Shown here: piece after piece, positions 1 to 64,000 of the stretch
Layout: each line of letters opens with the position of its first letter
How positions within the stretch are numbered: position 1 is the stretch's first letter
From: Gracilimonas sp.
GTDB taxonomy: Bacteria; Bacteroidota; Rhodothermia; Balneolales; Balneolaceae
DNA length: 64,000 bases
NCBI RefSeq assembly: GCF_040218225.1
Contig: NZ_JAVJQO010000008.1
Location: forward strand, 682,001 to 746,000
Direction: 5' to 3'
The notes under the pieces: generated by a model
The model's input: the letters and a program-made list of their open reading frames with translations, nothing else
What the model was told of the DNA's origin: nothing
Databases searched by the model: none
Made by a program: the position numbers and the translations under genes

Positions 1-682
1 TAATGTATAGTACTACCTTATCAGCTTGAAGCAACCTGCCTTTCTCCTATACACCAACAATACGATGCCGTTCACGACTCGCCTGTTTACTTTAATACAT
101 CCCATCATTGGCTGACAAATCATGCTAAAGTTACAAAGGGCGCTGCTGCACAAAGATTAGCAGCGAATTCACCATCCCATTTGAACCTTAATGGATAGGA
201 TTACCGGATTTCCTTGATTACCCCAAATCCATCCTTACTATCCACTAATCAATTAAATCATGGTTCGAAACCCAGATTTTCTCCTGCCCCTTACAAGCAT
301 TAACCACAAAAAAGGTCACTATTCCATTATTGATGGGAAAAGCTAGAAAATGAGTATTGATTAGAATCTCAATCCGATTCATAGAGAATGTTCACGTTTC
401 TACCGGTATTAAACAGCAATGCAAGTGTAGATTACGATTAAATCTGCATTCCTAATCTTTTCGTATAGTTATTCAGATCTGAACATTAAAGAAATCTAAA
501 TATAAATCTGAGTGTGCTTACTTATTTTTGTACCGTAAAATTATCATCTAGGACAATGATTACATGGTTTCAGCTCAAAAAGTTAGGACGTTTTAATTAA
601 GAGTATCTAACTAGGAAGGCTTTCAGAAGATCAATAATTTTCTTTCAGAAATTAAACAAACACAAAACTCAATCTCACGATT
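1..682. other. Intergenic region without a recognisable gene
   Basis: No convincing open reading frame or RNA gene is seen in these 682 bases. A small hairpin (CGCTGCT at 141-147 with AGCAGCG at 159-165) has no T-tract after it. TATTTTTG at 523-530 fits the Bacteroidetes-type -7 element TAnnTTTG and could belong to the downstream pilin promoter. No good TTTG -33 element lies at the usual distance, so this is weak. The leader to the pilin would then be about 150 nt. Confidence 0.5.
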
Positions 683-1186
683 ATGAAAACTTTAAAAACT
701 CTTTTATCAGTATTCGCGATAGCGGCTGTTTTTTCAACAGGCACTTATGCTCAGCAAAACATTAATGCTACTGCTACTGTAGTTGATGCTATTGCTTTTG
801 GTACTCACCAGGATCTTGCTTTTGGTACTTTAGCATCTGGCGATACTAAAACAATTAGTGCCGACTCTTCATCTGCAGGTTATTTCGAAATTACCAGCTA
901 CGCTCAAAGTAATACTATTGTAGCCGGTCTTTCTTACACTGACTTTACTGGAGGATCTGCACCTTCTTTTACAGAATCTTCTACCGTTAAGTATAGTTTC
1001 AGTGCAAGTGCTGCTCCAAATAATTCTAATCCTACACTTGGATCTGATGCAACTGGTGGTAACATCGCAACAAATACTGAGACAGATAACCTTTATATTT
1101 ATATCGGTGGTTCTGTAGATGCAACTGGTGCAAGTGCTGGAACATATACTGATGCTCAAATTACACTAACTGTAGAGTATCTTTAA
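683..1186 (+). CDS. DUF4402-like secreted pilin/fimbrial subunit
   Basis: This 167-residue protein opens with a clear signal peptide (MKTLKTLLSVFAIAAVF..., cleavage expected after TYAQ). The mature part is small, all-beta in character and very rich in Ser, Thr, Ala and Gly. The segment ATATVVDAIAF near the mature N-terminus and the final ITLTVEYL match the style of DUF4402 proteins, which are commonly linked to chaperone-usher genes. The alternating hydrophobic N-terminus could act as a donor strand; that is inference. It is followed by its own terminator, then by a PapD-like chaperone and an usher-like protein, so the major surface subunit of that system is the likely role. The family call is by eye. 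Confidence 0.65.
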   Translation: MKTLKTLLSVFAIAAVFSTGTYAQQNINATATVVDAIAFGTHQDLAFGTLASGDTKTISADSSSAGYFEITSYAQSNTIVAGLSYTDFTGGSAPSFTESSTVKYSFSASAAPNNSNPTLGSDATGGNIATNTETDNLYIYIGGSVDATGASAGTYTDAQITLTVEYL

Positions 1187-1208
1187 GACTTAGATAATCA
1201 AACTTTTC

Positions 1209-1239
1209 AAGCCATGAAGTTTTCTTCATGGCTTTTTTT
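1209..1239 (+). terminator. Rho-independent terminator after the pilin gene
   Basis: GCCATGAAG (1211-1219) and CTTCATGGC (1224-1232) form a perfect stem with a TTTT loop, followed by a run of seven T. It lies 23 bases after the pilin stop and before the chaperone. The pilin can therefore be made in excess, with the chaperone and usher expressed by read-through or from a separate promoter. Confidence 0.85.
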
Positions 1240-1348
1240 ATAACGGTCCACGACGTAGAAATAACCTGAAAAAAACTTAGTGTAAAAGATTTAATTATTT
1301 TATCTATTAAATGCTAAATTGAGAAAGCCACTAAGTAAAAAAAAGTTT

Positions 1349-2194
1349 ATGAAAAACTTATTCAAGCACATAGCCACTACCTCTGTTTTTTTAGTGCTGT
1401 CAATTGTTATATCTGCCGAATTGATGGCCCAAATAACTATTGCCCCTACAAATCTGTTTATCGATTCAAGGAATAAGTTTGGTAGCTATTTAATCATAAA
1501 TAATTCCAGTGAACCTTATGAAATATCTATAGATTTCTTATTTGGTTACAGTGAAGCAGATGAAAATGGGAACAGATATCTTGTTTATGACGATTCTGTT
1601 ACAGCTGAAAAGTATTCTATTGTAGAGTGGATACGTGCGTTTCCCCAAAATCTCACTTTAGCTCCTAACCAAAGGCAAACTGTAAGGCTAAGAATTAATC
1701 CACCCAGCGATATTGAAAATGGTACGTACTGGGCTAGAATAAGAACAACTGCTACACCGCGATCAACAGCTATAGAAGATCAAAGTAATCAGGGTATATC
1801 TGCAAATATTGGATTAAGAATTCAGCAAATAACAGGTATTTTTTATAAAAATGGGACGGTTTCTACTGACATAAACATAAAAGATATTACTACTGAACAA
1901 AATAATGGCCAGATTGATGTTTTTTATGGCTTAGAAAGAACAGGAAACTCACCCTTCATAGGCAGTATTGGCGTAAAAATGTATGACTCAAACAACCGGG
2001 TTGTAAGAGAGAACATAAACTTTACTTCCATTTATTTTGATTTGAAACTTAAAGACTCCTTCGATATATCAGATCTTGCACCTGGCAATTATCGAATAGA
2101 GGTTACTGTCAAATCAGAACGTAGTGACATATCAAGTAGTGATTTAATCCAAATTGAACCAGTACAAAAAACCTCGACAATAAGAATTCCTTAA
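1349..2194 (+). CDS. PapD-like periplasmic pilus chaperone
   Basis: An ATG at 1349 gives a 281-residue protein with a clean signal peptide (MKNLFKHIATTSVF..., cleavage after LMAQ). The frame can be extended to a TTG at 1319, but the ATG is preferred. The mature N-terminus (ITIAPTNLFID) and the segment NQRQTVRLRINPPSD around residues 110-130 follow the first immunoglobulin-like domain of PapD-family chaperones, including the G1 strand region that normally donates a strand to pilin subunits. A second beta-rich domain fills the rest. The usher-like gene starts one base after its stop, so the two are probably translationally coupled. Periplasmic folding and delivery of the DUF4402-like subunit is the expected role. 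Confidence 0.75.
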   Translation: MKNLFKHIATTSVFLVLSIVISAELMAQITIAPTNLFIDSRNKFGSYLIINNSSEPYEISIDFLFGYSEADENGNRYLVYDDSVTAEKYSIVEWIRAFPQNLTLAPNQRQTVRLRINPPSDIENGTYWARIRTTATPRSTAIEDQSNQGISANIGLRIQQITGIFYKNGTVSTDINIKDITTEQNNGQIDVFYGLERTGNSPFIGSIGVKMYDSNNRVVRENINFTSIYFDLKLKDSFDISDLAPGNYRIEVTVKSERSDISSSDLIQIEPVQKTSTIRIP

Positions 2195-2195
2195 G

Positions 2196-5100
2196 GTGCT
2201 TAAGCATTGGAGATTCTCAATATCAACTATATTAATTATTGTTTTTTACCTTGGGTTATCTTCAACAAACCTTAAGGGGCAAAACAATAATGCTGAAGAT
2301 TTCGAGGTTTACCTGGATTTTAGACACCGGGGTATAATTAATTCAGTTGTTATCTCCTACTACAAAAATGATGAATTTTACCTTCCAATCTCTGAGCTAT
2401 TTTCACTCTTTGATATCGACCATTCTATAAATGGGTTAATAGTAGATGGCAAATTTGGCCAATCTCAAATTCCTTATCGTATTAACCTTAATAATAATCA
2501 AATCAAGTTTGGGGAACACGTCACTGAACTTACTGCAGATGACTATCTCGTTAAAGAAATTGATTTCTATTTAAGAGCAGACATTTTTTATGAGGCATTT
2601 GCACTAAATTTCACTATTGACTTCAACAATCTAGTTCTAAATCTGGAAACTCAACGAGAACTCCCTGCTGTTCAGCAGGCAATTCGTTCACAAAGAAGAC
2701 AGCTGGCGAATGAGAATCGCTATCAGGAACAGCGGTATGAGCTCAGATACGACCGACAACGTCCTTTTCTTGATGGCGGATTTATCGATTATAATTTGTC
2801 TGCCAATGTAAATTCCGGGGTTAACGTTTATAACCTAAATACAAACCTGGGTGTACAGCTTTACGGCGGAGATCTTCAGGGTTCAGTTTTTGGCAGCTAT
2901 TCAGAAAACTTTACCAATGTTGCTACGGATAACTTGAGATGGCGGTATATGTTTCGTGATAAGCCCTGGCTTACCAAACTAACCATCGGGCAAACTACTA
3001 CGGACGGGTTTGCCAGAAATGCTTATACAGGAGTCAGAATTACCAATGAACCGATTGAACCCCGACGCCTTTTTGATGAATTTGTTGTTCAGGGGAATAC
3101 CATACCACAATCGGAAGTTGAACTGTATATGAACAATGCACTTATTGACTTTCAACAGTCTGACGAGTTAGGAAATTATCGCTTCCTCACTCCTATTACC
3201 TACGGGTCCTCTCAGCTTGACTTGAAGATATATGGACCAACCGGACAGATTATAGAACGATCGGACCGCATCCAGATTCCCTTTACATTCCAGCCTGAAG
3301 GAGTTTTTAATTATTCAATTAATGCTGGTCGGCTGGACAACCCCATTTTTGGTGAGACTTCCCAGGATTTCACAGCTCAGGGAAATGGAGCCTATGGTAT
3401 CACGGATTGGCTGACAGCAAAAACGGGTGTGGAATACTATCAGGGTTATCATGATGCACTCCCTACTTTCACCTCAAGTTTATCTTCACGAATTGCTTCT
3501 AATTATATCCTGACAGTTGAAGCGGCAACTGATGCTTATTACAGAGGTTACATAAATGTTATTTATCCAAATTCAGCGAGTCTGAATATAGATTATACTG
3601 ATTTTACCAACGGCTTTAGTATTTATAATCCTTCCAATGACGATAAAAGATTAGTTGCCAGTGTATTCTACCCATTTAATTTTTGGGGTTTGCCATTCAA
3701 CGTCAGAGCATCCACTTTTTCCCGAATTCGTCCCACCACTAATAATACTACAATTCGATTTGATGCCAATTCCAGAATTGGAAAGTTAAATTTAAGGGTT
3801 GGTTATAGCGACCGCTTTGTTGGCGATATAGACCTGTTCAATCCTACAAATACCGCTTACTTAGAAACTTCAGCCACCTATAATATCTCCCGAAATAGAA
3901 ACCTTCCCTCATATTTGAGAGGGGTATTTCTGAGAGCTCAAATGCGCTATCAGCCAACACTTGACAAATTTGATTCAGCAGAATTCCTTATATCTCAAAA
4001 CGTATTCGATCAAGGGCGTCTGCAACTTTCTTTGGGACGTAACTTTGCCGGAGAGTATAACACCCTCCGCTTTAGTCTTGTTGTAGATCTCGATAAAGCC
4101 CGATCAAGTACCACATTCAGCAACATCAGGGGCAACAATAATTTCACTCAGAATATTCGCGGCTCTGTGGGTTACGATACGAACTATAACAATTTTATTT
4201 TTACCAGTCGTGATCAGGTAGGGAGATCTGGAACTGCAATACAGCTATTTGTGGACAATAATAACAATGGATCTTTCGATGACGGGGATGACCCCATTCG
4301 TGGTAATGCCGTTCGGGTTCAGCGCTCAGGAGCCATCAGTCAATCAAAAAACGGTGTTCTCTACTACACCCAAATGCAGCCCTATTTTTATTATAACATG
4401 GAGATGAATAAGGGAGCTATACAGAACCCAATGCTAATCCCAGAATTTGAAAAGTTTGGTTTGATTACTGATCCCAACCGTTTCAAAAAAGTAGAGGTCC
4501 CTTTTTACATGTCTGGAGTTATTGAAGGAATAGTTCGAAGGCAGTCATTGAATGGTCAGAAAATGGGAGTTGCAGGTTTAAAAGTACTTCTAACTCAAGA
4601 AAACGGAGATTTTAGTAAAGAACTTAGAACATTCTCTGATGGCAGTTTTTATGATTATGAGGTTCCCCCGGGTGAATATGTACTTGAAATTGATCCTTCA
4701 CAGTTAGACCTGCTTGGTTCAAAATCAATCCCCGAAAAAATTGAATTTGAAGTTCAAGCCATTCCGGAAGGTGACTTCGTAGAAGGACTGGAAATTCTGT
4801 TGGTTCCGAAAGACTATCAGGCAAATGAAACTTCCATCACAGCAGGATCAAATATAGCCCAAACTGCTAATAATGGCGGGGGTATTTCACTGGAATACAA
4901 CATTGCAGTAGATAGCCTTAGCTTGAATAAATGTCGGTATGGAGTTCAGCTGGGTGCTTTTTCAACCTTTGAAGCGGCACGAAAAATTGTGAAAAACTAT
5001 AGCAGAGATTCAAACTCATATGTTGTCTATAATGAGCCACGAAAGCTATATGCGGTTCGAACAGGGCTTTTTCAGGACCTTGGCAGAGCTTCTCAATTTA

Positions 5101-5711
5101 CGCAGAACCTGACTTCTAATTACCCCGACGCAGCCGTACTAAATCAATGCTATGAAACAGTTGCCACCAACTACGAGCCGGGTGGTATTAGATATGATCT
5201 TCAATTTGCTGCTTTCACAAACCCTTACCGTGCAGATTCTTATTTAGCTGATTTGAAATCAAAATATCAACTAGATCCGCATAGATACCGGGACCCTGAA
5301 TCATTGTTATATAAAGTTCGGCTTGGCCCCTTTTCATCACTTCGATTAGCCGAGCAGGAACGGCGAAAAATTCTTAATTCCTCTTCCATTTCAGATGTCT
5401 ATATCTCAAAGCAGGAGTTACCTGCTTCTATGATCAATGTTGATTTCGAATTTATCCTTCAGTTGGGTGAATTTGAAACGGACCGCAAAGCTGTTTTATA
5501 TGCCATCCGAGTTGAAGAAGAATTTGAACTTAATTCGAAGATACTGGTGGATGAGCGTGAAAAAATTGTATTGGTTGTAGAAGATATTTATACCGATTGG
5601 GAGGAAGTACTATCCGTTCGAAAAGAAATTATGAACAACAGTACTTTTAAAACTCCGATTATACATCTCCTGGAACAAAAAAATGACAATCAGGTTACCT
5701 TTAGCTGGTAA
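2196..5711 (+). CDS. Usher-like outer-membrane protein with C-terminal SPOR-type repeats
   Basis: This 1171-residue protein starts at GTG 2196, directly after the chaperone stop, and has a signal peptide ending near residue 28. An N-terminal beta-rich domain (about 30-160) is followed by a long barrel-like region. The segment TIGQTTTDGFARNAYTGVRI (around residue 270) and the plug-like stretch VVQGNTIPQSEVELYMNN resemble fimbrial ushers. Near residues 685-700 is an Asp/Asn-rich loop (DNNNNGSFDDGDD) that looks calcium-binding, and at about 770-850 a carboxypeptidase-regulatory-like beta-sandwich. The C-terminus carries two SPOR-like repeats (about 910-990 and 998-1070; YGVQLGAF, YAVRTGLF, YKVRLGPF) and a weaker third one (about 1085-1150). 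Classical ushers are about 800-850 residues and lack SPOR domains, which bind denuded peptidoglycan glycan. Outer-membrane export of the pilin is inferred. Confidence 0.7.
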   Translation: MLKHWRFSISTILIIVFYLGLSSTNLKGQNNNAEDFEVYLDFRHRGIINSVVISYYKNDEFYLPISELFSLFDIDHSINGLIVDGKFGQSQIPYRINLNNNQIKFGEHVTELTADDYLVKEIDFYLRADIFYEAFALNFTIDFNNLVLNLETQRELPAVQQAIRSQRRQLANENRYQEQRYELRYDRQRPFLDGGFIDYNLSANVNSGVNVYNLNTNLGVQLYGGDLQGSVFGSYSENFTNVATDNLRWRYMFRDKPWLTKLTIGQTTTDGFARNAYTGVRITNEPIEPRRLFDEFVVQGNTIPQSEVELYMNNALIDFQQSDELGNYRFLTPITYGSSQLDLKIYGPTGQIIERSDRIQIPFTFQPEGVFNYSINAGRLDNPIFGETSQDFTAQGNGAYGITDWLTAKTGVEYYQGYHDALPTFTSSLSSRIASNYILTVEAATDAYYRGYINVIYPNSASLNIDYTDFTNGFSIYNPSNDDKRLVASVFYPFNFWGLPFNVRASTFSRIRPTTNNTTIRFDANSRIGKLNLRVGYSDRFVGDIDLFNPTNTAYLETSATYNISRNRNLPSYLRGVFLRAQMRYQPTLDKFDSAEFLISQNVFDQGRLQLSLGRNFAGEYNTLRFSLVVDLDKARSSTTFSNIRGNNNFTQNIRGSVGYDTNYNNFIFTSRDQVGRSGTAIQLFVDNNNNGSFDDGDDPIRGNAVRVQRSGAISQSKNGVLYYTQMQPYFYYNMEMNKGAIQNPMLIPEFEKFGLITDPNRFKKVEVPFYMSGVIEGIVRRQSLNGQKMGVAGLKVLLTQENGDFSKELRTFSDGSFYDYEVPPGEYVLEIDPSQLDLLGSKSIPEKIEFEVQAIPEGDFVEGLEILLVPKDYQANETSITAGSNIAQTANNGGGISLEYNIAVDSLSLNKCRYGVQLGAFSTFEAARKIVKNYSRDSNSYVVYNEPRKLYAVRTGLFQDLGRASQFTQNLTSNYPDAAVLNQCYETVATNYEPGGIRYDLQFAAFTNPYRADSYLADLKSKYQLDPHRYRDPESLLYKVRLGPFSSLRLAEQERRKILNSSSISDVYISKQELPASMINVDFEFILQLGEFETDRKAVLYAIRVEEEFELNSKILVDEREKIVLVVEDIYTDWEEVLSVRKEIMNNSTFKTPIIHLLEQKNDNQVTFSW

Positions 5712-5718
5712 TCAAGAT

Positions 5719-7227
5719 TTAGATCACCTGCTTGCGCATCCGGGCAACAGGTTGATTCAGCTGTTCCCGATATTTGCTTACCGTTCTCCGGGCTACTTTA
5801 TACCCTTTGTCATTTAACATATTTGTCAACTCCTGATCGCTGTATGGCTTTTGCTTGTCCTCATTATCAATAAGTTTCTCCAGGATATTTTTTACTTCAC
5901 GGTTTGACACCTCTTCCCCACTCTCCGTCTCCAAGCCTTCATTAAAGAAATACTTGAGCTCATAAACCCCGAAATATGTTTGTACATACTTTCCATTAAC
6001 AACTCTGGAAACCGTCGAAATATCCATTCCAATTCGCTCTGCCACATCTTTTAAGATCATAGGCTTTAAACCTTCGCCAAACTTGAAGAAGTCTTCCTGC
6101 AAAGCCACAATCGTCTTCATAATGTTCATCAGCGTATTCTGTCGCTGACGAATAGACTCTATAAACCACTGCGCCGAATCAATCTTACTCTTCATGAAAG
6201 AGTGAGCTTCAGCATCGGTATTCTTTTTCTTTTTAGCTTTGATCTCCTCCCACATTTGCTTGTACTCAGGAGATATTCGCAGAGACGGTGCATTTCTTTG
6301 ATTCAGGTTAATCACGAATTCTCCGCGATCATTCTCGCCGTCTTCAATCCCCTTCCAATACACCTCAAAATCCGGCTCAATATAATTCTGGGTTTCTTCC
6401 ATGTCACTTGCAACTGAACCCGGGCGGGGATCCATTTGTCGAATCGCCTCAAAGGCTTCCTGTAATTCTTCACGGCCTATATTGAACTTCTGCAACAGTT
6501 TGGAGAAATGCTTTTTTTCAAAAGATTTCCAGGCTTTTTCTACAATTTTTATAGCCAGATTAAGTCCGGGTAAATCTTTTTCTGAGTCTTTTAATTGTAC
6601 TAATAAACAATCCTGTAAATCTCTGGATGCAATACCAATAGGATCAAGTTGCTGTATCTTTTTGCGAACGCTTTCCACCATATCTTCATCAACCAATACT
6701 CCCTGATTAAAAGCAATATTATCGACCACCGCTTCCAGCTCACGCCGGAAATATCCGTCTTCATCAAGCGAGCCTAAAATCTGATCGGCGATCAATTCTT
6801 CTTCCTCTGATAGATTGAGAAAAACAACCTGCTCTTCCAGCTGTTCTAAAAAGGAAGCGTGATATGGATTGGGCAGTTCCTTCCATTCTTCAATATCCGG
6901 ATTATAGGAAGTACTGTAGTTTTCTCCGTCATATTCAGTATTAGAATCATACTCGTCCCAATCTACCTCGTGTTCTTCCAGGCTTTCCAGGGCTTCTTCT
7001 TTTTCTTCCTTCGGAGCTTCTTCTGGCTCTGATAAGCTTACCGTTTCAGCTTCTCCCGGGTTTATCTCTTCGAGCACTGGATTGGCTTCCATCTCTTCCT
7101 TTATCCGTTGCTCCAGGGCAATGGTAGGTAGCTGCAACAGTTTGATATACTGCAACTGTTGTGGAGAAAGCTTTTGCTGTAAGCTTTGCTGCTGCTTTTG
7201 ACTTAAATTTTGTTGATTACGTAGCAT
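5719..7227 (-). CDS. rpoN: RNA polymerase sigma-54 factor RpoN
   Basis: The 502-residue product begins with the glutamine-rich activator-interacting region I (QKQQQSLQQKLSPQQLQYIKLLQLPT). An acidic linker follows (about residues 55-110), then the core-binding domain and the C-terminal RpoN box, seen as ARRTVSKYREQL near the end. It directs RNA polymerase to -24/-12 promoters and needs an AAA+ activator. A candidate activator (51345-52757) and a candidate sigma-54 promoter (48553-48567) occur in this window. The start overlaps the end of the upstream DUF3109 gene by 11 bases, so the two form one transcription unit. Confidence 0.97.
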   Translation of the reverse strand: MLRNQQNLSQKQQQSLQQKLSPQQLQYIKLLQLPTIALEQRIKEEMEANPVLEEINPGEAETVSLSEPEEAPKEEKEEALESLEEHEVDWDEYDSNTEYDGENYSTSYNPDIEEWKELPNPYHASFLEQLEEQVVFLNLSEEEELIADQILGSLDEDGYFRRELEAVVDNIAFNQGVLVDEDMVESVRKKIQQLDPIGIASRDLQDCLLVQLKDSEKDLPGLNLAIKIVEKAWKSFEKKHFSKLLQKFNIGREELQEAFEAIRQMDPRPGSVASDMEETQNYIEPDFEVYWKGIEDGENDRGEFVINLNQRNAPSLRISPEYKQMWEEIKAKKKKNTDAEAHSFMKSKIDSAQWFIESIRQRQNTLMNIMKTIVALQEDFFKFGEGLKPMILKDVAERIGMDISTVSRVVNGKYVQTYFGVYELKYFFNEGLETESGEEVSNREVKNILEKLIDNEDKQKPYSDQELTNMLNDKGYKVARRTVSKYREQLNQPVARMRKQVI

Positions 7228-7807
7228 GCTTTTCCTTTTGGCGAATCTCTTTACAAGCTTCTATAAAACTCGAAAACCACTTTTCTCCATATCGTCGAAC
7301 TAAAGGTTTTTCAAGAAATTCTGCCAAATATATATTCTCATCTTTACCTCTTTCGCATGCAGCTGAGCATAGTTTCGGCACATACTCGTAATTAGCATAA
7401 TCAAAACCAGCTATTTTTTTGAGGCGAACCGGAAACAGATGACAACTGATGGGCTTTTCCCAACCCAATCTGCCCTCAAAATAAGCTTGTTGAATAGCAC
7501 AATAAGCCACTTCGTTCTCATCATACTTCACAAAAATGCAATCTTCACTTTCAATAGTTGATATCTCATAGCCGGTTTTTTGTGTGCCTATGACGACCCC
7601 ATCCCTTTCAGCAACTTCTACAGCTTCTTTTCTCAGCTCGCCTTTTAGTTTATCATAAGCCTTATGTAAGGCAGGGATTTCCTCCTTGGCTACGGGCGCT
7701 CCGGCATCACCTACAACACAGCACGCCCCTTTGCATCGAGGTAAATCACATGCAAATTGTGCTGTAGCTATATCGTCTGAAAGAATAGTATTTTTTACTT
7801 TGAACAT
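7217..7807 (-). CDS. DUF3109 family protein
   Basis: A 196-residue cysteine-containing protein with the conserved pattern CDLPRCKGACCVVGDAGAPV near the N-terminus and further cysteines (DCIFVKY, YCAIQQAY, PISCHLFPVR, KLCSAACERG). This arrangement is typical of DUF3109, a family common in Bacteroidetes and related to metal-binding YkgJ-like proteins. The cysteines suggest binding of zinc or an iron-sulfur cluster, but the function is unknown. It lies directly upstream of rpoN and overlaps its start. Confidence 0.85.
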   Translation of the reverse strand: MFKVKNTILSDDIATAQFACDLPRCKGACCVVGDAGAPVAKEEIPALHKAYDKLKGELRKEAVEVAERDGVVIGTQKTGYEISTIESEDCIFVKYDENEVAYCAIQQAYFEGRLGWEKPISCHLFPVRLKKIAGFDYANYEYVPKLCSAACERGKDENIYLAEFLEKPLVRRYGEKWFSSFIEACKEIRQKEKHAT

Positions 7808-7896
7808 AATTCAAGATAAGAATCAGTTCGACACTTTTCGATGTTCAACTTCCTGTTTTTTAAATTCAGTTCATTCTCTCATAATTCATTAAATTC

Positions 7897-7923
7897 TGCT
7901 TTTAATTATTTGTGATAATTTTG
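7897..7923 (+). promoter_or_regulatory. Candidate Bacteroidetes-type promoter
   Basis: TAATTTTG at 7916-7923 matches the -7 consensus TAnnTTTG of the Bacteroidetes primary sigma factor. A TTCTG about 17 bases upstream is a near match to the -33 TTTG. It sits 24 bases before the ATG at 7947, in the divergent gap after DUF3109. This is supported only by motif and position. Confidence 0.35.
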
Positions 7924-7946
7924 CATCGGTTCTATCTTCTCTACAT

Positions 7947-8216
7947 ATGAGAAAACTGACCCCATCAGAACACAAAATTTTAGATCGTCTTATTTTTCCT
8001 GAACCATTTGATGTTCTACAGGAAGAAACAAAACTGCAATATGGCGAACTTCGTGACGATCTGATCAACCTTATGAATTCAAGGCTTATTCAAGTTGTAA
8101 ATCCAGACCAACCTGAACAAAACGGAACCTATTATTTCGATTCAGATAATGTTCAGGACTCAACGTTCCGGATCACAAAATCAGGCATTAATCACATAAA
8201 AAAGAGTCAGAAATGA
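7947..8216 (+). CDS. Conserved hypothetical protein, winged-helix-like
   Basis: An 89-residue soluble protein (MRKLTPSEHKILDRLIF...) with helices followed by a short beta/turn section ending in TFRITKSGINHIKK. That ending resembles the wing and last helix of small winged-helix domains. No family was recognised and DNA binding is only a possibility. Its stop overlaps the start of the biotinyl carrier gene at 8213 (ATGA), so it is the first gene of a coupled operon with that gene and murA. Confidence 0.6.
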   Translation: MRKLTPSEHKILDRLIFPEPFDVLQEETKLQYGELRDDLINLMNSRLIQVVNPDQPEQNGTYYFDSDNVQDSTFRITKSGINHIKKSQK

Positions 8217-8719
8217 AATTCCAGGCAACCATAGGCGAAAACAGCCACGATGTAGAACTTTCTCCTAAAGATGGATCTTTTAAATCGGGCAATAGCGAAG
8301 GTAATTACACTTTTGAGTTTGTGAACGGGCGCCACATTCTGCGCACGGGAACAAAAACCTACAACATTGATAATGTAAGTTATGAAGGTTCAGCTATTGA
8401 GTTTTCTATGAATGGTATCTGGCATTCGGTAGAAGTTAAAGATGAACAAGAATTGTTACTCGACCGGCTCGGCTTTAAAACGGCAGCTGCTGCAGGTGAA
8501 GGAATCCTGAATGCCCCAATGCCGGGTAAAATTCTCGAAATAATGGTATCTGAAGGCGATGAAGTTGAAAAAGATCAGCCTCTTGTGATCCTGGAAGCCA
8601 TGAAAATGGAGAACGAGCTCAAAGCTCCCATCAGCGGAACCATCGCGAGTATTTCGGCAGAAGTCGGACAATCACTAGAAAAAAATTCACCTATACTGGA
8701 GATCGAAACCATTGGATAA
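8213..8719 (+). CDS. Biotin/lipoyl attachment domain protein (biotin carboxyl carrier-like)
   Basis: The 168-residue protein ends in a typical biotinyl domain (about residues 98-168) with the attachment motif EAMKMEN, biotinyl lysine at about K131. The domain opens with GILNAPMPGKILEIMVSEGDEV. The first 95 residues form a beta-rich part resembling the region before the biotinyl domain in acyl-CoA or pyruvate carboxylase carrier subunits. No carboxylase or carboxyltransferase gene is adjacent; it lies between a small hypothetical gene and murA, which it overlaps by 8 bases. It probably serves a carboxylase encoded elsewhere. Confidence 0.85.
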   Translation: MKFQATIGENSHDVELSPKDGSFKSGNSEGNYTFEFVNGRHILRTGTKTYNIDNVSYEGSAIEFSMNGIWHSVEVKDEQELLLDRLGFKTAAAAGEGILNAPMPGKILEIMVSEGDEVEKDQPLVILEAMKMENELKAPISGTIASISAEVGQSLEKNSPILEIETIG

Positions 8720-9980
8720 ATTTATTATTGAAGGCGGTACCCCATTAAAAGGAACCATTCCCATCAGCGGATCAAAAAATGCCGCATTACCACTCATGGC
8801 CGCCTCATTGCTTGGAAACTCAACATCGACTATTCACAATATCCCCCGCCTGAAAGATATTTATACTTTCAATAATGTGATTCGTGTTGTAGGTGCTCAG
8901 GTAGATTTTAAGGAAGAAGAAAATACGCTTATCATCGATCCATCCAATATAAACCATTTGGAAGCACCTTATGACCTGGTTCGCAAAATGCGGGCATCAT
9001 TCTATATGCTTGGGGCTTTGGTTGGTAAACATGGATATGCAAAAGTATCTATGCCGGGAGGATGTGCCTGGGGGCCCCGACCCGTAGATTTACACCTGAA
9101 AGGGATGGAAGCTATGGGAATCAAGATTGAACTGGATAAGGGATATGTAATTGCCAAAGCCGATAATAAAATCGAAGGAGGTTCCTTTCGTCTTGAGCCA
9201 AGTTCGGTTGGAGCCACCGTTAATTTACTACTCGCTTCTGTGTTGAAGGCAAGAAAATTCACCATTCACAATGCAGCCAAAGAACCTGATGTTGTTCAGC
9301 TTTGTAATTTCCTGGTTAAGATGGGTGCTGATATTGAGGGAATTGGATCCGATACACTTACCATAAAAGCCGTTGATTCTTTAGAAGGAATAGAAGTTTC
9401 CAACGACCCGGATCGCATCGAACTCGGGACCTTTATGATAGCCGGAGCTATGTTCCCCGGTTCAGAACTTACCCTTACAGGCTGCAACCCGGATCAGCTT
9501 GGAGGATTCACCGACAAACTCCGGAAAACCGGTACCTCTGTAGAAGTGGATGGCACAACTATTCACGTTAAAGCCCCTGATAAACTGAAGCCCGTTTCCA
9601 TAAAAACTGAAATTTACCCCGGCTTCCCTACCGACCTTCAGGCGCAGTGGGCAACCATGATGACCCAGGCAGAGGGCGACTCTAAAGTCACCGACACCGT
9701 TTACTTTGACCGTTTCAGCTATGTACCAGAACTCACCCGCTTAGGTGCTGAGATGGACGTAGAAAAAAATACGGTTCATATATCCGGGAAAACCCTTCTC
9801 AAGGGCGCTTCCGTTATGAGTACGGATCTGCGCGCTAGTGTGAGCCTTGTTCTTGCAGCGATGGTTGCCGAGAACCACACCGAAGTGCTCCGTATCTACC
9901 ATCTCGATCGTGGGTATGAGTCACTGGAAGATAAGCTGAGTGCAGTTGGAGCAAGTATTAAACGGGTTGATGAGAATTGA
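8712..9980 (+). CDS. murA: UDP-N-acetylglucosamine 1-carboxyvinyltransferase MurA
   Basis: A 422-residue cytoplasmic enzyme that transfers enolpyruvate from PEP to UDP-GlcNAc, the first committed step of peptidoglycan synthesis. The start MDKFIIEGGTPLKG, the segment SGSKNAALPLMAASLL and the active-site loop MPGGCAWGPRPVDLH are characteristic. The catalytic cysteine is at about C118, so the protein is predicted to be fosfomycin-sensitive rather than to carry the Cys-to-Asp change. The start is TTG at 8712, within the last codons of the carrier gene. Length is normal for the family. Confidence 0.97.
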   Translation: MDKFIIEGGTPLKGTIPISGSKNAALPLMAASLLGNSTSTIHNIPRLKDIYTFNNVIRVVGAQVDFKEEENTLIIDPSNINHLEAPYDLVRKMRASFYMLGALVGKHGYAKVSMPGGCAWGPRPVDLHLKGMEAMGIKIELDKGYVIAKADNKIEGGSFRLEPSSVGATVNLLLASVLKARKFTIHNAAKEPDVVQLCNFLVKMGADIEGIGSDTLTIKAVDSLEGIEVSNDPDRIELGTFMIAGAMFPGSELTLTGCNPDQLGGFTDKLRKTGTSVEVDGTTIHVKAPDKLKPVSIKTEIYPGFPTDLQAQWATMMTQAEGDSKVTDTVYFDRFSYVPELTRLGAEMDVEKNTVHISGKTLLKGASVMSTDLRASVSLVLAAMVAENHTEVLRIYHLDRGYESLEDKLSAVGASIKRVDEN

Positions 9981-10419
9981 TCCGGGCTCTGAAATTAAAG
10001 TGATCACTCCTTAAAAAACCATTTACATTAGTGCGCTTTCAGAGTTATATTAATCGTAGGAAAAATCGACCTGAACAAGCTTTTTTAAACTTATTTTCGA
10101 TTGCATAACGCACAAAATACATACCAAAAACAAACTTTGGTGGCATCACTGTCTCACACTTTGAAGGATGCCTCTATCGATTTTTTCTTTTTCTGCGGAT
10201 TACTATTTACAGCCTTAACGCAGACTCTCTTTTCTGATTCCGACAAGGAATCCCCAAATAAAACAATTTTAACAGAATTTACTCCCGAAGCAGCCGCTCG
10301 ACCGTTTGCTTCCAACCCCAATCTCTTTAATGAGACCGTAATCAATTTGCACCGTAAATTAATGCGATGGTTCGTTTGCAGGGGTTTCAGCGGCTTCCGG
10401 GAAAGGAAGAATTTTACTA
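9981..10419 (+). other. Intergenic region and possible long leader of rng
   Basis: This 439-base gap holds no gene I can support. A frame from a TTG at 10101 runs into rng but has no recognisable content. A purine-rich ribosome-binding site (AAAGGAAG, about 10402-10409) precedes the rng ATG. The length allows a long untranslated leader; E. coli rne has one used in autoregulation, but no equivalent structure is demonstrated here. Confidence 0.4.
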
Positions 10420-12165
10420 ATGAAGAATCAAATTATTATACACTCTTCGGGCAATCAGACCCGTATTGCGCTTTTAGAAAACAGCGAGTTAGCGCAGCTA
10501 TTCATCGAAACGGAAGAAAACCAGCGTACGGTTGGTAATATTTATGTAGCACGCGTCCACAAAGTGCTGAGTGGTATCCGTGCCGCCTTTATAGATATGG
10601 GCACCCCTAAAGATGCTTTTTTGCACTTTTCGGATGCAGGCGATCATCTCGATGAATATATCACCAAGCTTAATGGCCAAAATGCAATTCCCGGCCACGC
10701 CAAGAAAGACATTGAGAATAAAGACAATCTCTCGAATGTCGAAAAACAAATTTTAGCCGGTAAAATGCTCCGAACCGGACAAAAGCTTTTGGTACAGATT
10801 GTTAAGGAACCGATTGGCTCTAAAGGACCCCGAATTTCTACCGATATTACCATTGCCGGTCGTTTCCTCGTACTTATTCCAATGGGTGATTACATCGCGG
10901 TATCGAAAAAAATCGGCCATTACAAAGAACGACGACGCCTGAAAGGCATTCTCAACAACATGGTTCCCGATGGTTTTGGCGTGATTGTACGAACCGTTGC
11001 CCAGGGTCAGGATAAAGAAGCTCTTGAAGATGACCTTCGAAATGTGTTGAAGAAGTGGGAGCAGATTGTTGACAAGCTTGAAGATGCCAAGCCCCCTTCC
11101 CTGCTCTATCGTGACCTGAATATGACGGAGAGCCTGATCCGTGATCTGTTCGCCAAAAACTACGACCGGGTTTTGATTGATGATCCTGAAATGTATCGTC
11201 AGATTAAATCCTACGTAGGTCAGATTGCTCCTCAAATGGTTCCCAATGTGGAATTGTATAAAGGCAAAGAGCACATCTTCGACTTCATGAAGATTGCCCA
11301 CGATGTGAATTCCATTTTCAGCCCGCGTGTGAGAATGAAATCGGGCGGTTACCTGATCTTTGAGCAGACCGAGGCCATGTATGTGGTGGATGTGAATTCC
11401 GGCCCATACGCTGCTAAAAAGAAACAAGAGGACAATTCCCTTAAAACCAATCTTGAAGCTGCCAGAGAGGTTGCTAAGCAGCTCAGGCTTAGAGATATCG
11501 GTGGTATTATCGTTGTTGACTTCATTGACCTGCGGGATGACAAAAACCGTAAGAAAATCTATGATGAGCTAAAGAAGGAATTCGTTAAAGATCCTGCCAA
11601 AACCAATGTAATTGGGATGAGTGATTTTGGTCTGGTTCAGATTACACGGCAAAGAATTCGCCCAAGCGTTGTAAACTCGGTATCAAAAGTCTGCCCGGTT
11701 TGTGGCGGCTCCGGAAATGTAGTAACACAAGATACCATTCTCACCGACCTCGAAACCTGGTTGAGTAAGTTCAAGCACAACACCAGCTATCGTGCTGTTG
11801 ATCTGTATGTAAATCCATTCCTGAAGTCGGTTCTGACAAAAGGTCTGATGAGTACACACTGGAAATGGATGGCCAAATACCGCATCAAGATTTCTTTGAT
11901 TGGTGATGAAACGGTTTCTATGAATGAATTCCGTGCCACCCTCGTAGGCTCAGACATTGATATTACTGATATCGTAATGAGAGATGAATCGATTGAGGAA
12001 GTGCTTGATCGTGAAGGCGAACTCATTGAGCTTGAGAGCGGTAAAGGAGATAAAGAGAACCTGGATATCTCTAAAAAAGAGAGAAGCAACTCAAGCAGAT
12101 CGTCAGGCCGTAATGACAATTCGAACGGAAGAGACAATTCTAAGTACTATAAGTCTTCTAACTAA
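10420..12165 (+). CDS. rng: Ribonuclease G/E family endoribonuclease
   Basis: A 581-residue single-strand-specific endoribonuclease for rRNA and mRNA processing. The N-terminal S1-type RNA-binding region (VGNIYVARVHKVLSGIRAAFIDMG) is followed by the 5' sensor and DNase I-like catalytic regions. The two metal-binding aspartates are D324 (YVVDVNSG) and D367 (IVVDFIDLRDD), 43 residues apart as in E. coli RNase E. The zinc-link cysteines C425 and C428 (CPVCGGSG) keep the same 58-residue distance from the second aspartate. The C-terminus is a short Ser/Asn/Lys-rich tail rather than a long degradosome scaffold. Confidence 0.95.
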   Translation: MKNQIIIHSSGNQTRIALLENSELAQLFIETEENQRTVGNIYVARVHKVLSGIRAAFIDMGTPKDAFLHFSDAGDHLDEYITKLNGQNAIPGHAKKDIENKDNLSNVEKQILAGKMLRTGQKLLVQIVKEPIGSKGPRISTDITIAGRFLVLIPMGDYIAVSKKIGHYKERRRLKGILNNMVPDGFGVIVRTVAQGQDKEALEDDLRNVLKKWEQIVDKLEDAKPPSLLYRDLNMTESLIRDLFAKNYDRVLIDDPEMYRQIKSYVGQIAPQMVPNVELYKGKEHIFDFMKIAHDVNSIFSPRVRMKSGGYLIFEQTEAMYVVDVNSGPYAAKKKQEDNSLKTNLEAAREVAKQLRLRDIGGIIVVDFIDLRDDKNRKKIYDELKKEFVKDPAKTNVIGMSDFGLVQITRQRIRPSVVNSVSKVCPVCGGSGNVVTQDTILTDLETWLSKFKHNTSYRAVDLYVNPFLKSVLTKGLMSTHWKWMAKYRIKISLIGDETVSMNEFRATLVGSDIDITDIVMRDESIEEVLDREGELIELESGKGDKENLDISKKERSNSSRSSGRNDNSNGRDNSKYYKSSN

Positions 12166-12220
12166 GGCTTGGCTTGGTTTTTGTTTTTATCGGTTCAACT
12201 ATCATTAAAAAATTGAATAC

Positions 12221-12769
12221 ATGAGTTTATCTGAACTACACGCAACTACGGTAGTCGGTGTTATCCATAATGGGAAAGCCGCTATCGGGAGTGACGGACA
12301 GGCTACCATGGATAAAACCGTGATGAAAAGCACCGTCAAGAAAGTACGCAAGCTGCACGAAGGCAAAATACTGGCCGGATTTGCCGGTTCTACCGCCGAT
12401 GCTTTCACCCTTTTTGAGAAATATGAGGAAAAGCTGAACGAGTATAACGGCAACATGGAACGAGCCGCCGTTGAGCTTGCCAAAGAATGGCGAAAAGACA
12501 AGTTCCTGCAAAAGCTACAGGCTTTGTTGGTGGTAATGAACAACGAGAAAGGATTATTGATATCCGGTCAGGGTGATGTAATTGAACCCGATGATGAGGT
12601 AGCTGCCATTGGAAGCGGCGGATCATATGCCCTTTCAGCGGCCAGAGCGATGAAAAAACACGCTTCAGAATTATCGGCCGCCGAAATCGTTAAAGAGTCA
12701 CTGCATATTGCAGCCGACATCGATATTTACACCAATCACAACATTACGATTTTAGAAATAGAAGATTGA
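12221..12769 (+). CDS. hslV: ATP-dependent protease peptidase subunit HslV
   Basis: A 182-residue proteasome-like peptidase. The nucleophile is the threonine that follows the short propeptide MSLSELHA, exposing [19 protein letters not shown]. The motif [17 protein letters not shown] and the C-terminal part ([14 protein letters not shown]) are typical. It forms a double-hexamer chamber with the HslU ATPase, encoded one base downstream, for degradation of unfolded or regulatory cytoplasmic proteins. Confidence 0.97.
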
Positions 12770-12770
12770 T

Positions 12771-14180
12771 ATGCTAACTATTCAGGAAAAGAATTTAACG
12801 CCTCAGCAAATTGTAGCTGAGTTAGACAAGTACATTGTAGGGCAAAAGTCAGCCAAAAGATCTGTTTCTATCGCACTCCGAAACCGATGGAGACGATTGA
12901 ATTCTGAAGAAGAAATCCGGGATGAAATTATTCCTAATAATATTCTACTGATTGGCCCCACCGGTGTGGGTAAAACAGAGATTGCGCGCCGACTTGCTAA
13001 ATTAGCACATGCTCCTTTTATGAAAGTGGAGGCCTCCAAATTTACGGAAGTAGGTTATGTTGGGCGTGATGTAGAATCCATGATTCGCGACCTGACCGAT
13101 GTTGCCATTAGCATGGTGAAGCAGGAAATGCAGGATCGTGTAAAAGAGAAAGCGGAGCACAAAGCAGAGGAACGTATCCTTGATATCCTTATACCTCCTG
13201 TTAAAAAATCCGGTGTTGGGTTTAACAGTAGTTCAAGCAGTGAGGATTTTGACCCTCAGAATGCCAGCGATTCAGAGCTGAACGAACGTACACGTGAACG
13301 CTTCCGGGAGAAACTCAGAAACGGAGAACTCGAAGATCGTGAGATTGAAATAGAGGTGAATTCTTCCAAAAACCCAATGATGAAAGTATTTGGTCCTCAG
13401 GGGATGGAAGAAATGGGCATTAATCTGCAGGATATGCTCGGCAACCTCGGCAAAGGAAATAAAAAGACCAAGCGTAAGCTTCCCATTAAAGAAGCACGTG
13501 AGATTCTTACAGAGGAAGAAGCCGAAAAACTGATCGACCATGAATCTGCTGTACAGGAAGCACTTGAGCGTGTTCAAAAACAAGGCATCGTATTTATAGA
13601 TGAGATTGATAAAATCGCTGAATCCTCAACCGGAAGCGGTGGCAAAGGCGGGCCGGATGTAAGCCGACAGGGTGTGCAGCGTGATCTCCTTCCTATCGTT
13701 GAAGGCAGCGCCGTAAACACCAAACACGGCATCGTAAAAACAGACCATATTTTATTTATCGGCTCAGGAGCTTTTCACGTTTCCAAACCCTCGGATTTAA
13801 TCCCCGAACTACAGGGGCGATTCCCGATCCGGGTTGAGCTTAATTCTCTCACAGAAGATGATTTCGTCGATATTCTTTCAAAACCTAAAAATGCACTAAC
13901 CAAGCAGTATATAGCAATGCTTAATACTGAGGGTGTAGAAATTGAATTTAGAGATGAAGCTATTCGGGAAATAGCTCGTATCGCAGCCGAGGTGAATGCA
14001 TCTGTTGAGAATATTGGCGCCAGAAGATTACATACTATTATGTCTTCTCTGTTTGATGAGCTTTTATTCGCTGTTCCGGATGATATCAATTCAGGCAAAA
14101 TTACGATTGATCGCGCCTATGTTGATAAACAGCTGGCAGGCATTGTGAAGGACAAGGATTTAAGCCATTATATACTATAA
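12771..14180 (+). CDS. hslU: ATP-dependent protease ATPase subunit HslU
   Basis: A 469-residue AAA+ unfoldase partner of HslV. Visible are the Walker A motif GPTGVGKT, the pore-loop region following [19 protein letters not shown], an intermediate (I) domain around residues 110-240, the Walker [10 protein letters not shown], and the C-terminal sensor-2 part containing [12 protein letters not shown]. The gene begins one base after hslV and ends before a strong terminator, so hslVU form a two-gene operon. Confidence 0.97.
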
Positions 14181-14219
14181 GGAAATCCAAAGCCGTCTTT
14201 AATTTCGTATTAAGCTTAT

Positions 14220-14250
14220 GAAGGCGTTAACTTGTTTTAACGCCTTCTTT
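14220..14250 (+). terminator. Terminator after hslVU
   Basis: GAAGGCGTTAA (14220-14230) pairs perfectly with TTAACGCCTTC (14237-14247) around a six-base loop and is followed by a short T run. It lies 40 bases after the hslU stop. Confidence 0.75.
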
Positions 14251-14343
14251 GTAATTGTAGAATACTACATTATTTAGTACAATCGTTGGAATTGAAACTT
14301 TTTACCAAAACTTTGGTTTTCTATTACCACACATGGATGTAAG

Positions 14344-16248
14344 ATGATATTTATGCACTTAAAGAAAATACTTTACCCCAATCTTCTCATATTATTTATT
14401 CTTGCGGCTCTCCGCTTTACCGGAGTCGACCCTGTTCTTCAGTCTGGAACTGACGACACCAAGAATTTGACAAAATATCATCAGGCTCAGCGTAGTATTA
14501 TTGCCAATTATTTTCGGGAGCCGGACTTAAGTAAGATGTATAAAACAAGTATCAAGCGAATGGTTGAGGCTATCAAAGACTCTACCCTTCTTATTGATGG
14601 TACTCCAATTGATACTACTTTCCAGGGAATTCAAATAAACAGTATCAGAGATTCTTTTTCTAATTTCGAAAAAGCTTACTTATACATCTCAAATAACAGT
14701 CCTGATGAAAACATGACTAAGCTCACCGAAGCAGCCATAAAAGGTATGTTTTCCACACTAGATCCTCACTCCATTTACATTGAGCCAGAAGATAATGAGC
14801 AGATCCAAACTGAGTTTGCGGGCAAGTTTCAAGGTATAGGCGTACAGTTTCAGGTTATTGAAGATACTATAACCGTTATTACAGCAATTTCTGGCGGACC
14901 AAGCGACCAGCTAGGAATTCGCTCCGGAGACCGGATCATAGCCATTGAAGATTCATCCGCTGTTGGATTTACCAATGAAATGGTTGTGAATAGGCTAAGG
15001 GGTGAAAAGGGTTCTAAAGTTAAGGTTACTATTAAGAGACCTAACGCAGATCAACCCATCAATTTTATTATCACCCGTGATGATATTCCCCTTTATACTG
15101 TTGATACTTCGTACATGCTGGATGAAAAAACAGGATATATCAAAATAAATCGTTTTGCTGCTACCACTCATGATGAGTTTATGCAAGCCGTAAAAGACCT
15201 CGAAAAAGAAGGTATGGAAAGAATTGTGTTAGACCTTCGTGGAAACCCGGGTGGATACCTGAGCCAGGCTATTGCTATTGCTGAAGAGTTCTTTCCCCAG
15301 GGAACCGAACTGGTTTCTACCAAGAGCAAGAACAGCCGCTTTAATGGAGAATATTTCTCCAGGAAAGATGGTGAGCTTAAAGAGCAGCCAGTCATAATTT
15401 TAGTTGACGAAGGTGCAGCATCAGCAAGTGAAATTGTAAGCGGTGCCGTTCAAGATCATGATCGCGGGTTGATTGTCGGCAAAAGAACATTCGGTAAAGG
15501 CTTGGTACAGCAACAGTATGAACTGGTTGATAAAAGTAGTGTCAGAGTTACCATTTCCCGGTACTACACACCTTCAGGGCGTTTGATTCAAAAGCCTTTT
15601 GTAGAAGGTGGCGAACAGTATGCATATGAAATTTATCGTCGTGATGAAGCTATGAATGATGCTTCTGAGTTTATTAACCACGTACCTGATTCGCTGAAAT
15701 ACTCAACCGATGCAGGCCGTACCGTATATGGCGGCGGTGGTATCGTGCCAGATTATATTGTCCCCTCAGACACTACTACTTCTGCTTATGTGTTCAACTT
15801 TTCTATTCGTGAGAGAGCTTCTTTTGACTATGTGCGTTCTTTCCTTGATGAGCAGGGAGATTCATTTCGAGAAAAATGGAAAAATGACTTTGAGGGTTTC
15901 AGGAACACCTTTGAGTGGAATCAGAACCATATTGAAGGTGTAAAATCATTACTTGAGGAAAGAGGCATGGTTATTACTGACACCGTAAATTCACCGAAAT
16001 TTCAGAACGACTCACTATTTATTCCTAATGGTCATTTCGAAGAAGTTTCTTATTTAGTTGAGGGTAGAATGAAAGCTGAACTAGCCCGACAAATTTGGGG
16101 TATGCAGTACTTCTACCCTATCGTCAATGACATTTTTGATAAAACACTCAAAGAAGCTATGACGCTTTGGGATGCTGTTGCCCGGCTTGAAGCACTTGCC
16201 AGTGGTAAAGCAGATGCCAGCATTGGGAATCTCCAAAATCAGAATTGA
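14344..16248 (+). CDS. S41 family C-terminal processing peptidase (CtpA/Prc-like)
   Basis: A 634-residue envelope serine protease with an N-terminal membrane or signal segment (about residues 8-25). A PDZ domain (about 140-225, containing GIGVQFQVIEDTITVITAISG) is followed by the S41 catalytic domain. The catalytic serine is S360 in GAASASE and the lysine is K385 in GKRTFGKGLVQ, the 25-residue spacing seen in the family. A C-terminal extension of about 200 residues follows, as in larger Bacteroidetes members. It should cleave C-terminal tails of periplasmic proteins. An alternative ATG at 14353 would shorten it by three residues. Confidence 0.93.
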   Translation: MIFMHLKKILYPNLLILFILAALRFTGVDPVLQSGTDDTKNLTKYHQAQRSIIANYFREPDLSKMYKTSIKRMVEAIKDSTLLIDGTPIDTTFQGIQINSIRDSFSNFEKAYLYISNNSPDENMTKLTEAAIKGMFSTLDPHSIYIEPEDNEQIQTEFAGKFQGIGVQFQVIEDTITVITAISGGPSDQLGIRSGDRIIAIEDSSAVGFTNEMVVNRLRGEKGSKVKVTIKRPNADQPINFIITRDDIPLYTVDTSYMLDEKTGYIKINRFAATTHDEFMQAVKDLEKEGMERIVLDLRGNPGGYLSQAIAIAEEFFPQGTELVSTKSKNSRFNGEYFSRKDGELKEQPVIILVDEGAASASEIVSGAVQDHDRGLIVGKRTFGKGLVQQQYELVDKSSVRVTISRYYTPSGRLIQKPFVEGGEQYAYEIYRRDEAMNDASEFINHVPDSLKYSTDAGRTVYGGGGIVPDYIVPSDTTTSAYVFNFSIRERASFDYVRSFLDEQGDSFREKWKNDFEGFRNTFEWNQNHIEGVKSLLEERGMVITDTVNSPKFQNDSLFIPNGHFEEVSYLVEGRMKAELARQIWGMQYFYPIVNDIFDKTLKEAMTLWDAVARLEALASGKADASIGNLQNQN

Positions 16249-16278
16249 TTTCTGTTTCTTTCAGATTTTCTCATACAC

Positions 16279-16308
16279 AAAAAAGGCCTCCAACTGGAGG
16301 CCTTTTTT
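16279..16308. terminator. Bidirectional terminator between convergent genes
   Basis: GGCCTCC (16285-16291) and GGAGGCC (16296-16302) form a GC-rich stem flanked by six A on the left and six T on the right. It can therefore terminate both the S41 protease transcript and the acyl-CoA ligase transcript. Confidence 0.88.
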
Positions 16309-16324
16309 GGTTAGACAAATTCAA

Positions 16325-18208
16325 TTAATCATTGTCATCTTTGAAAATATCGTCTATCAAATGACCATATTTATCTGAAATAACCCGGCGTTTAACTTTG
16401 AGGGTTGGTGTAATTTCTCCAGTCTCTACCGTGAACTCATTAGGAACTAACCGGAAGTCTCTGATTTTTTCATGAGAAGCAAGCTCTTTGGAAAAAGACC
16501 GGATTTCTTTCTTGTAGATATCCTTCACTTCGTCCAGCTCAATAAGCTCTTCATTGTTTGAAAATGAAAGTCCCTGCTCCCTGGCAAACTTTCCCAATAC
16601 CTCAAAATCGGGCACAATGATAGCTGCCATATAATTTTGTGCTTCTCCCACAACTACAATCTGATCTATCCACTTACTGGTTTTAAAAAGATCCTCAATA
16701 GGTCCCGGATAGATATTCTTACCTCCGGCATTTACAATCATATGCTTAATGCGATCTGTTATCTTGAGGAAACCTTCATCGAACTTACCAACGTCACCCG
16801 TATGCAGCCAGCCATCGTCGTCAATCATTTCCCTGGTCGCTTCTTCATTATTCCAGTATCCCTTCATTACATTAGGACCTTTACAAAGAATTTCTCCAGC
16901 CTCGGAACTGGTTTCACTTGGATAGTCTTCTCCGCTAATTTGTGCAAGCATCCGTCCATCCTGAAGACTTTGAATACCTACCGTTACCCCGGGAATAATT
17001 GTTCCTACAGCACCAACCTTCTCCTGGCCCGGTTTGTTGGCGGCCATTACAGGAGATGTCTCCGTAAGCCCATACCCCTGTAGAATATTCATACCCGCAC
17101 ACTGGAAAAAAGTATCGATCTCTGGCGGAAGTGCCGCTCCACCTGAAACAAATAACCGAACATGTCCGCCTGTTCGCTCTTTCAGTTTATCAAAAACGAG
17201 TTTGTCGGCAATTTTCTTTTGCAGAGTGACCAACCCCCGCTTTCCTTCAGAATATTTGCGGCCTGTTTCAACTGCCCAGTTAAATATTTTCTTTTTGGTT
17301 TCACTCCCCTCTTCCACACTTTTTACAATCAGATTATACATCTTCTCGAAAAGACGCGGCACGCTTATCATGATTGTAGGTTTGGCTTCGGGCATATTCT
17401 TGGAAACAGTGTCCACACTTTCAGCATAATAAACTTCAACACCAGACGAGATCATTGCATAATAGCCCGCTGTTCGTTCAAAGGAATGGCAAAGTGGCAA
17501 AAAGGAAAGCAGCCGGTCTTTATCGTCCCAGTAAATATGTTGGGTAGCAGCCTTAACATTGCTTACGATATTATGATGGGTCAACATTGCACCCTTTGGC
17601 TTACCGGTTGTTCCGGAAGTGTAAATAAGCGTAGCCACGTCTTCCGGCTCCACCTCCATCGTTCTTTTCTTTATAACTTCTTTATGTTCTTCCAGATTTT
17701 TGCCGCCCTCGATTAACATATCCTCGAACATTTTGACATAATTTTCTTCCATCAAGTGCTCAAGTTTGGGAACATCGAAGGCAATAACTTCATCCAAATC
17801 GTCACAATTATCGAAAATCTCTACTGCCTTTTTGAGTTGAAGTCCTGTAGAAACAAAAAATATTTTTGCTCCGGAATCCTGCAAAATATATTCACACTGC
17901 CCCGGAGGAAGTGTTGTGTACAACGAAACATTAATCCCTCCAACAAGCTGAATAGCCAGGTCAACAGCGGCCCACTCGTACCTGTTTTCACTTAAAATTC
18001 CTACTCTATCTCCTTTCTCAATGCCTTTCTCTACCAGATAGGCTGCAATTGAATAAACATCATCGGTAACCTGTTCCCAGTAAATAGGTTGATATTCAGA
18101 GTCGGGATCCGGCTTATAATAAAACTGGGCTTTATCGGCCCCGTCATACTTCCGGGAAAGATTTAAGAACAATTCAGTCAGTGTTTCAAAAGGGACTATT
18201 GTAGGCAT
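16325..18208 (-). CDS. Long-chain fatty acid-CoA ligase (AMP-binding, FadD15/FAA1-like)
   Basis: A 627-residue adenylate-forming enzyme that activates long-chain fatty acids with ATP and CoA. The P-loop-like motif TLIYTSGTTGKPKGAMLTH, the segment QGYGLTETSPVMA and the hinge region GWLHTGDVGKFDEGFLKITDR are clear. The length and the C-terminal LKVKRRVISDKYGHLID place it in the long AMP-ligase group common in Bacteroidetes. It is monocistronic and divergent from fur across a 120-base gap. Confidence 0.92.
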   Translation of the reverse strand: MPTIVPFETLTELFLNLSRKYDGADKAQFYYKPDPDSEYQPIYWEQVTDDVYSIAAYLVEKGIEKGDRVGILSENRYEWAAVDLAIQLVGGINVSLYTTLPPGQCEYILQDSGAKIFFVSTGLQLKKAVEIFDNCDDLDEVIAFDVPKLEHLMEENYVKMFEDMLIEGGKNLEEHKEVIKKRTMEVEPEDVATLIYTSGTTGKPKGAMLTHHNIVSNVKAATQHIYWDDKDRLLSFLPLCHSFERTAGYYAMISSGVEVYYAESVDTVSKNMPEAKPTIMISVPRLFEKMYNLIVKSVEEGSETKKKIFNWAVETGRKYSEGKRGLVTLQKKIADKLVFDKLKERTGGHVRLFVSGGAALPPEIDTFFQCAGMNILQGYGLTETSPVMAANKPGQEKVGAVGTIIPGVTVGIQSLQDGRMLAQISGEDYPSETSSEAGEILCKGPNVMKGYWNNEEATREMIDDDGWLHTGDVGKFDEGFLKITDRIKHMIVNAGGKNIYPGPIEDLFKTSKWIDQIVVVGEAQNYMAAIIVPDFEVLGKFAREQGLSFSNNEELIELDEVKDIYKKEIRSFSKELASHEKIRDFRLVPNEFTVETGEITPTLKVKRRVISDKYGHLIDDIFKDDND

Positions 18209-18328
18209 ATTGTTTTAATTTATTCCGTATGTAACTCCACCCGAAATATAATACTCTTGAAATCAAAAGCACGGGTTTCAAAAGCAAGTTTACAAATCGT
18301 ATATTAGAGCAGAAACTTAATTGATAAT

Positions 18329-18835
18329 ATGGCACATCCAGCGCACGAAGATACTGTAAATTTAGTAAAGGAGATATTTCGCTCTTACCTTAAAGAACGA
18401 AATCAACGTCAAACACCTGAACGTTTCATGGTTTTGGAAGAGATATATACTGCCGATGGTCACTTTGACGCAGATGATATCTTCTTTCGTATGAAGGAAG
18501 CCGGCACCCGTGTATCCCGGGCAACCGTCTACAATACTCTCGATTTGTTAGTTGAGTGTGGATTGGTTCAGCGCCAGCAATTTGGGAAAAGTCAGTATTA
18601 TTACGAGCGTGCATATGCTTATCAGCAGCATGATCACATTATATGCCGGGAATGTGGCCATGTCCTGGAGTTCTGTGATCCCCGGGTAGGTGAAATCCAA
18701 CGCATGCTGTCCGAAATTCACGATATGGACATTGATGGCCATTCCTTACACTTCTTTGGAACCTGCAGCGATAAAGAGGCGTGCCAAAAGCGCCAGAAAT
18801 CCGGCAACAAACTAGCTGATCTAAAAGAGTCTTAA
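18329..18835 (+). CDS. fur: Fur family transcriptional regulator
   Basis: A 168-residue metal-dependent repressor. The winged-helix part shows RQTPERFMVLEEIY and the recognition helix region RVSRATVYNTLDLLVECGLV. The dimerisation part contains HDHIICRECGHVLEF, with a CxxC pair expected to bind structural zinc, and a second cysteine pair near the C-terminus (CSDKEAC). It could be Fur, Zur or PerR; the general arrangement favours Fur. It ends 9 bases before the convergent dacB-like gene, with a 17-base palindrome (TTAAGCAG-A-CTGCTTAA) spanning its stop. Confidence 0.88.
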   Translation: MAHPAHEDTVNLVKEIFRSYLKERNQRQTPERFMVLEEIYTADGHFDADDIFFRMKEAGTRVSRATVYNTLDLLVECGLVQRQQFGKSQYYYERAYAYQQHDHIICRECGHVLEFCDPRVGEIQRMLSEIHDMDIDGHSLHFFGTCSDKEACQKRQKSGNKLADLKES

Positions 18836-18844
18836 GCAGACTGC

Positions 18845-20230
18845 TTAATAGTTTTGGTGAATAAACCAGAGTATCTTTTCCATTTCTACCTTAACAACAC
18901 TTGAAGAGCTGACGTAATGGTTATTCATGAATGAGAAGATCAACTTCTTTCCGCTTTTTGTAACGAGGTAACCACTCAGGCAGTGATTATTACTCAGCGT
19001 ACCCGTTTTTGCGAAAATGTATGGCTCTCCTCCTTCTCTGTGTGCATACCAATTTCTTATTGTACCTGATTCTCCCCCCGCTGGAAAATGCCTGAACATT
19101 AATGAGTCATCAGCAAACTCAGCATCTATCAGAGATAAAAGCTCAACCATATTCTGAGGCGTAAACAAATTATAACGGGAAAGCCCGGACCCATCCCTCC
19201 AAACCGGGTCTTTTGAAAAGTTACTGAAATACTCTTCCGAGACTTTAGCTATTACCCTGCTGGAATTCATTGGCAGGTTTTTTTCTGCCGCAATACTTAG
19301 CAGTAACTGTTCAGCCAAAAAGTTATCACTGGGCTGTAGCATTCTTGTTAAAACCGTGTCTTTATTGATTCCATACAGCCGGTTTGTGTAACCTGGCTTG
19401 ACACGGTCAACATAAGTCACATCCTTATTTAAAGTATCTGAAAGCAGATTTGTGATTAGTTCAGGAGTATAATGAAATGGCCGGTAACTGGTGTACTGTA
19501 CTGTATCCGACTTTCGGCTATACTCAAATGTATTACTGTTAAAGTCTCTGAACAGAAATGGCGTTTCTTTCCCCGGTCTTTGCTGAGCAAGTTCTATCCG
19601 GGACTTGAAAAATGCAGGCTTTATTACATATCCATCTTCATTCTCAGCGATCTTTATTTGATTTATTTCCTGAACTTCAATCTCCGCCACATTACCATAC
19701 ATTGGAAAGGGACTCTTCTCTGTAGAATAATAGTACTGATAGTCGCCCCATGCCCAACCGGGACCAAGTAATTCATCTTCATAGTGATTATCCGAGTAGT
19801 ACAGATCATATAGGCTCTCTTTTAGAAAATTAAATGCCGTAGAATCATTAAAATCCGGGTGAAGAAAAGTTGGGTCACCGGTTCCCCAAAAAATGAGAGA
19901 GTCTCCGCTTATGATATAATCAAGAGCTGGTAACGAGTCGGGCAATTGTTTAAGAGAAGCAAAAAAAGTATACAGTTTTGTGTTGGATGCCGGGGTGAAA
20001 TACTTATCAGAATTCCTGTGAAAAAGCGTGGTATCCTCTTCCGGGTCATATAAAACAAATCCGGTAAAGTTACTTTTAAAGACTGCTGAGGAATCGAATG
20101 CAGCTGCCAAAGGAGACGTGCTTTCCTTGCTAGAGGGAGTAACTTCACTTACAGGCTCCGTTGTCTTACAACTGATTATAAATAAGAAAGTAAAGACAAG
20201 GAAAAGGGGCTTGTGTTCTAAAAATTGCAT
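18845..20230 (-). CDS. dacB: D-alanyl-D-alanine carboxypeptidase/endopeptidase (PBP4, S13 family) lipoprotein
   Basis: A 461-residue penicillin-binding protein that trims or opens peptidoglycan cross-links. The SxxK motif is S82-N-T-K85 (ASNTKL), the SxN motif is in QPSDNFLAEQ and the KTG motif is in FAKTGTLSNN. The N-terminus MQFLEHKPLFLVFTFLFIIS ends in a lipobox with the lipid-acceptor cysteine at C21, so it should be a lipoprotein. It is the last gene of a minus-strand run cinA-porin-ftsX-dacB. Confidence 0.9.
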   Translation of the reverse strand: MQFLEHKPLFLVFTFLFIISCKTTEPVSEVTPSSKESTSPLAAAFDSSAVFKSNFTGFVLYDPEEDTTLFHRNSDKYFTPASNTKLYTFFASLKQLPDSLPALDYIISGDSLIFWGTGDPTFLHPDFNDSTAFNFLKESLYDLYYSDNHYEDELLGPGWAWGDYQYYYSTEKSPFPMYGNVAEIEVQEINQIKIAENEDGYVIKPAFFKSRIELAQQRPGKETPFLFRDFNSNTFEYSRKSDTVQYTSYRPFHYTPELITNLLSDTLNKDVTYVDRVKPGYTNRLYGINKDTVLTRMLQPSDNFLAEQLLLSIAAEKNLPMNSSRVIAKVSEEYFSNFSKDPVWRDGSGLSRYNLFTPQNMVELLSLIDAEFADDSLMFRHFPAGGESGTIRNWYAHREGGEPYIFAKTGTLSNNHCLSGYLVTKSGKKLIFSFMNNHYVSSSSVVKVEMEKILWFIHQNY

Positions 20231-20258
20231 AAATGAGTTTTATATAAATTAAATCTGA

Positions 20259-21143
20259 TCAGCCTGAGATATAAGTCTCTTGTATAAACCGGCGTGCCGC
20301 CCAACGACTACCCCACCAGCCCATTAGTAACGAAAGTACGACCATAGCACTTACTAAAAAGTACCATCTTCCAAATGGCCAGCTAAGTGTTCCTAAGTCA
20401 GCGAGATAAAATGGAATGGCAAATTCGAAGATAAAAAATACACAGACAACTGCCATTGTACCCGCAATCAACCCTTGCAAAATACCTTCTACAATAAATG
20501 GACTTCGGATAAACTTGTTTGTGGCCCCAACCAATTTCATGGCTCGTATCAAATCACGTTTAGCATATATGGTGAGCCGGATGGTATTATAAACGAGAAT
20601 CAAGGCTGCCAAAAGAATCAGGAATCCAATACCTCCGCCAATTAAAGTGAATGTATTCAGATTAGATTCCATCACTCTGAGCAAAGCTGCGTTGTATTCA
20701 ATTTCATCAACCCCACGTAAATTTCTTAACTGAGATACCATCGTTTCTATCTTATCTGCCCCGACATCTGTATCCACACTCAGACGAAATGAAGCCGGAA
20801 GAAAATTGAGCTCAGCAAGTTCTTCCACACCCGTTCCAAATTCTCTTCGCATTATAGCTGATGCACTGTCTTTTGAGATATACATAACTTCCCTAACCAA
20901 TTCCTCACTTTCTAACTCCTGCCTGATTTGGTTGGTAGTTCGTTCGTCTACATCAAATAAAAAGACTTCCACTTCTATCATATCTTTGATAGACATAGCC
21001 TGACTATAGATATTAAATCCAATCCTTGTTAGAACACCCAATAAAAGCACCGCGATAAACAGGGAAAGTATAGATGTTGTAGCCGCAAGCTTGGCTCTTT
21101 TTATTCCTGTAAATCCTTCTTTAACAATGTATTTTAGACTCAT
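20259..21143 (-). CDS. ftsX: Cell division protein FtsX (ABC transporter permease)
   Basis: A 294-residue four-helix membrane protein with the FtsX plan. One helix (about residues 22-45) is followed by a large extracytoplasmic loop (about 50-165), then three helices (about 170-190, 215-245, 262-282). Motifs such as IKRAKLAATTSILSLF and RAMKLVGATNKFIRSPF fit the family. It works with FtsE to activate cell-wall hydrolases at division. No ftsE is adjacent, so the ATPase must be encoded elsewhere. Confidence 0.9.
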   Translation of the reverse strand: MSLKYIVKEGFTGIKRAKLAATTSILSLFIAVLLLGVLTRIGFNIYSQAMSIKDMIEVEVFLFDVDERTTNQIRQELESEELVREVMYISKDSASAIMRREFGTGVEELAELNFLPASFRLSVDTDVGADKIETMVSQLRNLRGVDEIEYNAALLRVMESNLNTFTLIGGGIGFLILLAALILVYNTIRLTIYAKRDLIRAMKLVGATNKFIRSPFIVEGILQGLIAGTMAVVCVFFIFEFAIPFYLADLGTLSWPFGRWYFLVSAMVVLSLLMGWWGSRWAARRFIQETYISG

Positions 21144-21144
21144 A

Positions 21145-23118
21145 TTAATTTCTGAATTGTGCTCTTATTCCTACAATTAAACGTCGTGGCGGCATCGGAA
21201 ATCCGGCTGCTTCAAAGTAGCCCGACTGACCTAATCCGTCAAGCGCATTTTCCCACCTTAGTACAACCATTATTCCTCTAACCCTGGCCGAAAGTTCCCC
21301 ATCCAGTCGAAAGAACGGTGGGAGCTCCTGATAGGTACTATTTCCCTGCCAATAGCTTAATTCGGTATTGTATGTTCGGGCTGAATAAAACAGAGGTGAT
21401 AATAAGGTTTTTATGCCAATTTTAAGATAGGCGGCCCGATCAAATACATATCCTTTCACAAATGCTGAGTTCCTAAGCCATAAAACCTGACTTTGATGAT
21501 TAAGCCCGGCCAGATTACTTTCAGGATTCTCATATCTAAACTGCTGTAATGCAGCTGAGCTCTCAATTTCAAACCGATGATTCTCAAAACGGCCAAACAC
21601 CATTCCGCTCAACTGTTCAATCTTATCACTATTTGAGAATGAACTATCAGGATTTAAAAAAGTAGCTTTATCGGAAGATTTAAATCTGCCTGAAACACCA
21701 AATGTAAGGCCTGGAATAAGATTAAAGTCAACACTTCCAGCTGTAGAAATCCCGCTCTCATTTTCAAGATCTACGTTTCCTGTATAGCTTTTTGATTGCC
21801 AGTATAAAGCCTGCATGGTAGGTATTTGGCTATAACTTGCAGCACTAACATTAACCCTAAGCTTATTCGAAATTAGTGAATTCACTCCTATACTGAGATC
21901 ATGACCTGAATACCCATCACTACGTTTTTTGAATCTAGCTTTACTGTATAACTCGAGGTTAGTAATAACTTGATATCCAATGGAAGCTTCTCCATTTACT
22001 TCATTCCAGGAGTTTTCTGAGAGTGCAGAGTTATTTTCTATAGAATAATTTTGCGCCTCTATTTCTCCACGTATTGTCAGGTCATTAAAGATAAATTCTT
22101 TAAAAATATTACCTCCTACAGCTCTTAGCTCCCATCCAAGAGTATCTCCTGTAAAACGAAGATCTTTTTTGTTGTTGGTTATAGAAAGTTCAAATCCGCC
22201 ATCCTCAGCAGAAGCCGTGTCTTTTCGGTGATAAATTCCTCCAATCAAATCCCATCTTGTATACTCTGAATTACCATTAAAGCTATTCGGGGCAGAAGTA
22301 AATTCATCAAAAGGAAAAGTTGATGGGTTCCCTACGTTATATCCGAATGGTTCGTCATTATTAAGTTGATTTCGCAGGTACATCCCTCTAATCAGAAAGC
22401 GGTCATTCAGGTGATGATAAACACGCCCTACTACCTGACTCCCTTCTATATTACTGTTTGGATAATATCCTCCTCCCCTGCGATCCCAATATGAAAGCTC
22501 CAAATTGGTTTGTTCAGAAAAATTCTGGGCTACCAAAAATTCCAGGTTTCGGTAAGCACCACTCGCTTCATCATAGTTCAGATAGCTAATGGGTTTAATG
22601 ATGTAATAATCCCGTAGCCGAATATCAGAATAGTAATTTCCTTCAAATGACTCTGTAGCAACTCCAATTTTACGATGGGGTATCAGGTTGTAATTTGGCA
22701 GTCCGGTAATTGGGTTATTCAGCGAGAGGCCTTCCATCTCAAGCCGCTGCTCATAAGGCTGATATCCATTTATATGAAAAGCATCAACACGACCATTAGT
22801 ACCTTGCCTGTATGAAATCACATCGCGCCTATACGCCTGATAATCTCCCCAATTTGGCCATATTTGCCAGCGCATAAGGCTGTCGTTGGTAATCTGAGTG
22901 GAACCAAGTGTGTTATGTTCTATCCACGGGGTTATCTGACCTGGCTCTGGTTTCTTTTCCTTTTTCTGCAGGGTTGTATCCCGGGGGGTAGTTCTCAGCG
23001 AATCTGGGTTACTAACCTGAACTTGAGATGAATCTACGGCCGTAGAATCAGAAACTTGTCCCAGCACAGGAAACCAAAGCATCAGAAAAATAATATGGAG
23101 GCCTGTCAGTTTCTTCAA
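21145..23118 (-). CDS. Putative outer-membrane beta-barrel protein (Bacteroidetes putative porin/TonB-receptor-like)
   Basis: A 657-residue exported protein: signal peptide to about residue 20 (WFPVLGQ), a Ser/Thr/Lys/Pro-rich linker, then many alternating amphipathic strands with frequent Tyr, Asn and Arg. The end (FPMPPRRLIVGIRAQFRN, terminal aromatic strand) resembles the final barrel strands of TonB-dependent receptors, and the N-terminal part contains a short plug-like segment. Substrate is unknown. Its start overlaps the cinA stop and its stop is one base from ftsX, so it is embedded in that operon. Confidence 0.7.
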   Translation of the reverse strand: MKKLTGLHIIFLMLWFPVLGQVSDSTAVDSSQVQVSNPDSLRTTPRDTTLQKKEKKPEPGQITPWIEHNTLGSTQITNDSLMRWQIWPNWGDYQAYRRDVISYRQGTNGRVDAFHINGYQPYEQRLEMEGLSLNNPITGLPNYNLIPHRKIGVATESFEGNYYSDIRLRDYYIIKPISYLNYDEASGAYRNLEFLVAQNFSEQTNLELSYWDRRGGGYYPNSNIEGSQVVGRVYHHLNDRFLIRGMYLRNQLNNDEPFGYNVGNPSTFPFDEFTSAPNSFNGNSEYTRWDLIGGIYHRKDTASAEDGGFELSITNNKKDLRFTGDTLGWELRAVGGNIFKEFIFNDLTIRGEIEAQNYSIENNSALSENSWNEVNGEASIGYQVITNLELYSKARFKKRSDGYSGHDLSIGVNSLISNKLRVNVSAASYSQIPTMQALYWQSKSYTGNVDLENESGISTAGSVDFNLIPGLTFGVSGRFKSSDKATFLNPDSSFSNSDKIEQLSGMVFGRFENHRFEIESSAALQQFRYENPESNLAGLNHQSQVLWLRNSAFVKGYVFDRAAYLKIGIKTLLSPLFYSARTYNTELSYWQGNSTYQELPPFFRLDGELSARVRGIMVVLRWENALDGLGQSGYFEAAGFPMPPRRLIVGIRAQFRN

Positions 23119-24401
23119 GAAAATTGCTTTTTTAGATCATACGGCATGGTTTCAATGCCTTTGAGCACTCTGCGGGTAATTTCCAGAAGTACCATTTTAG
23201 TTCTTTCTTTGTTAATGAGTCGATCTTTGGTAAACATAGCTTTTATCGCAAAATGTTCACCTTCGTTTTGATAGAAACCCATCCAAACGGTACCCACTGG
23301 TTTTTCCTCTGTCCCTCCGCCGGGGCCGGCAATTCCTGTAGTTGAAATCCCAATTTCTGTACCTAAAGTTTTGGCAACACCTTTGGCCATTTGCAGTGCA
23401 ACTTCTTTACTTACCGCACCTACAGAGTCCAAACTCTGCTGAGAAACACCCACTTGCTTTACCTTCACATGATTTGCATATGAGACTATACCACCATCGA
23501 AATAATCACTGCTTCCGGCCACATCCGTAAATGTGTTTGCAATAAGTCCACCAGTACAACTTTCAGCTACAGCTATTTTTAATCCTCTTTCTTTCAATAA
23601 TTTCCCAACGGCTTCACTGATTGAGAAGTCTTTTCCTTCACCGTAAATATACTTACCCGCTTTTTGGTAAATAACTTCTGTAAGTTTTTTAAGGTTTTCC
23701 TGTGCCTCTTCTTTGGTTGAACCGCTCCCGTTCAGTCTAAGTGTAACACCTCCTGGAGAAGGTAAAAAGGCCAGGCTCACACCATTCTCAAAATATCCTG
23801 ATAAATCGCCCAGAACCTGATCACTTAGTGTACTTTCACCAACACCTGCTGTTTTAATATAATGAGAGTATAGAAAGCCAATATTCCCAAAAACCTCTCT
23901 TAGTTTAGGAGCTACACACTTTTTCATCAGGTGCTCCATCTCATAAGGTACACCGGGAAGAACAGCGAGATAACTTCCCGCTTCAAACCACATGCCCGGA
24001 GCCGTGCCCGCCTTATTGAAAAGGACTTCAGCATTTTCAGGCACTTCCGCCTGACTATAATTCGACTTTGAAAATGGAATATTTCTTTTTTTAAAAATGG
24101 ATTTAATATAGTCCAGTGTTTTCTGATCAAGCTTATAACCTACTTCAAATAACTCTGCAACAGCCTTTTTGGTCATATCGTCATGTGTAGGCCCTAACCC
24201 TCCTGTACATATAACAACCTCTGATTCCTGCATAGATGTTTTTATAGACTTTTTGATAAGATCGAGGTCGTCAGATATCGTCAGAACCTGAGCAACTTCA
24301 AATCCAAGTCCGGTCAAAAATTCACCCAGCCAGGATGCGTTGGTGTTTACCGTATCGCCAATAAGAAGCTCGTTGCCGATGGAGATGATCTGTGCTTTCA
24401 T
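23115..24401 (-). CDS. cinA: CinA family competence/damage-inducible protein (nicotinamide-nucleotide amidase)
   Basis: The start is taken as the ATG at 24401 (MKAQIISIGNELLIGDTVNTN), giving 428 residues; an upstream start at 24431 adds ten poorly conserved residues. The N-terminal domain is MoCF-biosynthesis-like (COG1058) with CTGGLGPTHDD. The C-terminal domain is the CinA/PncC deamidase with AVAESCTGGLIANTF. The family hydrolyses NMN or ADP-ribose-type compounds in NAD recycling. Its last bases overlap the start of the porin-like gene. Confidence 0.93.
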   Translation of the reverse strand: MKAQIISIGNELLIGDTVNTNASWLGEFLTGLGFEVAQVLTISDDLDLIKKSIKTSMQESEVVICTGGLGPTHDDMTKKAVAELFEVGYKLDQKTLDYIKSIFKKRNIPFSKSNYSQAEVPENAEVLFNKAGTAPGMWFEAGSYLAVLPGVPYEMEHLMKKCVAPKLREVFGNIGFLYSHYIKTAGVGESTLSDQVLGDLSGYFENGVSLAFLPSPGGVTLRLNGSGSTKEEAQENLKKLTEVIYQKAGKYIYGEGKDFSISEAVGKLLKERGLKIAVAESCTGGLIANTFTDVAGSSDYFDGGIVSYANHVKVKQVGVSQQSLDSVGAVSKEVALQMAKGVAKTLGTEIGISTTGIAGPGGGTEEKPVGTVWMGFYQNEGEHFAIKAMFTKDRLINKERTKMVLLEITRRVLKGIETMPYDLKKQFS

Positions 24402-24462
24402 GGGGCGTAAATTCCGTATTAGCCAACCCAATTTCCACAGTTATTTAAAGGGACAAGGTTTT

Positions 24463-24507
24463 AGGTGTTAGATTTAGTGAATAGAATACATACTAAATCT
24501 AACACCT
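24463..24507. repeat. 16-bp perfect inverted repeat in a divergent promoter region
   Basis: AGGTGTTAGATTTAGT (24463-24478) is exactly complementary to ACTAAATCTAACACCT (24492-24507) across a 13-base spacer. The repeat lies between cinA (leftward) and pgsA (rightward), where no terminator is needed, and is not followed by a T tract. It could be a hairpin, a regulator site or a small mobile-element relic. Confidence 0.8.
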
Positions 24508-24598
24508 TGTAACTAAGCCCAGCTCTCAAAAATCTATGATGTTATCGTCTGAATTACTTAGTAAGTTTGGCGGTCACTGAAAGACTGAATTATCGCAG

Positions 24599-25192
24599 AT
24601 GAAAAACATCCCCAACATATTAAGTACCATCCGGATGGTACTGGCTCCTATTTTCCTGTTCATGTATATACAAGACGAACTAATCTGGCGCTCGCTCAGT
24701 GTTGCTGTTTTTGCCACCGCAGCTGTAACCGATTATTTTGACGGCAAAATTGCCCGTTATTATGAATTGGAAAGTGATTTTGGGGTTTTTATCGATCCTC
24801 TGGCTGATAAATTTCTCACTTTTGCAGGCTTCTTTTGCCTTCCTTTTCTGGATGTATCCCAATTCCCCTGGTGGGCCGTTATTGTAATTGTGGTGAGGGA
24901 TGTGTTTGTAACTGCACTCAGGTTATATGCAGGACGTAAGAAAATTACCATGAAAACCCGGTTTACAGCTAAAGCTAAAACAATGGTGCAAATGCTGTTT
25001 CTATACACCGTTTTGTTATTGGGAGTATTCAAGCAAGCAGACATTGAGTTTGCTGATTTAGCCGCTCAATTCTTTAATTCCGGCGTACTTTTCTATGCCA
25101 TGATGTTCGTAACGGCACTAACAGTTTACTCTGGTGTTGAATACATTTGGAGCAACAGCCAATTATTTAAAGCACAAGACCAACACTCGTGA
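24599..25192 (+). CDS. pgsA: CDP-diacylglycerol-glycerol-3-phosphate 3-phosphatidyltransferase
   Basis: A 197-residue membrane enzyme that makes phosphatidylglycerophosphate. The CDP-alcohol phosphotransferase signature D-G-x2-A-R-x8-G-x3-D-x3-D is visible as DYFDGKIARYYE followed by DFGVFIDPLADK. The rest is hydrophobic helices. The next gene, pgpA, overlaps by four bases (GTGA) and encodes the following step, dephosphorylation to phosphatidylglycerol. Confidence 0.95.
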   Translation: MKNIPNILSTIRMVLAPIFLFMYIQDELIWRSLSVAVFATAAVTDYFDGKIARYYELESDFGVFIDPLADKFLTFAGFFCLPFLDVSQFPWWAVIVIVVRDVFVTALRLYAGRKKITMKTRFTAKAKTMVQMLFLYTVLLLGVFKQADIEFADLAAQFFNSGVLFYAMMFVTALTVYSGVEYIWSNSQLFKAQDQHS

Positions 25193-25674
25193 ATGCCTTA
25201 AAGTTTTTTCTTGGAACCGGATGCTATTCGGGTTTATTCCCTAAAACACCCGGAACAGCAGGTAGTTTTGTGATGCTATTTCCCCTTTATTTTATTCTTC
25301 AGCTTAACTCAACCTGGCTGATTTTACTTATCGTAACGGTGAGTTGCCTGATCTGCATATGGGTAGCTGGCTACTTTGAAGAAAAATATGACAAAGACCC
25401 GGGCTTGCTGGTGATGGATGAATGGGCCGGTCAATCGCTCACGTTTCTAACTATAGGATTAACGGGTAATCCGGAAGATCATATTATCATTCTGTTAACG
25501 GGTTTTGTGCTCTTTCGCTTTTTTGACCTTTTAAAGCCATTAGGAGTAAAAAAGATGCAGGATATGCCCGGAGGGTGGGGAATTTTTGTTGATGATTTAT
25601 TAGCAGGATTGTATGCGCTTCTGTGCTTAAAAACCCTTATTTTTGTCTGGCCAAATATATTTGGGATGGTATAA
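25189..25674 (+). CDS. pgpA: Phosphatidylglycerophosphatase A
   Basis: A 161-residue membrane protein starting at GTG, overlapping pgsA. Typical segments are GTGCYSGLFPKTPGTAGSF at the start, VMDEWAGQ in the middle and FRFFDLLKPLGVKKMQ with PGGWGIFVDDLLAG near the end; the acidic residues coordinate the catalytic metal. It removes the phosphate from phosphatidylglycerophosphate. Together with pgsA it completes phosphatidylglycerol synthesis. Confidence 0.95.
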   Translation: MNALKFFLGTGCYSGLFPKTPGTAGSFVMLFPLYFILQLNSTWLILLIVTVSCLICIWVAGYFEEKYDKDPGLLVMDEWAGQSLTFLTIGLTGNPEDHIIILLTGFVLFRFFDLLKPLGVKKMQDMPGGWGIFVDDLLAGLYALLCLKTLIFVWPNIFGMV

Positions 25675-25719
25675 AATTCACTCATCGCAGCGGTACCAAT
25701 AACAGAATTTAAAAGACTT

Positions 25720-26376
25720 ATGATACTCAATAACTCATTTGCACGTGAGCTGGCAGCTCATTTGCTTGAAATTAACGCCGTAGTTCTTCGCCCCAATGAT
25801 CCATTCACGTGGACATCAGGATGGAACTCTCCTATCTACTGCGATAACCGGCTTACCTTGCGATATCCGGAAATACGAAATGAAATTGAAAATGAATTCA
25901 CATCAATCATCCAGGAAAAATTTTCTGATGTAGACGTTATTACCGGTACAGCAACAGCCGGGATTCCACATGCAGCCTGGGTGGCCTCAAACCTCAATAA
26001 ACCGATGGCGTATGTACGGGCCAAGGCGAAAGCACATGGCATGGGTAACCAAATTGAAGGTGGCGTTAAAAAAGGAGAGTCTACCGTAGTAATTGAAGAT
26101 TTGATTTCAACTGGCGGATCGGCAATTTCAGTAGTTGAAGCTCTGAAGTTTGTGGGGGCAAAAGTGGATGCTGTACTTTCGATTTTTACATATGACTTCG
26201 ATAAAGCTTCTAAAAAATTCAGTGATGTCAACGTTCCGGTCTATACTCTCACCGACTACAAAACACTGGTTAACGTAGCCGTTGAAAAGGGTGTTATTGA
26301 TGGAGATGATCTGGATCTGCTTTCAAGCTGGAGAGATCACCCGGAAGTTTGGCCTGATAGTCCTTCGGATGAATAA
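25720..26376 (+). CDS. pyrE: Orotate phosphoribosyltransferase
   Basis: A 218-residue pyrimidine-biosynthesis enzyme that joins orotate with PRPP. The PRPP-binding motif is TVVIEDLISTGGSA and the early segment DPFTWTSGWNSPIYCDNR is characteristic. It follows pgpA by 45 bases and precedes miaB by 34 bases on the same strand, with no sign of functional coupling to either. Confidence 0.95.
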   Translation: MILNNSFARELAAHLLEINAVVLRPNDPFTWTSGWNSPIYCDNRLTLRYPEIRNEIENEFTSIIQEKFSDVDVITGTATAGIPHAAWVASNLNKPMAYVRAKAKAHGMGNQIEGGVKKGESTVVIEDLISTGGSAISVVEALKFVGAKVDAVLSIFTYDFDKASKKFSDVNVPVYTLTDYKTLVNVAVEKGVIDGDDLDLLSSWRDHPEVWPDSPSDE

Positions 26377-26410
26377 TTTGTATATTTTGAATTCATAAAA
26401 TTCTAGCGCA

Positions 26411-27769
26411 GTGAAAGACAAGAAATTTTATATAGAGACTTACGGTTGTCAGATGAATTTTGCGGATTCTGAGATCGTGAATTCCATTTTACTTGAAGAA
26501 GGCATGCAGCCTGTTCATGAAGCAGAAAGTGCAGACGTAGTTCTGGTAAATACCTGCTCTATCCGTGAAAATGCAGAAACCAAAGTCTGGAACCGACTCA
26601 AAGAACTCCGATCCATAAAAAAAGAGAATGGTGAGCTCACAGTGGGCGTGTTGGGATGTATGGCCGAGCGCATCAAGGACAGAATCATCGAGCAGGAGCA
26701 TCTGGTAGATATTGTTGTTGGTCCTGATGCCTACCGTGATATCCCCCGCCTCCTGCAGGAAGTAGAAGACGGACGTAAGGCCGTAAATGTGTTGCTCTCA
26801 CTGGAAGAGACCTATGCCGACATTGCTCCTGTCAGAACCACTGGTAATGGAGTGAATGCCTTTGTTTCTATCATGCGTGGTTGTGACAACATGTGTTCAT
26901 TCTGTGTGGTACCGTTTACCCGTGGACGTGAACGCAGTCGTCCGATGGAATCCATCCTTAAAGAAATTAAACAGCTTAGCGACGAAGGATATAAAGAAGT
27001 AACTCTGTTAGGGCAGAATGTGAACTCCTACCTGGATGGAGAAAACACGTTCACAAAATTGATGGACAAAGCAAGTAAAGTAGATTCGGAAATGCGGTTC
27101 CGCTTCTCTTCTCCCCATCCGAAAGACTTCCCGGACGATCTGCTGCATTTAATTGCAGAACGACCGAATCTATGCAACTACATTCATATTCCAGCTCAGG
27201 CTGGCAGTGACAGCATGCTGGAGCGTATGCGCAGACCTTATACGAGAGAGGGGTATTTGGAGCTTATCAGCAACATGAAGTCCATCATACCAGGTGTTTC
27301 ACTTTCCACGGATATCATTGCAGGTTTCTGTGATGAAACTGAGGAGGAACATCAGCAAACACTATCCCTGATGGCTGAAGTTGAATACGACCTCGCTTAC
27401 ATGTTCGCTTACTCGGAACGCGAGCGGACCCTGGCCTACCGAAAATATGAAGATAACGTACCGGAAAAGGTCAAAAAGCGTCGTCTGACGGAAATTATAA
27501 ATCAGCAAATGAACATTCAGGAAAGAAGAAACCAGGATGAAATCGGACGCCGGCATGTTGTATTAGTAGAAGGAACCAGCAAGCGATCTGATGATCAGAT
27601 GAGCGGACGTACCGACACCAATAAAATGTGTGTTTTCGATCGTAAGGATTTTGAACCAGGTGATTATGTAGAAGTAGAAGTCATGGATGCTACTTCAGCC
27701 ACATTAATTGCACGTCCTATCCAGAAAACTACGCTGACTGAGTATTACGGAGCTGAAGTTGCAGCCTGA
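26411..27769 (+). CDS. miaB: tRNA-2-methylthio-N6-dimethylallyladenosine synthase MiaB
   Basis: A 452-residue radical-SAM methylthiotransferase acting on A37 of tRNAs. The N-terminal UPF0004 domain ([34 protein letters not shown]) carries three cysteines for the auxiliary cluster. The radical-SAM motif is CDNMCSFC, and a C-terminal TRAM-like domain follows. The start codon is GTG at 26411. Confidence 0.96.
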
Positions 27770-29212
27770 GTGAACGCAAAGGCCACATATCTTTTTCTGT
27801 TAAGCTTCATATTCCTCTTTGTGGGGATTTCAGTGAAAAGTGTGGCACAGCAGCCCTCTCTTGGCATTTTATGGGATAATCCAGTTGATACATCAGAAGC
27901 AAAAGCCAAACTGGATATCTATGCGGCTCATGGTATCGATTATATACAGCTGAATCATCCGGTTAATACTGAAACTTTATCTTTACTCAGGGATACGCCT
28001 TTTACAATCCTGGTTCAACTGGACAAGCCTTTTCTTACGATAAGCGAGATCCAGCAAAAACAAACAAATCTGCTTCAGCAATTTGGCGAAACTGCCGATT
28101 ATTACCGGTCATACCTTAATGTAGCAGCAATTGGGCTACTTAAAAACAGCCAAACTTTCCATCCTGATTTTGCGGATTCTTTTTCTCCCATTCTCGACTC
28201 ACTTTCAATCAGGTCCAATAAAGAGTTTTATTTTTACGCCAATGAAAACTGGTACTATTTAAACGCCCCGACAAAGCCTTTTGCTACACTGTATTCAGAC
28301 TCTGCTTTCCATTTTAGTGACATTGTTTCTTTTAACACCATTTTTAGTAAAGAAGTAAACCAAAATTCCGGGCTTGTCTTCTTTGTAAACTCAAAGTGGC
28401 TGGATGAAGCTTTGGTTTCTTATCCTGAATTCTCAGAAAGCCTTTTATTGTATAGTGAGAACAATCAGTGGCAAGTACCATTGCCTGAATCCGATGAATC
28501 CGGCGAGTCACAGAGTTGGATGATTCTACTGTTAGTACTACTTTGGGTTACTTTAGCTATCTTGTTTAAAACCCTGCCCTACCTAAGGCCTATGCTTTTA
28601 CGGTACTTTCTTGCACATCGGTTTTTTGTGGATGACATCCTTCATTACAGAGAGAGAGCGATAACAGGAGGAATTTCTCTAATGGCGATGCATGCTGTTT
28701 TTTCTGGAATAGTATTCTACATTCTGGCCAACTCATCAATAAGTGATGCAGGGCTTGATGCTTTTTACCACCACATGCCATCACTTGCAATCGTGGGCGC
28801 TAATTATGCTTCATTCTTTGTTTTTGGGGTATTATTGACTCTGGTAGTTCAGTCAATTGCCCTGCTTTGGCTTTACCTGCCAGCTAAAAACCTCGAACAC
28901 TTTAGCCAGGCTGTGAATCTTTATGCAGGAACTTTCTTTCTCGATTTCCTTACTGCAACAATTTTGGTTACGCTTTTTGTTACAGGATTTGGGCTTACCT
29001 ATATCCTGACTTTTGGTGCTTTATTTGTGCTGATTTGGTTTGGAGCTTTCAACATTTCAGCTTTTGATATTTCCCGGGGCATGGGGCAAGGCACTGCAAT
29101 TTACCTTCTCCTTACTATTGGATTGCACACTATACTATCTGTTGGTCTGCTGATTCTATTTTTCGTTAATCAACCTTTGGTACAAATCCTAGAATTGGCA
29201 ATTAATCTTTAA
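27770..29212 (+). CDS. Exported/integral membrane protein, DUF4271-like C-terminus
   Basis: A 480-residue protein beginning at GTG immediately after the miaB stop. It has a signal peptide (about 1-27) and a soluble extracytoplasmic part (about 28-245, with IDYIQLNHPVNTETLSLL). At least six transmembrane helices follow (about 248-475). The membrane half resembles DUF4271 proteins of Bacteroidetes, but this is a tentative match. Function is unknown. Translational coupling to miaB is suggested by the spacing. Confidence 0.55.
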   Translation: MNAKATYLFLLSFIFLFVGISVKSVAQQPSLGILWDNPVDTSEAKAKLDIYAAHGIDYIQLNHPVNTETLSLLRDTPFTILVQLDKPFLTISEIQQKQTNLLQQFGETADYYRSYLNVAAIGLLKNSQTFHPDFADSFSPILDSLSIRSNKEFYFYANENWYYLNAPTKPFATLYSDSAFHFSDIVSFNTIFSKEVNQNSGLVFFVNSKWLDEALVSYPEFSESLLLYSENNQWQVPLPESDESGESQSWMILLLVLLWVTLAILFKTLPYLRPMLLRYFLAHRFFVDDILHYRERAITGGISLMAMHAVFSGIVFYILANSSISDAGLDAFYHHMPSLAIVGANYASFFVFGVLLTLVVQSIALLWLYLPAKNLEHFSQAVNLYAGTFFLDFLTATILVTLFVTGFGLTYILTFGALFVLIWFGAFNISAFDISRGMGQGTAIYLLLTIGLHTILSVGLLILFFVNQPLVQILELAINL

Positions 29213-29219
29213 CCCAATT

Positions 29220-29699
29220 CTATTTCTTCTGCTGCTTTTTTTTCCAATACATACTGAATATCCGCGCAGCTTCTTTGGGTATCAATGAATTGTCATATTC
29301 AGCTGAGGCTTCTTTAGTTCCGACAAGGATTCTCCCCACATGTCCCAGTCGCTCATGAGGCATACAAAAGTAATCATAAACTCCTTTCTCATCTATTTTG
29401 AGAAGCCAAACATCACCTTTATTGAGCATTCCCGAATCAAAAGAAGATGCAGCATCAGGAATACGCAATGGTCGGCGGTTATCCGGGTGATAAGCTGTAA
29501 CTGTGTGCATTCCTTCAAGTACTTCAAACCGAATTACATCACCGGCATTAACCTGAATAAGAGCCGGCACAAACTTCGCATCTGTGCCGGTTCCCGTTAC
29601 TTCCACTACCAACGTATCGGAAGGGGTAATTTGAAGTGCATGTAAAGTTTCACCACTATAGAGAATAAGCGGAATCACTATGAAAATCAGAGTCTTCAT
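29220..29699 (-). CDS. Plastocyanin/pseudoazurin-like cupredoxin
   Basis: A 159-residue exported blue-copper-type protein with a signal peptide (about 1-21). Type-1 copper ligands visible are H65 (GMHTVTAYHP), C112 and H115 (YFCMPHERLGHVGR). The position eight residues after the cysteine, where pseudoazurins have the axial methionine, is H120 here. The gene overlaps the SCO gene stop (ATGA) at the end of the SUMF1-SCO-cupredoxin run downstream of nirK, so it probably donates electrons to nitrite reductase or handles copper for it. Confidence 0.8.
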   Translation of the reverse strand: MKTLIFIVIPLILYSGETLHALQITPSDTLVVEVTGTGTDAKFVPALIQVNAGDVIRFEVLEGMHTVTAYHPDNRRPLRIPDAASSFDSGMLNKGDVWLLKIDEKGVYDYFCMPHERLGHVGRILVGTKEASAEYDNSLIPKEAARIFSMYWKKKQQKK

Positions 29700-30304
29700 T
29701 GTATTGAAATACTCTTGATCATTTCTTCTATGCTCTGCGCTGCAGATGCCATTGGCTGATTCAACCCTTCCACTCTGACCGCCACTTTCCCTTCCGGATC
29801 AAGGACCGTTACCAGATTGGAATGTGCGAATTCACCATCACTCTTTTTAACGTATTGAACGCCTAACATCATAGCCAGACTTCGTATATCCACATCTTTA
29901 GTTGTTACAAAATGCCAGCCTTCGATATCAAGCTGTTCGTACTCAGCATATTTTTTTAGTACTTCCGGCGTATCGTTTTCTGTATCAAATGAAACGGCTA
30001 ATACATTAACTGAAGTCCTCATTGATTTATCTAACGCACTGTACAAACGCCAGGTATCTCTGATCAAGATGGGACAAACCTGGGTGCAGTTGCCATAAAA
30101 CATGACGATTACAACCGGCTCACCCTTAAACTGACTCAGTGAAATAGACTCATTCCGGTGCGTAACCCATTCTGCATCTAAATGATAAAGTGAATGCTCA
30201 GAAACTTTTTCAGCCTTCAGCGTGGCATCTTTTCCGTGATGATGCTGAGCAACCAGGTTCAACGAGCTCAATAATAAAGCAGATAAAATTAATAACGTTT
30301 TCAT
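29696..30304 (-). CDS. SCO1/SenC/PrrC family copper chaperone
   Basis: With the ATG at 30304 the protein has 202 residues and a signal peptide (MKTLLILSALLLSSLNLVAQ); the frame can be extended upstream but the ATG overlaps the SUMF1 stop and fits better. Copper ligands are C73 and C77 (GNCTQVCPIL) and H161 (EFAHSNLVTVLD). A histidine cluster follows the signal peptide (HHHGK). SCO proteins deliver copper to periplasmic or membrane cuproenzymes; here the neighbour nirK is the likely client. Confidence 0.9.
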   Translation of the reverse strand: MKTLLILSALLLSSLNLVAQHHHGKDATLKAEKVSEHSLYHLDAEWVTHRNESISLSQFKGEPVVIVMFYGNCTQVCPILIRDTWRLYSALDKSMRTSVNVLAVSFDTENDTPEVLKKYAEYEQLDIEGWHFVTTKDVDIRSLAMMLGVQYVKKSDGEFAHSNLVTVLDPEGKVAVRVEGLNQPMASAAQSIEEMIKSISIQ

Positions 30305-31116
30305 AGCTGTGTATTTGAAGAGGATTCGGGATGATCGATATTGTACGCACATCTAAAACCTACCATACCGGTTGTTGTTTTGGGGTTAAAACTCATTCGG
30401 GTGATATATCGAATAGAAGCTGCATAACTATATATATTGCCTAGTTGCTGTAATCTGCCAACGGTCCCGCAATCCAGGGAAAGTTCATCAGCAATAATGG
30501 GCTTGTAATCTTCAACCCACTCCATGATCAGCCCAAACTGATCCTGCACGCCGTGTCTGTTTTGGATCTGTGTTGAACCAACCGCCTTGGTATTCTTCGC
30601 ATCTACACTGGAATACCAGCCAATTAGTTCTGTACTGAACCGATTCATCTCCTGTATCGATTCAAAATCCATGAGCTGAGCCGAGTATTCCCACTCGTTA
30701 AGGGTAGGTAATCTTCCTCCTTTGTCAGAGCAATAAGCATTAGCCGCAAACCAGGATACATGAGTAACCGGACGATTTTCACCGATTTTATCAAAACCGG
30801 GATTGAGACTTTCCTGCCAGTGCTGAAGGTAGTTTTGAGCTGTAAATACAGCTGGTACTTTCTCCCTTTGCCAATTCTCATTTTCTTGAATAAAGGCCAA
30901 AAAATCTTCGTTTGTAACGGCTGTTTTGTCTATATAAAAAGAATCGACTGAAATGGGCTCACCCTTAACTTCGGGTAGGATAGAATGAAAAGATCCCGCC
31001 GGAATCAATACCCGCTCTTGTTGTGCCATCACCGGATTCAACAAACTAACCAATAAGCCAACTATACCGGTCAGGGCCCAATTTTTTAAGCGGTGTATGT
31101 TCTTTTGGGATCTCAT
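30301..31116 (-). CDS. SUMF1/formylglycine-generating-enzyme-like protein
   Basis: A 271-residue exported protein (signal peptide about 10-31) of the FGE-sulfatase fold. Recognisable segments are IPAGSF, DKTAVTNEDFLAFI, RPVTHVSWFAANAYCSDKGGRLPTLNEWEYSAQ and GLIMEWVEDY, with GMVGFRCA at the end. Members of the fold can be oxidases or simply structural partners. No sulfatase is nearby, so formylglycine formation is not supported. Its place between nirK and the SCO gene suggests a role in nitrite reductase maturation or electron transfer, which is inference. Confidence 0.8.
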   Translation of the reverse strand: MRSQKNIHRLKNWALTGIVGLLVSLLNPVMAQQERVLIPAGSFHSILPEVKGEPISVDSFYIDKTAVTNEDFLAFIQENENWQREKVPAVFTAQNYLQHWQESLNPGFDKIGENRPVTHVSWFAANAYCSDKGGRLPTLNEWEYSAQLMDFESIQEMNRFSTELIGWYSSVDAKNTKAVGSTQIQNRHGVQDQFGLIMEWVEDYKPIIADELSLDCGTVGRLQQLGNIYSYAASIRYITRMSFNPKTTTGMVGFRCAYNIDHPESSSNTQL

Positions 31117-31131
31117 CGTTTTCTTTCTTTT

Positions 31132-31169
31132 TTGAAAAATTGTAAGGACGAACTGAATTCGCCCTTACA
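31132..31169 (-). terminator. Terminator-like hairpin downstream of nirK
   Basis: Read on the minus strand, a 12-base arm (31169-31158) pairs with a second (31152-31141) with one mismatch around a five-base loop. ATTTTT follows. It lies between nirK and the SUMF1 gene, so nirK may be terminated separately and the downstream genes made at a lower level. Confidence 0.65.
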
Positions 31170-31228
31170 GTATCTACTATTCAGATTTTCAAATCAGTGA
31201 GCTTTTCAGCTACACCGGTTTCTCCGTT

Positions 31229-32356
31229 TTACTTTTCCTGTTTAGGGCCTGCTTTCAATGTTCCGGTTGCGCCTAATTCTGCATCGGCAAACTCGTGGTC
31301 AATCAGGATGTACTTGCCTTCTTCAGGTACAATCATGTCCAAAGTTGCTGAGCCGGAAGCTCCTACTAGTACAGTCTGCATTCCACGCATTTCGTTGAAT
31401 GGATGTCCTTCAATCCAAACCCGGTCAAAGATGCCACCAATTACGTGGAAGCTGGAGGTTCCGCTTGGTCCGTTATTGGAGAAGTGGAAACGTACTCGTT
31501 CGCCGGCATTGGCTTTCAGTGGCTGGTCGTGCATAATGGTTTGGTGTCCATTAAATACAACGTGGGAAGGCTGTCGATTTGAAGCACCTTCAAAGTCATA
31601 CTGATACAATTCGCCGGGACCTTTTTCCAGGTAGTACTCGGATTGAACCACTACATACTCACGGTCAACTTCATAATCAGTTGGGTATCCGTCTTTAGGT
31701 GAAACGACTACCACACCATGTTGCCCCATCGCTGTGTGCATGAGAACACTAGGAGTACCACAATGGTAGATATAAGAACCCGCATAGTTAGCAATCCAGT
31801 CAAACTTGATGGTTTCGCCCGGCCCTATGGTTCTCCATTTGTCATCTTTAGCTACGGTACCAGCATGGAAATCCATGGAATGTGGCATAGGCATAATGCC
31901 CGGCTTGTTCTTCTGGTAGTTATTCTCTGCCACCTGCTGCATGAACGGTGATCCACCTTTTGAAGGCTCAGTGATTGTCACTTCCTCATCGGAGCGGTTT
32001 TTCATGTAGAAAGTGATGCGATCCCCTTCTTTCACATGTAATACGGGCCCGGGAACCGTTCCTCCAAAAGTCCAGGCTCTGTAGCGGACTCCTTCAGCCA
32101 CTTCAATTTCCTGAACTATGATATCGATTCGTACCTCGTGATGCTTGTTACCTTCATAGTCAAGAGGCTTTAAGTTGGGTAACATGGTTACGTATTCTCC
32201 AACTACTGGAGGACCGTCGTAATCTTCCGTGAATACTTCTGCTTCTGGCATACCGAATGTCATTCCATCCAGTGTATACTCGGCTGTTTGAGCTAATGCC
32301 AAACCGGTAAATAATAAACCAAACAATGTGGACAGCATTAATTTTGAGACTTTCAT
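31229..32356 (-). CDS. nirK: Copper-containing nitrite reductase NirK (NO-forming)
   Basis: A 375-residue periplasmic two-domain cupredoxin with a signal peptide (about 1-23). Type-2 copper ligands are H164 (MDFHAG), H198 (YIYHCG) and H304 (SSFHVIGGIFDRVW). The catalytic pair is D162 and H265 (PSHVVFNGH). Type-1 ligands are H159, C199 and H207. The usual axial methionine five residues after the last histidine is Q212 here (MHTAMGQHG). It reduces nitrite to nitric oxide. Two copies of a 24-bp dyad lie upstream, shared with ric and rrf2, which suggests NO-responsive control. Confidence 0.95.
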   Translation of the reverse strand: MKVSKLMLSTLFGLLFTGLALAQTAEYTLDGMTFGMPEAEVFTEDYDGPPVVGEYVTMLPNLKPLDYEGNKHHEVRIDIIVQEIEVAEGVRYRAWTFGGTVPGPVLHVKEGDRITFYMKNRSDEEVTITEPSKGGSPFMQQVAENNYQKNKPGIMPMPHSMDFHAGTVAKDDKWRTIGPGETIKFDWIANYAGSYIYHCGTPSVLMHTAMGQHGVVVVSPKDGYPTDYEVDREYVVVQSEYYLEKGPGELYQYDFEGASNRQPSHVVFNGHQTIMHDQPLKANAGERVRFHFSNNGPSGTSSFHVIGGIFDRVWIEGHPFNEMRGMQTVLVGASGSATLDMIVPEEGKYILIDHEFADAELGATGTLKAGPKQEK

Positions 32357-32379
32357 AGTATTGTATATTTGAATTAAAG

Positions 32380-32403
32380 TTTTAAGACTATTTTGTCTTT
32401 TAT
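32380..32403. promoter_or_regulatory. Imperfect 24-bp dyad operator, copy 1 (nirK side)
   Basis: TTTTAAGA (32380-32387), an 8-base spacer and TCTTTTAT (32396-32403). It has the same geometry and core (TTAAGA-N8-TCTT) as the copies before ric and rrf2. It lies 24 bases upstream of the nirK ATG and is read as a binding site for the Rrf2 regulator at 38377-38829. Confidence 0.55.
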
Positions 32404-32448
32404 TTATTCGTAAAAAACCTTTTCACTTATGATAACCGAGTATTGTGA

Positions 32449-32472
32449 ATTTAAGATGAAGATGTCTTAAAT
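32449..32472. promoter_or_regulatory. Perfect 24-bp dyad operator, copy 2 (nirK/DUF3565)
   Basis: ATTTAAGA (32449-32456), spacer TGAAGATG and TCTTAAAT (32465-32472): perfectly symmetric 8-base arms, identical to those upstream of rrf2. It is placed in the divergent gap so that it could control both nirK and the DUF3565 gene. Confidence 0.65.
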
Positions 32473-32517
32473 AGTTTTTTTATACTTGTAACCCATCTAA
32501 AGTTCACTAACCTACTG

Positions 32518-32703
32518 ATGAAGCAGCCAATTACAGGATTTCATAAAGATGAGAATAATGACTGGGTGGCAGAATTAAAATGCGGTCATAATCAGCATGT
32601 ACGCCACAACCCGCCCTGGCAGCTAAGGCCCTGGGTAATAACAAAACAAGGACGAAAATCCAGGCTAGGCACCGAACTAAATTGTAAGAAGTGTGAGAGA
32701 TAA
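32518..32703 (+). CDS. DUF3565 domain protein
   Basis: A 61-residue soluble protein with the family pattern ITGFHKDENNDWVAELKCGHNQHVRHNPPW and a C-terminal CxxC (NCKKC). The cysteine and histidine positions suggest a small metal-binding protein. Function is unknown. It is divergent from nirK and shares the dyad-containing control region, which links it to nitrogen-oxide stress. Confidence 0.85.
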   Translation: MKQPITGFHKDENNDWVAELKCGHNQHVRHNPPWQLRPWVITKQGRKSRLGTELNCKKCER

Positions 32704-32753
32704 AACTTTAGTATAATCCGACGTTGGTTCAAAAATAAATAATCTGAATTATT

Positions 32754-33233
32754 ATGAGCTCTTCCATCTTTTTTCGCACCGTAATTTCCGGGTTTATTGC
32801 CACTTTTGTGATGGCTATGATTGCTTTTCTTTTAGGAGGTATTGGTTTTCCGGCTATAGACATTGGATTCATCTTAACAGAGAGTTTTAACCATTCCTTG
32901 CCGGGTGATCCTTATCATATCATTTTTGGAAACCTGGCATACAATGTTGGGGGAATTTTACTGGCTCTAATCTGGGTGTCTTTTCTCCAGCAGCGAATTC
33001 CGGGAAAATGGATTGTTCAGGGCTTAATTTATGGTGTTCTTATTTCTGTAGTTGCTGGTGTTGTAATTTCACCTTTTGTTTCCATGGCCGCCGGAGAAAA
33101 TTTCGGAGTTTTTTATACAAACACCTGGTTCCCCGGATTGATGATTATGGCCGGACTATTTATGCACCTTGCCTACGGAATAACACTAACTCTCTGCCTG
33201 AAGGTAGCTGGCGTAAAGGGTATAAAAGAATAA
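32754..33233 (+). CDS. Small integral membrane protein, unknown function
   Basis: A 159-residue protein with four predicted transmembrane helices (about 7-30, 60-82, 92-115 and 128-150) and a loop containing PGDPYHIIFGNLAYN. No family was recognised with confidence. It follows the DUF3565 gene by 50 bases on the same strand and may belong to the same transcript. Confidence 0.6.
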   Translation: MSSSIFFRTVISGFIATFVMAMIAFLLGGIGFPAIDIGFILTESFNHSLPGDPYHIIFGNLAYNVGGILLALIWVSFLQQRIPGKWIVQGLIYGVLISVVAGVVISPFVSMAAGENFGVFYTNTWFPGLMIMAGLFMHLAYGITLTLCLKVAGVKGIKE

Positions 33234-33342
33234 CCCTCTTCTTTCAACATATTTTTTAGTTAAATAATGTGTGTGGATCTTAGCAGGATACACTCGCCTA
33301 CTTGTTATAACAACTTCCTCTTCTTTCCGGATTCAGGTTAAC

Positions 33343-33366
33343 ATAGTCTTCATAAAAAAAGACTAT
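33343..33366. repeat. 24-bp inverted repeat before a small membrane-protein gene
   Basis: ATAGTCTT (33343-33350), an 8-base spacer and AAGACTAT (33359-33366) form a perfect dyad ending 8 bases before the ATG at 33375. The 8-8-8 geometry equals that of the nirK/ric/rrf2 dyads, but the half-sites are in the opposite sense (TCTT then AAGA). It may be an operator or a hairpin covering the ribosome-binding site. Confidence 0.6.
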
Positions 33367-33374
33367 ATATAACT

Positions 33375-33623
33375 ATGAACAGCAAAATTACATTATTCAC
33401 GAACTGGCATACTATGCGCTGGGTGGCTCTTGGTATTGGTTTGTTTTTTATCACCCTTGCCATTATTGATCAGGAAATTATAACCGGGATGTTATCGGCT
33501 TTTTTTCTCTTTCAAGCATTAACCAATAAAGGCTGTATGGTTTCCCAATCCTGTGCAATACCCTTTGATGAAAACCCATCATTGGAAAAAACCGAAGAAC
33601 CGGGTTTCACCGAGATTAAATAG
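33375..33623 (+). CDS. Small membrane protein with a C-terminal cysteine pair
   Basis: An 82-residue protein with two hydrophobic helices (about 14-31 and 34-48), followed by NKGCMVSQSCAIPF and an acidic tail. The layout resembles short inner-membrane proteins of the DUF2892 type, without a firm match. It is the first gene of a tight run with thioredoxin, OsmC and DUF302 genes, so a role in thiol or sulfur redox chemistry is possible. Confidence 0.5.
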   Translation: MNSKITLFTNWHTMRWVALGIGLFFITLAIIDQEIITGMLSAFFLFQALTNKGCMVSQSCAIPFDENPSLEKTEEPGFTEIK

Positions 33624-33629
33624 AACGTT

Positions 33630-33956
33630 ATGGAAAGCAACAACACACAAAAGAAACCATTTTCTGAACTGATTAAAGAAGATACACCCGTATTGGTTGA
33701 CTTCTATGCCGACTGGTGTGCTCCCTGTAAGATGATGCCTCCTATTCTAAAACAACTGAAATCAGAAATGGGTGACGCTATCAAAATCATCAAAATTGAT
33801 ACTGAGCGAAATCCGGATGTGGCTATTCGATACCAGGTTCGGGGCATACCAAACCTTATCCTTTTTCATAAAGGACAAATACTCTGGCAACAAGCGGGTG
33901 TGGTACAAATGCCGCAGCTGAAACAAATTATTGAACAAAAACTGGAGCAATCATGA
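33630..33956 (+). CDS. Thioredoxin
   Basis: A 108-residue thioredoxin fold protein with the active site WCAPCK in VLVDFYADWCAPCKMMPP and the cis-proline region VRGIPNLILF. No signal peptide is seen, so it is cytoplasmic. It lies six bases after the small membrane protein gene and overlaps the OsmC gene by four bases (ATGA), making a coupled redox operon. Confidence 0.92.
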   Translation: MESNNTQKKPFSELIKEDTPVLVDFYADWCAPCKMMPPILKQLKSEMGDAIKIIKIDTERNPDVAIRYQVRGIPNLILFHKGQILWQQAGVVQMPQLKQIIEQKLEQS

Positions 33957-34402
33957 TGGCCGATAAGCATTTATATGACGTGGATCTGAAATGGGAACAC
34001 GGTCGTATTGGAGTATTGAGTTCTGACAAACTAGATGACCAAATTGAAGTAGCCACACCACCCGAGTTCCCGGGAGGGGTTGAAGGAATCTGGTCTCCTG
34101 AACATCTTTTTATTTCCTCTATAAGCAGTTGTTTTATGACTACTTTTGCAGCTATAGCGGAATATTCCAAACTCGATTACGATTCTCTGGATGTTAAATC
34201 AACAGGCGTTATGGCAAAAGTAGATGGCAGGTATGTGATGAAAGAGGTTTACTTGAAGCCAAACCTGGTTATTACGGATGAAAAAGCCAGAGATAAGGCT
34301 TATCGAATTCTGGAAAAGGCTGAAGAAGCATGTCTTATATCCCGGTCTGTAAAAACAGAAATTATACTGGAACCAAAGGTGACAATAGTCGTGTTGAATT
34401 AA
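33953..34402 (+). CDS. OsmC family peroxiredoxin-like protein
   Basis: A 149-residue protein of the OsmC/Ohr fold. The two conserved redox cysteines are in SSISSCFMTTF and KAEEACLISRS. Family members reduce organic hydroperoxides or act on persulfides. The start ATG at 33953 overlaps the thioredoxin stop; a second ATG directly follows and could be used instead. The thioredoxin next door could supply reducing power. Confidence 0.85.
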   Translation: MMADKHLYDVDLKWEHGRIGVLSSDKLDDQIEVATPPEFPGGVEGIWSPEHLFISSISSCFMTTFAAIAEYSKLDYDSLDVKSTGVMAKVDGRYVMKEVYLKPNLVITDEKARDKAYRILEKAEEACLISRSVKTEIILEPKVTIVVLN

Positions 34403-34429
34403 TAAATCCAAACTCAAATCTTAGATACA

Positions 34430-34816
34430 ATGTCTTATCATTTCAGCAAGAAACTCAATCTTTCTTTTGACGATGCAATTGAGAAAACTACGGCCGTTTT
34501 AAAAGAAGAAGGCTTTGGTGTTCTCACTGAAATCGACATTAAGGAAACACTTAAAAAGAAGCTCGATGTAGATTTTCGGAAATACAAAATCCTCGGCGCA
34601 TGTAATCCTCCAAATGCTTATAAAGCTTTGCAAGCTGAAGGTCATATTGGATTAATGCTCCCCTGTAATGTCATCGTTCAGGAACACGAAAACGGAGAGG
34701 TAGAAGTTTCTGCCGTTGACCCTATTGCCTCCATGCAGGCTATTGAAAACGCAGACTTAGGTGATGTTGCTAAGGATGTACAGAATATGCTGAAGCAGGT
34801 TATCGATAAGCTTTAA
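34430..34816 (+). CDS. DUF302 domain protein
   Basis: A 128-residue soluble protein with the DUF302 pattern: SFDDAIEKTTAVLKEEGFGVLTEIDI at the start, KILGACNPPNAYKALQ in the middle and LMLPCNVIVQE with SAVDPIASM toward the end. The family is widespread, often near sulfur- and redox-related genes, and lacks a settled function. The last bases TTAA are shared with the stop codon of the convergent membrane-protein gene. Confidence 0.88.
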   Translation: MSYHFSKKLNLSFDDAIEKTTAVLKEEGFGVLTEIDIKETLKKKLDVDFRKYKILGACNPPNAYKALQAEGHIGLMLPCNVIVQEHENGEVEVSAVDPIASMQAIENADLGDVAKDVQNMLKQVIDKL

Positions 34817-35229
34817 TGCCTATTTTTGTTAAAGCTTACAATTCTTTTCCAGTGCAGGCTGATAAACAATACTACAGCTAAAAACTCAAGCCCTCGTGCA
34901 ACAATGTGTATATAATCACCGGCTGTGGTTAATTCTGCAAAAACCATTAACCAGATTCCAAGGTTTAAAGCCGCTACCATAAGGTAAGCAACAAAGCGAT
35001 TACCCCTCGCTTCCCCCTTAAGATATCGGGGCAAAATCCAGTAAGCCACTCCCAGAGTAAACTGGATGATCCAGCCGAATATCATCAGCTCGATGTGAGC
35101 CGGAAGAAGTGCCCAAATTTCAGGATCAATATTCAACGCTTTATTGATTAACATCAGCGCACCAAGAAATGCACCAAATAGCAGACAAATGAGTGAACTC
35201 TTAATCAGCAAGCGCGATGGGAATGTCAT
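34813..35229 (-). CDS. Small heme-copper-oxidase-subunit-I-like membrane protein, copy 2
   Basis: A 138-residue protein with four transmembrane helices. The second helix contains AHIELMIFGWIIQFTLGVAYWILPR, resembling the His-containing helix of heme-copper oxidase subunit I and NnrS-like proteins. It is far too short to be an oxidase. It is a paralogue of the preceding gene (35231-35668), one base upstream, and both follow the flavoprotein-like gene. A role in sensing, binding or transferring heme or NO is possible but unproven. Confidence 0.55.
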   Translation of the reverse strand: MTFPSRLLIKSSLICLLFGAFLGALMLINKALNIDPEIWALLPAHIELMIFGWIIQFTLGVAYWILPRYLKGEARGNRFVAYLMVAALNLGIWLMVFAELTTAGDYIHIVARGLEFLAVVLFISLHWKRIVSFNKNRH

Positions 35230-35230
35230 A

Positions 35231-35668
35231 TCACCTTGAGCTTTTCTTCTTTTTGCGACGTTGTGCTTTTGAAAGTACCCGGGGCCAGATTTCAGTTACG
35301 TAGCAAAGTACAGCCCCAAACTGAAGAATAGCTGAAATAACGAGCAGAATCTTCCAATGATATCCTTCAGAGAGAATAATCATCGGTTCAGAGATGAACC
35401 TCAAAATCAATCCCAGGTTTAGAAATGCATAAGTAAGCCACGCCCATTTTTGATTTTGAAAGCTCTCTTCTTTGATCCGGCCCGGAAACATCCACAACGA
35501 AACGCCCATAATAATTTGGGTTATCCACCCCACCATTAACATGTGCCAGAACGTGGGAACCAGGTTGGGAATCCCCAGGGAATCAACCTGAAGGATTACC
35601 CCAACCAATAACGCTCCTAAAAAGTAAACCATCCCGGTTTTTAGAAACAAACGAGTTATTAAAGGCAT
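35231..35668 (-). CDS. Small heme-copper-oxidase-subunit-I-like membrane protein, copy 1
   Basis: A 145-residue four-helix membrane protein with FWHMLMVGWITQIIMGVSLW in helix 2, the same His-helix pattern as its downstream paralogue, and a highly basic C-terminus (RRKKKKSSR). It starts 14 bases after the nitronate-monooxygenase-like gene and ends one base before copy 2, so the three are one operon. The fold assignment rests on the helix pattern only. Confidence 0.55.
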   Translation of the reverse strand: MPLITRLFLKTGMVYFLGALLVGVILQVDSLGIPNLVPTFWHMLMVGWITQIIMGVSLWMFPGRIKEESFQNQKWAWLTYAFLNLGLILRFISEPMIILSEGYHWKILLVISAILQFGAVLCYVTEIWPRVLSKAQRRKKKKSSR

Positions 35669-35682
35669 AGGGGGATGTTTCT

Positions 35683-37503
35683 TTAAGCAAAAACTAACGC
35701 AGAAGACTGAAAAGACTCAAAGAGTTCTGCTAACCGCTTACTCTGTTCTTCCACTGTCCTGGTAATCGATTCAAGATTCTCATACTCATAAGCCTGCCCC
35801 TTTGAAATCTCAAGGCAGTATGCCATTCCATCTTCCAGGTTTTTCTTAAAGCGAGTCAGTTTTCTAAGATCGTCGGCGGGACTTTCGCTCTGGTTGATCA
35901 ACTCCTCAAAATAATCCACATACATCACCAATTCTTTAGCAAACATATGAGGGCGTTCTGCCGGCACCAACGAGTCAATTTTGCCATAGATATGAGCAAC
36001 CATCTCCTGAAGGCTGTATTGCCGATTAAACCATGCAATGTTCGGGCCGGGACAAATTGCTTGTGGTGCCCGACCCGGCTTCAAAATTCCCAACGTAATT
36101 AAAGCTCCATTTCCCAGGTGGTCACAAAGGCAAGCTTTATCAAGCACTTTCTCCCGTTGCTCTGCTTTTAAATCGTCAGATACTTCACTTTGATTAATCT
36201 GGTCAATCTTCAGCAATTGGTATTGCGTTGAGGCTGTACAAATCGGGTTCTCAGTAAATTCCGTATTGGACTCCAAAAAGCCTTTTGGGCACTGCGAGCC
36301 GGGTTTGCCTTTTTCTATTCGCTTTTGATGCCATTTTGCCGAACCCGTATTTTTCACATTGTTGAAAGGAACACCCAGAGGTGAAACTCCCGACAGATAC
36401 AGGTCCTCTTCTTTGGCCTCTTGCAGAAGTTGCATAGTTGGCTCGTCAACCGTTGTAGCTTCAGGAACCATCAGAAACGGACTCCCCCATCCGGTGGCAT
36501 CCATTTCAAAATCTTCCAGTAAACGCCTTGCTTCACCGCTGGTACCAATTCCACCCTGTACGGTAATTCTGGGGTGATTATCGGCCCATTCACTGTTAAA
36601 CCCCCGGCCTCGTTCTTCTTCATAAAATTTTTCAATCAATGGCTGAATGGAAGAACTCAACATCTCTTTCTTCTCACGGAATTCTTTGAGTAAGGACGGC
36701 AATAAATACCCATCGGAGGCGAATGCGTGTCCCCCACAGTTTAAGCCAGACTCAATACGATATTCAAATATTTCCAACCCCTTTTTTGCCAGGTATTTTC
36801 CCTGTATCAATGCGGACCGAAAATCACTCACCTTCAGAATAATTTTCTTTTTGATCTGTCCTTTTACGTCCCGATAGAAGTCTTCGAACTCCGCCAGGTA
36901 GTTATATAGACGGGGATTGAAACCGGCTGAGAGAATAAGACTGGAGGAAAGTTGGCTGTTTGCATATCCCCGAAGTGCAGCACTGCCATCGCTGTATTCT
37001 GCTGTCATCGGCTGGCCGCTTTTTGGGAAACTAAAGCCATCCACTTTCGACATAATATTTACATCTATTGAGCCCGGCCTCATCTCATTGGTAAGCTCTG
37101 ATGCGAAAGAATCGCGTATAGATCCTGAAGCCATTTCTACCAATTTCTGATACTTTTTCTTGAGATCAGAAGAATCGGGGAGCATTTCGAAATACCTGGA
37201 CTTTTCATTCTTCCAGAAAAAAGGCTGCTTTTTTATATCCTCAAATTTTTGATTCATAATCTCATGAACCAGATCGAGGTATGCGGTAATACGGCGAGCC
37301 CTGCCATCTTCGGCATTCCGAGGAATATTCTCATAGGGAAGCTCAAAAAGAGTAGCATAATGCTTTCGGATACGTTCAATCAGCAGATCATCCACTATTG
37401 AAATAACAGAATTGATGCCATACGGAGCAACTCTGATAGGTGAATCGATTGAATGGCCCGTCCCCATTACAGGAATAGAAAAAGTGTGTAGAGAATTTTG
37501 CAT
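35683..37503 (-). CDS. Nitronate-monooxygenase-like TIM-barrel flavoprotein with a Cys-rich C-terminal region
   Basis: The ATG at 37503 (MQNSLHTFSIPVMGTGHSID) gives 606 residues; an upstream start at 37620 lies inside the ric terminator and is rejected. IRVAPYGINSVISIVDD, SGLNCGGHAF (about residue 255; compare GxEAGGH of nitronate monooxygenases) and VQGGIGTSGEARRLL (about 318, an FMN-phosphate loop) indicate a TIM-barrel flavin enzyme. Single cysteines then occur near 402 (SQCPKG), 422 (PICTAS), 457 (KACLC) and 483 (AICPGP), which could bind an iron-sulfur cluster or zinc. The length is far above ordinary nitronate monooxygenases (about 330-370). Its neighbours are ric, rrf2 and two heme-copper-like membrane proteins. 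Function unknown. Confidence 0.5.
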   Translation of the reverse strand: MQNSLHTFSIPVMGTGHSIDSPIRVAPYGINSVISIVDDLLIERIRKHYATLFELPYENIPRNAEDGRARRITAYLDLVHEIMNQKFEDIKKQPFFWKNEKSRYFEMLPDSSDLKKKYQKLVEMASGSIRDSFASELTNEMRPGSIDVNIMSKVDGFSFPKSGQPMTAEYSDGSAALRGYANSQLSSSLILSAGFNPRLYNYLAEFEDFYRDVKGQIKKKIILKVSDFRSALIQGKYLAKKGLEIFEYRIESGLNCGGHAFASDGYLLPSLLKEFREKKEMLSSSIQPLIEKFYEEERGRGFNSEWADNHPRITVQGGIGTSGEARRLLEDFEMDATGWGSPFLMVPEATTVDEPTMQLLQEAKEEDLYLSGVSPLGVPFNNVKNTGSAKWHQKRIEKGKPGSQCPKGFLESNTEFTENPICTASTQYQLLKIDQINQSEVSDDLKAEQREKVLDKACLCDHLGNGALITLGILKPGRAPQAICPGPNIAWFNRQYSLQEMVAHIYGKIDSLVPAERPHMFAKELVMYVDYFEELINQSESPADDLRKLTRFKKNLEDGMAYCLEISKGQAYEYENLESITRTVEEQSKRLAELFESFQSSALVFA

Positions 37504-37596
37504 AGGAATTAGTTTATTGCTTGTTAGCGGAGGGGGTAAAACGATCAACCTCAATCTACAATACACTACATTTGTGAAGAGCGAATGAAGCGAAAT

Positions 37597-37628
37597 AAAA
37601 AAGGGTGGTTTATAAACCAACCACCCTT
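37597..37628 (-). terminator. Terminator after ric
   Basis: On the minus strand AAGGGTGGTT (37628-37619) pairs with AACCACCCTT (37610-37601) around an eight-base loop and is followed by a T run. It lies six bases after the ric stop and separates ric from the flavoprotein operon. Confidence 0.8.
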
Positions 37629-37633
37629 AGCTA

Positions 37634-38338
37634 TCAATTTAACCGTTGCTCAAGTTCCAAAGCTTTTGGAAACAGAATGTTATTTTCCAGATGTACATGC
37701 TTGTGTAAATCCTGCTGGAAGCCTGCCAAGTTCTGGAACAGTACGCGGTATGAAGCGCAAGCATTTTCCGGCGGGTTAAAGCCTTGGGTTAGTTCTTCGA
37801 TCTTGGCCATTAAATCACCGGCCTTATCATGCTCGTCTTCCAGGGCTTCAACGATAGCCTCTTTTACCGATCCCTTTTTCTGTTCCTGAACCAGCTCTTT
37901 AATCTGGGGAAACAGTTCCTCCTCTTCTTTTTGAAGGTGTCCGAGCATCTCACTCCTCAGCAACCGTACATTCTGAAGAATATCAAGCAATTCAGGATCT
38001 CTTTGGCCATGAACCCGTGCTACTTTTTCTGCATAAAAATCAATTTCCGGCAACATTTTCCGCACAAAACTATGGTGGTTGTTAACAATATAATCCACCA
38101 GAAAGTCCAGCGACCAGTCATTGTAATTATGATTCTCACCGGTATCTAAATCAAGTGCATTCAGATCGGTTTCAATTTTATTTAAATCCAAGCCCTTTTT
38201 AGTACAGGCTTTCTCTAGTGATACTTTTCCGCCACAGCAAAAATCAAGACCATAAGATCTGAATACCTGTGCAGCTCTGTAATCTTCGGCAACAATCTGC
38301 CCTACTGTTTTCTGTGATAGTGTTTCTGAATTAACCAT
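37634..38338 (-). CDS. ric: Iron-sulfur cluster repair di-iron protein (Ric/ScdA/YtfE)
   Basis: A 234-residue cytoplasmic protein. The N-terminal DUF542 domain (TVGQIVAEDYRAAQVFRSYGLDFCCGGKVSLEKAC) is followed by a hemerythrin-like di-iron domain with histidine/glutamate ligands in NNHHSFVRKMLPEID, LQKEEEELFPQI, EDEHDKAGDLM and HKHVHLENNILFPKA. The family repairs iron-sulfur clusters damaged by nitric oxide or peroxide. A 24-bp dyad begins one base upstream of the ATG, and the Rrf2-type regulator gene lies directly upstream. Confidence 0.95.
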   Translation of the reverse strand: MVNSETLSQKTVGQIVAEDYRAAQVFRSYGLDFCCGGKVSLEKACTKKGLDLNKIETDLNALDLDTGENHNYNDWSLDFLVDYIVNNHHSFVRKMLPEIDFYAEKVARVHGQRDPELLDILQNVRLLRSEMLGHLQKEEEELFPQIKELVQEQKKGSVKEAIVEALEDEHDKAGDLMAKIEELTQGFNPPENACASYRVLFQNLAGFQQDLHKHVHLENNILFPKALELEQRLN

Positions 38339-38362
38339 ATTTAAGAGTATTTTATCTTTTAT
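38339..38362. promoter_or_regulatory. 24-bp dyad operator before ric
   Basis: ATTTAAGA (38339-38346), spacer GTATTTTA and TCTTTTAT (38355-38362). It has the same 8-8-8 architecture as the sites at nirK and rrf2, with two mismatches in the right arm. It is adjacent to the ric start codon, so a bound repressor could block transcription or translation initiation. Confidence 0.6.
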
Positions 38363-38376
38363 TAGTTTAAATTTTT

Positions 38377-38829
38377 TTACTGCCAGGCAAATGATCCATC
38401 AGCAGTGATGCGAAACTTATTCGCTCTCCCTTCACGGGCTAAATGCTTCAAGTCTGTGCGTTCCAACATTTCCTTAATCGATTCGCGAACAGTCAACCAG
38501 CTATCGTGCAATGGACAGGGAGCCGATGATCCGCATCCCGGCAAGCCAAGTGCGCATTGTGTGAAAAGCCCCGGTCCGTCAATCGCTATAACTACATCTA
38601 ACAGCGTTGCCTTCTTTCCTTTTTCCGATAGACGTATTCCACCATTAGGCCCTTTATAGGATTCCATTAAAGAATCTGCGGTAAGCTGTTGTAGTATCTT
38701 GGTAAGAAAATGGAAGGAAATTTCCAGTTCATCACTCATCTCGCGGATAGAAGTATAGTCCCCCTCCCTTCTGGAAGCAAGGTACAAACTGGCTCTCAAC
38801 CCATACACGCAAGACTTGGATAACAACAT
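38377..38829 (-). CDS. Rrf2 family transcriptional regulator (NsrR/IscR-like)
   Basis: A 150-residue winged-helix regulator. The DNA-binding part is ISFHFLTKILQQLTADSLMESYKGPNGGIRLS. Three cysteines in the order CALGLPGCGSSAPC match the cluster-binding loop that senses NO or iron-sulfur status in NsrR and IscR. It is probably autoregulated: the perfect 24-bp dyad at 38837-38860 is in its promoter. Matching dyads precede ric and nirK, so an NO-sensing repressor is the most economical role. Confidence 0.85.
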   Translation of the reverse strand: MLLSKSCVYGLRASLYLASRREGDYTSIREMSDELEISFHFLTKILQQLTADSLMESYKGPNGGIRLSEKGKKATLLDVVIAIDGPGLFTQCALGLPGCGSSAPCPLHDSWLTVRESIKEMLERTDLKHLAREGRANKFRITADGSFAWQ

Positions 38830-38836
38830 AAAATCT

Positions 38837-38860
38837 ATTTAAGAGTTAATTGTCTTAAAT
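38837..38860. promoter_or_regulatory. Perfect 24-bp dyad operator before rrf2
   Basis: ATTTAAGA (38837-38844), spacer GTTAATTG and TCTTAAAT (38853-38860), perfectly symmetric; one further T/A pair extends each arm. It starts 8 bases upstream of the regulator ATG and is identical in its arms to the perfect site upstream of nirK, pointing to autoregulation. Confidence 0.65.
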
Positions 38861-38897
38861 ATAGGTAAAAAAACTGAGCCTTCCATCTTATATCAAT

Positions 38898-38935
38898 AAA
38901 AAAATCCATACCGCCCTTTCAAGCGATATGGATTT
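38898..38935 (-). terminator. Terminator of flagellin gene 1
   Basis: On the minus strand AAATCCATA (38935-38927) pairs with TATGGATTT (38910-38902) around an inner GC-containing loop. A run of T follows. It lies about 28 bases after the flagellin stop codon. Confidence 0.75.
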
Positions 38936-38963
38936 ACTATGTTGTTCGCTGGATTTCTGAATA

Positions 38964-39926
38964 TTATCCGAGGAATCCAAGTACAGACTGTGGTCCCATG
39001 TTAGCTTGCGCCAGCGATGATGTTGCAGTCTGCTGCAGAATCTGAAGCTTAACAGACTTACTTTGTTCTTTCGCGAAGTCGGTATCCATGATACGTGACT
39101 TGGCAGATTCGTTCGCACTGATTGACTCAGAAAGGGTTTCTTCACGTACAGAAAGAGAAGACTGAGTAATACCAATGTCGTTCACTCGGTTCGACATTTC
39201 GTCAATTGCACTGTCAACTGAGCTTAGGAAGCTACGGAAGTCAGATGAAGTTGCTGTAGCAGCAAAAGTCAATGCACCTTGTCCACTGGTTGTAGCCGCA
39301 GTAGCTGAGATAGCTCCACCTGCAGCAGCTCCACCACCGGCGGTTGTTGTAGCACCCAGAGAAGCATCTCCGGAAGCAGCAAACAGCTCACCCACGTTTA
39401 CAGCGTCGATAGAAGTGCTGATGGTGTCAGAAGCACGCTCACCTACCTGGAAGGTAAGATCAAGTGATCCGGACATATCGCCAGCAGCGTCACCGTTCAG
39501 GAGGTCGAAGTCCTGGAATACAGTCTGGTTAGCAATTTCGTTGATGTCGTCGCCAAGAGCTTTGATCTGGTCGCCGATGTAGCCACGCTCGGTGTCGCCT
39601 AACGTGTCGTTGGCAGCCTGGGTAGCCAGACCTTTCATCTCAACAAGACTATCCATGATGGTGTCGAAGCTGGACTCGGCAATGTCGAGTACAGACTTGG
39701 CATCACCTACGTTCTGAAGGGCTTGCTCCAGACCGGCTGTTCTACTTTTTAATTTGGTTGCAATCGAGTACCCGGCAGCATTGTCTTCTGCTTTGTTGAT
39801 TTTAAGACCGGTTGACATACGCATACGGCTGTCGGCCAGGTCACGGTTTACTCGGTTCAGTGATAACTGTGAGTCTAACGACTGAACGTTAGTATTTACT
39901 CTGTTTAAATCTCCAAAACTTGCCAT
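38964..39926 (-). CDS. fliC: Flagellin, copy 1
   Basis: A 320-residue filament subunit. The N-terminal D0/D1 part (LNRVNRDLADSRMRMSTGLKINKAEDNAAGY) and the C-terminal D1/D0 part (NESAKSRIMDTDFAKEQS, ending MGPQSVLGFLG) are conserved. The centre (about residues 170-235) is short and very rich in Ala, Thr, Ser and Gly, offering many possible O-glycosylation sites. A second gene (40531-41490) is almost identical. A sigma-28-like promoter lies at 39980-40007. The neighbouring glycosyltransferase operon suggests that the protein is glycosylated. Confidence 0.96.
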   Translation of the reverse strand: MASFGDLNRVNTNVQSLDSQLSLNRVNRDLADSRMRMSTGLKINKAEDNAAGYSIATKLKSRTAGLEQALQNVGDAKSVLDIAESSFDTIMDSLVEMKGLATQAANDTLGDTERGYIGDQIKALGDDINEIANQTVFQDFDLLNGDAAGDMSGSLDLTFQVGERASDTISTSIDAVNVGELFAASGDASLGATTTAGGGAAAGGAISATAATTSGQGALTFAATATSSDFRSFLSSVDSAIDEMSNRVNDIGITQSSLSVREETLSESISANESAKSRIMDTDFAKEQSKSVKLQILQQTATSSLAQANMGPQSVLGFLG

Positions 39927-39979
39927 GATATTTCACCTTTTTAGTTTAGTTATTGATTCCGTTGTTTTGGTTACTGCAG

Positions 39980-40007
39980 TTATCGTAGCCGAAATAGCGT
40001 TCTTAAA
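39980..40007 (-). promoter_or_regulatory. Sigma-28 (FliA-type) promoter of flagellin 1
   Basis: On the minus strand TTTAAGA (40007-40001) and CTACGATAA (39988-39980) resemble the FliA elements TAAAGTTT and GCCGATAA. The same arrangement with identical spacing precedes flagellin 2. The start codon is about 54 bases downstream of the -10 element. Confidence 0.7.
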
Positions 40008-40463
40008 TTTGAGTTTAAATTTTTTTGAAATTTTTTGAATTAATCTCAAAAAACAGCTTTAATCAATCATAAACGATGTTTTTTGATGGGAAATTATTTC
40101 AATTTTATTTCATCCAACACAAAATTTTGGTACTACAAGTCAGGAATTTGTGAATGATCAGGGAGTGTGAAAGCATTCACCGTTGGCTCTTGAGAATCGT
40201 GTGATTTCGGGTTGTAAGTTATACTAACCCCTCGCAAACCGACCCACCCCAGCCCTCCCTATTACGCTGCGCTTATATGGAGGGAGCATCTAATCAAAGG
40301 TTGTTCACATAGATCAAACTCTTTTCACTGGTCCAGCTCTTACCAACGAGTCCTCTTTCCCTGCAGCTTTGCTAAGGGATAAATACAGTATGGGCTCGCC
40401 GGAGGGAAAGAGACAGAGATAGGGTCCTGCCGGGATGCCCTGATTCAGGAAATTGACAAAAAC

Positions 40464-40497
40464 AAAAAACCCACCCCGGCAACTAAGCCAGAGTGGG
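40464..40497 (-). terminator. Terminator of flagellin gene 2
   Basis: On the minus strand CCCACTCTGGC (40497-40487) pairs along its length with GCCGGGGTGGG (40480-40470), allowing wobble pairs, and a T run follows. It lies just after the flagellin-2 stop. Confidence 0.78.
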
Positions 40498-40530
40498 CTG
40501 GAATCAATAGATTCGCTGGATTATTGATTA

Positions 40531-41490
40531 TTAACCAAGGAATCCAAGTACGGACTGTGGTCCCATGTTAGCTTGCGCCAGGGATGAAGTCGCAGTTTGT
40601 TGTAAGATCTGAAGTTTTACAGACTTACTTTGTTCTTTCGCGAAGTCAGTATCCATGATACGTGACTTGGCAGATTCGTTCGCGCTGATCGACTCAGAAA
40701 GAGTCTCTTCACGTACAGAAAGAGAAGACTGAGTAATACCAATGTCGCTCACTCGGTTCGACATTTCGTCAATTGCACTGTCAACAGAGCTCAGGAAGGT
40801 ACGGAAGTCAGTAGCTGTAGCAGATGCGTTGAAAGAAAGAGCACCTTGTCCACTGGTTGTAGCCGCAGTAGCTGAAATCGCAGCACCTGCAGCAACACCA
40901 CCACCGGCGGTTGTTGTAGCACCCAGAGAAGCATCTCCGGAAGCAGCAAACAGCTCACCCACGTTTACAGCGTCGATGGATGTGCTGATGGTATCAGAAG
41001 CACGCTCACCTACCTGGAAGGTAAGGTCAAGTGATCCGGACATGTCGTCAGAAGCACCGTTCAGGAGGTCGAAGTCCTGGAATACAGTCTGGTTAGCGAT
41101 TTCGTTGATGTCGTCGCCAAGAGCTTTGATCTGGTCGCCGATGTAGCCACGCTCGGTGTCGCCTAACGTATCGTTGGCAGCCTGGGTAGCCAGACCTTTC
41201 ATCTCAACAAGACTATCCATGATGGTATCGAAGCTGGACTCGGCAATGTCGAGTACAGACTTGGCATCACCTACGTTCTGAAGGGCTTGCTCCAGTCCGG
41301 CTGTTCTACTTTTCAATTTGGTTGCAATCGAGTACCCGGCAGCATTGTCTTCTGCTTTGTTGATTTTAAGACCGGTTGACATACGCATACGGCTGTCAGC
41401 CAGGTCACGGTTTACTCGGTTCAGTGATAACTGTGAGTCTAACGACTGAACGTTAGTATTTACTCTGTTTAAATCTCCAAAACTTGCCAT
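40531..41490 (-). CDS. fliC: Flagellin, copy 2
   Basis: A 319-residue flagellin identical to copy 1 over the first 140 or so residues and the whole C-terminal end. Differences are confined to the centre (for example ASDDMSGS for AAGDMSGS, GGGVAAGAAI for GGGAAAGGAI, SFNASATATDFRTF for TFAATATSSDFRSF) and VSDIG for VNDIG. The nucleotide sequences are likewise nearly identical in the termini, which suggests recent duplication or gene conversion. It has its own sigma-28 promoter and terminator. It ends the minus-strand flagellin pair, next to the glycosylation operon. Confidence 0.96.
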   Translation of the reverse strand: MASFGDLNRVNTNVQSLDSQLSLNRVNRDLADSRMRMSTGLKINKAEDNAAGYSIATKLKSRTAGLEQALQNVGDAKSVLDIAESSFDTIMDSLVEMKGLATQAANDTLGDTERGYIGDQIKALGDDINEIANQTVFQDFDLLNGASDDMSGSLDLTFQVGERASDTISTSIDAVNVGELFAASGDASLGATTTAGGGVAAGAAISATAATTSGQGALSFNASATATDFRTFLSSVDSAIDEMSNRVSDIGITQSSLSVREETLSESISANESAKSRIMDTDFAKEQSKSVKLQILQQTATSSLAQANMGPQSVLGFLG

Positions 41491-41546
41491 GATATTTCAC
41501 CTTTTGATTAATTAAAGTTTCTTATGAGTTGCTTTGGTTACTCAAG

Positions 41547-41574
41547 TTATCGTAGGTGAAATAGCCTTCTTAAA
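41547..41574 (-). promoter_or_regulatory. Sigma-28 (FliA-type) promoter of flagellin 2
   Basis: TTTAAGA (41574-41568) and CTACGATAA (41555-41547) on the minus strand, spaced as in the flagellin-1 promoter. The spacer GCTATTTC and the sequence just after the -10 (AACT..AGTAACCAAA) are also conserved between the two promoters. Confidence 0.7.
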
Positions 41575-41600
41575 TTATTCCTTAAATAAATTCCTTAAAC

Positions 41601-41623
41601 AAAAAAAGAGCCCTCACGGACCC
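41601..41623 (-). terminator. Terminator of the glycosylation operon
   Basis: On the minus strand GGGTCC (41623-41618) pairs with GGGCTC (41613-41608), using two wobble pairs, around a GTGA loop. Seven T follow. It lies downstream of the aminotransferase stop at 41705 and upstream of flagellin 2. Confidence 0.6.
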
Positions 41624-41704
41624 TTTATGACAGATAACAGAGAATAAGTTGGATTAATCGGAAATGTAATTTTCCTGAATACCCGTTCTTGTGCGCGTCA
41701 GAAT

Positions 41705-42916
41705 CTACATTGCCTGATCAGCAATAGCCCGGACAACGGGGACTTGCAAAGACGGTCGGATTTCCATTTTACGGAAGTCGTTTATAGCATCTATAATATA
41801 GTCCTGCTCTTCAACGGTTAATTCGTAATAAAAAGGAAGCCGTACAAGGTTATGGGAATAAAGATCTGTGTAAGGCAACGTTCGTCCGTCGTGTCTATCC
41901 TGAAAGAACTTTGATGTATGTAGAGACTGATAGTGAAAAACGCTCAAAACATTCCGCTCTTTTAAATAAGCGATCAGTTCATCCCGCTGCCGGGGATTTC
42001 TGCAAACCAGGTAATACATATGTCCGTTATTGGTGGCATAATCAGGAATACCCGGCTGACGAATTCCCAGTCTCTTGCACACACCCTCCAATCCTTTTTG
42101 ATATCGGTTCCAGATACACATTCTCTTTTGTTGAATACGAATCAGGTTCATCAGTTGTGCATATAGAAAAGCTGCATTTAATTCGGAAGGTAGAAATGAA
42201 GAACCGATATCCACCCAACCGTACTTATCTACTTCTCCGCGAAAGAATGCCGTTCGGTTGGTGCCCTTTTCCCAGATAATTTCAGCTCGTTCGGCAAAGC
42301 GGGCATCATTTATAGTCAGCATCCCTCCTTCGCCGGCCATAATATTTTTGGTTTCGTGGAATGAGAATGTTCCCAAATGTCCAATCGAGCCCAGCGGACT
42401 GCTAATTCCATCCGCATGCTCATAATAGCTGTTAATGGCCTGGGCAGCATCTTCAACCACAAACAAGTTATGTCGATCTGCGATATCCATCACCTTATCC
42501 ATATCACAAGCTACACCGGCATAGTGAACTACCACAATTGCCTTCGTTTTTTTATTGATAAGCTCTTCAATCTTATCCTCATCCATTCCCGGGTGATCTT
42601 TTCTCGAATCCACAAACCGAATAACAGCACCACGCAAAACAAAAGCATTAGCTGTGGAAACAAAAGTATAGGACGGCATGATGATCTCATCACCGGGTTC
42701 CACATCCAGCAATATAGCCGCCATTTCGAGAGCATCCGTGCAGGATGTTGTAAGCAAACACTTTTCAAAACCAAACTGTCGCTCAAAAAACCGATGAATC
42801 TTCTGAGTGTACTTTCCATTCCCGGAAATCTTCCCAAAATCTACCGCATCCTGAATGAACTCGAGCTCGTTGCCGGTTATAAATGGTTTGTTGAAAGGAA
42901 TTTTGTAATTACTCAT
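41705..42916 (-). CDS. DegT/DnrJ/EryC1/StrS sugar aminotransferase (WecE/RffA-like)
   Basis: With the ATG at 42916 (MSNYKIPFNKPFITGNELEF) the enzyme has 403 residues. The PLP lysine lies in GHLGTFSFHETKNIMAGEGG; DEIIMPSYTFVSTANAFVLRG and VVEDAAQAINSYY are also typical. The closest familiar type is dTDP-4-amino-4,6-dideoxygalactose transaminase (WecE/RffA), which makes TDP-Fuc4N. The neighbouring acyltransferase and GT56-type transferase fit the same pathway (TDP-Fuc4NAc made and transferred). It overlaps the acyltransferase gene by eight bases and is last in a four-gene operon. Confidence 0.85.
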   Translation of the reverse strand: MSNYKIPFNKPFITGNELEFIQDAVDFGKISGNGKYTQKIHRFFERQFGFEKCLLTTSCTDALEMAAILLDVEPGDEIIMPSYTFVSTANAFVLRGAVIRFVDSRKDHPGMDEDKIEELINKKTKAIVVVHYAGVACDMDKVMDIADRHNLFVVEDAAQAINSYYEHADGISSPLGSIGHLGTFSFHETKNIMAGEGGMLTINDARFAERAEIIWEKGTNRTAFFRGEVDKYGWVDIGSSFLPSELNAAFLYAQLMNLIRIQQKRMCIWNRYQKGLEGVCKRLGIRQPGIPDYATNNGHMYYLVCRNPRQRDELIAYLKERNVLSVFHYQSLHTSKFFQDRHDGRTLPYTDLYSHNLVRLPFYYELTVEEQDYIIDAINDFRKMEIRPSLQVPVVRAIADQAM

Positions 42917-43724
42917 AGGGCACAAATTTTCCTTTTTCGGGAAGCAAATACTTCATGAATTTCACTTCTTCCGTGGAGCGCTTTTTGGTATAAGTTCTGG
43001 AAGCCACATCGAAGTAGCTGACCTCGTCATCGAAATTGAATTCCGTAATATTGCTTACCACCTTTACCTTCTCTTCTGAAATTCCTGCCTCTTTCACGTA
43101 TATGTTCATTCTCTCCATCTTTTCATCGAGACTCACATTCTCAAACTGTGGGCCGATTTTTTCTGAAAGAGAACGAGCCGGAGAGCCCGCATAAATTTGG
43201 TTGTACTCCATGTTTTTAGTCACCACGGAGCCAACCATCGCCATCGATTTATCTTCTGCTGTAATGGGGGAAACAATACAGTGGCCCACAAACCATACGT
43301 CGTTGCCTACCGTCAATGAGTTTTCGCTCAAAAACCGGCAGCCTTCCAGGGTATCTCCATACTTGATGTGCGACCACAGCTGAGAGTGTGCCCCTATCCC
43401 GCAGTTATTTCCAATGGTCGTCCCACCAATACTGTCGATGATAGAGTATTGCCCGACCCAGGCGTTATGCCCTATAACACAGGGTTTGTAGCCATGCACA
43501 TTGGTGTTGTGATGAATTTTGGAGTAATCCCCCAGCTCAAAGTGGTCACAGATAATCTGCACATTCTTCCCAATGTAACAGTTATCTCCAATTTTGATGG
43601 TTGTGGCTGGTCCGTTCAATCCCATAATCACTGCCGACTCTTCTATAACTGTGCCTTCTCCAACTTCGATTTCAACGGCATCGATATTCGGGTAGGTTGC
43701 AGTTGCTTGCACTATTGAATCCAT
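42909..43724 (-). CDS. Left-handed beta-helix (hexapeptide repeat) acyltransferase
   Basis: A 271-residue protein with many hexapeptide repeats forming a left-handed beta-helix (for example VGEGTVIEESAVIM, IKIGDNCYIGKNVQII, CVIGHNAWVGQYSII, TTIGNNCGIGAHSQLW, LTVGNDVWFVGHCIV). The repeats are followed by a C-terminal tail of about 90 residues ending LLPEKGKFVPYE. It probably acetylates a sugar amine made by the adjacent aminotransferase. WecD of the E. coli pathway is a GNAT protein, so this would be an analogous enzyme. Acyl donor and acceptor are not known. Confidence 0.75.
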   Translation of the reverse strand: MDSIVQATATYPNIDAVEIEVGEGTVIEESAVIMGLNGPATTIKIGDNCYIGKNVQIICDHFELGDYSKIHHNTNVHGYKPCVIGHNAWVGQYSIIDSIGGTTIGNNCGIGAHSQLWSHIKYGDTLEGCRFLSENSLTVGNDVWFVGHCIVSPITAEDKSMAMVGSVVTKNMEYNQIYAGSPARSLSEKIGPQFENVSLDEKMERMNIYVKEAGISEEKVKVVSNITEFNFDDEVSYFDVASRTYTKKRSTEEVKFMKYLLPEKGKFVPYE

Positions 43725-43725
43725 C

Positions 43726-45417
43726 CTAATTCACCAGCGCATGTTCAGTTATCCTTTCTCTGATTGTGCTGCAGGAGGTTACCAGATCTTTTGCCCGGGT
43801 CTTTAAGCCAAATTCATTAATGATAATTTGTTGATTTCGGGTTTTCTGAGGTTGAGACTTTCTCAGAAAAGATCGTATAGATGTAGCTTTTTTAAATTCT
43901 TCAAAACCCGATACACCCAAGCCATATTTTCTCAACATTTCCCAGGTTGGGTTCATCTGCTCTTTTTCACCCACCGTAATCTTCTTTTTCAGAACAGTGG
44001 TATTCCCGCTGTATAACGACAAAAGCATATTCCCAATGGCCTGTTGGCGATTATGAGCAGTGATCAACATATCTGAAGACCCTACAAAAGTCCGGTACTC
44101 ATCCGGTTCTATAAAATTCTTGATGAGCTTCACAAAATCAGTCATTCCGGCTGCATTCAACCATTTCAGGATCGCATTCTCATATTCCGGAATTAAGTTA
44201 TAGGACACCGGAAGCAGGATATCATAGTCTCTCACATCTTTCTTCGTCCTTAGTGCCTCCAAAATCTCGATATGATTATTTGAATAGTCACCTGAGTTCC
44301 CCACAATAATTCTGGGACGATCATTACTTTCGGTTTCCTCCATAATATCCCCGTAAAGCCCCGGATAAGGATAACCAAATCGGAAAGTCGGGCAGTTTCC
44401 GTAATGTTTCTTAAACACTTCAACATCGCCTTCAACCAATGAGTGGATACTGTCGATATGTTCAACAATATCTACTATCGGCTCATTTACTTTGATGGGA
44501 TTGTAGAGATCACCACCCCAGATAATCCATCCAATATGTTTTTTTGAACCGATTTCTTTGATCAGTTTTTTCTGCCAGCTAAAAAACAGTCCATGAACAA
44601 ATAATGCGTCCACATCAGTATCCAGGCATCGGTTAATAATGGCTGGAAAATCGTACTCATGATTAAACCAGGCAGCGTGTTCATTACTGCTTAAATCAGG
44701 TTTATAGTCTTCAATAGCCCAGTGTGATTCTACAAATAAAAGATGCTGCTGTTCATATTCCTCGTTCACAAAAGCCAGCATATCCGACTGTGACTTCGCA
44801 TACAAATGGTTGAAGCAAAGGTGAATGTATTTTCCCTCTCCGGGCCTGCACTTTCTTCCAAATGATGTATAGAGCTTATCTTTCTCTGCCCTTGCTTCTT
44901 CTAAGTCAGGCTTCATATGGAGGGTGATATCGTGCAGCTCCATTGCTTTCTTGAGATCCCCTTTTTCGGAATAAATTCTGGCTAATTTATAGGCAATAAC
45001 ATGATTCTTTGGGTCCAGTTTATTAGCGATGGTAAAACACTGAATGGCTTTTTCTGAATCAGACTGCCCCCGGTAAATTTCACCCATAAACATCCAGGCC
45101 TCCAGCAAATGCTGATCTAATTGAATGGCCGCTTTTCCATAACGCTCTGCCTGTTCAAAATCTGAAAGAGCGTTAAAACATTTGGCGATTTGTAAGTAGG
45201 CATGGGGATTTTCAGCATGCCTGGTAAGAGAAGTTTCAAAGTAAACTACTGCCTTCTCATAGCTGGCTTTAACCATGTGGGCAATTCCCAGAAAGTGATC
45301 GATCAGCCAATGCTCATTGCCCTGTTCTGCCAAGAAGTTAAGCACCTTTATCGCTTCATCAGCATCGGGTTGTGCCCGATCCAATAAAAGCCGGACCTTT
45401 TCTAATTCTGATTTCAC
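43726..45417 (-). CDS. TPR-GT56 fusion: TDP-N-acetylfucosamine-type glycosyltransferase (WecF-like)
   Basis: A 563-residue protein. Residues 1 to about 190 are tetratricopeptide repeats (ALSDFEQAERYGKAAIQLDQ, QCFTIANKLDPKN). The remainder matches the GT56 family of WecF: HIGWIIWGGDLYNP (about residue 299; WecF FFWHIWGADLYE) and IIVGNSGDYSNNHIEILEAL (about 372; WecF ILVGNSGDRSNEHIAALRA). WecF transfers Fuc4NAc to a lipid-linked sugar and has no TPR. The TPR part is closely similar to that of the upstream GT41 protein, suggesting that both recognise the same polypeptide, perhaps flagellin. It lies one base before the acyltransferase gene and four after the GT41 gene. Confidence 0.8.
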   Translation of the reverse strand: MKSELEKVRLLLDRAQPDADEAIKVLNFLAEQGNEHWLIDHFLGIAHMVKASYEKAVVYFETSLTRHAENPHAYLQIAKCFNALSDFEQAERYGKAAIQLDQHLLEAWMFMGEIYRGQSDSEKAIQCFTIANKLDPKNHVIAYKLARIYSEKGDLKKAMELHDITLHMKPDLEEARAEKDKLYTSFGRKCRPGEGKYIHLCFNHLYAKSQSDMLAFVNEEYEQQHLLFVESHWAIEDYKPDLSSNEHAAWFNHEYDFPAIINRCLDTDVDALFVHGLFFSWQKKLIKEIGSKKHIGWIIWGGDLYNPIKVNEPIVDIVEHIDSIHSLVEGDVEVFKKHYGNCPTFRFGYPYPGLYGDIMEETESNDRPRIIVGNSGDYSNNHIEILEALRTKKDVRDYDILLPVSYNLIPEYENAILKWLNAAGMTDFVKLIKNFIEPDEYRTFVGSSDMLITAHNRQQAIGNMLLSLYSGNTTVLKKKITVGEKEQMNPTWEMLRKYGLGVSGFEEFKKATSIRSFLRKSQPQKTRNQQIIINEFGLKTRAKDLVTSCSTIRERITEHALVN

Positions 45418-45421
45418 AATA

Positions 45422-48346
45422 TTATTTGTTTAGAATCCTGTTGTTGATGTACTTGATGGTCCCAACTTCACAAGGAGCTGATACTCCTGATGCATACACG
45501 CTGAATCCGGATAGAATGGCGTCGATCTCCCGACGATCTGCTTCCGAATGATATTCCAGCATAATAAAGCCGGTGTTGATGAGCAGATCTTTCATGCCTT
45601 TAAGAATAGAAACTTCAGCCCCTTCGGTGTCAATTTTGAGCACGTCAATCTTGTTGATTCCTTTCTCAGCAAGGGCTTCTCCGCTTTTCTGCATCTTAAC
45701 AGCAACCTCATGTCCGCCTTTCATGTGAAAAGTAGTTGAAGACTGCCCAGTATTCCTCGGGTGCTGAAACAAATTGATTTCACCGTTCTTATCGCTCAGG
45801 GCCACCTGGTTAATGGAAATATTTTCAAGGTCTTTCGTATTGTGTGCCAAAAGCGGAAATACCTGTGGATTGGGCTCAAAACTGTAGATCTGGCAATCGG
45901 GATTCCACTGCCGGGCATATAATGAAAAAGACCCAACATTCCCCCCTATATCAACAACCACACTGTTCTTATTCAGCTTAAAAACTGAAGGAAGTCCATA
46001 CTCATGATCTTCAAATATATTCCTTAACCTGAAAAGCTCAGATTCCGGAATGGCCAAAGTCAATGGTTCCTCATACTTCAAACCCTGAGTATTCACTATG
46101 GCCTCTACCACCTCTGAGGGAGTATCTTTGAACTTCACAAGAGACTTATTTACATAAATCCCCTTCTTCAACGCTTTGTTTTGTTTTCCGTTTTGAAGTG
46201 ATTCAGGATGGGTTTCAGATTCTTTTTTTTTCTGTGACACCCAAATATGATCCTGCCATTCTCCTTCGGATAAATGCTTTTCATATCCTTGCACTCTCTG
46301 AAGCCACATTTTACGGAAAGCATCCGCCAGGTTGCGGGCAAAGCGTTGAGCATCGCATACCGGAGAGCTTAATAAGCGCCCCCGAAGTTCAGCTCTTAAC
46401 TTTGATAGTTGATCAACATCACCGGCAAGAGAAACTGCTTTTTGTATATAGTCTTCCCAGTTGTCAGTCACCCATTCCGGAAAACCCGCATTCGTCAAAT
46501 GAGAAGTGGAGTGCCGCCCGGCAAAAGTAGGTCCTGAATTGGTAATTACCGGCACGCCCATCCATAAAGCCTCGATGGTTGTTAATCCACCGGAATACGG
46601 CCACGGATCCAGCGCGATATCAATTTTGTTGTAGCATTCAAGCAGTTCATTATGGAGTGAATATCCCTCAAAAATCACCCTGTCTTCCTCAATATCGCGC
46701 TCCGCCAGGTGTTGGGTAATTCGCTCCCTAACCAATTCCGTATCGTACTGCTTGCTCTTGAGAAAAAGACGGCTAGCAGGAACTTGCTTCAGAATTTCTG
46801 CCCACTTAGACAAAAGCTCAGTGTTAATCTTGGTAGGGTTATTGAAACACCCAAAAGTGATGTATCCATTTTGGGTAACAGGAGCTTCTGCTACCTCAAT
46901 ATCATAGTTTGGAAGGGTATAACAGACATAATCGTCCGGCATACGAACCAATTTTTCGGTGTAGAATGGCTCTTCGCCTTCCGGAGATTCTTTAGCATCC
47001 GTCAGCAGGTAATCCATAGACTGTAACCCTGAAGTATTGAACAAACCTCCCACCCATTTTATGGTAATTGGAGCTGGTTCCAGAGCGACAGTCTTAAGAC
47101 GATTTCCGGAGGAATGCCCGGAAAGTTCGACCAGAATATCGATTTCGTCATCTTTAATAATCTGCGCAACCACCTCATCGCTGTATCCCACTACGGATGT
47201 CCACTTCGCACTGGCTTCCCGAATGCGTTTAGTGAGTGAATCGTGATAGGTATCGGTAGTGTATATATAGGTTGCAATTTCATCTTCGAGAAGTTCCTCA
47301 AGGGCGGATGTTATCATCCAGCCTACCGGGTGTTTTTTAAACCCACCCGAAATAAAACCAACACGCAGTTTCTTGTCTTTATCTTTATTGGCGGGAACCG
47401 GACGCACCGGCCGTTCTTCCGGTGCATAATATTGATCCCAAAGTGAATGAGCTTCAAAAATCTCTTCTTTGGTTCGCTTGGGATTGTAATGGATCCCCAT
47501 CAAATAGTTGGAAAGGGACTGCTGCGTTTCCGGGGCATCCTTTAATGCTCTCCGATAATTCTTCTCCGCTTCATCATATTGACCTGTTTCCACAAGGCAG
47601 AGCGCGTAATTTACCCGTACATTTCCGTCATTGGGGTAACGATCCAGCAAACGCTCATTCAATTCAATGGCCTCGCTATATCTACCCATGGCTCGATATA
47701 ACAGAGAGAGTACGCTCAACGCCAGCAGGTTTTCGCTGTCAATCTCCAGCACTTTCTGGATGGCTTCTTCCGCCCGCTCATGTTCACCAATCGACTGGTA
47801 AATCTGCGCCTTCTTGATGCCGGCATCAATCAGCTTTGGCTCCATTTGCAGGGTAATGTCGTACAATTCCAGGGCTTTCTTATAGTCACCCTGGTCGGCA
47901 TAAATTTGCCCGATATTGTAAGCAATCAGGTAATTCTTTGGGTCCAGTTTATTGGCAATGGTGTAGCATTGAATGGCTTTATTTAATAATGCCTGATCCC
48001 AGTAGAGCTTCCCCATAAACATCCAGGCATCTAACAACTCCTGGTTCAACTGTACAGCCGCTTTCCCAAATCGCTCTGCATTCTCAAAATCCTCCAGTTG
48101 ATAATAACAGCGAGCTACCAACAAATAGGTCTGGGAGTTTTGATCATGCTCACCGATGGATTTCTCGAAGTACCCGATTGCTTTCTCAAAATTGGACTTC
48201 TGCATTTGAGCAATCCCCAGGAAGTAATAGACCAGCCAGTGTTTAGACTCTCGCCTAAGCAAAGGATGAAGCAATTTAATCGCTTCATCCGGATCCGGAT
48301 ATCTCTGATCTAATAACTTTTGGGCACGCGCTAATTCTACTTTCAT
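45422..48346 (-). CDS. TPR-GT41 (OGT/SPY-like) glycosyltransferase fused to an FkbM methyltransferase
   Basis: A 974-residue three-part protein. Residues 1 to about 290 are TPRs. Residues of about 325-700 form a GT41 catalytic region of O-GlcNAc-transferase type: KLRVGFISGGFKKHPVG, whose His matches the conserved GT41 histidine; FGCFNNPTKINTELLSKWAEIL; DIALDPWPYSGGLTTIEALW (about 580). Residues of about 795-965 are an FkbM-type SAM methyltransferase (VVDIGGNVGSFSLYA, IDVLKIDTEGAEVSILKGM). It could add a sugar to Ser/Thr of flagellin and methylate it. It is the first gene of the operon, divergent from fliS. Confidence 0.85.
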   Translation of the reverse strand: MKVELARAQKLLDQRYPDPDEAIKLLHPLLRRESKHWLVYYFLGIAQMQKSNFEKAIGYFEKSIGEHDQNSQTYLLVARCYYQLEDFENAERFGKAAVQLNQELLDAWMFMGKLYWDQALLNKAIQCYTIANKLDPKNYLIAYNIGQIYADQGDYKKALELYDITLQMEPKLIDAGIKKAQIYQSIGEHERAEEAIQKVLEIDSENLLALSVLSLLYRAMGRYSEAIELNERLLDRYPNDGNVRVNYALCLVETGQYDEAEKNYRRALKDAPETQQSLSNYLMGIHYNPKRTKEEIFEAHSLWDQYYAPEERPVRPVPANKDKDKKLRVGFISGGFKKHPVGWMITSALEELLEDEIATYIYTTDTYHDSLTKRIREASAKWTSVVGYSDEVVAQIIKDDEIDILVELSGHSSGNRLKTVALEPAPITIKWVGGLFNTSGLQSMDYLLTDAKESPEGEEPFYTEKLVRMPDDYVCYTLPNYDIEVAEAPVTQNGYITFGCFNNPTKINTELLSKWAEILKQVPASRLFLKSKQYDTELVRERITQHLAERDIEEDRVIFEGYSLHNELLECYNKIDIALDPWPYSGGLTTIEALWMGVPVITNSGPTFAGRHSTSHLTNAGFPEWVTDNWEDYIQKAVSLAGDVDQLSKLRAELRGRLLSSPVCDAQRFARNLADAFRKMWLQRVQGYEKHLSEGEWQDHIWVSQKKKESETHPESLQNGKQNKALKKGIYVNKSLVKFKDTPSEVVEAIVNTQGLKYEEPLTLAIPESELFRLRNIFEDHEYGLPSVFKLNKNSVVVDIGGNVGSFSLYARQWNPDCQIYSFEPNPQVFPLLAHNTKDLENISINQVALSDKNGEINLFQHPRNTGQSSTTFHMKGGHEVAVKMQKSGEALAEKGINKIDVLKIDTEGAEVSILKGMKDLLINTGFIMLEYHSEADRREIDAILSGFSVYASGVSAPCEVGTIKYINNRILNK

Positions 48347-48552
48347 GATCGAAAATGAGTTTTCTGGTTTTCAACACCGTCTCATTTCCAAAAATGATGC
48401 CATCCCCCAAACACCCAATTCCATCCTGTTTTTTGCCTGTTTCTATAAGTGAAGGAGGGCTAAATTTTCCGTTTCAGAATATTTTTCCGCATTTCTGGTG
48501 TAATCCTTAAAGAATAACACTTCAAAAAGCCCCACTTAAAGCCTGGGCACTT

Positions 48553-48567
48553 TGGCATAGTAGTTGC
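48553..48567 (+). promoter_or_regulatory. Sigma-54 (-24/-12) promoter of the fliS operon
   Basis: TGGCATAGTAGTTGC keeps the GG and GC doublets at the spacing of the consensus TGGCAC-N5-TTGC. It lies 128 bases upstream of the fliS ATG. rpoN and an NtrC-type activator gene (51345-52757) are both in this window. Confidence 0.75.
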
Positions 48568-48633
48568 CAAAGTAAATCTGTCCGCAACAGGCGTAAGCTT
48601 GTGATGGATTGAGAAACATTAAAAACTCCTAAT

Positions 48634-48661
48634 TTAAGTTTTTTGGCTATTTAGCCGATAA
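48634..48661 (+). promoter_or_regulatory. Sigma-28 promoter of the fliS operon
   Basis: TTAAGTTT (about 48634-48641) and a perfect GCCGATAA (48654-48661) match the FliA consensus. The spacer contains GGCTATTT, as in both flagellin promoters. It lies 33 bases before the fliS ATG, downstream of the sigma-54 promoter. Confidence 0.78.
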
Positions 48662-48694
48662 GAACCGGGAGTTACTTTCATCAATTTCAAAAAT

Positions 48695-49021
48695 ATGCGA
48701 GATCCACAATTAGTTTATCAAAAACAATCCGTCATGAATGCTTCTCCGCTGAAGCTGGTGGTGAAGATGTATGACCTGGTTATTCAGGCTACTTATCGGG
48801 AAGATCAGACAAAGGTAAAAGCCATTTTATCTGAATTGATTCAGGGATTGAACTTTGATTATGAGCCAGCCGGACAGCTTTTTGAGCTTTACAGATACTG
48901 TCAGGACCTGGCCCGGAAGCAGCGGTTTGAAGAAATCCGTGAAATTCTGGAGCCCTTAAGAGAAACCTGGGAAGAAGTTGCCAATCAAAAGCAGCCCTCT
49001 CCTTCTGTAATTCAACAATAA
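48695..49021 (+). CDS. fliS: Flagellar export chaperone FliS
   Basis: A 108-residue helical protein with the FliS pattern (YQKQSVMNASPLKLVVKMYDLVIQA). It binds the C-terminal end of flagellin in the cytoplasm and prevents early polymerisation. It is first in the fliS-fliD-fliT-like-flgM-like run, 28 bases before fliD, and is driven by tandem sigma-54 and sigma-28 promoters. Confidence 0.88.
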   Translation: MRDPQLVYQKQSVMNASPLKLVVKMYDLVIQATYREDQTKVKAILSELIQGLNFDYEPAGQLFELYRYCQDLARKQRFEEIREILEPLRETWEEVANQKQPSPSVIQQ

Positions 49022-49049
49022 TTAACACCAACGTTTAATACTTCTTTAT

Positions 49050-50447
49050 ATGGCATCCATTTCAAGCCTTATGAGCCAGACAAGTTCTTACGAATCGTTC
49101 GTAACGCAGCTTGTCAACCTTGAAAGCCAGAAAATGCTTCGGATGGAAGTACAGGTTCGTGATGAAAAAGAGTCAAGGTCTGCTGTAGGTACTGTAAGTA
49201 AATCTATTTCTGATTTTGAGAATATTATTAAGGAGCTTGAAACTCCCGGCAACCGGTCATTTGAACCATTTAAAACTACTTCCAGTGATGATTCGGTTGT
49301 GCAGGTAAACTCCGCTTCCGGTTTGGATAATGAATCCGCTTTCAATATCACCGTAGAAAGGCTCGCTAAAAACGACACCGCCCTCTCGGAAACAATGACC
49401 GGTGCCGGCTATGAACTCGCCGCACAGGGAGATGGCTCCGTAACACTGACTATTGGTGACAAGACAGAGACAATAAATATTGTAACCACTAAAGATGATG
49501 GCAGTGGCGGCACGATAGATAGAACCAACCAGGAAATTCTGGAAGCTTTTGAAACTGAAATTGAAAGTTTATTTGGCGATGAAGCCAGTGCCAGCGTTTT
49601 TAACCTGGATGGCGAAAATATACAGTTCTCCCTCAAAAGCCTTGAAACCGGCTACGACAACCGCATTCAATTTAGCGGTGCCTCTGGTGTTTTAGCAGGC
49701 GTTACCGGGGGCATGACTCACCTCACTCCCCAAGCCGAGTTAGATGCTCAGTTTATTATTGATGGAGTGACTTTTAACCGTGCCGAAAACACGGTTGATG
49801 ATGCTATTGAAGGGCTCTCCTTCACCATGAAGAAAGCCACCGGTGTAGCCGAGCAAATGACGGTTGAGCGTGATACCGAAGCCGCAAAATCTAACCTGCA
49901 GGACTTCATCAATGCCTATAATGAAATGAACGAAACCATCAGGGAACGTACATTCATTAATCCTGAAACCGGCAACAAAGGGCCTCTTCAGGGAATGAGA
50001 TCTGTAAGGAATCTCACAATAAACTTACGCCAAACCGCGATGTTGTCTCTGGGAGGTGTAGCGGAAGGTGAAGTTGCCAGTTTTGCTGACATGGGTATTT
50101 CCTTCGAAAATAATGGCAAAATGGTCATCGAAGATTCCGATAAACTGGATCAATTGTTAAACCAAAACCCGGAGCAGATTGCCAACTTCTTTACCAGTGA
50201 AAGCTCTCCCGTTGCTATGATGAAGGCTCGTGCTGAATCTTATACTGAAGCGGATGGTATCCTATCTGCTATCGAAAGCGGACTGGATCAAAAAATTGAC
50301 AGACTGGATCGTCGTATTGCAAACGAACGAAAATACCTGGAAGAATACGAGGCTGAACAGCGCCGGATTTTTAATGAGCTTGACCTGATACTTGAAGAAG
50401 GACAAGCTCAGTTCGACGCTGTTTATAATTTCATGTCTGGTTATTAA
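49050..50447 (+). CDS. fliD: Flagellar filament capping protein FliD
   Basis: A 465-residue hook-associated protein 2. The N-terminal FliD domain (SSYESFVTQLVNLESQKMLRMEVQ) and the C-terminal FliD domain (SNLQDFINAYNEMNETIRERT; final LDQKIDRLDRRIANERKYLE, coiled-coil) are clear, with a beta-rich middle. It forms the pentameric or hexameric cap that folds incoming flagellin at the filament tip. The next gene follows eight bases later. Confidence 0.93.
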   Translation: MASISSLMSQTSSYESFVTQLVNLESQKMLRMEVQVRDEKESRSAVGTVSKSISDFENIIKELETPGNRSFEPFKTTSSDDSVVQVNSASGLDNESAFNITVERLAKNDTALSETMTGAGYELAAQGDGSVTLTIGDKTETINIVTTKDDGSGGTIDRTNQEILEAFETEIESLFGDEASASVFNLDGENIQFSLKSLETGYDNRIQFSGASGVLAGVTGGMTHLTPQAELDAQFIIDGVTFNRAENTVDDAIEGLSFTMKKATGVAEQMTVERDTEAAKSNLQDFINAYNEMNETIRERTFINPETGNKGPLQGMRSVRNLTINLRQTAMLSLGGVAEGEVASFADMGISFENNGKMVIEDSDKLDQLLNQNPEQIANFFTSESSPVAMMKARAESYTEADGILSAIESGLDQKIDRLDRRIANERKYLEEYEAEQRRIFNELDLILEEGQAQFDAVYNFMSGY

Positions 50448-50455
50448 TTATTTAT

Positions 50456-50830
50456 ATGGATACCCAAGTGATGACGCCTTTGCATAACATATTAGGACAA
50501 TTGAATGACAGCAGTGAAGCTATCCTACGTGAAATTGATCAAAATGAGCCTTCATTTGAATCTATAAAACACCAGTTAGGACAGCGTGAAGATCTGGTTA
50601 AAAAACTGGGCATCCTTTCAGAAGCGAACCCGCGGGAGTCACTTTCCGATGAAGAACGGATTTCGCTGAGGTTTCTATTCGAAACTTTTGTAGAACTAAA
50701 CGACAATATCCAAAACAACCTGCAAAACAAATTAAACAGTCATAAGGAAAAATTAGGCACTGCAGTAAAACAGCGGAAAGTGGAGAAAAGCTACAGTGTT
50801 TTAAAGAATCCTGACATTTCGTACTTTTAA
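50456..50830 (+). CDS. FliT-like flagellar chaperone candidate
   Basis: A 124-residue, predominantly helical acidic/basic protein (LNDSSEAILREIDQNEPSFESIKHQLGQREDLVKKLG...). The size, helical make-up and position directly after fliD fit FliT, the FliD export chaperone, but sequence similarity is not strong. It could also be an unrelated flagellar-operon protein. Confidence 0.45.
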   Translation: MDTQVMTPLHNILGQLNDSSEAILREIDQNEPSFESIKHQLGQREDLVKKLGILSEANPRESLSDEERISLRFLFETFVELNDNIQNNLQNKLNSHKEKLGTAVKQRKVEKSYSVLKNPDISYF

Positions 50831-50856
50831 TCTTGATGAATAAGAGGGATAATACT

Positions 50857-51213
50857 ATGGAAATTAACAAGCTAACAAATCACGTAAACGGTCAAATTAA
50901 AAGCACGGATGCTTCCGAAAGCAGCAAGGGTGCTTCTAAAGTTACACGTACCGAAAAACCTGCTGAGTTTACCGATAAGGTATCTCTGGAGAATTATAGC
51001 GCAAAGAAAAGCGAACAGCTATTTGCAAAAATAGAACTGGAAAAACTAAACCAATCTTCTTTTGGTAAGCTGAAAGATTACAAAGCCAAGTTACAGGCAT
51101 ATGAAGCGGCTAAGAATGAGTCGCCAGAAGCAGCTAAAAACACTGAAATAGGGAAAATGTTGAACGACCCGGAAGTATGGTCAAAAATAGCACAGAATAT
51201 AGTTGACAAATAG
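50857..51213 (+). CDS. Small flagellar-operon protein, FlgM-like candidate
   Basis: The ATG at 50857 is chosen because GAGGG lies eight bases before it; the frame extends upstream to 50833. The 118-residue product begins MEINKLTNHVNGQIKS and contains FTDKVSLENYSAKKSEQL, similar to the start of FlgM (anti-sigma-28) and related flagellar proteins. The C-terminal helix pair ends GKMLNDPEVWSKIAQNIVDK. It is unstructured at the N-terminus and Lys-rich. A strong terminator follows. The FlgM idea is only a hypothesis. Confidence 0.45.
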   Translation: MEINKLTNHVNGQIKSTDASESSKGASKVTRTEKPAEFTDKVSLENYSAKKSEQLFAKIELEKLNQSSFGKLKDYKAKLQAYEAAKNESPEAAKNTEIGKMLNDPEVWSKIAQNIVDK

Positions 51214-51252
51214 CCTACTCTTATTTTTCTTAGTTTCATCATTTTAATAGTT

Positions 51253-51279
51253 AGAGAGCATTAATTGCTCTCTTTTTTT
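51253..51279 (+). terminator. Terminator of the fliS-fliD operon
   Basis: AGAGAGCA (51253-51260) pairs with TGCTCTCT (51266-51273) around a five-base loop, followed by seven T. It ends the fliS-fliD-fliT-like-flgM-like transcript before the activator gene. Confidence 0.88.
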
Positions 51280-51344
51280 GTCCAAGAAACCGTAACTTTA
51301 TTGCCGGCACATTGGTGCATAAAAACCTAATCCGTTAAAATTAT

Positions 51345-52757
51345 ATGAAACATTCCATTCTTGTTGTTGATGATGATGAACTTCTACTTGGGTTCATGGA
51401 GGAGATATTAACAAAAGAAGGATTTGAGATTCATGCTTTTGAATCTCCTGTGAAGGCTACTCAATATCTCGAGAAAAATACCGTCGATCTGGTCATAACC
51501 GACGTTAAAATGAATGAGATGACCGGAGATGAAGTCCTTGCCACTGTAAAAAAGAAGTACCCGGACACTGGCGTTATTATGATCACTGGTTTTGGAAATA
51601 TCAACCACGCTGTGCGTGCGCTGCATAAAGGTGCTTTTGATTATATCACCAAGCCATTTAAAGCTAAAGAAATTATCTATCGGGTAAACCGCTATTTCGA
51701 TGCCGATCCCGAAGAGCGTGATAAGAAGCCCAAATCGGTAGCCCACTCTCCCCGTGAAGATAAAAAAGGCGATCTGGTTAGCCCGTTGAATAATTCTGAG
51801 GAAACTGAAAACAATTTTATTGGCAACGATCCTCAGATAAAAAAGCTTCTGAGGGTTATTCCACAAATTGCCCGCAACGCAGCCCCAGTTCTAATTCAGG
51901 GTGAAAGCGGAACCGGAAAAGAAGTTTTTGCTCATCAGATTCATGTTAACAGCAACAGAGCCCAGGGACCCTATATCAAGATAAATTGTGCCAACCTTCC
52001 TTCCGAGCTGGTTGAAAGTACACTTTTTGGGCATCTGGAAGGTTCCTTTACCGGTGCTACCTCAGACCGTAAAGGCGCTTTTGACGCTGCCGAAGGCGGT
52101 ACTTTGCTCTTGGATGAAATCACAGAAATTGAACTTAATGTTCAGGCCAAGCTTCTTCGCGTTCTGCAAGAAAATGAATTTTACCGGGTGGGAAGTCAGG
52201 AACCCGTTAAAGCCGATGTTCGCATTCTGGCAACATCAAACCGAAATATTGCCGAAGCCATTGCTGACAAACAATTCAGGGAAGATTTATACTATCGCCT
52301 GAATGTATTTCCTGTAGAAATCCCCCCTCTTCGTAATCGAAAAGGTGACATCCCGGTTTTAGCCAATTACTTTGTTGAGCATTATTCCAAAAAATACGAG
52401 TTGGAAAAAAAAGAACTTTCTGAAGAGCTCCTTGAACATTTAGTTCAGCAAGATTGGCGTGGGAATGTGAGAGAGCTAAATAATAAAATCCATCGTGGTA
52501 TTATTTTAGCTCAGGATAGTGACAATATCACGATGGAACATATCAACAATGAAATGTTTTCCAGTGTGGATGATAACCTGAATAAGGAAATTCTTTCAAC
52601 TGACCTTCCCCTTATGTCGATTGAAGACATGGAACTGCAACTCATTCAGAAAGCTCTTGAACACACGCAGGGCAACCAGAAAAAAGCGGCTAAGTTATTG
52701 GGTATTTCTGACCGTACCATCCGAAATAAGCTCAAGCAGTTGGATGATGAGGACTAG
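51345..52757 (+). CDS. Sigma-54-dependent response regulator (NtrC/FlrC-type)
   Basis: A 470-residue protein. The receiver domain (about 1-120) has the phosphoacceptor D53 in LVITDVKM. The AAA+ domain has Walker A GESGTGKE, the sigma-54 contact loop GSFTGAT (from G233; the usual form is GAFTGA) and Walker B GGTLLLDEITEI. The C-terminal Fis-type helix-turn-helix reads GNQKKAAKLLGISDRTIRNKL. It should activate sigma-54 promoters such as that at 48553. No sensor kinase is adjacent. Its stop overlaps the stop of the convergent copper-oxidase gene at CTAG. Confidence 0.93.
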   Translation: MKHSILVVDDDELLLGFMEEILTKEGFEIHAFESPVKATQYLEKNTVDLVITDVKMNEMTGDEVLATVKKKYPDTGVIMITGFGNINHAVRALHKGAFDYITKPFKAKEIIYRVNRYFDADPEERDKKPKSVAHSPREDKKGDLVSPLNNSEETENNFIGNDPQIKKLLRVIPQIARNAAPVLIQGESGTGKEVFAHQIHVNSNRAQGPYIKINCANLPSELVESTLFGHLEGSFTGATSDRKGAFDAAEGGTLLLDEITEIELNVQAKLLRVLQENEFYRVGSQEPVKADVRILATSNRNIAEAIADKQFREDLYYRLNVFPVEIPPLRNRKGDIPVLANYFVEHYSKKYELEKKELSEELLEHLVQQDWRGNVRELNNKIHRGIILAQDSDNITMEHINNEMFSSVDDNLNKEILSTDLPLMSIEDMELQLIQKALEHTQGNQKKAAKLLGISDRTIRNKLKQLDDED

Positions 52758-55063
52758 AACCTAAAAGTCAATCCTCCTCCCCAGCCAAAGCGACTGTCAT
52801 AGTTGGCCTGAACTGAAAAATATTCATTCAATAAATACTCTATTCCAGCGGTATAGGAAATATCCTGATCAAGGTTTTTATTGGCTGGAAGCTCTTCGGC
52901 AAAACCTGTATCCAGTTTGTACTCGAAATGTCCGGTGACCATTAATCTTTGCATAAGCGGAATGTGAGCGTTCAATCCAAGTTCGGGACGTAATTTGTGG
53001 TCGATGCTCAAATCGGTATCGAGAATATAAAGCAGTAAATAGCGCATCCCGATCCGGCCATGAACTTCATGTTCATTTAGTGAGTTATCGATCTTGTTTT
53101 CTGCTTTAATTCCACCATAAATCCTGAAATAATCCCCCACAAACCGCTCGTAATCCACCTTCAGCTCGTAGTTTTGATCCCAGGCATATTTTGTTTCCAG
53201 GTTAAACTGATTGTTCGTATTCGAGCTAACGAGCTCCAAACTTCCCATGTGACTTGCGCCTGTCACGGTTCCCCACGTGAAAAATTCCTTATCGTGTTTG
53301 TATAGTGTTCCCACCGGATAAGGAGCGAGCCGCTCATCACGTTCACTTCCTTCATAACTGAACACCCGGGCCATTCCTGCTTTCATGTGATACAAAATAT
53401 GACAGTGAAAAAACCAGTCTTTTTCTTCATTAGCTGCAAACTCAATGGTAATCCTGCTCATTGGAGGTACATCAACCGTATGCTTGAGCGGAGCATATTT
53501 CCCATTTCCATTCAACACCCGGAAGAAATGTCCGTGCAAATGCATAGGATGATGCATCATGGTTTCATTATTCAAAGTAACTCTGACGATTTCCCCTTTT
53601 TTGATCTTAATTTTATCAGAGGCCGAAAGCGTTTTTCCATTTATGCTCCAGGTATAGCGCCACATATTACCGGTTAAATTAAAGGTCAGGTTTCTGACGG
53701 TATCGCCGTTTTGAAACTCAGTGGGTTCCGGTGATTTCAAAACTGAATTGCTGTAACCCGTTTCCCACATCGTCATTGGTTGAGTCGGGTCGTCCATTTC
53801 ATGCATAGAATGACTCATTGCTTCCATTCCATTTTTCTCATCCATATTATGAGCAGAATGATCTTCCTGAGCCTGCATATTCTGATGCATATCATGCCCT
53901 TCATGACTATCTATTTGATGCTTGGAATGGTCGGTCATGGTCGTTTTATAGGTAGTGAACCTTCCTCTTTCCTCTCCTTCCAAACTCATATCATGACCAC
54001 CACCTCCATGCATATCTGCCATTTCCACGGCCATTTGTTGGTAGTCCGGAAATGGGATATCCGGGGCAAACGACTTTGTCCCCGCTCCGATGAAAGCAGA
54101 AGCTGACCCAGTCACATCCTGAGGTGTCGCCTGGAATTCAAGGCTCTTCCCTTCCTCCACCGTTACGATAAAATCATAAGTCTCTGCCAGTCCAATAAGT
54201 ACTTTTTCTGTTTCAACGGGTTGAACATTCAGTCCGTCTGCTGATACAATCCGTAGATTTCCACCAGCGTAGTTCAACCAAAAATAACTGGAGGCGGCTG
54301 CATTGATAACCCTTACCCTCACTTTGGTACCCAGCTCATATTGATTGTACACCTGTTCATCTTTGCCATTAACCAAAAAAGCATCGTAGGGTATATCCGA
54401 AATATGCATGCCCGGCATTTTTTGAGACCATAGCTTGAGCTGGGCTCCTAAGGTTTTACTTTGAATGGATTTCCAAACCGATGGGGCGTTACCCAGCTCC
54501 ACTCCATACCACTCATTGTGGCGTTTCAAGTTTTTCATGACCCTGGAAGGATTATCATTGGTCCAATCTGAGAGAACGAGCACTAAGTCTTCATCATAAT
54601 CCAGATTCTTTTCTTCCGGCTCTATAATAATGCTTCCGTAAATACCTTTCTGTTCCTGCAAACCTGTATGTGAGTGGTACCAATAAGTACCTGCATGAGT
54701 AAGCGGAAAATCATATGTCAACGTTTTGCCGGGACGGATGGGCGGAGTAGTCAAATAAGGAACACCATCCATGAAATTGGGCAGTAACAAACCATGCCAA
54801 TGCACTGAAGTCTCTTCACTCATGGTATTGGTAACATGAATGACGGCATGTTTGCCTTCTTTAAACTTTAATGTTGGTCCCGGTATCGTTTCGTTTATAG
54901 CCATCGCGTTTACCGATTTTCCGGCAACAGTCATTGTTTTTTCACTGATTGTAAGCCGGTAAATAAGGCTATCACCTTTAACTTCAGGTGCCAACTGTTG
55001 AGCAAAAAGAGGGTGAGTCAATAGTGCGATTACAAGAGCAATAAAAATTGAATAAGTCTTCAT
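52754..55063 (-). CDS. Multicopper oxidase (CopA-like) fused to a C-terminal outer-membrane beta-barrel (CopB-like)
   Basis: The ATG at 55063 (MKTYSIFIALVIALLTHPLFAQ) gives 769 residues with a signal peptide. Four copper motifs are present: HWHGLLLP (about 89), WYHSHTGLQ (about 127), HPMHLHGHFF (about 503) and HCHILYHMKAGM (about 554). A Met/His-rich insert (about 350-430) probably binds Cu(I). From about 604 to the end the sequence is alternating amphipathic strands (YELKVDYERFVGDYFRIYGG, ... GWGGGLTFRF) ending in a terminal Phe, as in the CopB barrel. Copper detoxification or cuprous oxidation at the outer membrane is likely. In Proteobacteria CopA and CopB are separate proteins. Confidence 0.85.
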   Translation of the reverse strand: MKTYSIFIALVIALLTHPLFAQQLAPEVKGDSLIYRLTISEKTMTVAGKSVNAMAINETIPGPTLKFKEGKHAVIHVTNTMSEETSVHWHGLLLPNFMDGVPYLTTPPIRPGKTLTYDFPLTHAGTYWYHSHTGLQEQKGIYGSIIIEPEEKNLDYDEDLVLVLSDWTNDNPSRVMKNLKRHNEWYGVELGNAPSVWKSIQSKTLGAQLKLWSQKMPGMHISDIPYDAFLVNGKDEQVYNQYELGTKVRVRVINAAASSYFWLNYAGGNLRIVSADGLNVQPVETEKVLIGLAETYDFIVTVEEGKSLEFQATPQDVTGSASAFIGAGTKSFAPDIPFPDYQQMAVEMADMHGGGGHDMSLEGEERGRFTTYKTTMTDHSKHQIDSHEGHDMHQNMQAQEDHSAHNMDEKNGMEAMSHSMHEMDDPTQPMTMWETGYSNSVLKSPEPTEFQNGDTVRNLTFNLTGNMWRYTWSINGKTLSASDKIKIKKGEIVRVTLNNETMMHHPMHLHGHFFRVLNGNGKYAPLKHTVDVPPMSRITIEFAANEEKDWFFHCHILYHMKAGMARVFSYEGSERDERLAPYPVGTLYKHDKEFFTWGTVTGASHMGSLELVSSNTNNQFNLETKYAWDQNYELKVDYERFVGDYFRIYGGIKAENKIDNSLNEHEVHGRIGMRYLLLYILDTDLSIDHKLRPELGLNAHIPLMQRLMVTGHFEYKLDTGFAEELPANKNLDQDISYTAGIEYLLNEYFSVQANYDSRFGWGGGLTFRF

Positions 55064-55100
55064 GAATAATACTTTAAGTGAAACAGGATGAAATAATTTC

Positions 55101-55132
55101 ACCTCATTACATACAGCGCCACTAAATGAGGT
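55101..55132. repeat. Inverted repeat upstream of the multicopper oxidase gene
   Basis: ACCTCATT (55101-55108) is complementary to AATGAGGT (55125-55132) over a 16-base spacer. It lies about 40 bases upstream of the multicopper oxidase ATG and downstream of the small periplasmic-protein gene, so it could be an operator or a processing hairpin. There is no T tract. Confidence 0.5.
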
Positions 55133-55173
55133 ATGTAGAAGTGATTTTGGAAATCCAACAGAGTAATGGAATC

Positions 55174-55629
55174 CTATTTCAAAAAAGTCTCGTTGACTAA
55201 AAAGATAGGAGGTGGTGAATACGAATCCGAAATAAGAATAGCGTGGTTGTCGGATTCGGTTTGAGTGGTATGATCTTCCGCAATTATCTGGACAACAGCC
55301 AAAACTTTTGCTTTCGCTTTTTGGAAAACAGGCGACTCGGTTCTAACCGGAGCTTCTTCAATACTACATGCGCAGGCAAAACCGAAATCATGCATCCCTG
55401 CAGTTGATATAACAGGATTAGCTTCATCTTTTTTGAGCTGTTGCTCCATGGGACAGTCATCATGGCCTGCCATTACAGTCACAGGCATTGCCTGACCATC
55501 ATGCACGGTTTCCATGGCATCGCACTCTTCAATAGATTTTGCATGAAGCCCTGCGGGGAGAGAAACCCCAACCAGAATACTAAAACTTAATAGCGATGCG
55601 ATAAAGCGATATGTAGCAGAAATTTTCAC
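55174..55629 (-). CDS. Small exported Cys/Met/His-containing protein of the copper locus
   Basis: A GTG start at 55629 gives 151 residues with a good signal peptide (ATYRFIASLLSFSILVGVSL, cleavage near LHA). The frame can be extended to another GTG at 55686. The mature part has Met, His, Asp and Cys groups (ECDAMETVHDG, MAGHDDCPMEQQ, ACACS) that could bind copper. No family was recognised. It lies upstream of, and on the same strand as, the multicopper oxidase and may be co-transcribed with it. Confidence 0.5.
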   Translation of the reverse strand: MKISATYRFIASLLSFSILVGVSLPAGLHAKSIEECDAMETVHDGQAMPVTVMAGHDDCPMEQQLKKDEANPVISTAGMHDFGFACACSIEEAPVRTESPVFQKAKAKVLAVVQIIAEDHTTQTESDNHAILISDSYSPPPIFLVNETFLK

Positions 55630-55732
55630 GTTACAATGATACTTCTTTTCGCAGAACTCTGAAAGCCTGATCAAAATTATGCACACTTTAGATCGAATTC
55701 TGTAAATGCCCGGTTTCGATCAGAAGCAAGCC

Positions 55733-57055
55733 TTATGCTACCTTTGCAACTAATTTCTGCGCCTGCTCTACCCTGTTCGTTTTGACTGAGGCGACAATCA
55801 GACGACGCCGATATTCATCGATTTGAGGGTTAGAGTTATAAAGCTTCCAGTACAACTCATACACAAACTCATGCCACTCATTTTGCATAAACATGGTCAT
55901 GTAATCGTTGAGCTCTTCCCGGACTTCATCGTCCATGGTTCCGGATCCTACCTCATCTTCAAACATTTTGTTGAAGAAAAATTCCGACTTTTTGAAGTCC
56001 GTAAGCTCAATCGATAGCACTAAAAGCTGACGCAGAAAAGCGCGGTCCACCTCTCCGTTTTTAACGGCAAACAGTTCGTTCAGAAGTTTGGAGGCTTCTT
56101 CCCTTAAACCGGATTTCAATGCAAGATCAGCCAGGTTAATCAAGGTCTCTTCTTCAGAGATTTTCACATCAAAGTTGGCGAGTGAATAAAGCTCGAGTCG
56201 TTCGTAATAACTATTCAGCGACTGATAGGCTTGCTTCCATTTCTTTTGCAACTGAAAGATTTTGAACTGAATCAGGTAAGGAAGACTTTGCAGGGGCTCT
56301 GCCTCCAGCGATTTCTCAGTCAGTGCCAATGCCTGAGGCCATTTATACTGTTCGGCCATACAGCTTGCCAATCCATTAACCGCTCCTAAGCGATCAAAGG
56401 GTAACAACCGGTTTTTCTTGAGTAATTGCCGGTATTGTGCAGCGGCATGCACATATTTTCCCTCTTTGAAATACTGATCTCCCTGAACCAGGTATAACTG
56501 TGGAGAGTAGGATTGAAGCGTTAATTCATCCGAAGGGTTTACTTCCTGTACCGGATTTGTTTTCCTTTCAATCATAATTGGCATGGAAGCCAACCCAATT
56601 TCATTCTGGGTAATGAACCGTGTACAATCCGGAAGATTCTTGCCATCAAATACCTGTGTTTTTCCTTTCTGAACCAGGCGAATTTGATAATGCTGATACA
56701 GCTTTTCATTCTGAGTATGAACAATCAGCGCCGGAGCCCATTTCTTTTCATTGACCTCCACCTCATTGGGAAAATCATTGAACTGAATGACTTCATCATC
56801 TTCCACAAAAAGGGTCCACTCTTTGTCAGATTGTGCCAGCATCTCATTCCAAATGTCGGATCGCTGTTCTTTTTTCTCAGAAATTCGCCATCCGATGTGT
56901 TCATCCAATTCATCCGGACGTTCGGCCGGGCAAACAACCCTGATGCTGTTGAAAATAGAATCCCATTCAGCAATCTTGTTTGAATTCAGGTATTTGATGT
57001 CGGTCAGGTAAACGACCAAATCAATCCACTCTTTGTATTTAGTTTCTTCTTTCAT
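55733..57055 (-). CDS. TPR protein with an N-terminal glycosyltransferase-like (GT-A) part
   Basis: The start is taken at the ATG 57055 (MKEETKYKEWIDLVVYLTD), 440 residues; a TTG at 57082 would add nine residues. The first 150 residues suggest a degenerate GT2-like Rossmann fold: EWIDLVVYLTD, WNEMLAQSDKEWTLFVEDDEVI (DDE instead of the usual DxD). The rest is tetratricopeptide-type helices (about 200-440; QGDQYFKEGKYVHAAAQYRQLL). It follows flgL by about 37 bases and ends the flagellar operon, so a third flagellin- or hook-associated glycosylation factor is possible. Catalytic activity is uncertain. Confidence 0.55.
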   Translation of the reverse strand: MKEETKYKEWIDLVVYLTDIKYLNSNKIAEWDSIFNSIRVVCPAERPDELDEHIGWRISEKKEQRSDIWNEMLAQSDKEWTLFVEDDEVIQFNDFPNEVEVNEKKWAPALIVHTQNEKLYQHYQIRLVQKGKTQVFDGKNLPDCTRFITQNEIGLASMPIMIERKTNPVQEVNPSDELTLQSYSPQLYLVQGDQYFKEGKYVHAAAQYRQLLKKNRLLPFDRLGAVNGLASCMAEQYKWPQALALTEKSLEAEPLQSLPYLIQFKIFQLQKKWKQAYQSLNSYYERLELYSLANFDVKISEEETLINLADLALKSGLREEASKLLNELFAVKNGEVDRAFLRQLLVLSIELTDFKKSEFFFNKMFEDEVGSGTMDDEVREELNDYMTMFMQNEWHEFVYELYWKLYNSNPQIDEYRRRLIVASVKTNRVEQAQKLVAKVA

Positions 57056-57091
57056 GGCTATTGATTCCGATTCTATTTTCAAGGTTCAGGC

Positions 57092-57985
57092 TTAGAGATA
57101 ATCCAGCAGAGTATTTTTGAACATAGTGGTATGAACCGCCATTGCCGACTCATACGCTACTTCAATTCGCTGTAAATCCGAGAACGCCTCGGCATAATCC
57201 GTATCTACCAGGCGACTGATATCCGCTTCTTTCGTAATTCGGGTGGCTTCATATTGTTCAAACATGAAATCCATACGGTTGATGTTATTCCCCAGGCGGG
57301 AAGTCACATCCGTCACATGCTCAATGGACTCATCCACATCAGGCAGCAGGTTATTTAAAGCAGTTACGTCGTTATCACGCAAAGCCTGTTCAATATTTCC
57401 AATCACCTCAAAAAGATCACCCGCCGGAGTATTTCTGATTTCCGAACCGGTTACACTGATGTCGATATTCACACCATCTCCTGCCTGTACTTTAGGCGAT
57501 TTGTTGTTACTTCCATTTGAAACCCCACCCACGGCCGTACCGTCCAGTTCAAAAGGCTTTTCCCCACTGTTTGTGCCTGCAAATAAATAACGGTCGCCGT
57601 AGCTCAGGTTCAGGGTACTGATCAGGCTATCTCTGATGCCCGAGATGGAATCAGCCATACTGGCCCGGTTGCTTTCTCCCAACGAGCTGGATGCTCCCTG
57701 CACAACCTTTTCCTTAATCTCAATCAGCCGGTCGATGGTTTCATCAAGAGCATCCTGGGCCAATCGGCTTTGCCGGAGGCCGCTTTCAATATTACTTTGA
57801 AACTGCTCTTCCTTGCGGATGCCTTCCGTCAGTATTCGGCTTCGCTGAAAAGAAACCGGATCCTGAGATGGAACCCGGACGGATCTCCCGCTGGAAAGGT
57901 CAGACTGAATCTTAGCCATTTCACCGCGATTCTTGTTGATATCGCGCATGAAGTTTCCAAAAATAGTTTTCTGCGTAATTCTCAT
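57092..57985 (-). CDS. flgL: Flagellar hook-associated protein 3 (FlgL)
   Basis: A 297-residue hook-filament junction protein. The N-terminus (MRITQKTIFGNFMRDINKNRGEMAKIQSDLSSGRSV) and the C-terminus (SDLQRIEVAYESAMAVHTTMFKNTLLDYL) form the flagellin-like D0/D1 coiled-coil; the centre is short. It follows flgK by three bases, in the usual order. Confidence 0.93.
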   Translation of the reverse strand: MRITQKTIFGNFMRDINKNRGEMAKIQSDLSSGRSVRVPSQDPVSFQRSRILTEGIRKEEQFQSNIESGLRQSRLAQDALDETIDRLIEIKEKVVQGASSSLGESNRASMADSISGIRDSLISTLNLSYGDRYLFAGTNSGEKPFELDGTAVGGVSNGSNNKSPKVQAGDGVNIDISVTGSEIRNTPAGDLFEVIGNIEQALRDNDVTALNNLLPDVDESIEHVTDVTSRLGNNINRMDFMFEQYEATRITKEADISRLVDTDYAEAFSDLQRIEVAYESAMAVHTTMFKNTLLDYL

Positions 57986-57988
57986 GAT

Positions 57989-59347
57989 TTACCTCAAAAT
58001 TCCGATGAGTGTGTCGTACATATTCTGTGCGGCCGACATTACCTTGGCCGCTCCCTGATAAGCATTTTGATATTGAATCATCAGGCTTAGCTCTTCATCA
58101 ATATTCACTCCCGATTCCCGTTCCTGCTGGGTGGTCAGCATCTGAATTTCGGAATCCCGGGCTTCTATTTGAGAGTTCAGACTACTCAGGCTATTCCCGG
58201 CCGATGTAATCAAATCCACCGAATAATCAATCAGCTTTCTTCCGCCAATCAGTTGCTGGCTGCGAAGTTCTGCGATCTGAAGTGCCGTTTCACCATTCCC
58301 GGCTTCACCGGCAGTATCAGAAGCCGCAATATTTGTCGGATCATCCACCAATACCTGGTTCAGGCTGATGGTATCAGCTGTAGTGTTGGTTGGGTTGAAG
58401 AAGTTTCGGCTTACGCTGTCATTCAGTCCATAACCGCCGGAGTGAATGGCATTAAACTCGGTCACTATTGTTGATGCAAGTTCATCCAGCCGGTCTTTCA
58501 ATGCGGGTATTTCGGTTTGATACATCTCAAGCTCTGCTCCAAGCTGACCACCCTGAGGCTCCACTGTTTTCCCGCTTTCAAGCCGGATTTGGTAGGCCTT
58601 ATCCACATCGTTAATTTCAGCTTTCAGGTGATCTGCTTTTTCTGCATCCAGCACCTTCACCCCACCAATACGTAATTCAACAGCATTGGAATCGTTGGTG
58701 CTTATTTCGTAGTCGGTAAGCTCAGATAACTCCTCCAGCTTTCGCACCCTGAGATCCAGACTTGTATTATCGGGAGCTCCGGCTGCGTCAGCCTGAGCGA
58801 TGGTCTGATTCAGAGAATGAATCTCTCCCAGCAAGCCGTTAATTGCATTAATAGTGCTGTTGGATGACTCCAGAATCAGATCGCTGGTGCGATCTATATT
58901 CCTGCTTACATCCTTAAATTTAGTGGTCAGTTGCCGGGCATCACTGATCAGGCTGTTTCGAACGCTGATATCCTGCGGGTCGGTGGACAGCTCGGAAAAA
59001 GTATCCAACAAATTGCTGATACTCAGATCCAGATCGCTGCCTGAATCGGAAGCCATACTGGCCTCAAGCTGTTCAAAAACCCGGGCTTTACTCTGCATGA
59101 ACGACATGTTTTGCCGCTTTTCGTTCAGCATCACATCGTTCATCTCGTTTCGGAGACGGGTTACATTCGAAATATTTACCCCAAGCCCGGTGTTATAACC
59201 GGTCATCTTCATACCATTCGGAGTTTTGTCGATCCGCTGGCGTGAATATCCCTTCGTGTCGGCATTCACAATGTTATTTGAGGTAACCGAAAGAGACCGT
59301 TCGGCACTTCGTAATCCGCTTTTAGAAATTTCAAATAGAGAGCGCAT
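57989..59347 (-). CDS. flgK: Flagellar hook-associated protein 1 (FlgK)
   Basis: A 452-residue junction protein. The N-terminal rod-type motif (SLFEISKSGLRSAERSLSVTSNNIVNADTKGYSRQRI in two overlapping parts) and the C-terminal segment SLMIQYQNAYQGAAKVMSAAQNMYDTL are typical. It starts two bases after the flgN stop and precedes flgL. The middle is shorter than in enterobacterial FlgK (about 550 residues). Confidence 0.95.
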   Translation of the reverse strand: MRSLFEISKSGLRSAERSLSVTSNNIVNADTKGYSRQRIDKTPNGMKMTGYNTGLGVNISNVTRLRNEMNDVMLNEKRQNMSFMQSKARVFEQLEASMASDSGSDLDLSISNLLDTFSELSTDPQDISVRNSLISDARQLTTKFKDVSRNIDRTSDLILESSNSTINAINGLLGEIHSLNQTIAQADAAGAPDNTSLDLRVRKLEELSELTDYEISTNDSNAVELRIGGVKVLDAEKADHLKAEINDVDKAYQIRLESGKTVEPQGGQLGAELEMYQTEIPALKDRLDELASTIVTEFNAIHSGGYGLNDSVSRNFFNPTNTTADTISLNQVLVDDPTNIAASDTAGEAGNGETALQIAELRSQQLIGGRKLIDYSVDLITSAGNSLSSLNSQIEARDSEIQMLTTQQERESGVNIDEELSLMIQYQNAYQGAAKVMSAAQNMYDTLIGILR

Positions 59348-59349
59348 AA

Positions 59350-59859
59350 TCAGATCTCCTGGTTGAGTGCTACACCTGTTGTAATTCCCTTTTGTTGCCC
59401 CGTAGGTGCATAATGTGTGTTTTTGGAATTATGAGCACTGTACATAGACTGCATCATGCGGGCATTCTGGCTCATCGCAAACTCAAGCAGCTGTAAAATC
59501 TGGTTATGCTTACGCTGCAGTTCTTTGGTATCAGCGGTGAGCGTTTTGTGCCAATTTTCTATATCAGTTACAGACTCCGGAAACACCTCTTTAAGGCTCA
59601 CCAACCGCACCGGTGCTGTACTTCCTGAAGTGGCTAATAGTGTGGATAGTTCACTGATGAATTCCTGCTCGTGAATTTTAAATCGTTTAGACAGATTACC
59701 GTGCACCTCGGAAAGTTCTTCAATTCTTACCGGATTTGAAGCGATGACAGCATCAATCTGGTCCTCCATTACCTTTATAATCTGTTTGGAGCAATTATGA
59801 AGCAGCTCAACCGATTCTGCTATGTGTTCTAATGAAGTGGTTTCGGATATGTTATACAT
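59350..59859 (-). CDS. flgN: FlgN family flagellar export chaperone
   Basis: A 169-residue helical protein (LEHIAESVELLHNCSKQIIKVMEDQIDAVI..., with WHKTLTADTKELQRKHNQILQLLEFA). Size and helical make-up fit FlgN, the cytoplasmic chaperone for FlgK and FlgL, which are encoded immediately downstream. The C-terminal tail is Ser/His/Gln-rich and probably flexible. Confidence 0.8.
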   Translation of the reverse strand: MYNISETTSLEHIAESVELLHNCSKQIIKVMEDQIDAVIASNPVRIEELSEVHGNLSKRFKIHEQEFISELSTLLATSGSTAPVRLVSLKEVFPESVTDIENWHKTLTADTKELQRKHNQILQLLEFAMSQNARMMQSMYSAHNSKNTHYAPTGQQKGITTGVALNQEI

Positions 59860-59883
59860 TGCTTTTTAATCTTTATTTATGAA

Positions 59884-60192
59884 TTACTTTTTGGATGAAG
59901 CGGAAGACTGATCCCAGTATCTGGACACCAAATCTGCCATTCCTAATTTTCTTTGAGCCGCGAGTTCACTCGCCAGAGCATCGGTGATAAAGCTTCTGTA
60001 CATATTGTTCGATTGTCCCATCATGCCGCCGTTATCGGACATCTTAAATGAATCTTTAGTGAGCTCATTCACCAAATGCTTTGCAAAAATCTCTTCGAAA
60101 TCAGTAGCCGCCTTCTCTTTTTGAAGATCCTGGCTTCTGTTCTTATCAACCTGATTTCGGGCTATGTTTAAAAAAGAGTCGTCTACTTTCAT
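59884..60192 (-). CDS. flgJ: Rod-binding protein (FlgJ N-terminal type, without muramidase domain)
   Basis: A 102-residue protein with the rod-binding pattern FEEIFAKHLVNELTKDSF and ASELAAQRKLGMADLVSRYW. In enterobacteria FlgJ also has a C-terminal muramidase; here only the rod-cap half exists, so another peptidoglycan hydrolase must open the wall. It lies between flgI and flgN. Confidence 0.85.
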   Translation of the reverse strand: MKVDDSFLNIARNQVDKNRSQDLQKEKAATDFEEIFAKHLVNELTKDSFKMSDNGGMMGQSNNMYRSFITDALASELAAQRKLGMADLVSRYWDQSSASSKK

Positions 60193-60213
60193 GTTTTTCC
60201 TTTTGTCTTTCCT

Positions 60214-61362
60214 CTACATCACAATGAGTTTGCCACGTAATACACCGGCCCTGTCCAGTGCCTGAAAAATCGAGATGATATCTCTCGGGCTTAGTCCCAG
60301 CGCGTTCAGTGAACCGGCCAATTGCTGTACATTCGTCTCCGGTTCCAGCACAATGGTTTGAGCTGCCTGTTCACTAATGCCCGCTTCCGGCACATTCAAC
60401 ACCTGGGTTTCTCCCCCGCTGAATGCCGGTGGTTGACTCACATATGGTGTTACCTGGGTTCGCACCTGAATATTTCCGTGCGAAATCATTACATCGTCAA
60501 TAACCACTTCACCACCGGCTACGATGGTTCCGGTTCGCTCGTTAATAACTACTTTAGCCGGAGACTGAACCTGAATTTCCTGCTCCAGAATAATGCTGGT
60601 AAAAACGTTCATGGTACCACGGTCTCTGAAGGCTTCCGGCCAATTCACTTTCACCAAACCCGGGTGATGCATCGAAGCCAGTTCTTCATCAAATGTCTCG
60701 TTGATGATTTCAACCATATTCCGGGCATTGGCATAGTTTGGTTCTCTCAGGACCAACCCCAAAGGTTCTTCCGTACTTAAATTGAATTCCTCGTTTCGCT
60801 CTACAGTCCCTCCACTCGGGATGGTTGCCGTCAATGTTTGGTTTTGGCTGAGGCGGGCGCCTGGAATTTCAGCCGTTATTCCCCCTACGATTAGCGGACC
60901 CTGAGCTTTGGCAAAAACGGCATCGTTATCCGGATCAAAAAGCGGAGTTTGAAGCAGTACCCCTCCTTGCAAACTACTTGCATCTCCCAAAGAGGAAATG
61001 GTGATATCAATTTCACTACCGGGAGCATGGTACGGGGTGATGGTAGCTGTAACCATCACAGCGGCTACATTTCGGGTTCGGAGGCGTTCAGCATCAACGG
61101 TAATTCCGAAGTTCTCCAGCATATTCGCAATCGACTGAACGGTAAATACCGATCCCCGGCTGCTGGAAGATCGATCTCCTGTCCTGTCCAGACCAGTCAC
61201 CAGCCCATATCCAATCAATTCGGTTCTTTCGGCATGTTGAATTTCAACCAGGTCGGCCAATTTAGACTGCGCTTGTACTGAACCTGTAAAGGCTAAAAAC
61301 GAAAGGGCAACAATAAGTTGAGTGTATAATTTCTTTTTCATTTCGATTCTTTTGATAAACAT
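60214..61362 (-). CDS. flgI: Flagellar P-ring protein FlgI
   Basis: A 382-residue exported protein (signal peptide cleaved near QAQ). KLADLVEIQHAERTELIGYGLVTGLDRTGDRS, VMVTATITPYHAPGSEIDITISSLGDASSLQGG and the C-terminal ALGLSPRDIISIFQALDRAGVLRGKLIVM are diagnostic. It forms the P ring in the peptidoglycan. The first ATG (61362) overlaps the flgH stop; an ATG at 61341 gives an equally good signal peptide. Confidence 0.95.
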   Translation of the reverse strand: MFIKRIEMKKKLYTQLIVALSFLAFTGSVQAQSKLADLVEIQHAERTELIGYGLVTGLDRTGDRSSSSRGSVFTVQSIANMLENFGITVDAERLRTRNVAAVMVTATITPYHAPGSEIDITISSLGDASSLQGGVLLQTPLFDPDNDAVFAKAQGPLIVGGITAEIPGARLSQNQTLTATIPSGGTVERNEEFNLSTEEPLGLVLREPNYANARNMVEIINETFDEELASMHHPGLVKVNWPEAFRDRGTMNVFTSIILEQEIQVQSPAKVVINERTGTIVAGGEVVIDDVMISHGNIQVRTQVTPYVSQPPAFSGGETQVLNVPEAGISEQAAQTIVLEPETNVQQLAGSLNALGLSPRDIISIFQALDRAGVLRGKLIVM

Positions 61363-61994
61363 TATCGTCGTTGGAGTTCTCGGAGTATCATGGCTGCTCC
61401 CATTCCGAGGGTTACACCAGTAAACACCACTTTCTTGAGGAATCCACGGTCTTGTTTTTTCTTTTTGATACCACCCATTTTCTGATAACTGATATTGGCA
61501 TTGGCAATCCGATAGGAAAGAACCTGATTACGGCTGTCTACATCATTTTGCCGAACGGTTCCGGTAATCGACATTTTGTGAACTTCGCCGTTTACTTCCG
61601 TCATCCGGTTTCCTTCTACAATCAGGTCTCCTCGCGCAGTCACTTCAACAATCTGCACACTTATATAGCCTTCGAGTAACTGGCGCTGACTCGACAGGTT
61701 TTTCTGATCGGAACCGTAGTTCACATTCACGCCGGAACCAAAAGTGGGTTCGAAAGGAAGAAAGTTTCCACTGATAGCACCGTTAGCTGACCCATCAGAA
61801 CTGGTGGAAAGTTTAGAATCAGAGGTAGAACTGCCAGACGTGCTTTCCTTAAGAATTACCGTGATAATGTCTCCCACTTGATTTGCCTTCACATCTCTAT
61901 ACAGAGAACTCTGGGCATTAGTCACCCCAGATAAAAGGAGCGATAAAAAGAGAATAGCTGGTAACAATCGGGTTGTTAATGTGTTTTTTGCCAT
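61362..61994 (-). CDS. flgH: Flagellar L-ring protein FlgH, lacking a lipobox
   Basis: A 210-residue protein. SLYRDVKANQVGDIITVILKESTSG and VTARGDLIVEGNRMTEVNGEVHKMSITGTVRQNDVD match FlgH. Ordinary FlgH is a lipoprotein, but this one has a plain signal peptide (ending SGVTNAQ) and no cysteine at all, plus a hydrophobic C-terminal stretch (VVFTGVTLGMGAAMIL) before a basic end. It should form the L ring in the outer membrane. The start overlaps the flgA stop. Confidence 0.9.
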   Translation of the reverse strand: MAKNTLTTRLLPAILFLSLLLSGVTNAQSSLYRDVKANQVGDIITVILKESTSGSSTSDSKLSTSSDGSANGAISGNFLPFEPTFGSGVNVNYGSDQKNLSSQRQLLEGYISVQIVEVTARGDLIVEGNRMTEVNGEVHKMSITGTVRQNDVDSRNQVLSYRIANANISYQKMGGIKKKKQDRGFLKKVVFTGVTLGMGAAMILRELQRR

Positions 61995-62680
61995 AATGCT
62001 TCTCCGGGGCCTTTTACTTTGCCCAGGTATTTATTTCGGGTTTCTTTACAGTAAATTTGAATGTCTTCGTTGATGGCTCCGCTTTGTCGAGCCTCACATG
62101 TTAGAATAATCTGGATACCAAACTCCGTGAATACCAGATCAACATCTTCACCTGCTTCTACCAAATAGGGTGTGCTAATCTCTGAATGTTGAATGGGTTG
62201 TCCAGGATTCAGGGTTCGTCTTAAAGTCTTTCCATTCAGCTCTTCCAATTTGCGAACCGGGTTATCCCTTCCCATTCTTACAGGTACCCATCGCCAGCTT
62301 AAATCTTTGGCTTCTATGGTTTCACCGCTGGTCATTCTATGATTGGGTACCGGTAATTTTTGTTCAGTTTCAACTTTTAGCTGGATTTGAACCTGCTCTG
62401 GCTTATTTCCTTCAATGTAAAGCACTTCAAAATTCGTGTATTGCTCCACAACTCCACTCAGCCTGACAGACCGTACATTTTCGGGACTGGTTTTTAAAAG
62501 ACTACCGGGAATCCACCGGGCAGAAAGAGTGAACCGATACTCCTTGGGATCATATTTCTCTTCTATTGATTCCTGTGCCCTCTCAATGATGAATTGCTTG
62601 GTTTCATCATTCAAAACGGGGTACGCCGGTTCCGCTACAGAAAAGACACACGAAAGAAATATGAGGAGTATCGGTATCAC
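61976..62680 (-). CDS. flgA: Flagellar basal body P-ring assembly chaperone FlgA
   Basis: A 234-residue periplasmic chaperone for FlgI, starting at GTG with a signal peptide (about 1-17). The C-terminal SAF-type region is seen in MTSGETIEAKDLSWRWVPV, ELNGKTLRRTLNPGQPIQHSEI and PYLVEAGEDVDLVF. It overlaps flgH by 19 bases. Confidence 0.9.
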   Translation of the reverse strand: MIPILLIFLSCVFSVAEPAYPVLNDETKQFIIERAQESIEEKYDPKEYRFTLSARWIPGSLLKTSPENVRSVRLSGVVEQYTNFEVLYIEGNKPEQVQIQLKVETEQKLPVPNHRMTSGETIEAKDLSWRWVPVRMGRDNPVRKLEELNGKTLRRTLNPGQPIQHSEISTPYLVEAGEDVDLVFTEFGIQIILTCEARQSGAINEDIQIYCKETRNKYLGKVKGPGEALWQKTH

Positions 62681-62704
62681 AATGCTATAGATTGCTTATG
62701 GGTC

Positions 62705-63496
62705 TTATCGTTTGATAGAATTGGTTACCGACATCATGTCTTCAGCGGTTTGAACCATTTTAGAATTGGTTTCATACGCACGCTGTGCTTCAATCAATCG
62801 TACCATTTCGGTTACAATGTCTACGTTGGACTGCTCAAGGTATCCCTGGCGGACCACACCAAATCCTTCTGATCCCGGCTCACCGAAAAAGGGCATTCCT
62901 GAAGACTCAGTCTCAGCAAATAAGTTATCACCCAGAGCTTCGAGTCCTCCCGCATTAGAGAATTTGGCCAGTTCAATTTGGCCGAGTTCAACCTGGGTGT
63001 TATCGCCTGCCATTAGAGCTGTTACCGTTCCGTTTTGAGAAACTTCAATAGCCACAGCATCGGTTGGGATTTCAATTTGGCTGGCCAGTGGCAAACCGGA
63101 ATTGTTTACAAGCATCCCGGTGGCATCACGACTAAAGTTACCGTCGCGGGTATAGCCAATGTTACCGTCAGGTAGTTCAACCTGAAAGAAGCCAGCTCCG
63201 CTGACGGCTAAATCCAGTGCATTTCCCGTTTCAGCTACAGAACCTTGCATAAAGTTTCTGATAGTGGCGACGGCTCGTGAACCATGACCAATCTGTAATG
63301 ACGGTCCACCTGAATTCTGATTTCCTGAATTACCAAGCTTGGAAGAGGCAATGTTTTCATAGAATAGATCCTGAAAAGCAATGGTGCTTCGCTTGAAACC
63401 GGTAGTTCCCACGTTAGCCAGGTTGTTGGCTATGTTATCTACCGATCGCTGTTGAGCACTCATTCCAAGTGCGGCTGTACTTAATGCTCTAAACAT
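62705..63496 (-). CDS. flgG: Flagellar distal rod protein FlgG
   Basis: A 263-residue rod protein. The N-terminus (RALSTAALGMSAQQRSVDNIANNLANVGTTGFKRS) is the common rod/hook motif, and GFFQVELPDGNIGYTRDGNFSRD and the C-terminal SNVDIVTEMVRLIEAQRAYETNSKMVQTAEDM are typical of FlgG. It forms the distal rod between the rings. The preceding gene on the strand is flgF. Confidence 0.95.
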   Translation of the reverse strand: MFRALSTAALGMSAQQRSVDNIANNLANVGTTGFKRSTIAFQDLFYENIASSKLGNSGNQNSGGPSLQIGHGSRAVATIRNFMQGSVAETGNALDLAVSGAGFFQVELPDGNIGYTRDGNFSRDATGMLVNNSGLPLASQIEIPTDAVAIEVSQNGTVTALMAGDNTQVELGQIELAKFSNAGGLEALGDNLFAETESSGMPFFGEPGSEGFGVVRQGYLEQSNVDIVTEMVRLIEAQRAYETNSKMVQTAEDMMSVTNSIKR

Positions 63497-63526
63497 AATG
63501 CTGTTGTTTATTCTGTTGTTTAATAA

Positions 63527-64000
63527 TTAAAACCTGCCCAGTCGGGTGGTTACCTGAGAAAGCATCTCATCTGTGGTTTTAAGTGCTCGCTGCTGGCTTT
63601 CAAAAGCCTGCATGTTTCTCATCATATCCACCATCTCCGTCAGGGGCTGTACATTTCCTTTTTCATAATATCCCTGCATCACCATGCCGGTACCATCTTC
63701 AGAAAGCAAGTCTTCATCCATTACGGTGAAGTATGCACTTCCTTTCCGGTTCAGCATGGCTGGGTCTACCACATTCATAATTCGAAGCTTGTCCTGCGCT
63801 TTGTTATTTAAGCGAATGGTTCCATCTTTGGATATTTCAAGCATAGTATTACCCCCATTTTCGCCGTTCGACTGCATATATTCTGCAAGCTGAACCGGGC
63901 CAGAATCTCCCATTACTTTAGCACCGGAACTGTTCACCAGATATCCATCAGGGTCAAGGTGAAAGCGGCCGTCACGGGTTAAAAACTGTTCTCCGTTATC
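63527..64000 (-). CDS. flgF: Flagellar proximal rod protein FlgF (5' end beyond the window)
   Basis: Only the C-terminal 157 residues are present; the frame is open to the last base of the window and reads FLTRDGRFHLDPDGYLVNS there. The end (KGNVQPLTEMVDMMRNMQAFESQQRALKTTDEMLSQVTTRLGRF) matches FlgF/FlgG-type rod proteins, and the position upstream of flgG favours FlgF. A start inside the window (GTG at 63937) would be artificial. Confidence 0.88.
   Translation of the reverse strand, partial: DNGEQFLTRDGRFHLDPDGYLVNSSGAKVMGDSGPVQLAEYMQSNGENGGNTMLEISKDGTIRLNNKAQDKLRIMNVVDPAMLNRKGSAYFTVMDEDLLSEDGTGMVMQGYYEKGNVQPLTEMVDMMRNMQAFESQQRALKTTDEMLSQVTTRLGRF

Follow-up and report, generated by a model that had tools for sequence, protein, structure and literature searches.

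A TPR-GT41-FkbM protein in a flagellar locus of Gracilimonas and its modular relatives

Why should a glycosyltransferase of the OGT/SPINDLY type and a methyltransferase of the FkbM type share one polypeptide at a flagellin locus? The question is raised by a gene in the 64,000-nucleotide stretch of Gracilimonas sp. DNA analysed here, which is called the window throughout (contig NZ_JAVJQO010000008.1, positions 682,001 to 746,000; features in Table 1). A preliminary description had proposed this joining of transferase and methyltransferase and had called the fusion unusual. The first part is borne out by the open reading frame, the domain scores, the alignment of H339 and K506 and the synteny. 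The second has to be given up: a GT41-methyltransferase fusion is the norm of the flagellin-linked family in Balneolales and in Gamma- and Betaproteobacteria, and was published in 2016 for Enterobacteriaceae (PMC4875605). Within a little-studied flagellin-linked GT41 family such a fusion is commonplace; the window carries a compact local form of this family, and what is new is the FkbM2 module in the place of FkbM1, the split with a duplicated TPR, a WecF-WecE pairing that is repeated across phyla and the extent of the modularity.

Table 1. Features of the flagellar locus, in window coordinates
Feature	Position	Strand	Basis
Second flagellin gene, nearly identical to the first, 320 aa, presumed substrate	38964..39926	-	translation, flagellin family match
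Flagellin gene, 319 aa, presumed substrate	40531..41490	-	Pfam
WecE-type dTDP-4-amino-4,6-dideoxyhexose transaminase	41705..42925	-	HMM
Hexapeptide acyltransferase	42909..43724	-	Pfam, HMM
Second transferase gene, 563 aa: duplicated TPR (1-~190) and WecF-like GT56 (~191-563)	43726..45417	-	Pfam, HMM, tree
TPR-GT41-FkbM fusion gene, 974 aa	45422..48346	-	ORF, domain matches, full-length orthologues in 3 congeners
FkbM methyltransferase domain (FkbM2 type), residues ~761-974	45425..46066	-	Pfam, TIGR, tree, model
SAM motif I VVDIGGNVG, residues 797-805	45932..45958	-	alignments
GT41 (SPINDLY-like) domain, residues ~315-690	46277..47404	-	Pfam, structure-profile match, alignments
K506 codon	46829..46831	-	aligned with XcOGT K388 and SPY K665
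H339 codon	47330..47332	-	aligned with XcOGT H218
TPR region, residues 1-~290	47477..48346	-	Pfam, homologue comparison, tree
Sigma54-type -24/-12-like site, 40 bp upstream of the fusion gene, similar place in relatives	48387..48402	-	scan
Sigma54-type site upstream of fliS	48553..48568	+	scan
fliS, divergent neighbour	48695..49021	+	Pfam
fliD, divergent neighbour	49050..50447	+	translation; homologues kept beside fliS in relatives
NtrC/AtoC-type sigma54 activator, candidate regulator	51345..52757	+	translation; kept in relatives
Multicopper-oxidase-like gene	52754..55102	-	
Small ORF	55174..55686		
TPR protein adjoining flgL	55733..57082	-	

Integrity and domains of the fusion protein

The list of open reading frames with translations gives a frame of 974 residues that begins at an ATG and is free of stops. 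Three further species of the genus have full-length three-part orthologues that are 75-95% identical, and dN/dS among the congeners indicates purifying selection on all three domains, with a value of about 0.12 for the FkbM part in two comparisons; the linker and the FkbM part evolve faster than the TPR and GT41 parts. Given the full-length orthologues and the purifying selection, the fusion cannot be put down to a chimeric assembly or to chance joining, and an artefact of frame is likewise ruled out by the intact orthologues, present in four species including the window.

TPR families match the N-terminal part at residues ~40-280 with E-values of 1e-18 to 1e-29 (Pfam), and the TPR encoded by the next gene shares ~50% identity with residues 1-190. 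The central part matches Glyco_transf_41 (PF13844) at 159 bits against a cut-off of 25 (E=1.7e-46). Its nearest solved relative by sequence is Arabidopsis SPINDLY (7y4i, E=3e-98, with a best stretch of 142-688 that spans TPR and GT41), followed by TtOGT (5djs) and then by OGT/XcOGT. The counterpart of H339 is a residue which we take to be the catalytic histidine in GT41, that of K506 is presumably the donor-phosphate lysine, and the subfamily signature WVGGLFN lies at residues 431-437. GT41 is the best-supported transferase domain of the protein; PF00535 (GT2) is not among the best 25 of its 28 Pfam families. With a domain above threshold, N-terminal TPRs and both the His and the Lys in place, the protein can be assigned on its sequence to CAZy family GT41 (OGT/SPINDLY).

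The C-terminal part scores 57.9 bits against Methyltransf_21 (FkbM, PF05050; cut-off 22.7) and 104.7 bits against TIGR01444 fkbM_fam (cut-off 37.7). The preliminary description had named a lack of SAM-binding residues in structural models of this part as the observation that would speak against it, and no such lack was found. Motif I is intact, as are YSFEPN at 821-826, with the post-beta-2 acidic stretch FEPN, and LKIDTEGAE at 903-911, and an alignment shows the SAM motifs to be invariant or nearly so from the window to five of the larger relatives, here called giants, of other genera. The AlphaFold model of the FkbM part has a mean pLDDT of 87.7, and the solved FkbM protein 2py6 matches it with a Z-score of 16.1 (rmsd 2.5, 165 residues) that is tied with those of many other class I methyltransferases. 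This part is confidently modelled as a class I methyltransferase, although a shared fold is not proof of activity, and by its scores above both cut-offs, its class I SAM motifs and its predicted fold it can be counted to the FkbM family (PF05050/TIGR01444).

Which FkbM module this is can be answered by comparison with the relatives, in which GT41 is usually followed by one type, FkbM1, while another, FkbM2, is terminal. The window domain is 46-55% identical to FkbM2 modules against 22-28% to FkbM1, and in the tree it clusters with the terminal FkbM2 modules with support of 100/99, which rules out a derivation from FkbM1. In the window protein, TPR-GT41 thus runs straight into a module that the relatives carry at the terminus.

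The flagellar locus and its control

Upstream of the fusion gene, and divergent from it, lie fliS and fliD, followed by small flagellar genes and by the NtrC/AtoC-like activator. Downstream, and in the same direction, follow the genes for the TPR-WecF-like protein, the acyltransferase and the WecE-type transaminase, separated by only a few bases or overlapping slightly, and then the two flagellin genes. The flagellins are almost invariant at their start and end and differ slightly in mid-gene, and relatives carry several in tandem. The transaminase is above the cut-offs of NF008687 (546.1 against 375) and TIGR02379 (513.3 against 434.85), and its reading frame probably starts slightly after the listed TTG, by a few codons. 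Of the cut-offs applied to the WecF-like domain, it passes only that of the GT56 family (52.6 against 25, Pfam) and stays far under those of the ECA WecF equivalogs NF002756 (116.1 against 457) and NF052570 (61 against 525), so the second transferase would work like WecF without being one. The hexapeptide acyltransferase probably carries out a 4-N-acetylation, a substrate suggested by the neighbouring genes. A profile search of the genome placed RmlB (441 bits, above its cut-off) and a protein resembling RmlA (244 bits, below the curated cut-off of 360.65) about 17-20 kb before the window, and the dTDP-4-keto-6-deoxyglucose precursor is therefore probably available. Given the flagellar setting, the WecE, WecF-like and acyltransferase genes and the genomic RmlA/RmlB, the four genes look like an operon for a flagellin glycan that includes dTDP-Fuc4NAc.

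On the far side of the sigma54 activator, a multicopper-oxidase-like gene and a small ORF separate it from the TPR gene on the flgL side. Because the corresponding flagellar genes are adjacent in a relative (L034), the multicopper-oxidase-like gene looks like an insertion into the flagellar cluster. The TPR protein that adjoins flgL is kept with this cluster across the order.

The window's own sigma54-type site before the fusion gene has GG in place of GC at -12. Among 34 loci, a site with a shuffle p<0.05 was found on the transferase side in 28 and on the fliS side in 33, those on the transferase side typically lying about 40-50 bp upstream of the gene; the combined p-values overstate the case, as the loci share ancestry. 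Given that a scan of the whole window was at chance (25 sites found against 29 expected), such sites count only through their position and their recurrence in relatives. The recurrent sites and the NtrC/AtoC-like gene suggest that late flagellar genes in Balneolales may be under sigma54 control.

Relatives and the exchange of modules

Full-length TPR-GT41 relatives were found in 38 of the 128 genomes of the order, namely in 38 of the 52 that are flagellin-positive and in none of the 76 others (Fisher p 3.6e-21, shared ancestry being ignored); flagellin-positive here means matched by the flagellin_N model, which detects FlgL as well. The remaining 14 of the 52 do without the enzyme, which is thus dispensable for flagella in general. 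The usual locus of the order comprises fliD-fliS, a divergent TPR-GT41 gene and, where the contig reaches, flagellins further on.

Most of the relatives are giants of 1,147-2,068 aa, built of TPR, GT41, FkbM1, a conserved helical region and one or more variable terminal modules, which may be FkbM2, WecF-like GT56, GT2, GT1-like, other methyltransferases or kinase/APH-like domains. The middle region has no PDB match by sequence profile; in a model of FkbM1 with this region, its start is predicted to complete the FkbM fold and the remainder to be helical. The terminal slot is filled by FkbM2 in six giants and by the WecF-like module in others (genomes G022, G031 and G032), and in the four species of the window's lineage the WecF-like module resides on the second, TPR-bearing protein. 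FkbM2 occurs without WecF or WecE (loci L048, L051 and L059-L062), and WecF without FkbM2 (L036, L037 and L040). WecE, by contrast, accompanies the WecF-like module in 6/6 Balneolales loci that have it against 0/34 that do not, a count over 40 order-level loci, window excluded, in which the six positives represent about three lineages and not six independent cases. Loss and swapping of modules are frequent among the relatives. The TPR of the fusion protein and that of the second transferase group in a single clade with support of 99/100, and the simplest history would be that the N-terminal TPR was duplicated together with the splitting of a giant. The best explanation of the window pair, as judged from these comparisons, is that it represents a rearrangement of the single-chain giants with the layout TPR-GT41-FkbM1-helical-X that related species possess.

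To look beyond the order, GTDB representative genomes were scanned with a GT41-FkbM1 alignment and the patterns KWVGGL[FI]N and [IV]TFGCFNN, which yielded 80 loci. Of the loci numbered L092-L151, 58 come from Proteobacteria (among them Halomonadaceae, Pseudomonas, Bordetella and Brenneria). By manual count, a flagellin-like ORF is present in the same fragment at 57 of the 58, mostly directly upstream of the TPR-GT41 gene. The proteobacterial proteins measure 750-1,763 aa, and GT41 is followed by an FkbM-like or AdoMet domain in 52/58 (custom HMM), a figure resting partly on E-values of 1e-4 to 1e-2 where the custom matches are weak and Pfam found none; six tails have no methyltransferase by Pfam and weak ones by the custom HMM. 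In Bordetella genomosp. 13 a single polypeptide comprises TPR-GT41, a methyltransferase of diverged type, FkbM and a WecF-like domain; WecE (629 bits) is encoded next to it, and the pairing of WecF-like module and WecE seen in Balneolales thus recurs. In plasmid homologues (Azospirillum, Methylosinus, Nostoc, others), the TPR-GT41 part alone was matched, among the matches listed.

Proposed scheme, alternatives and known systems

Taking the architecture, motifs, synteny, module history and association with flagellin and WecE as observed, we infer the activities, donor, acceptor, order of steps and docking partner as follows, and give the resulting scheme a probability of roughly 0.6. The locus would be an operon for flagellin O-glycosylation. 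The fusion protein would work in the cytosol, recruited through its TPR, with GT41 placing the first sugar onto Ser/Thr of flagellin ahead of export and FkbM O-methylating one of the sugars as the glycan grows. Supplied with precursor by the genomic RmlA/RmlB, WecE and the acetyltransferase would produce dTDP-Fuc4NAc, and the WecF-like domain of the second TPR protein would add Fuc4NAc. Given that the TPR of the second protein is a duplicate of that of the first, both enzymes probably share a docking partner, which would be flagellin or a flagellin-chaperone complex. Flagellin is strongly indicated as the substrate, whereas methylation of the glycan by the FkbM part and docking by the TPR are indicated with moderate confidence. 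The donor of SPINDLY is GDP-fucose, and the GT41 domain of the fusion protein is nearer to SPINDLY than to OGT, which counts against the scheme as regards the donor. No biochemistry or mass data on any Balneolales flagellin were found in the open-access literature.

It is possible, though less likely, that FkbM instead methylates a sugar further out in the glycan, such as Fuc4NAc, or else a nucleotide sugar prior to transfer, and that the fusion only keeps FkbM near its substrate. This would fit with FkbM2 occupying a terminal slot that is also used by the WecF-like transferase, and with P. syringae, in which the terminal dideoxyamino sugar bears a 2-O-methyl group and the transferase accepts the unmethylated donor too (PMC3927599). 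However, FkbM2 is not tied to Fuc4NAc, since FkbM2 and WecF/WecE occur separately, and in the window FkbM is joined directly to GT41. A substrate other than flagellin, be it a secreted or a cytosolic protein, with the flagellar position reflecting shared regulation only, is improbable given the strict co-occurrence and synteny with flagellin in both Balneolales and Proteobacteria, even though GT41 enzymes elsewhere act on many proteins and a 32%-identical TPR-GT41 protein is encoded away from flagellar genes in a flagellin-less genome (G038/L069).

Two further readings concern the FkbM domain itself. That the methyl group is destined for flagellin, or for an amino-acid substituent of the glycan, is very improbable: FkbM-type enzymes are O-methyltransferases, chiefly of sugars and polyketides, and the operon encodes the synthesis of a dideoxyamino sugar. 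Precedents do exist in the lysine methylation by FliB and in the N-methylthreonine of C. difficile and P. aeruginosa glycans, methylation of flagellin and of glycan amino acids being described in PMC7181671 and PMC11833859. Least probable of all is that the domain is an inactive, degenerate leftover of module shuffling; such a fate would suit the frequent loss and swapping of modules and the faster evolution of linker and FkbM, but not the conservation of the SAM motifs as far as giants of other genera, the purifying selection and the confident fold.

Going further than the flagellin O-glycosylation scheme, it is tentatively suggested, at well below even odds, that the family in Balneolota and many Proteobacteria is a modular, assembly-line-like single-chain synthase, in which the TPR docks flagellin, interchangeable modules (transferase, methyltransferase, kinase-like, sulfotransferase) encode the glycan and the docking TPR is duplicated when the chain is split, as in the window, which would let each half go on loading the same substrate. 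Should the glycan prove predictable from the order and content of the modules, a single gene could be enough to read the chemistry of the flagellin glycan. The natural split with its duplicated TPR provides a ready test of the TPR as a portable flagellin-docking domain, which, if true, would be useful for protein glyco-engineering.

Precedents exist both for a single flagellin enzyme that transfers and methylates (PMC5207246) and for the joining of GT41 to a methyltransferase in a flagellin locus (PMC4875605). All but one of the GT41 enzymes of enterobacterial flagellin islands also have methyltransferase domains (De Maayer and Cowan 2016, PMC4875605), and these islands resemble the window in the GT41/SPINDLY-type enzyme within the flagellin locus and in the aminotransferases and acetyltransferases nearby; with both domains in one chain at a flagellin locus, the window protein can be placed in the same family. 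However, the islands belong to another phylum and have a diverged methyltransferase after GT41 where the window has a bona fide FkbM2-type FkbM, and the second, TPR-duplicated WecF-like enzyme is a feature of the window. No paper on a GT41-FkbM protein in Balneolota was found in the open-access literature; the present comparisons extend GT41-methyltransferase flagellin systems from Proteobacteria to Balneolota, with the same WecF-like module on the same core in two phyla. The C. difficile type B flagellin enzyme CDR20291_0242, proposed to add and methylate rhamnose (PMC5207246), likewise unites a transferase with a methyltransferase in a single polypeptide that works on a flagellin glycan, but the domains are GT2 and a PF08241 methyltransferase instead of GT41 and FkbM. 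P. aeruginosa FgtA/PA1091, a GT2 joined to a phosphotransferase (PMC11833859), is also a multi-domain flagellin glycan enzyme, and some Balneolales giants end in kinase/phosphotransferase-like domains; unlike the window protein, it has neither GT41 nor FkbM in the chain. In P. syringae, a dideoxyamino sugar is made and O-methylated on flagellin (PMC3927599) by VioA/VioB/VioT/VioM, with a dTDP-4-amino-dideoxyhexose formed via transaminase and acyltransferase, transferred to the flagellin glycan and O-methylated as proposed here, but by a methyltransferase and transferases that are separate proteins. SPINDLY, XcOGT and TtOGT (5djs) share the TPR, the GT41 fold and the aligned His and Lys, but they lack a methyltransferase, and the window family is set apart by a one-residue insertion, WVGGLFN and the tie to flagellin loci. 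The likeness to ECA WecF/WecE lies in the transaminase and in the GT56 match of the second transferase, which differs from ECA WecF in being a soluble TPR fusion that presumably acts on a protein glycan and not on lipid II of ECA.

Some minor observations concern single modules. At five loci (L038, L043, L056, L058 and L064), TPR-GT41 proteins have C-terminal protein-kinase/APH/RIO/Kdo-kinase-like domains, for which phosphorylation of the glycan is possible, as is a kinase fold with another purpose. A stand-alone FkbM2 with an internal TGA (G011:C37:193-837) is found in a genome whose giant (L053) is without FkbM2, and is possibly a remnant of module exchange. A flagellin-linked TPR-GT41 protein of Chromohalobacter (L112:11201-14515, 1754 aa) carries FkbM and a sulfotransferase (PF03567) at its C-terminal end, which suggests a sulfated flagellin glycan.

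Follow-up and report, generated by a model that had tools for sequence, protein, structure and literature searches.

Of central interest in this flagellar locus is whether the operon for the filament cap is read at one stage of flagellar assembly or at two. The DNA analyzed, referred to below as the window, is a stretch of 64,000 nucleotides from the 3.54-Mb genome of a Gracilimonas-type member of the Balneolaceae. A preliminary description of the window had placed a near-perfect −24/−12 element and a perfect sigma-28 element 87 bases apart upstream of fliS, and had proposed that the operon could be read at both the middle and the late stage. The features on which this question turns are as follows.

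45422 to 48346, minus strand: divergent gene with profile matches to TPR, GT41 glycosyltransferase, and FkbM methyltransferase domains
48553 to 48568, plus strand: sigma-54 (−24/−12) element TGGCATAGTAGTTGCC, start site expected near 48579
48634 to 48661, plus strand: sigma-28 promoter TTAAG-N15-GCCGATAA, start site expected near 48668
48695 to 49021, plus strand: fliS, flagellin export chaperone (Pfam PF02561, E 6.5e-13)
49050 to 50447, plus strand: fliD, filament cap (PF07195, E 1.1e-41; PF02465, E 1.1e-12)
50456 to 50830, plus strand: fliT-like gene, named from its position and a match below cut-off (PF05400, E 6.6e-5)
50857 to 51213, plus strand: orf118, last gene of the operon (126 amino acids if the start is the TTG at 50833)
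51253 to 51279, plus strand: terminator-like inverted repeat and T run after orf118, read from the sequence
51345 to 52757, plus strand: NtrC-type response regulator (receiver, sigma-54 AAA+, and Fis-type HTH domains), candidate activator

Sigma-54 promoters have the consensus TGGCAY-N5-TTGCW, with GG and GC in −24/−12 spacing, and sigma-28 (FliA) promoters combine a −35 of TAA(A/G) with a −10 of GCCGATAA, separated by about 15 bases. Scored over 12 positions (TGGCA, Y, R, TTGC, and W), TGGCATAGTAGTTGCC matched at 11, with GG and GC correctly spaced and a last base of C rather than A or T. The sigma-28 promoter matched at all 12 of its scored positions (TTAAR plus CCGATAA, with 14 to 16 bases from −35 to −10): its −10 lies at 48654 to 48661, and the −35 TTAAG at 48634 to 48638 ends 15 bases before it. 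Both elements are on the strand of the fliS-fliD-fliT-like-orf118 operon, upstream of fliS, and were rejected as promoters for the divergent glycosyltransferase gene, which shares the intergenic region, because their orientation is opposite. Both elements of the preliminary description were therefore recovered in tandem and at the quality it gave them, but the distance from the end of the −12 element to the start of GCCGATAA counts as 85 bases, not 87. That description did not include the sigma-28 −35, nor the upstream site, the inverted repeat, and the conservation reported below. The same intergenic region holds a weaker sigma-54-like match (TGGCATCATTTTTGGA, 48402 to 48387, minus strand) 40 bases before the divergent gene, which scores 10 of 12 but has GG where GC is expected.

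Short motifs recur by chance in a window of this size, and the two elements differ in how they stand up to this. Matches to TGGCACNNNNNTTGCW with up to two mismatches number 25 in the window versus 29.2 expected, and because the pattern shows no excess, the sigma-54 match by itself proves nothing at window scale. Within the 300 bases upstream of fliS, an equally good sigma-54 match arose in 0.6% of 500 dinucleotide shuffles and an equally good sigma-28 match in none of 500. The window holds 8 copies of the octamer GCCGATAA versus 1.7 expected, and a −35 was seen at the searched distance for the copy at 48654 alone; the seven others (9159, 12671, 13756, 18132, 33492, 33959, and 36578) lack one and were rejected as promoters. 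When the 300 bases upstream of 131 genes (at least 100 amino acids each, from 164 kb of the same chromosome) were scored, 4 genes reached at least 11 for sigma-54 and 11 genes did so for sigma-28, and fliS was the only one of the 131 to do so for both.

Conservation was assessed in a set of fliS upstream regions from Balneolota. A search of 57 genomes turned up fliD in 24, including this one, in 27 loci that were reduced to 24 by dropping the second pieces of two genomes (L040 of G041 and L037 of G034) and a contig that ends before fliS (L033). Another 21 fliD loci came from named genomes, one of them Erythrobacter, and 11 were kept after removal of nine duplicates of existing loci and the Erythrobacter locus (L095). 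The resulting 35 distinct regions are not independent, as they include two copies from G022, the close pairs G001/G007 and G018/G033, and several Fodinibius types. At least 11 of 12 positions matched for both elements in 20 of the 35, compared with none of 3,500 first-order Markov shuffles; taken singly, the sigma-54 element reached this score at the orthologous position in 24 (0.6% of shuffles) and the sigma-28 element in 29 (0.9% of shuffles). With the threshold lowered to 10 of 12 for both, 26 of the 35 regions qualified. In 18 of the 20 strict pairs the sigma-54 element leads, and the sigma-28 −10 follows 75 to 223 bases later. The order is reversed in G003 (L021), a member of the same genus, and in G004 (L023), where the sigma-54 element comes 13 bases after the start of the sigma-28 −10; the two would overlap, and the two polymerases would compete.

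The sequence around the elements is not kept in this way. Whole-region alignment compared this genome with 14 of the other 34 regions, and in the 11 that make up the more distant set, identity over 300 bases was 0.60 to 0.68, compared with 0.60 to 0.62 for shuffled sequence, so that the elements stay while their background aligns near the shuffled level. The strict test excludes 15 of the 35 loci. A sigma-28 element without a good sigma-54 element is seen in five (L032; L034 and L038, from one genome; L035; and L094), one has sigma-54 only (L036), one has neither (L039), two have as their sole match a sigma-28-like sequence about 256 bases away (L030 and L031), and six are one position short on one or both elements (L019, L020, L022, L027, L028, and L029). 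In the two closest relatives, G001 and G007, the sigma-28 −10 reads GCCGAAAA. Judged on sequence, the conservation of the pair is decisive support for both elements being real.

Whether such a pair can be read as middle plus late depends on what the two sigma factors serve elsewhere in the genome, and the following features bear on this.

5719 to 7227, minus strand: rpoN, the sole PF04552 match in the genome (E 2.2e-55)
38964 to 39926, minus strand: flagellin 2, with a sigma-28-like site at 40006 to 39980
40531 to 41490, minus strand: flagellin 1, with a sigma-28-like site at 41573 to 41547 (TTAAG...TACGATAA)
63527 to 64000, minus strand: flgF, first gene of its run, cut by the window end and reaching 64330

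The genome has one fliA match over the cut-off, about 6.5 kb past the window end and after flhB, flhA, flhF-like, and flhG-like genes. Matches to PF00158 number 10 in the genome, of which 4 are strong, and one of these is the response regulator beside the fliS operon (51345 to 52757). Both rpoN and an enhancer-binding protein are present for a sigma-54 promoter, as are fliA and a matching motif at flagellin and motor genes for a sigma-28 promoter. Upstream of the flgB basal-body operon, a sigma-54 element scored at least 10 of 12 in 26 of 26 genomes and at least 11 of 12 in 24 of the 26 (all 26 loci, best match within 1,500 bases upstream of fliE). In this genome it is TGGCACAGCAATTGCA, at position 90178 in window counting, and it lies inside the longest flgB open reading frame, whose rod domain begins at residue 60. 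The flgF run (flgF-flgG-flgA-flgH-flgI-flgJ-flgN-flgK-flgL) has a sigma-54-like site, TGGCACAGATTTTGTA with TTGT, at 64371, just outside the window. Further sigma-28 sites precede motA, two MCP genes, a TonB-like gene, a cheY-like/cheX pair, a PAS gene, and an 86-amino-acid gene after fliA. Since sigma-54 elements stand at flgB and flgF and sigma-28 elements at the flagellins, motA, and chemotaxis genes, the promoter sequences indicate a hierarchy in which sigma-54 marks hook-basal-body genes, sigma-28 marks filament, motor, and chemotaxis genes, and the cap operon carries both. Alongside the flagellins, the interval 38964 to 48346 holds an aminotransferase, a hexapeptide transferase, and two TPR-glycosyltransferase genes, and looks like a flagellin glycosylation cluster.

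A candidate activator site for the sigma-54 promoter was found by way of the flgB operon.

48458 to 48470, no strand assigned: putative activator site, reading GGCTAAATTTTCC, or GGAAAATTTAGCC as its reverse complement; it lies 95 bases upstream of the sigma-54 element
48477 to 48489, no strand assigned: a further, less strong box of the TTTTTCCG type (GAATATTTTTCCG), scored 10.7 by the matrix at an offset of one base

The flgB sigma-54 element is preceded, at a distance of 77 to 108 bases, by a 13-base near-palindrome, GGAAAAATTTGCC, in 21 of 25 genomes (25 of the 26 flgB loci were used; L118, with fewer than 60 bases, was left out). A matrix built from flgB sites only gave the 48458 to 48470 site, matched as GGAAAATTTAGCC on the reverse strand, a score of 14.3, which ranks it sixth among the distinct sites of 164 kb. 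Its distance of 95 bases from the fliS element compares with 98 bases for the flgB copy in the same genome (G000:C8:772264, or 90264 in window counting), and the flgF region has a weaker site of this type, GGAAAACATTTCC, at 64566. The fliS site stands at 95 bases in this genome, G001, G005, and G007 and at 106 bases in G026 (score 13.3); it is strong but 166 to 173 bases off in G003 and G004 and weak in G018 and G033, and none convincing was found in the Fodinibius-type loci and most others. Near fliS it is therefore largely a feature of the Gracilimonas-like group. Shuffles of the region itself reached the score in 5 of 100 cases, position ignored. CGGAAA-type words occur upstream of fliS sigma-54 sites in 14 of 27 regions versus 3.5 expected, and GGAAAAA upstream of flgB sigma-54 sites in 16 of 25 versus 2.6. 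The most enriched flgB-region word is CTGATAA or its complement, in 19 of 25 regions versus 0.7 expected (L099 to L124). As with the inverted repeat treated below, the consensus of the upstream site was derived from the same sequences, which makes these control fractions optimistic. The likely binder of the putative site is the response regulator at 51345 to 52757, because it is one of the 4 strong PF00158 matches among 10 and because tblastn places a match to it inside 40 of 48 fliD loci, a count that includes duplicates and tabulates presence within the locus rather than strand or position. A histidine kinase gene that adjoins the flgB operon and is divergent from it (L011:6360-7394) is a possible partner of this regulator.

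Between the two promoters lies one more candidate control element.

48618 to 48633, no strand assigned: inverted repeat ATTAAAAACTCCTAAT, candidate operator, 10 of 12 positions, abutting the sigma-28 −35

When the fliS regions were aligned on the sigma-28 −35, a repeat family with the consensus ATTAGA-N4-TCTAAT emerged. Scores of at least 9 of 12 were found in 22 of 35 loci versus 8.2% of shuffles, at least 10 in 14 versus 1.2%, and at least 11 in 6 versus 0.04%, with perfect repeats in L026, L085, L088, and L091, all of Fodinibius type. Among the 22 repeats scoring at least 9, 20 (all except L029 and L039) end 0 to 1, 5, 11, or 15 to 16 bases from the −35; the offsets step by about half a helical turn. 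Exact copies exist in 18 of the 57 genomes and are absent from this one, and in G032 the sole exact copy in the genome is the one at fliS. The repeat was not found at the nine other sigma-28 sites of this genome, where the best score was 8 of 12. It was rejected as a common sigma-54 activator site, since within 200 bases of the flgB elements it reached 10 of 12 in only 2 of 26 loci and 9 or less in the rest. As an RNA hairpin, its inner pairs break in this genome (ATTAAA/CCTAAT, by eye). From its distribution, the repeat looks like an operator particular to the fliS operon.

All three elements are also found in the fliS region of Fodinibius salsisoli (L088), with sigma-54 at 11 of 12, sigma-28 at 12 of 12, and an inverted repeat that is perfect. 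A paper on this species describes the flagellar pathway as broken and the cells as non-motile (PMC9909488). Retention of all three control elements bears on whether such flagella are relics and suggests that selection still acts or acted recently.

The reading that we favor, with a probability of about 0.82, is that fliS-fliD-fliT-like-orf118 form an operon with tandem sigma-54 and sigma-28 promoters used in stages and with a probable operator between them. The middle and late expression put forward in the preliminary description gains support from the conserved pair (20 of 35) and from the flagellar promoter map, because sigma-54 precedes basal-body genes and sigma-28 precedes filament genes, and mid-stage and late promoter elements both stand upstream of the operon. 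The start sites, the timing, and the dependence on rpoN and fliA we infer from these elements. While the hook-basal body is under construction, the NtrC-type regulator (51345 to 52757) would be bound around 48458 to 48489 and would drive RNA polymerase with sigma-54, so that the cap, the chaperones, and orf118 are supplied before flagellin appears. Upon completion of the hook-basal body, sigma-28 would be freed, and its promoter would keep the operon on alongside flagellin. The inverted repeat is probably an operator that tunes or separates the two promoters. Release of sigma-28 by export is an assumption in this scheme, because FlgM was unrecognized in the genome.

Simpler readings have to explain away one promoter. 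A plain late operon, in which the sigma-28 promoter alone works and the −24/−12 match is a remnant or chance, would fit the lack of excess of the sigma-54 pattern in the window, the final C of the element, and the five loci in four genomes that have sigma-28 without a good sigma-54 element. It is unlikely given that 24 of 35 loci keep the sigma-54 element, at varying distance from the gene and in sequences otherwise near saturation, and that fliS shares its upstream site with flgB. The opposite reduction, in which only the sigma-54 promoter works and GCCGATAA arose by chance or belongs to the leader of the sigma-54 transcript, is very improbable: the −35 is at standard spacing, 29 of 35 loci carry the sigma-28 element, and the same layout recurs here at flagellins, motA, and chemotaxis genes. 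These points outweigh the seven window copies of GCCGATAA that have no −35 at the distance searched and the GCCGAAAA of the nearest relatives.

The two promoters and the repeat could also form one switch, in which a regulator bound to the repeat would hold back or assist the sigma-28 polymerase until a late signal, so that the promoters take turns instead of adding to each other. The preferred spacings of the repeat from the −35 (20 of 22) and its absence from the nine other sigma-28 sites argue for this joint proposal, and we regard it as a tentative possibility, at well below even odds. Against it, the repeat consensus was taken from the sequences it was then sought in, 13 of 35 loci have no repeat at 9 of 12, among them L021 and L023 with both promoters, and no protein is known to bind the repeat. 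More doubtful still is a novel three-part switch, consisting of a sigma-54 promoter with its GGAAAAATTTGCC-type palindromic site, a sigma-28 promoter, and between them an operator whose regulator chooses the polymerase, with orf118 as a diverged FlgM-type anti-sigma factor closing the loop; if this were true, orf118 would be made from both promoters.

The last proposal involves orf118, which was found in 40 of 48 fliD loci (the fliT-like gene in 29 of 48). FlgM has a disordered N-terminal half and a helical C-terminal half. The structure predicted for orf118 is disordered in its N-terminal half and forms helices from residue 48 onward (mean pLDDT, 69; pTM, 0.38). The sequence carries DKVSL midway and IAxKI at its end, and the protein resembles FlgM in layout alone. 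The window protein did not match the PF04316 or NCBIfam FlgM models, none of 21 members of the orf118 family matched FlgM in Pfam, and neither PDB sequences nor PDB folds gave a FlgM match; in these searches orf118 is not recognizable as FlgM. The window protein, alone among the 21, has a match to PF06511 (E 2e-4) under the cut-off. Across the genome, PF04316 gave nothing over the cut-off and no FlgM was recognized, and the 86-amino-acid gene after fliA (L010:7552-7812) was tried as FlgM and gave no match.

Flagellar sigma-factor work in this phylum was not found among the open-licence papers listed, and the elements described here provide an outline of flagellar control for the phylum: sigma-54 for the basal body, sigma-28 for the filament and chemotaxis, and both for the cap operon.

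Among better-studied flagella, the closest parallel is fliDST of Escherichia coli, which FlhDC is described as binding and activating and which FliA reads as well (PMC4183435), a cap operon likewise served by a mid-stage activator and sigma-28. Its mid-stage promoters use sigma-70 with FlhDC, in place of the sigma-54 element found here, and the gene order differs, being fliS-fliD-fliT-like plus orf118 in this genome. In the same report, dual-regulated genes changed little when fliA was deleted under the conditions tested (PMC4183435), and because of this the late promoter could matter little here too. In Vibrio cholerae, as reviewed in PMC6504787, class III (FlrC and sigma-54) includes fliD and fliS, so that sigma-54 and an NtrC-type response regulator govern both the cap and the chaperone, in the same sigma-54 class as rod, ring, and hook genes, as proposed here. 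The review names fliD and fliS in class III only, and it describes FlrC sites as typically downstream of the start, unlike the upstream site proposed here. Campylobacter jejuni has sigma-54 for hook and rod genes and the cap under sigma-28, with fliD tabled as class III (PMC7105676); that table gives fliD one class only, unlike the pair here. For fliS-fliTX-flgZ of Xanthomonas oryzae, fliS promoter activity is reported to fall in rpoN2, fleQ, and fliA mutants, and the authors suggest that the RpoN2/FleQ effect runs via control of fliA (PMC5550985). The likeness is that fliS promoter activity needs RpoN2, FleQ, and FliA; tandem promoters are not mapped in that account. Set beside these systems, the arrangement here is a sigma-54/sigma-28 version of the known dual control of cap operons, with a mechanism that is ordinary in kind.
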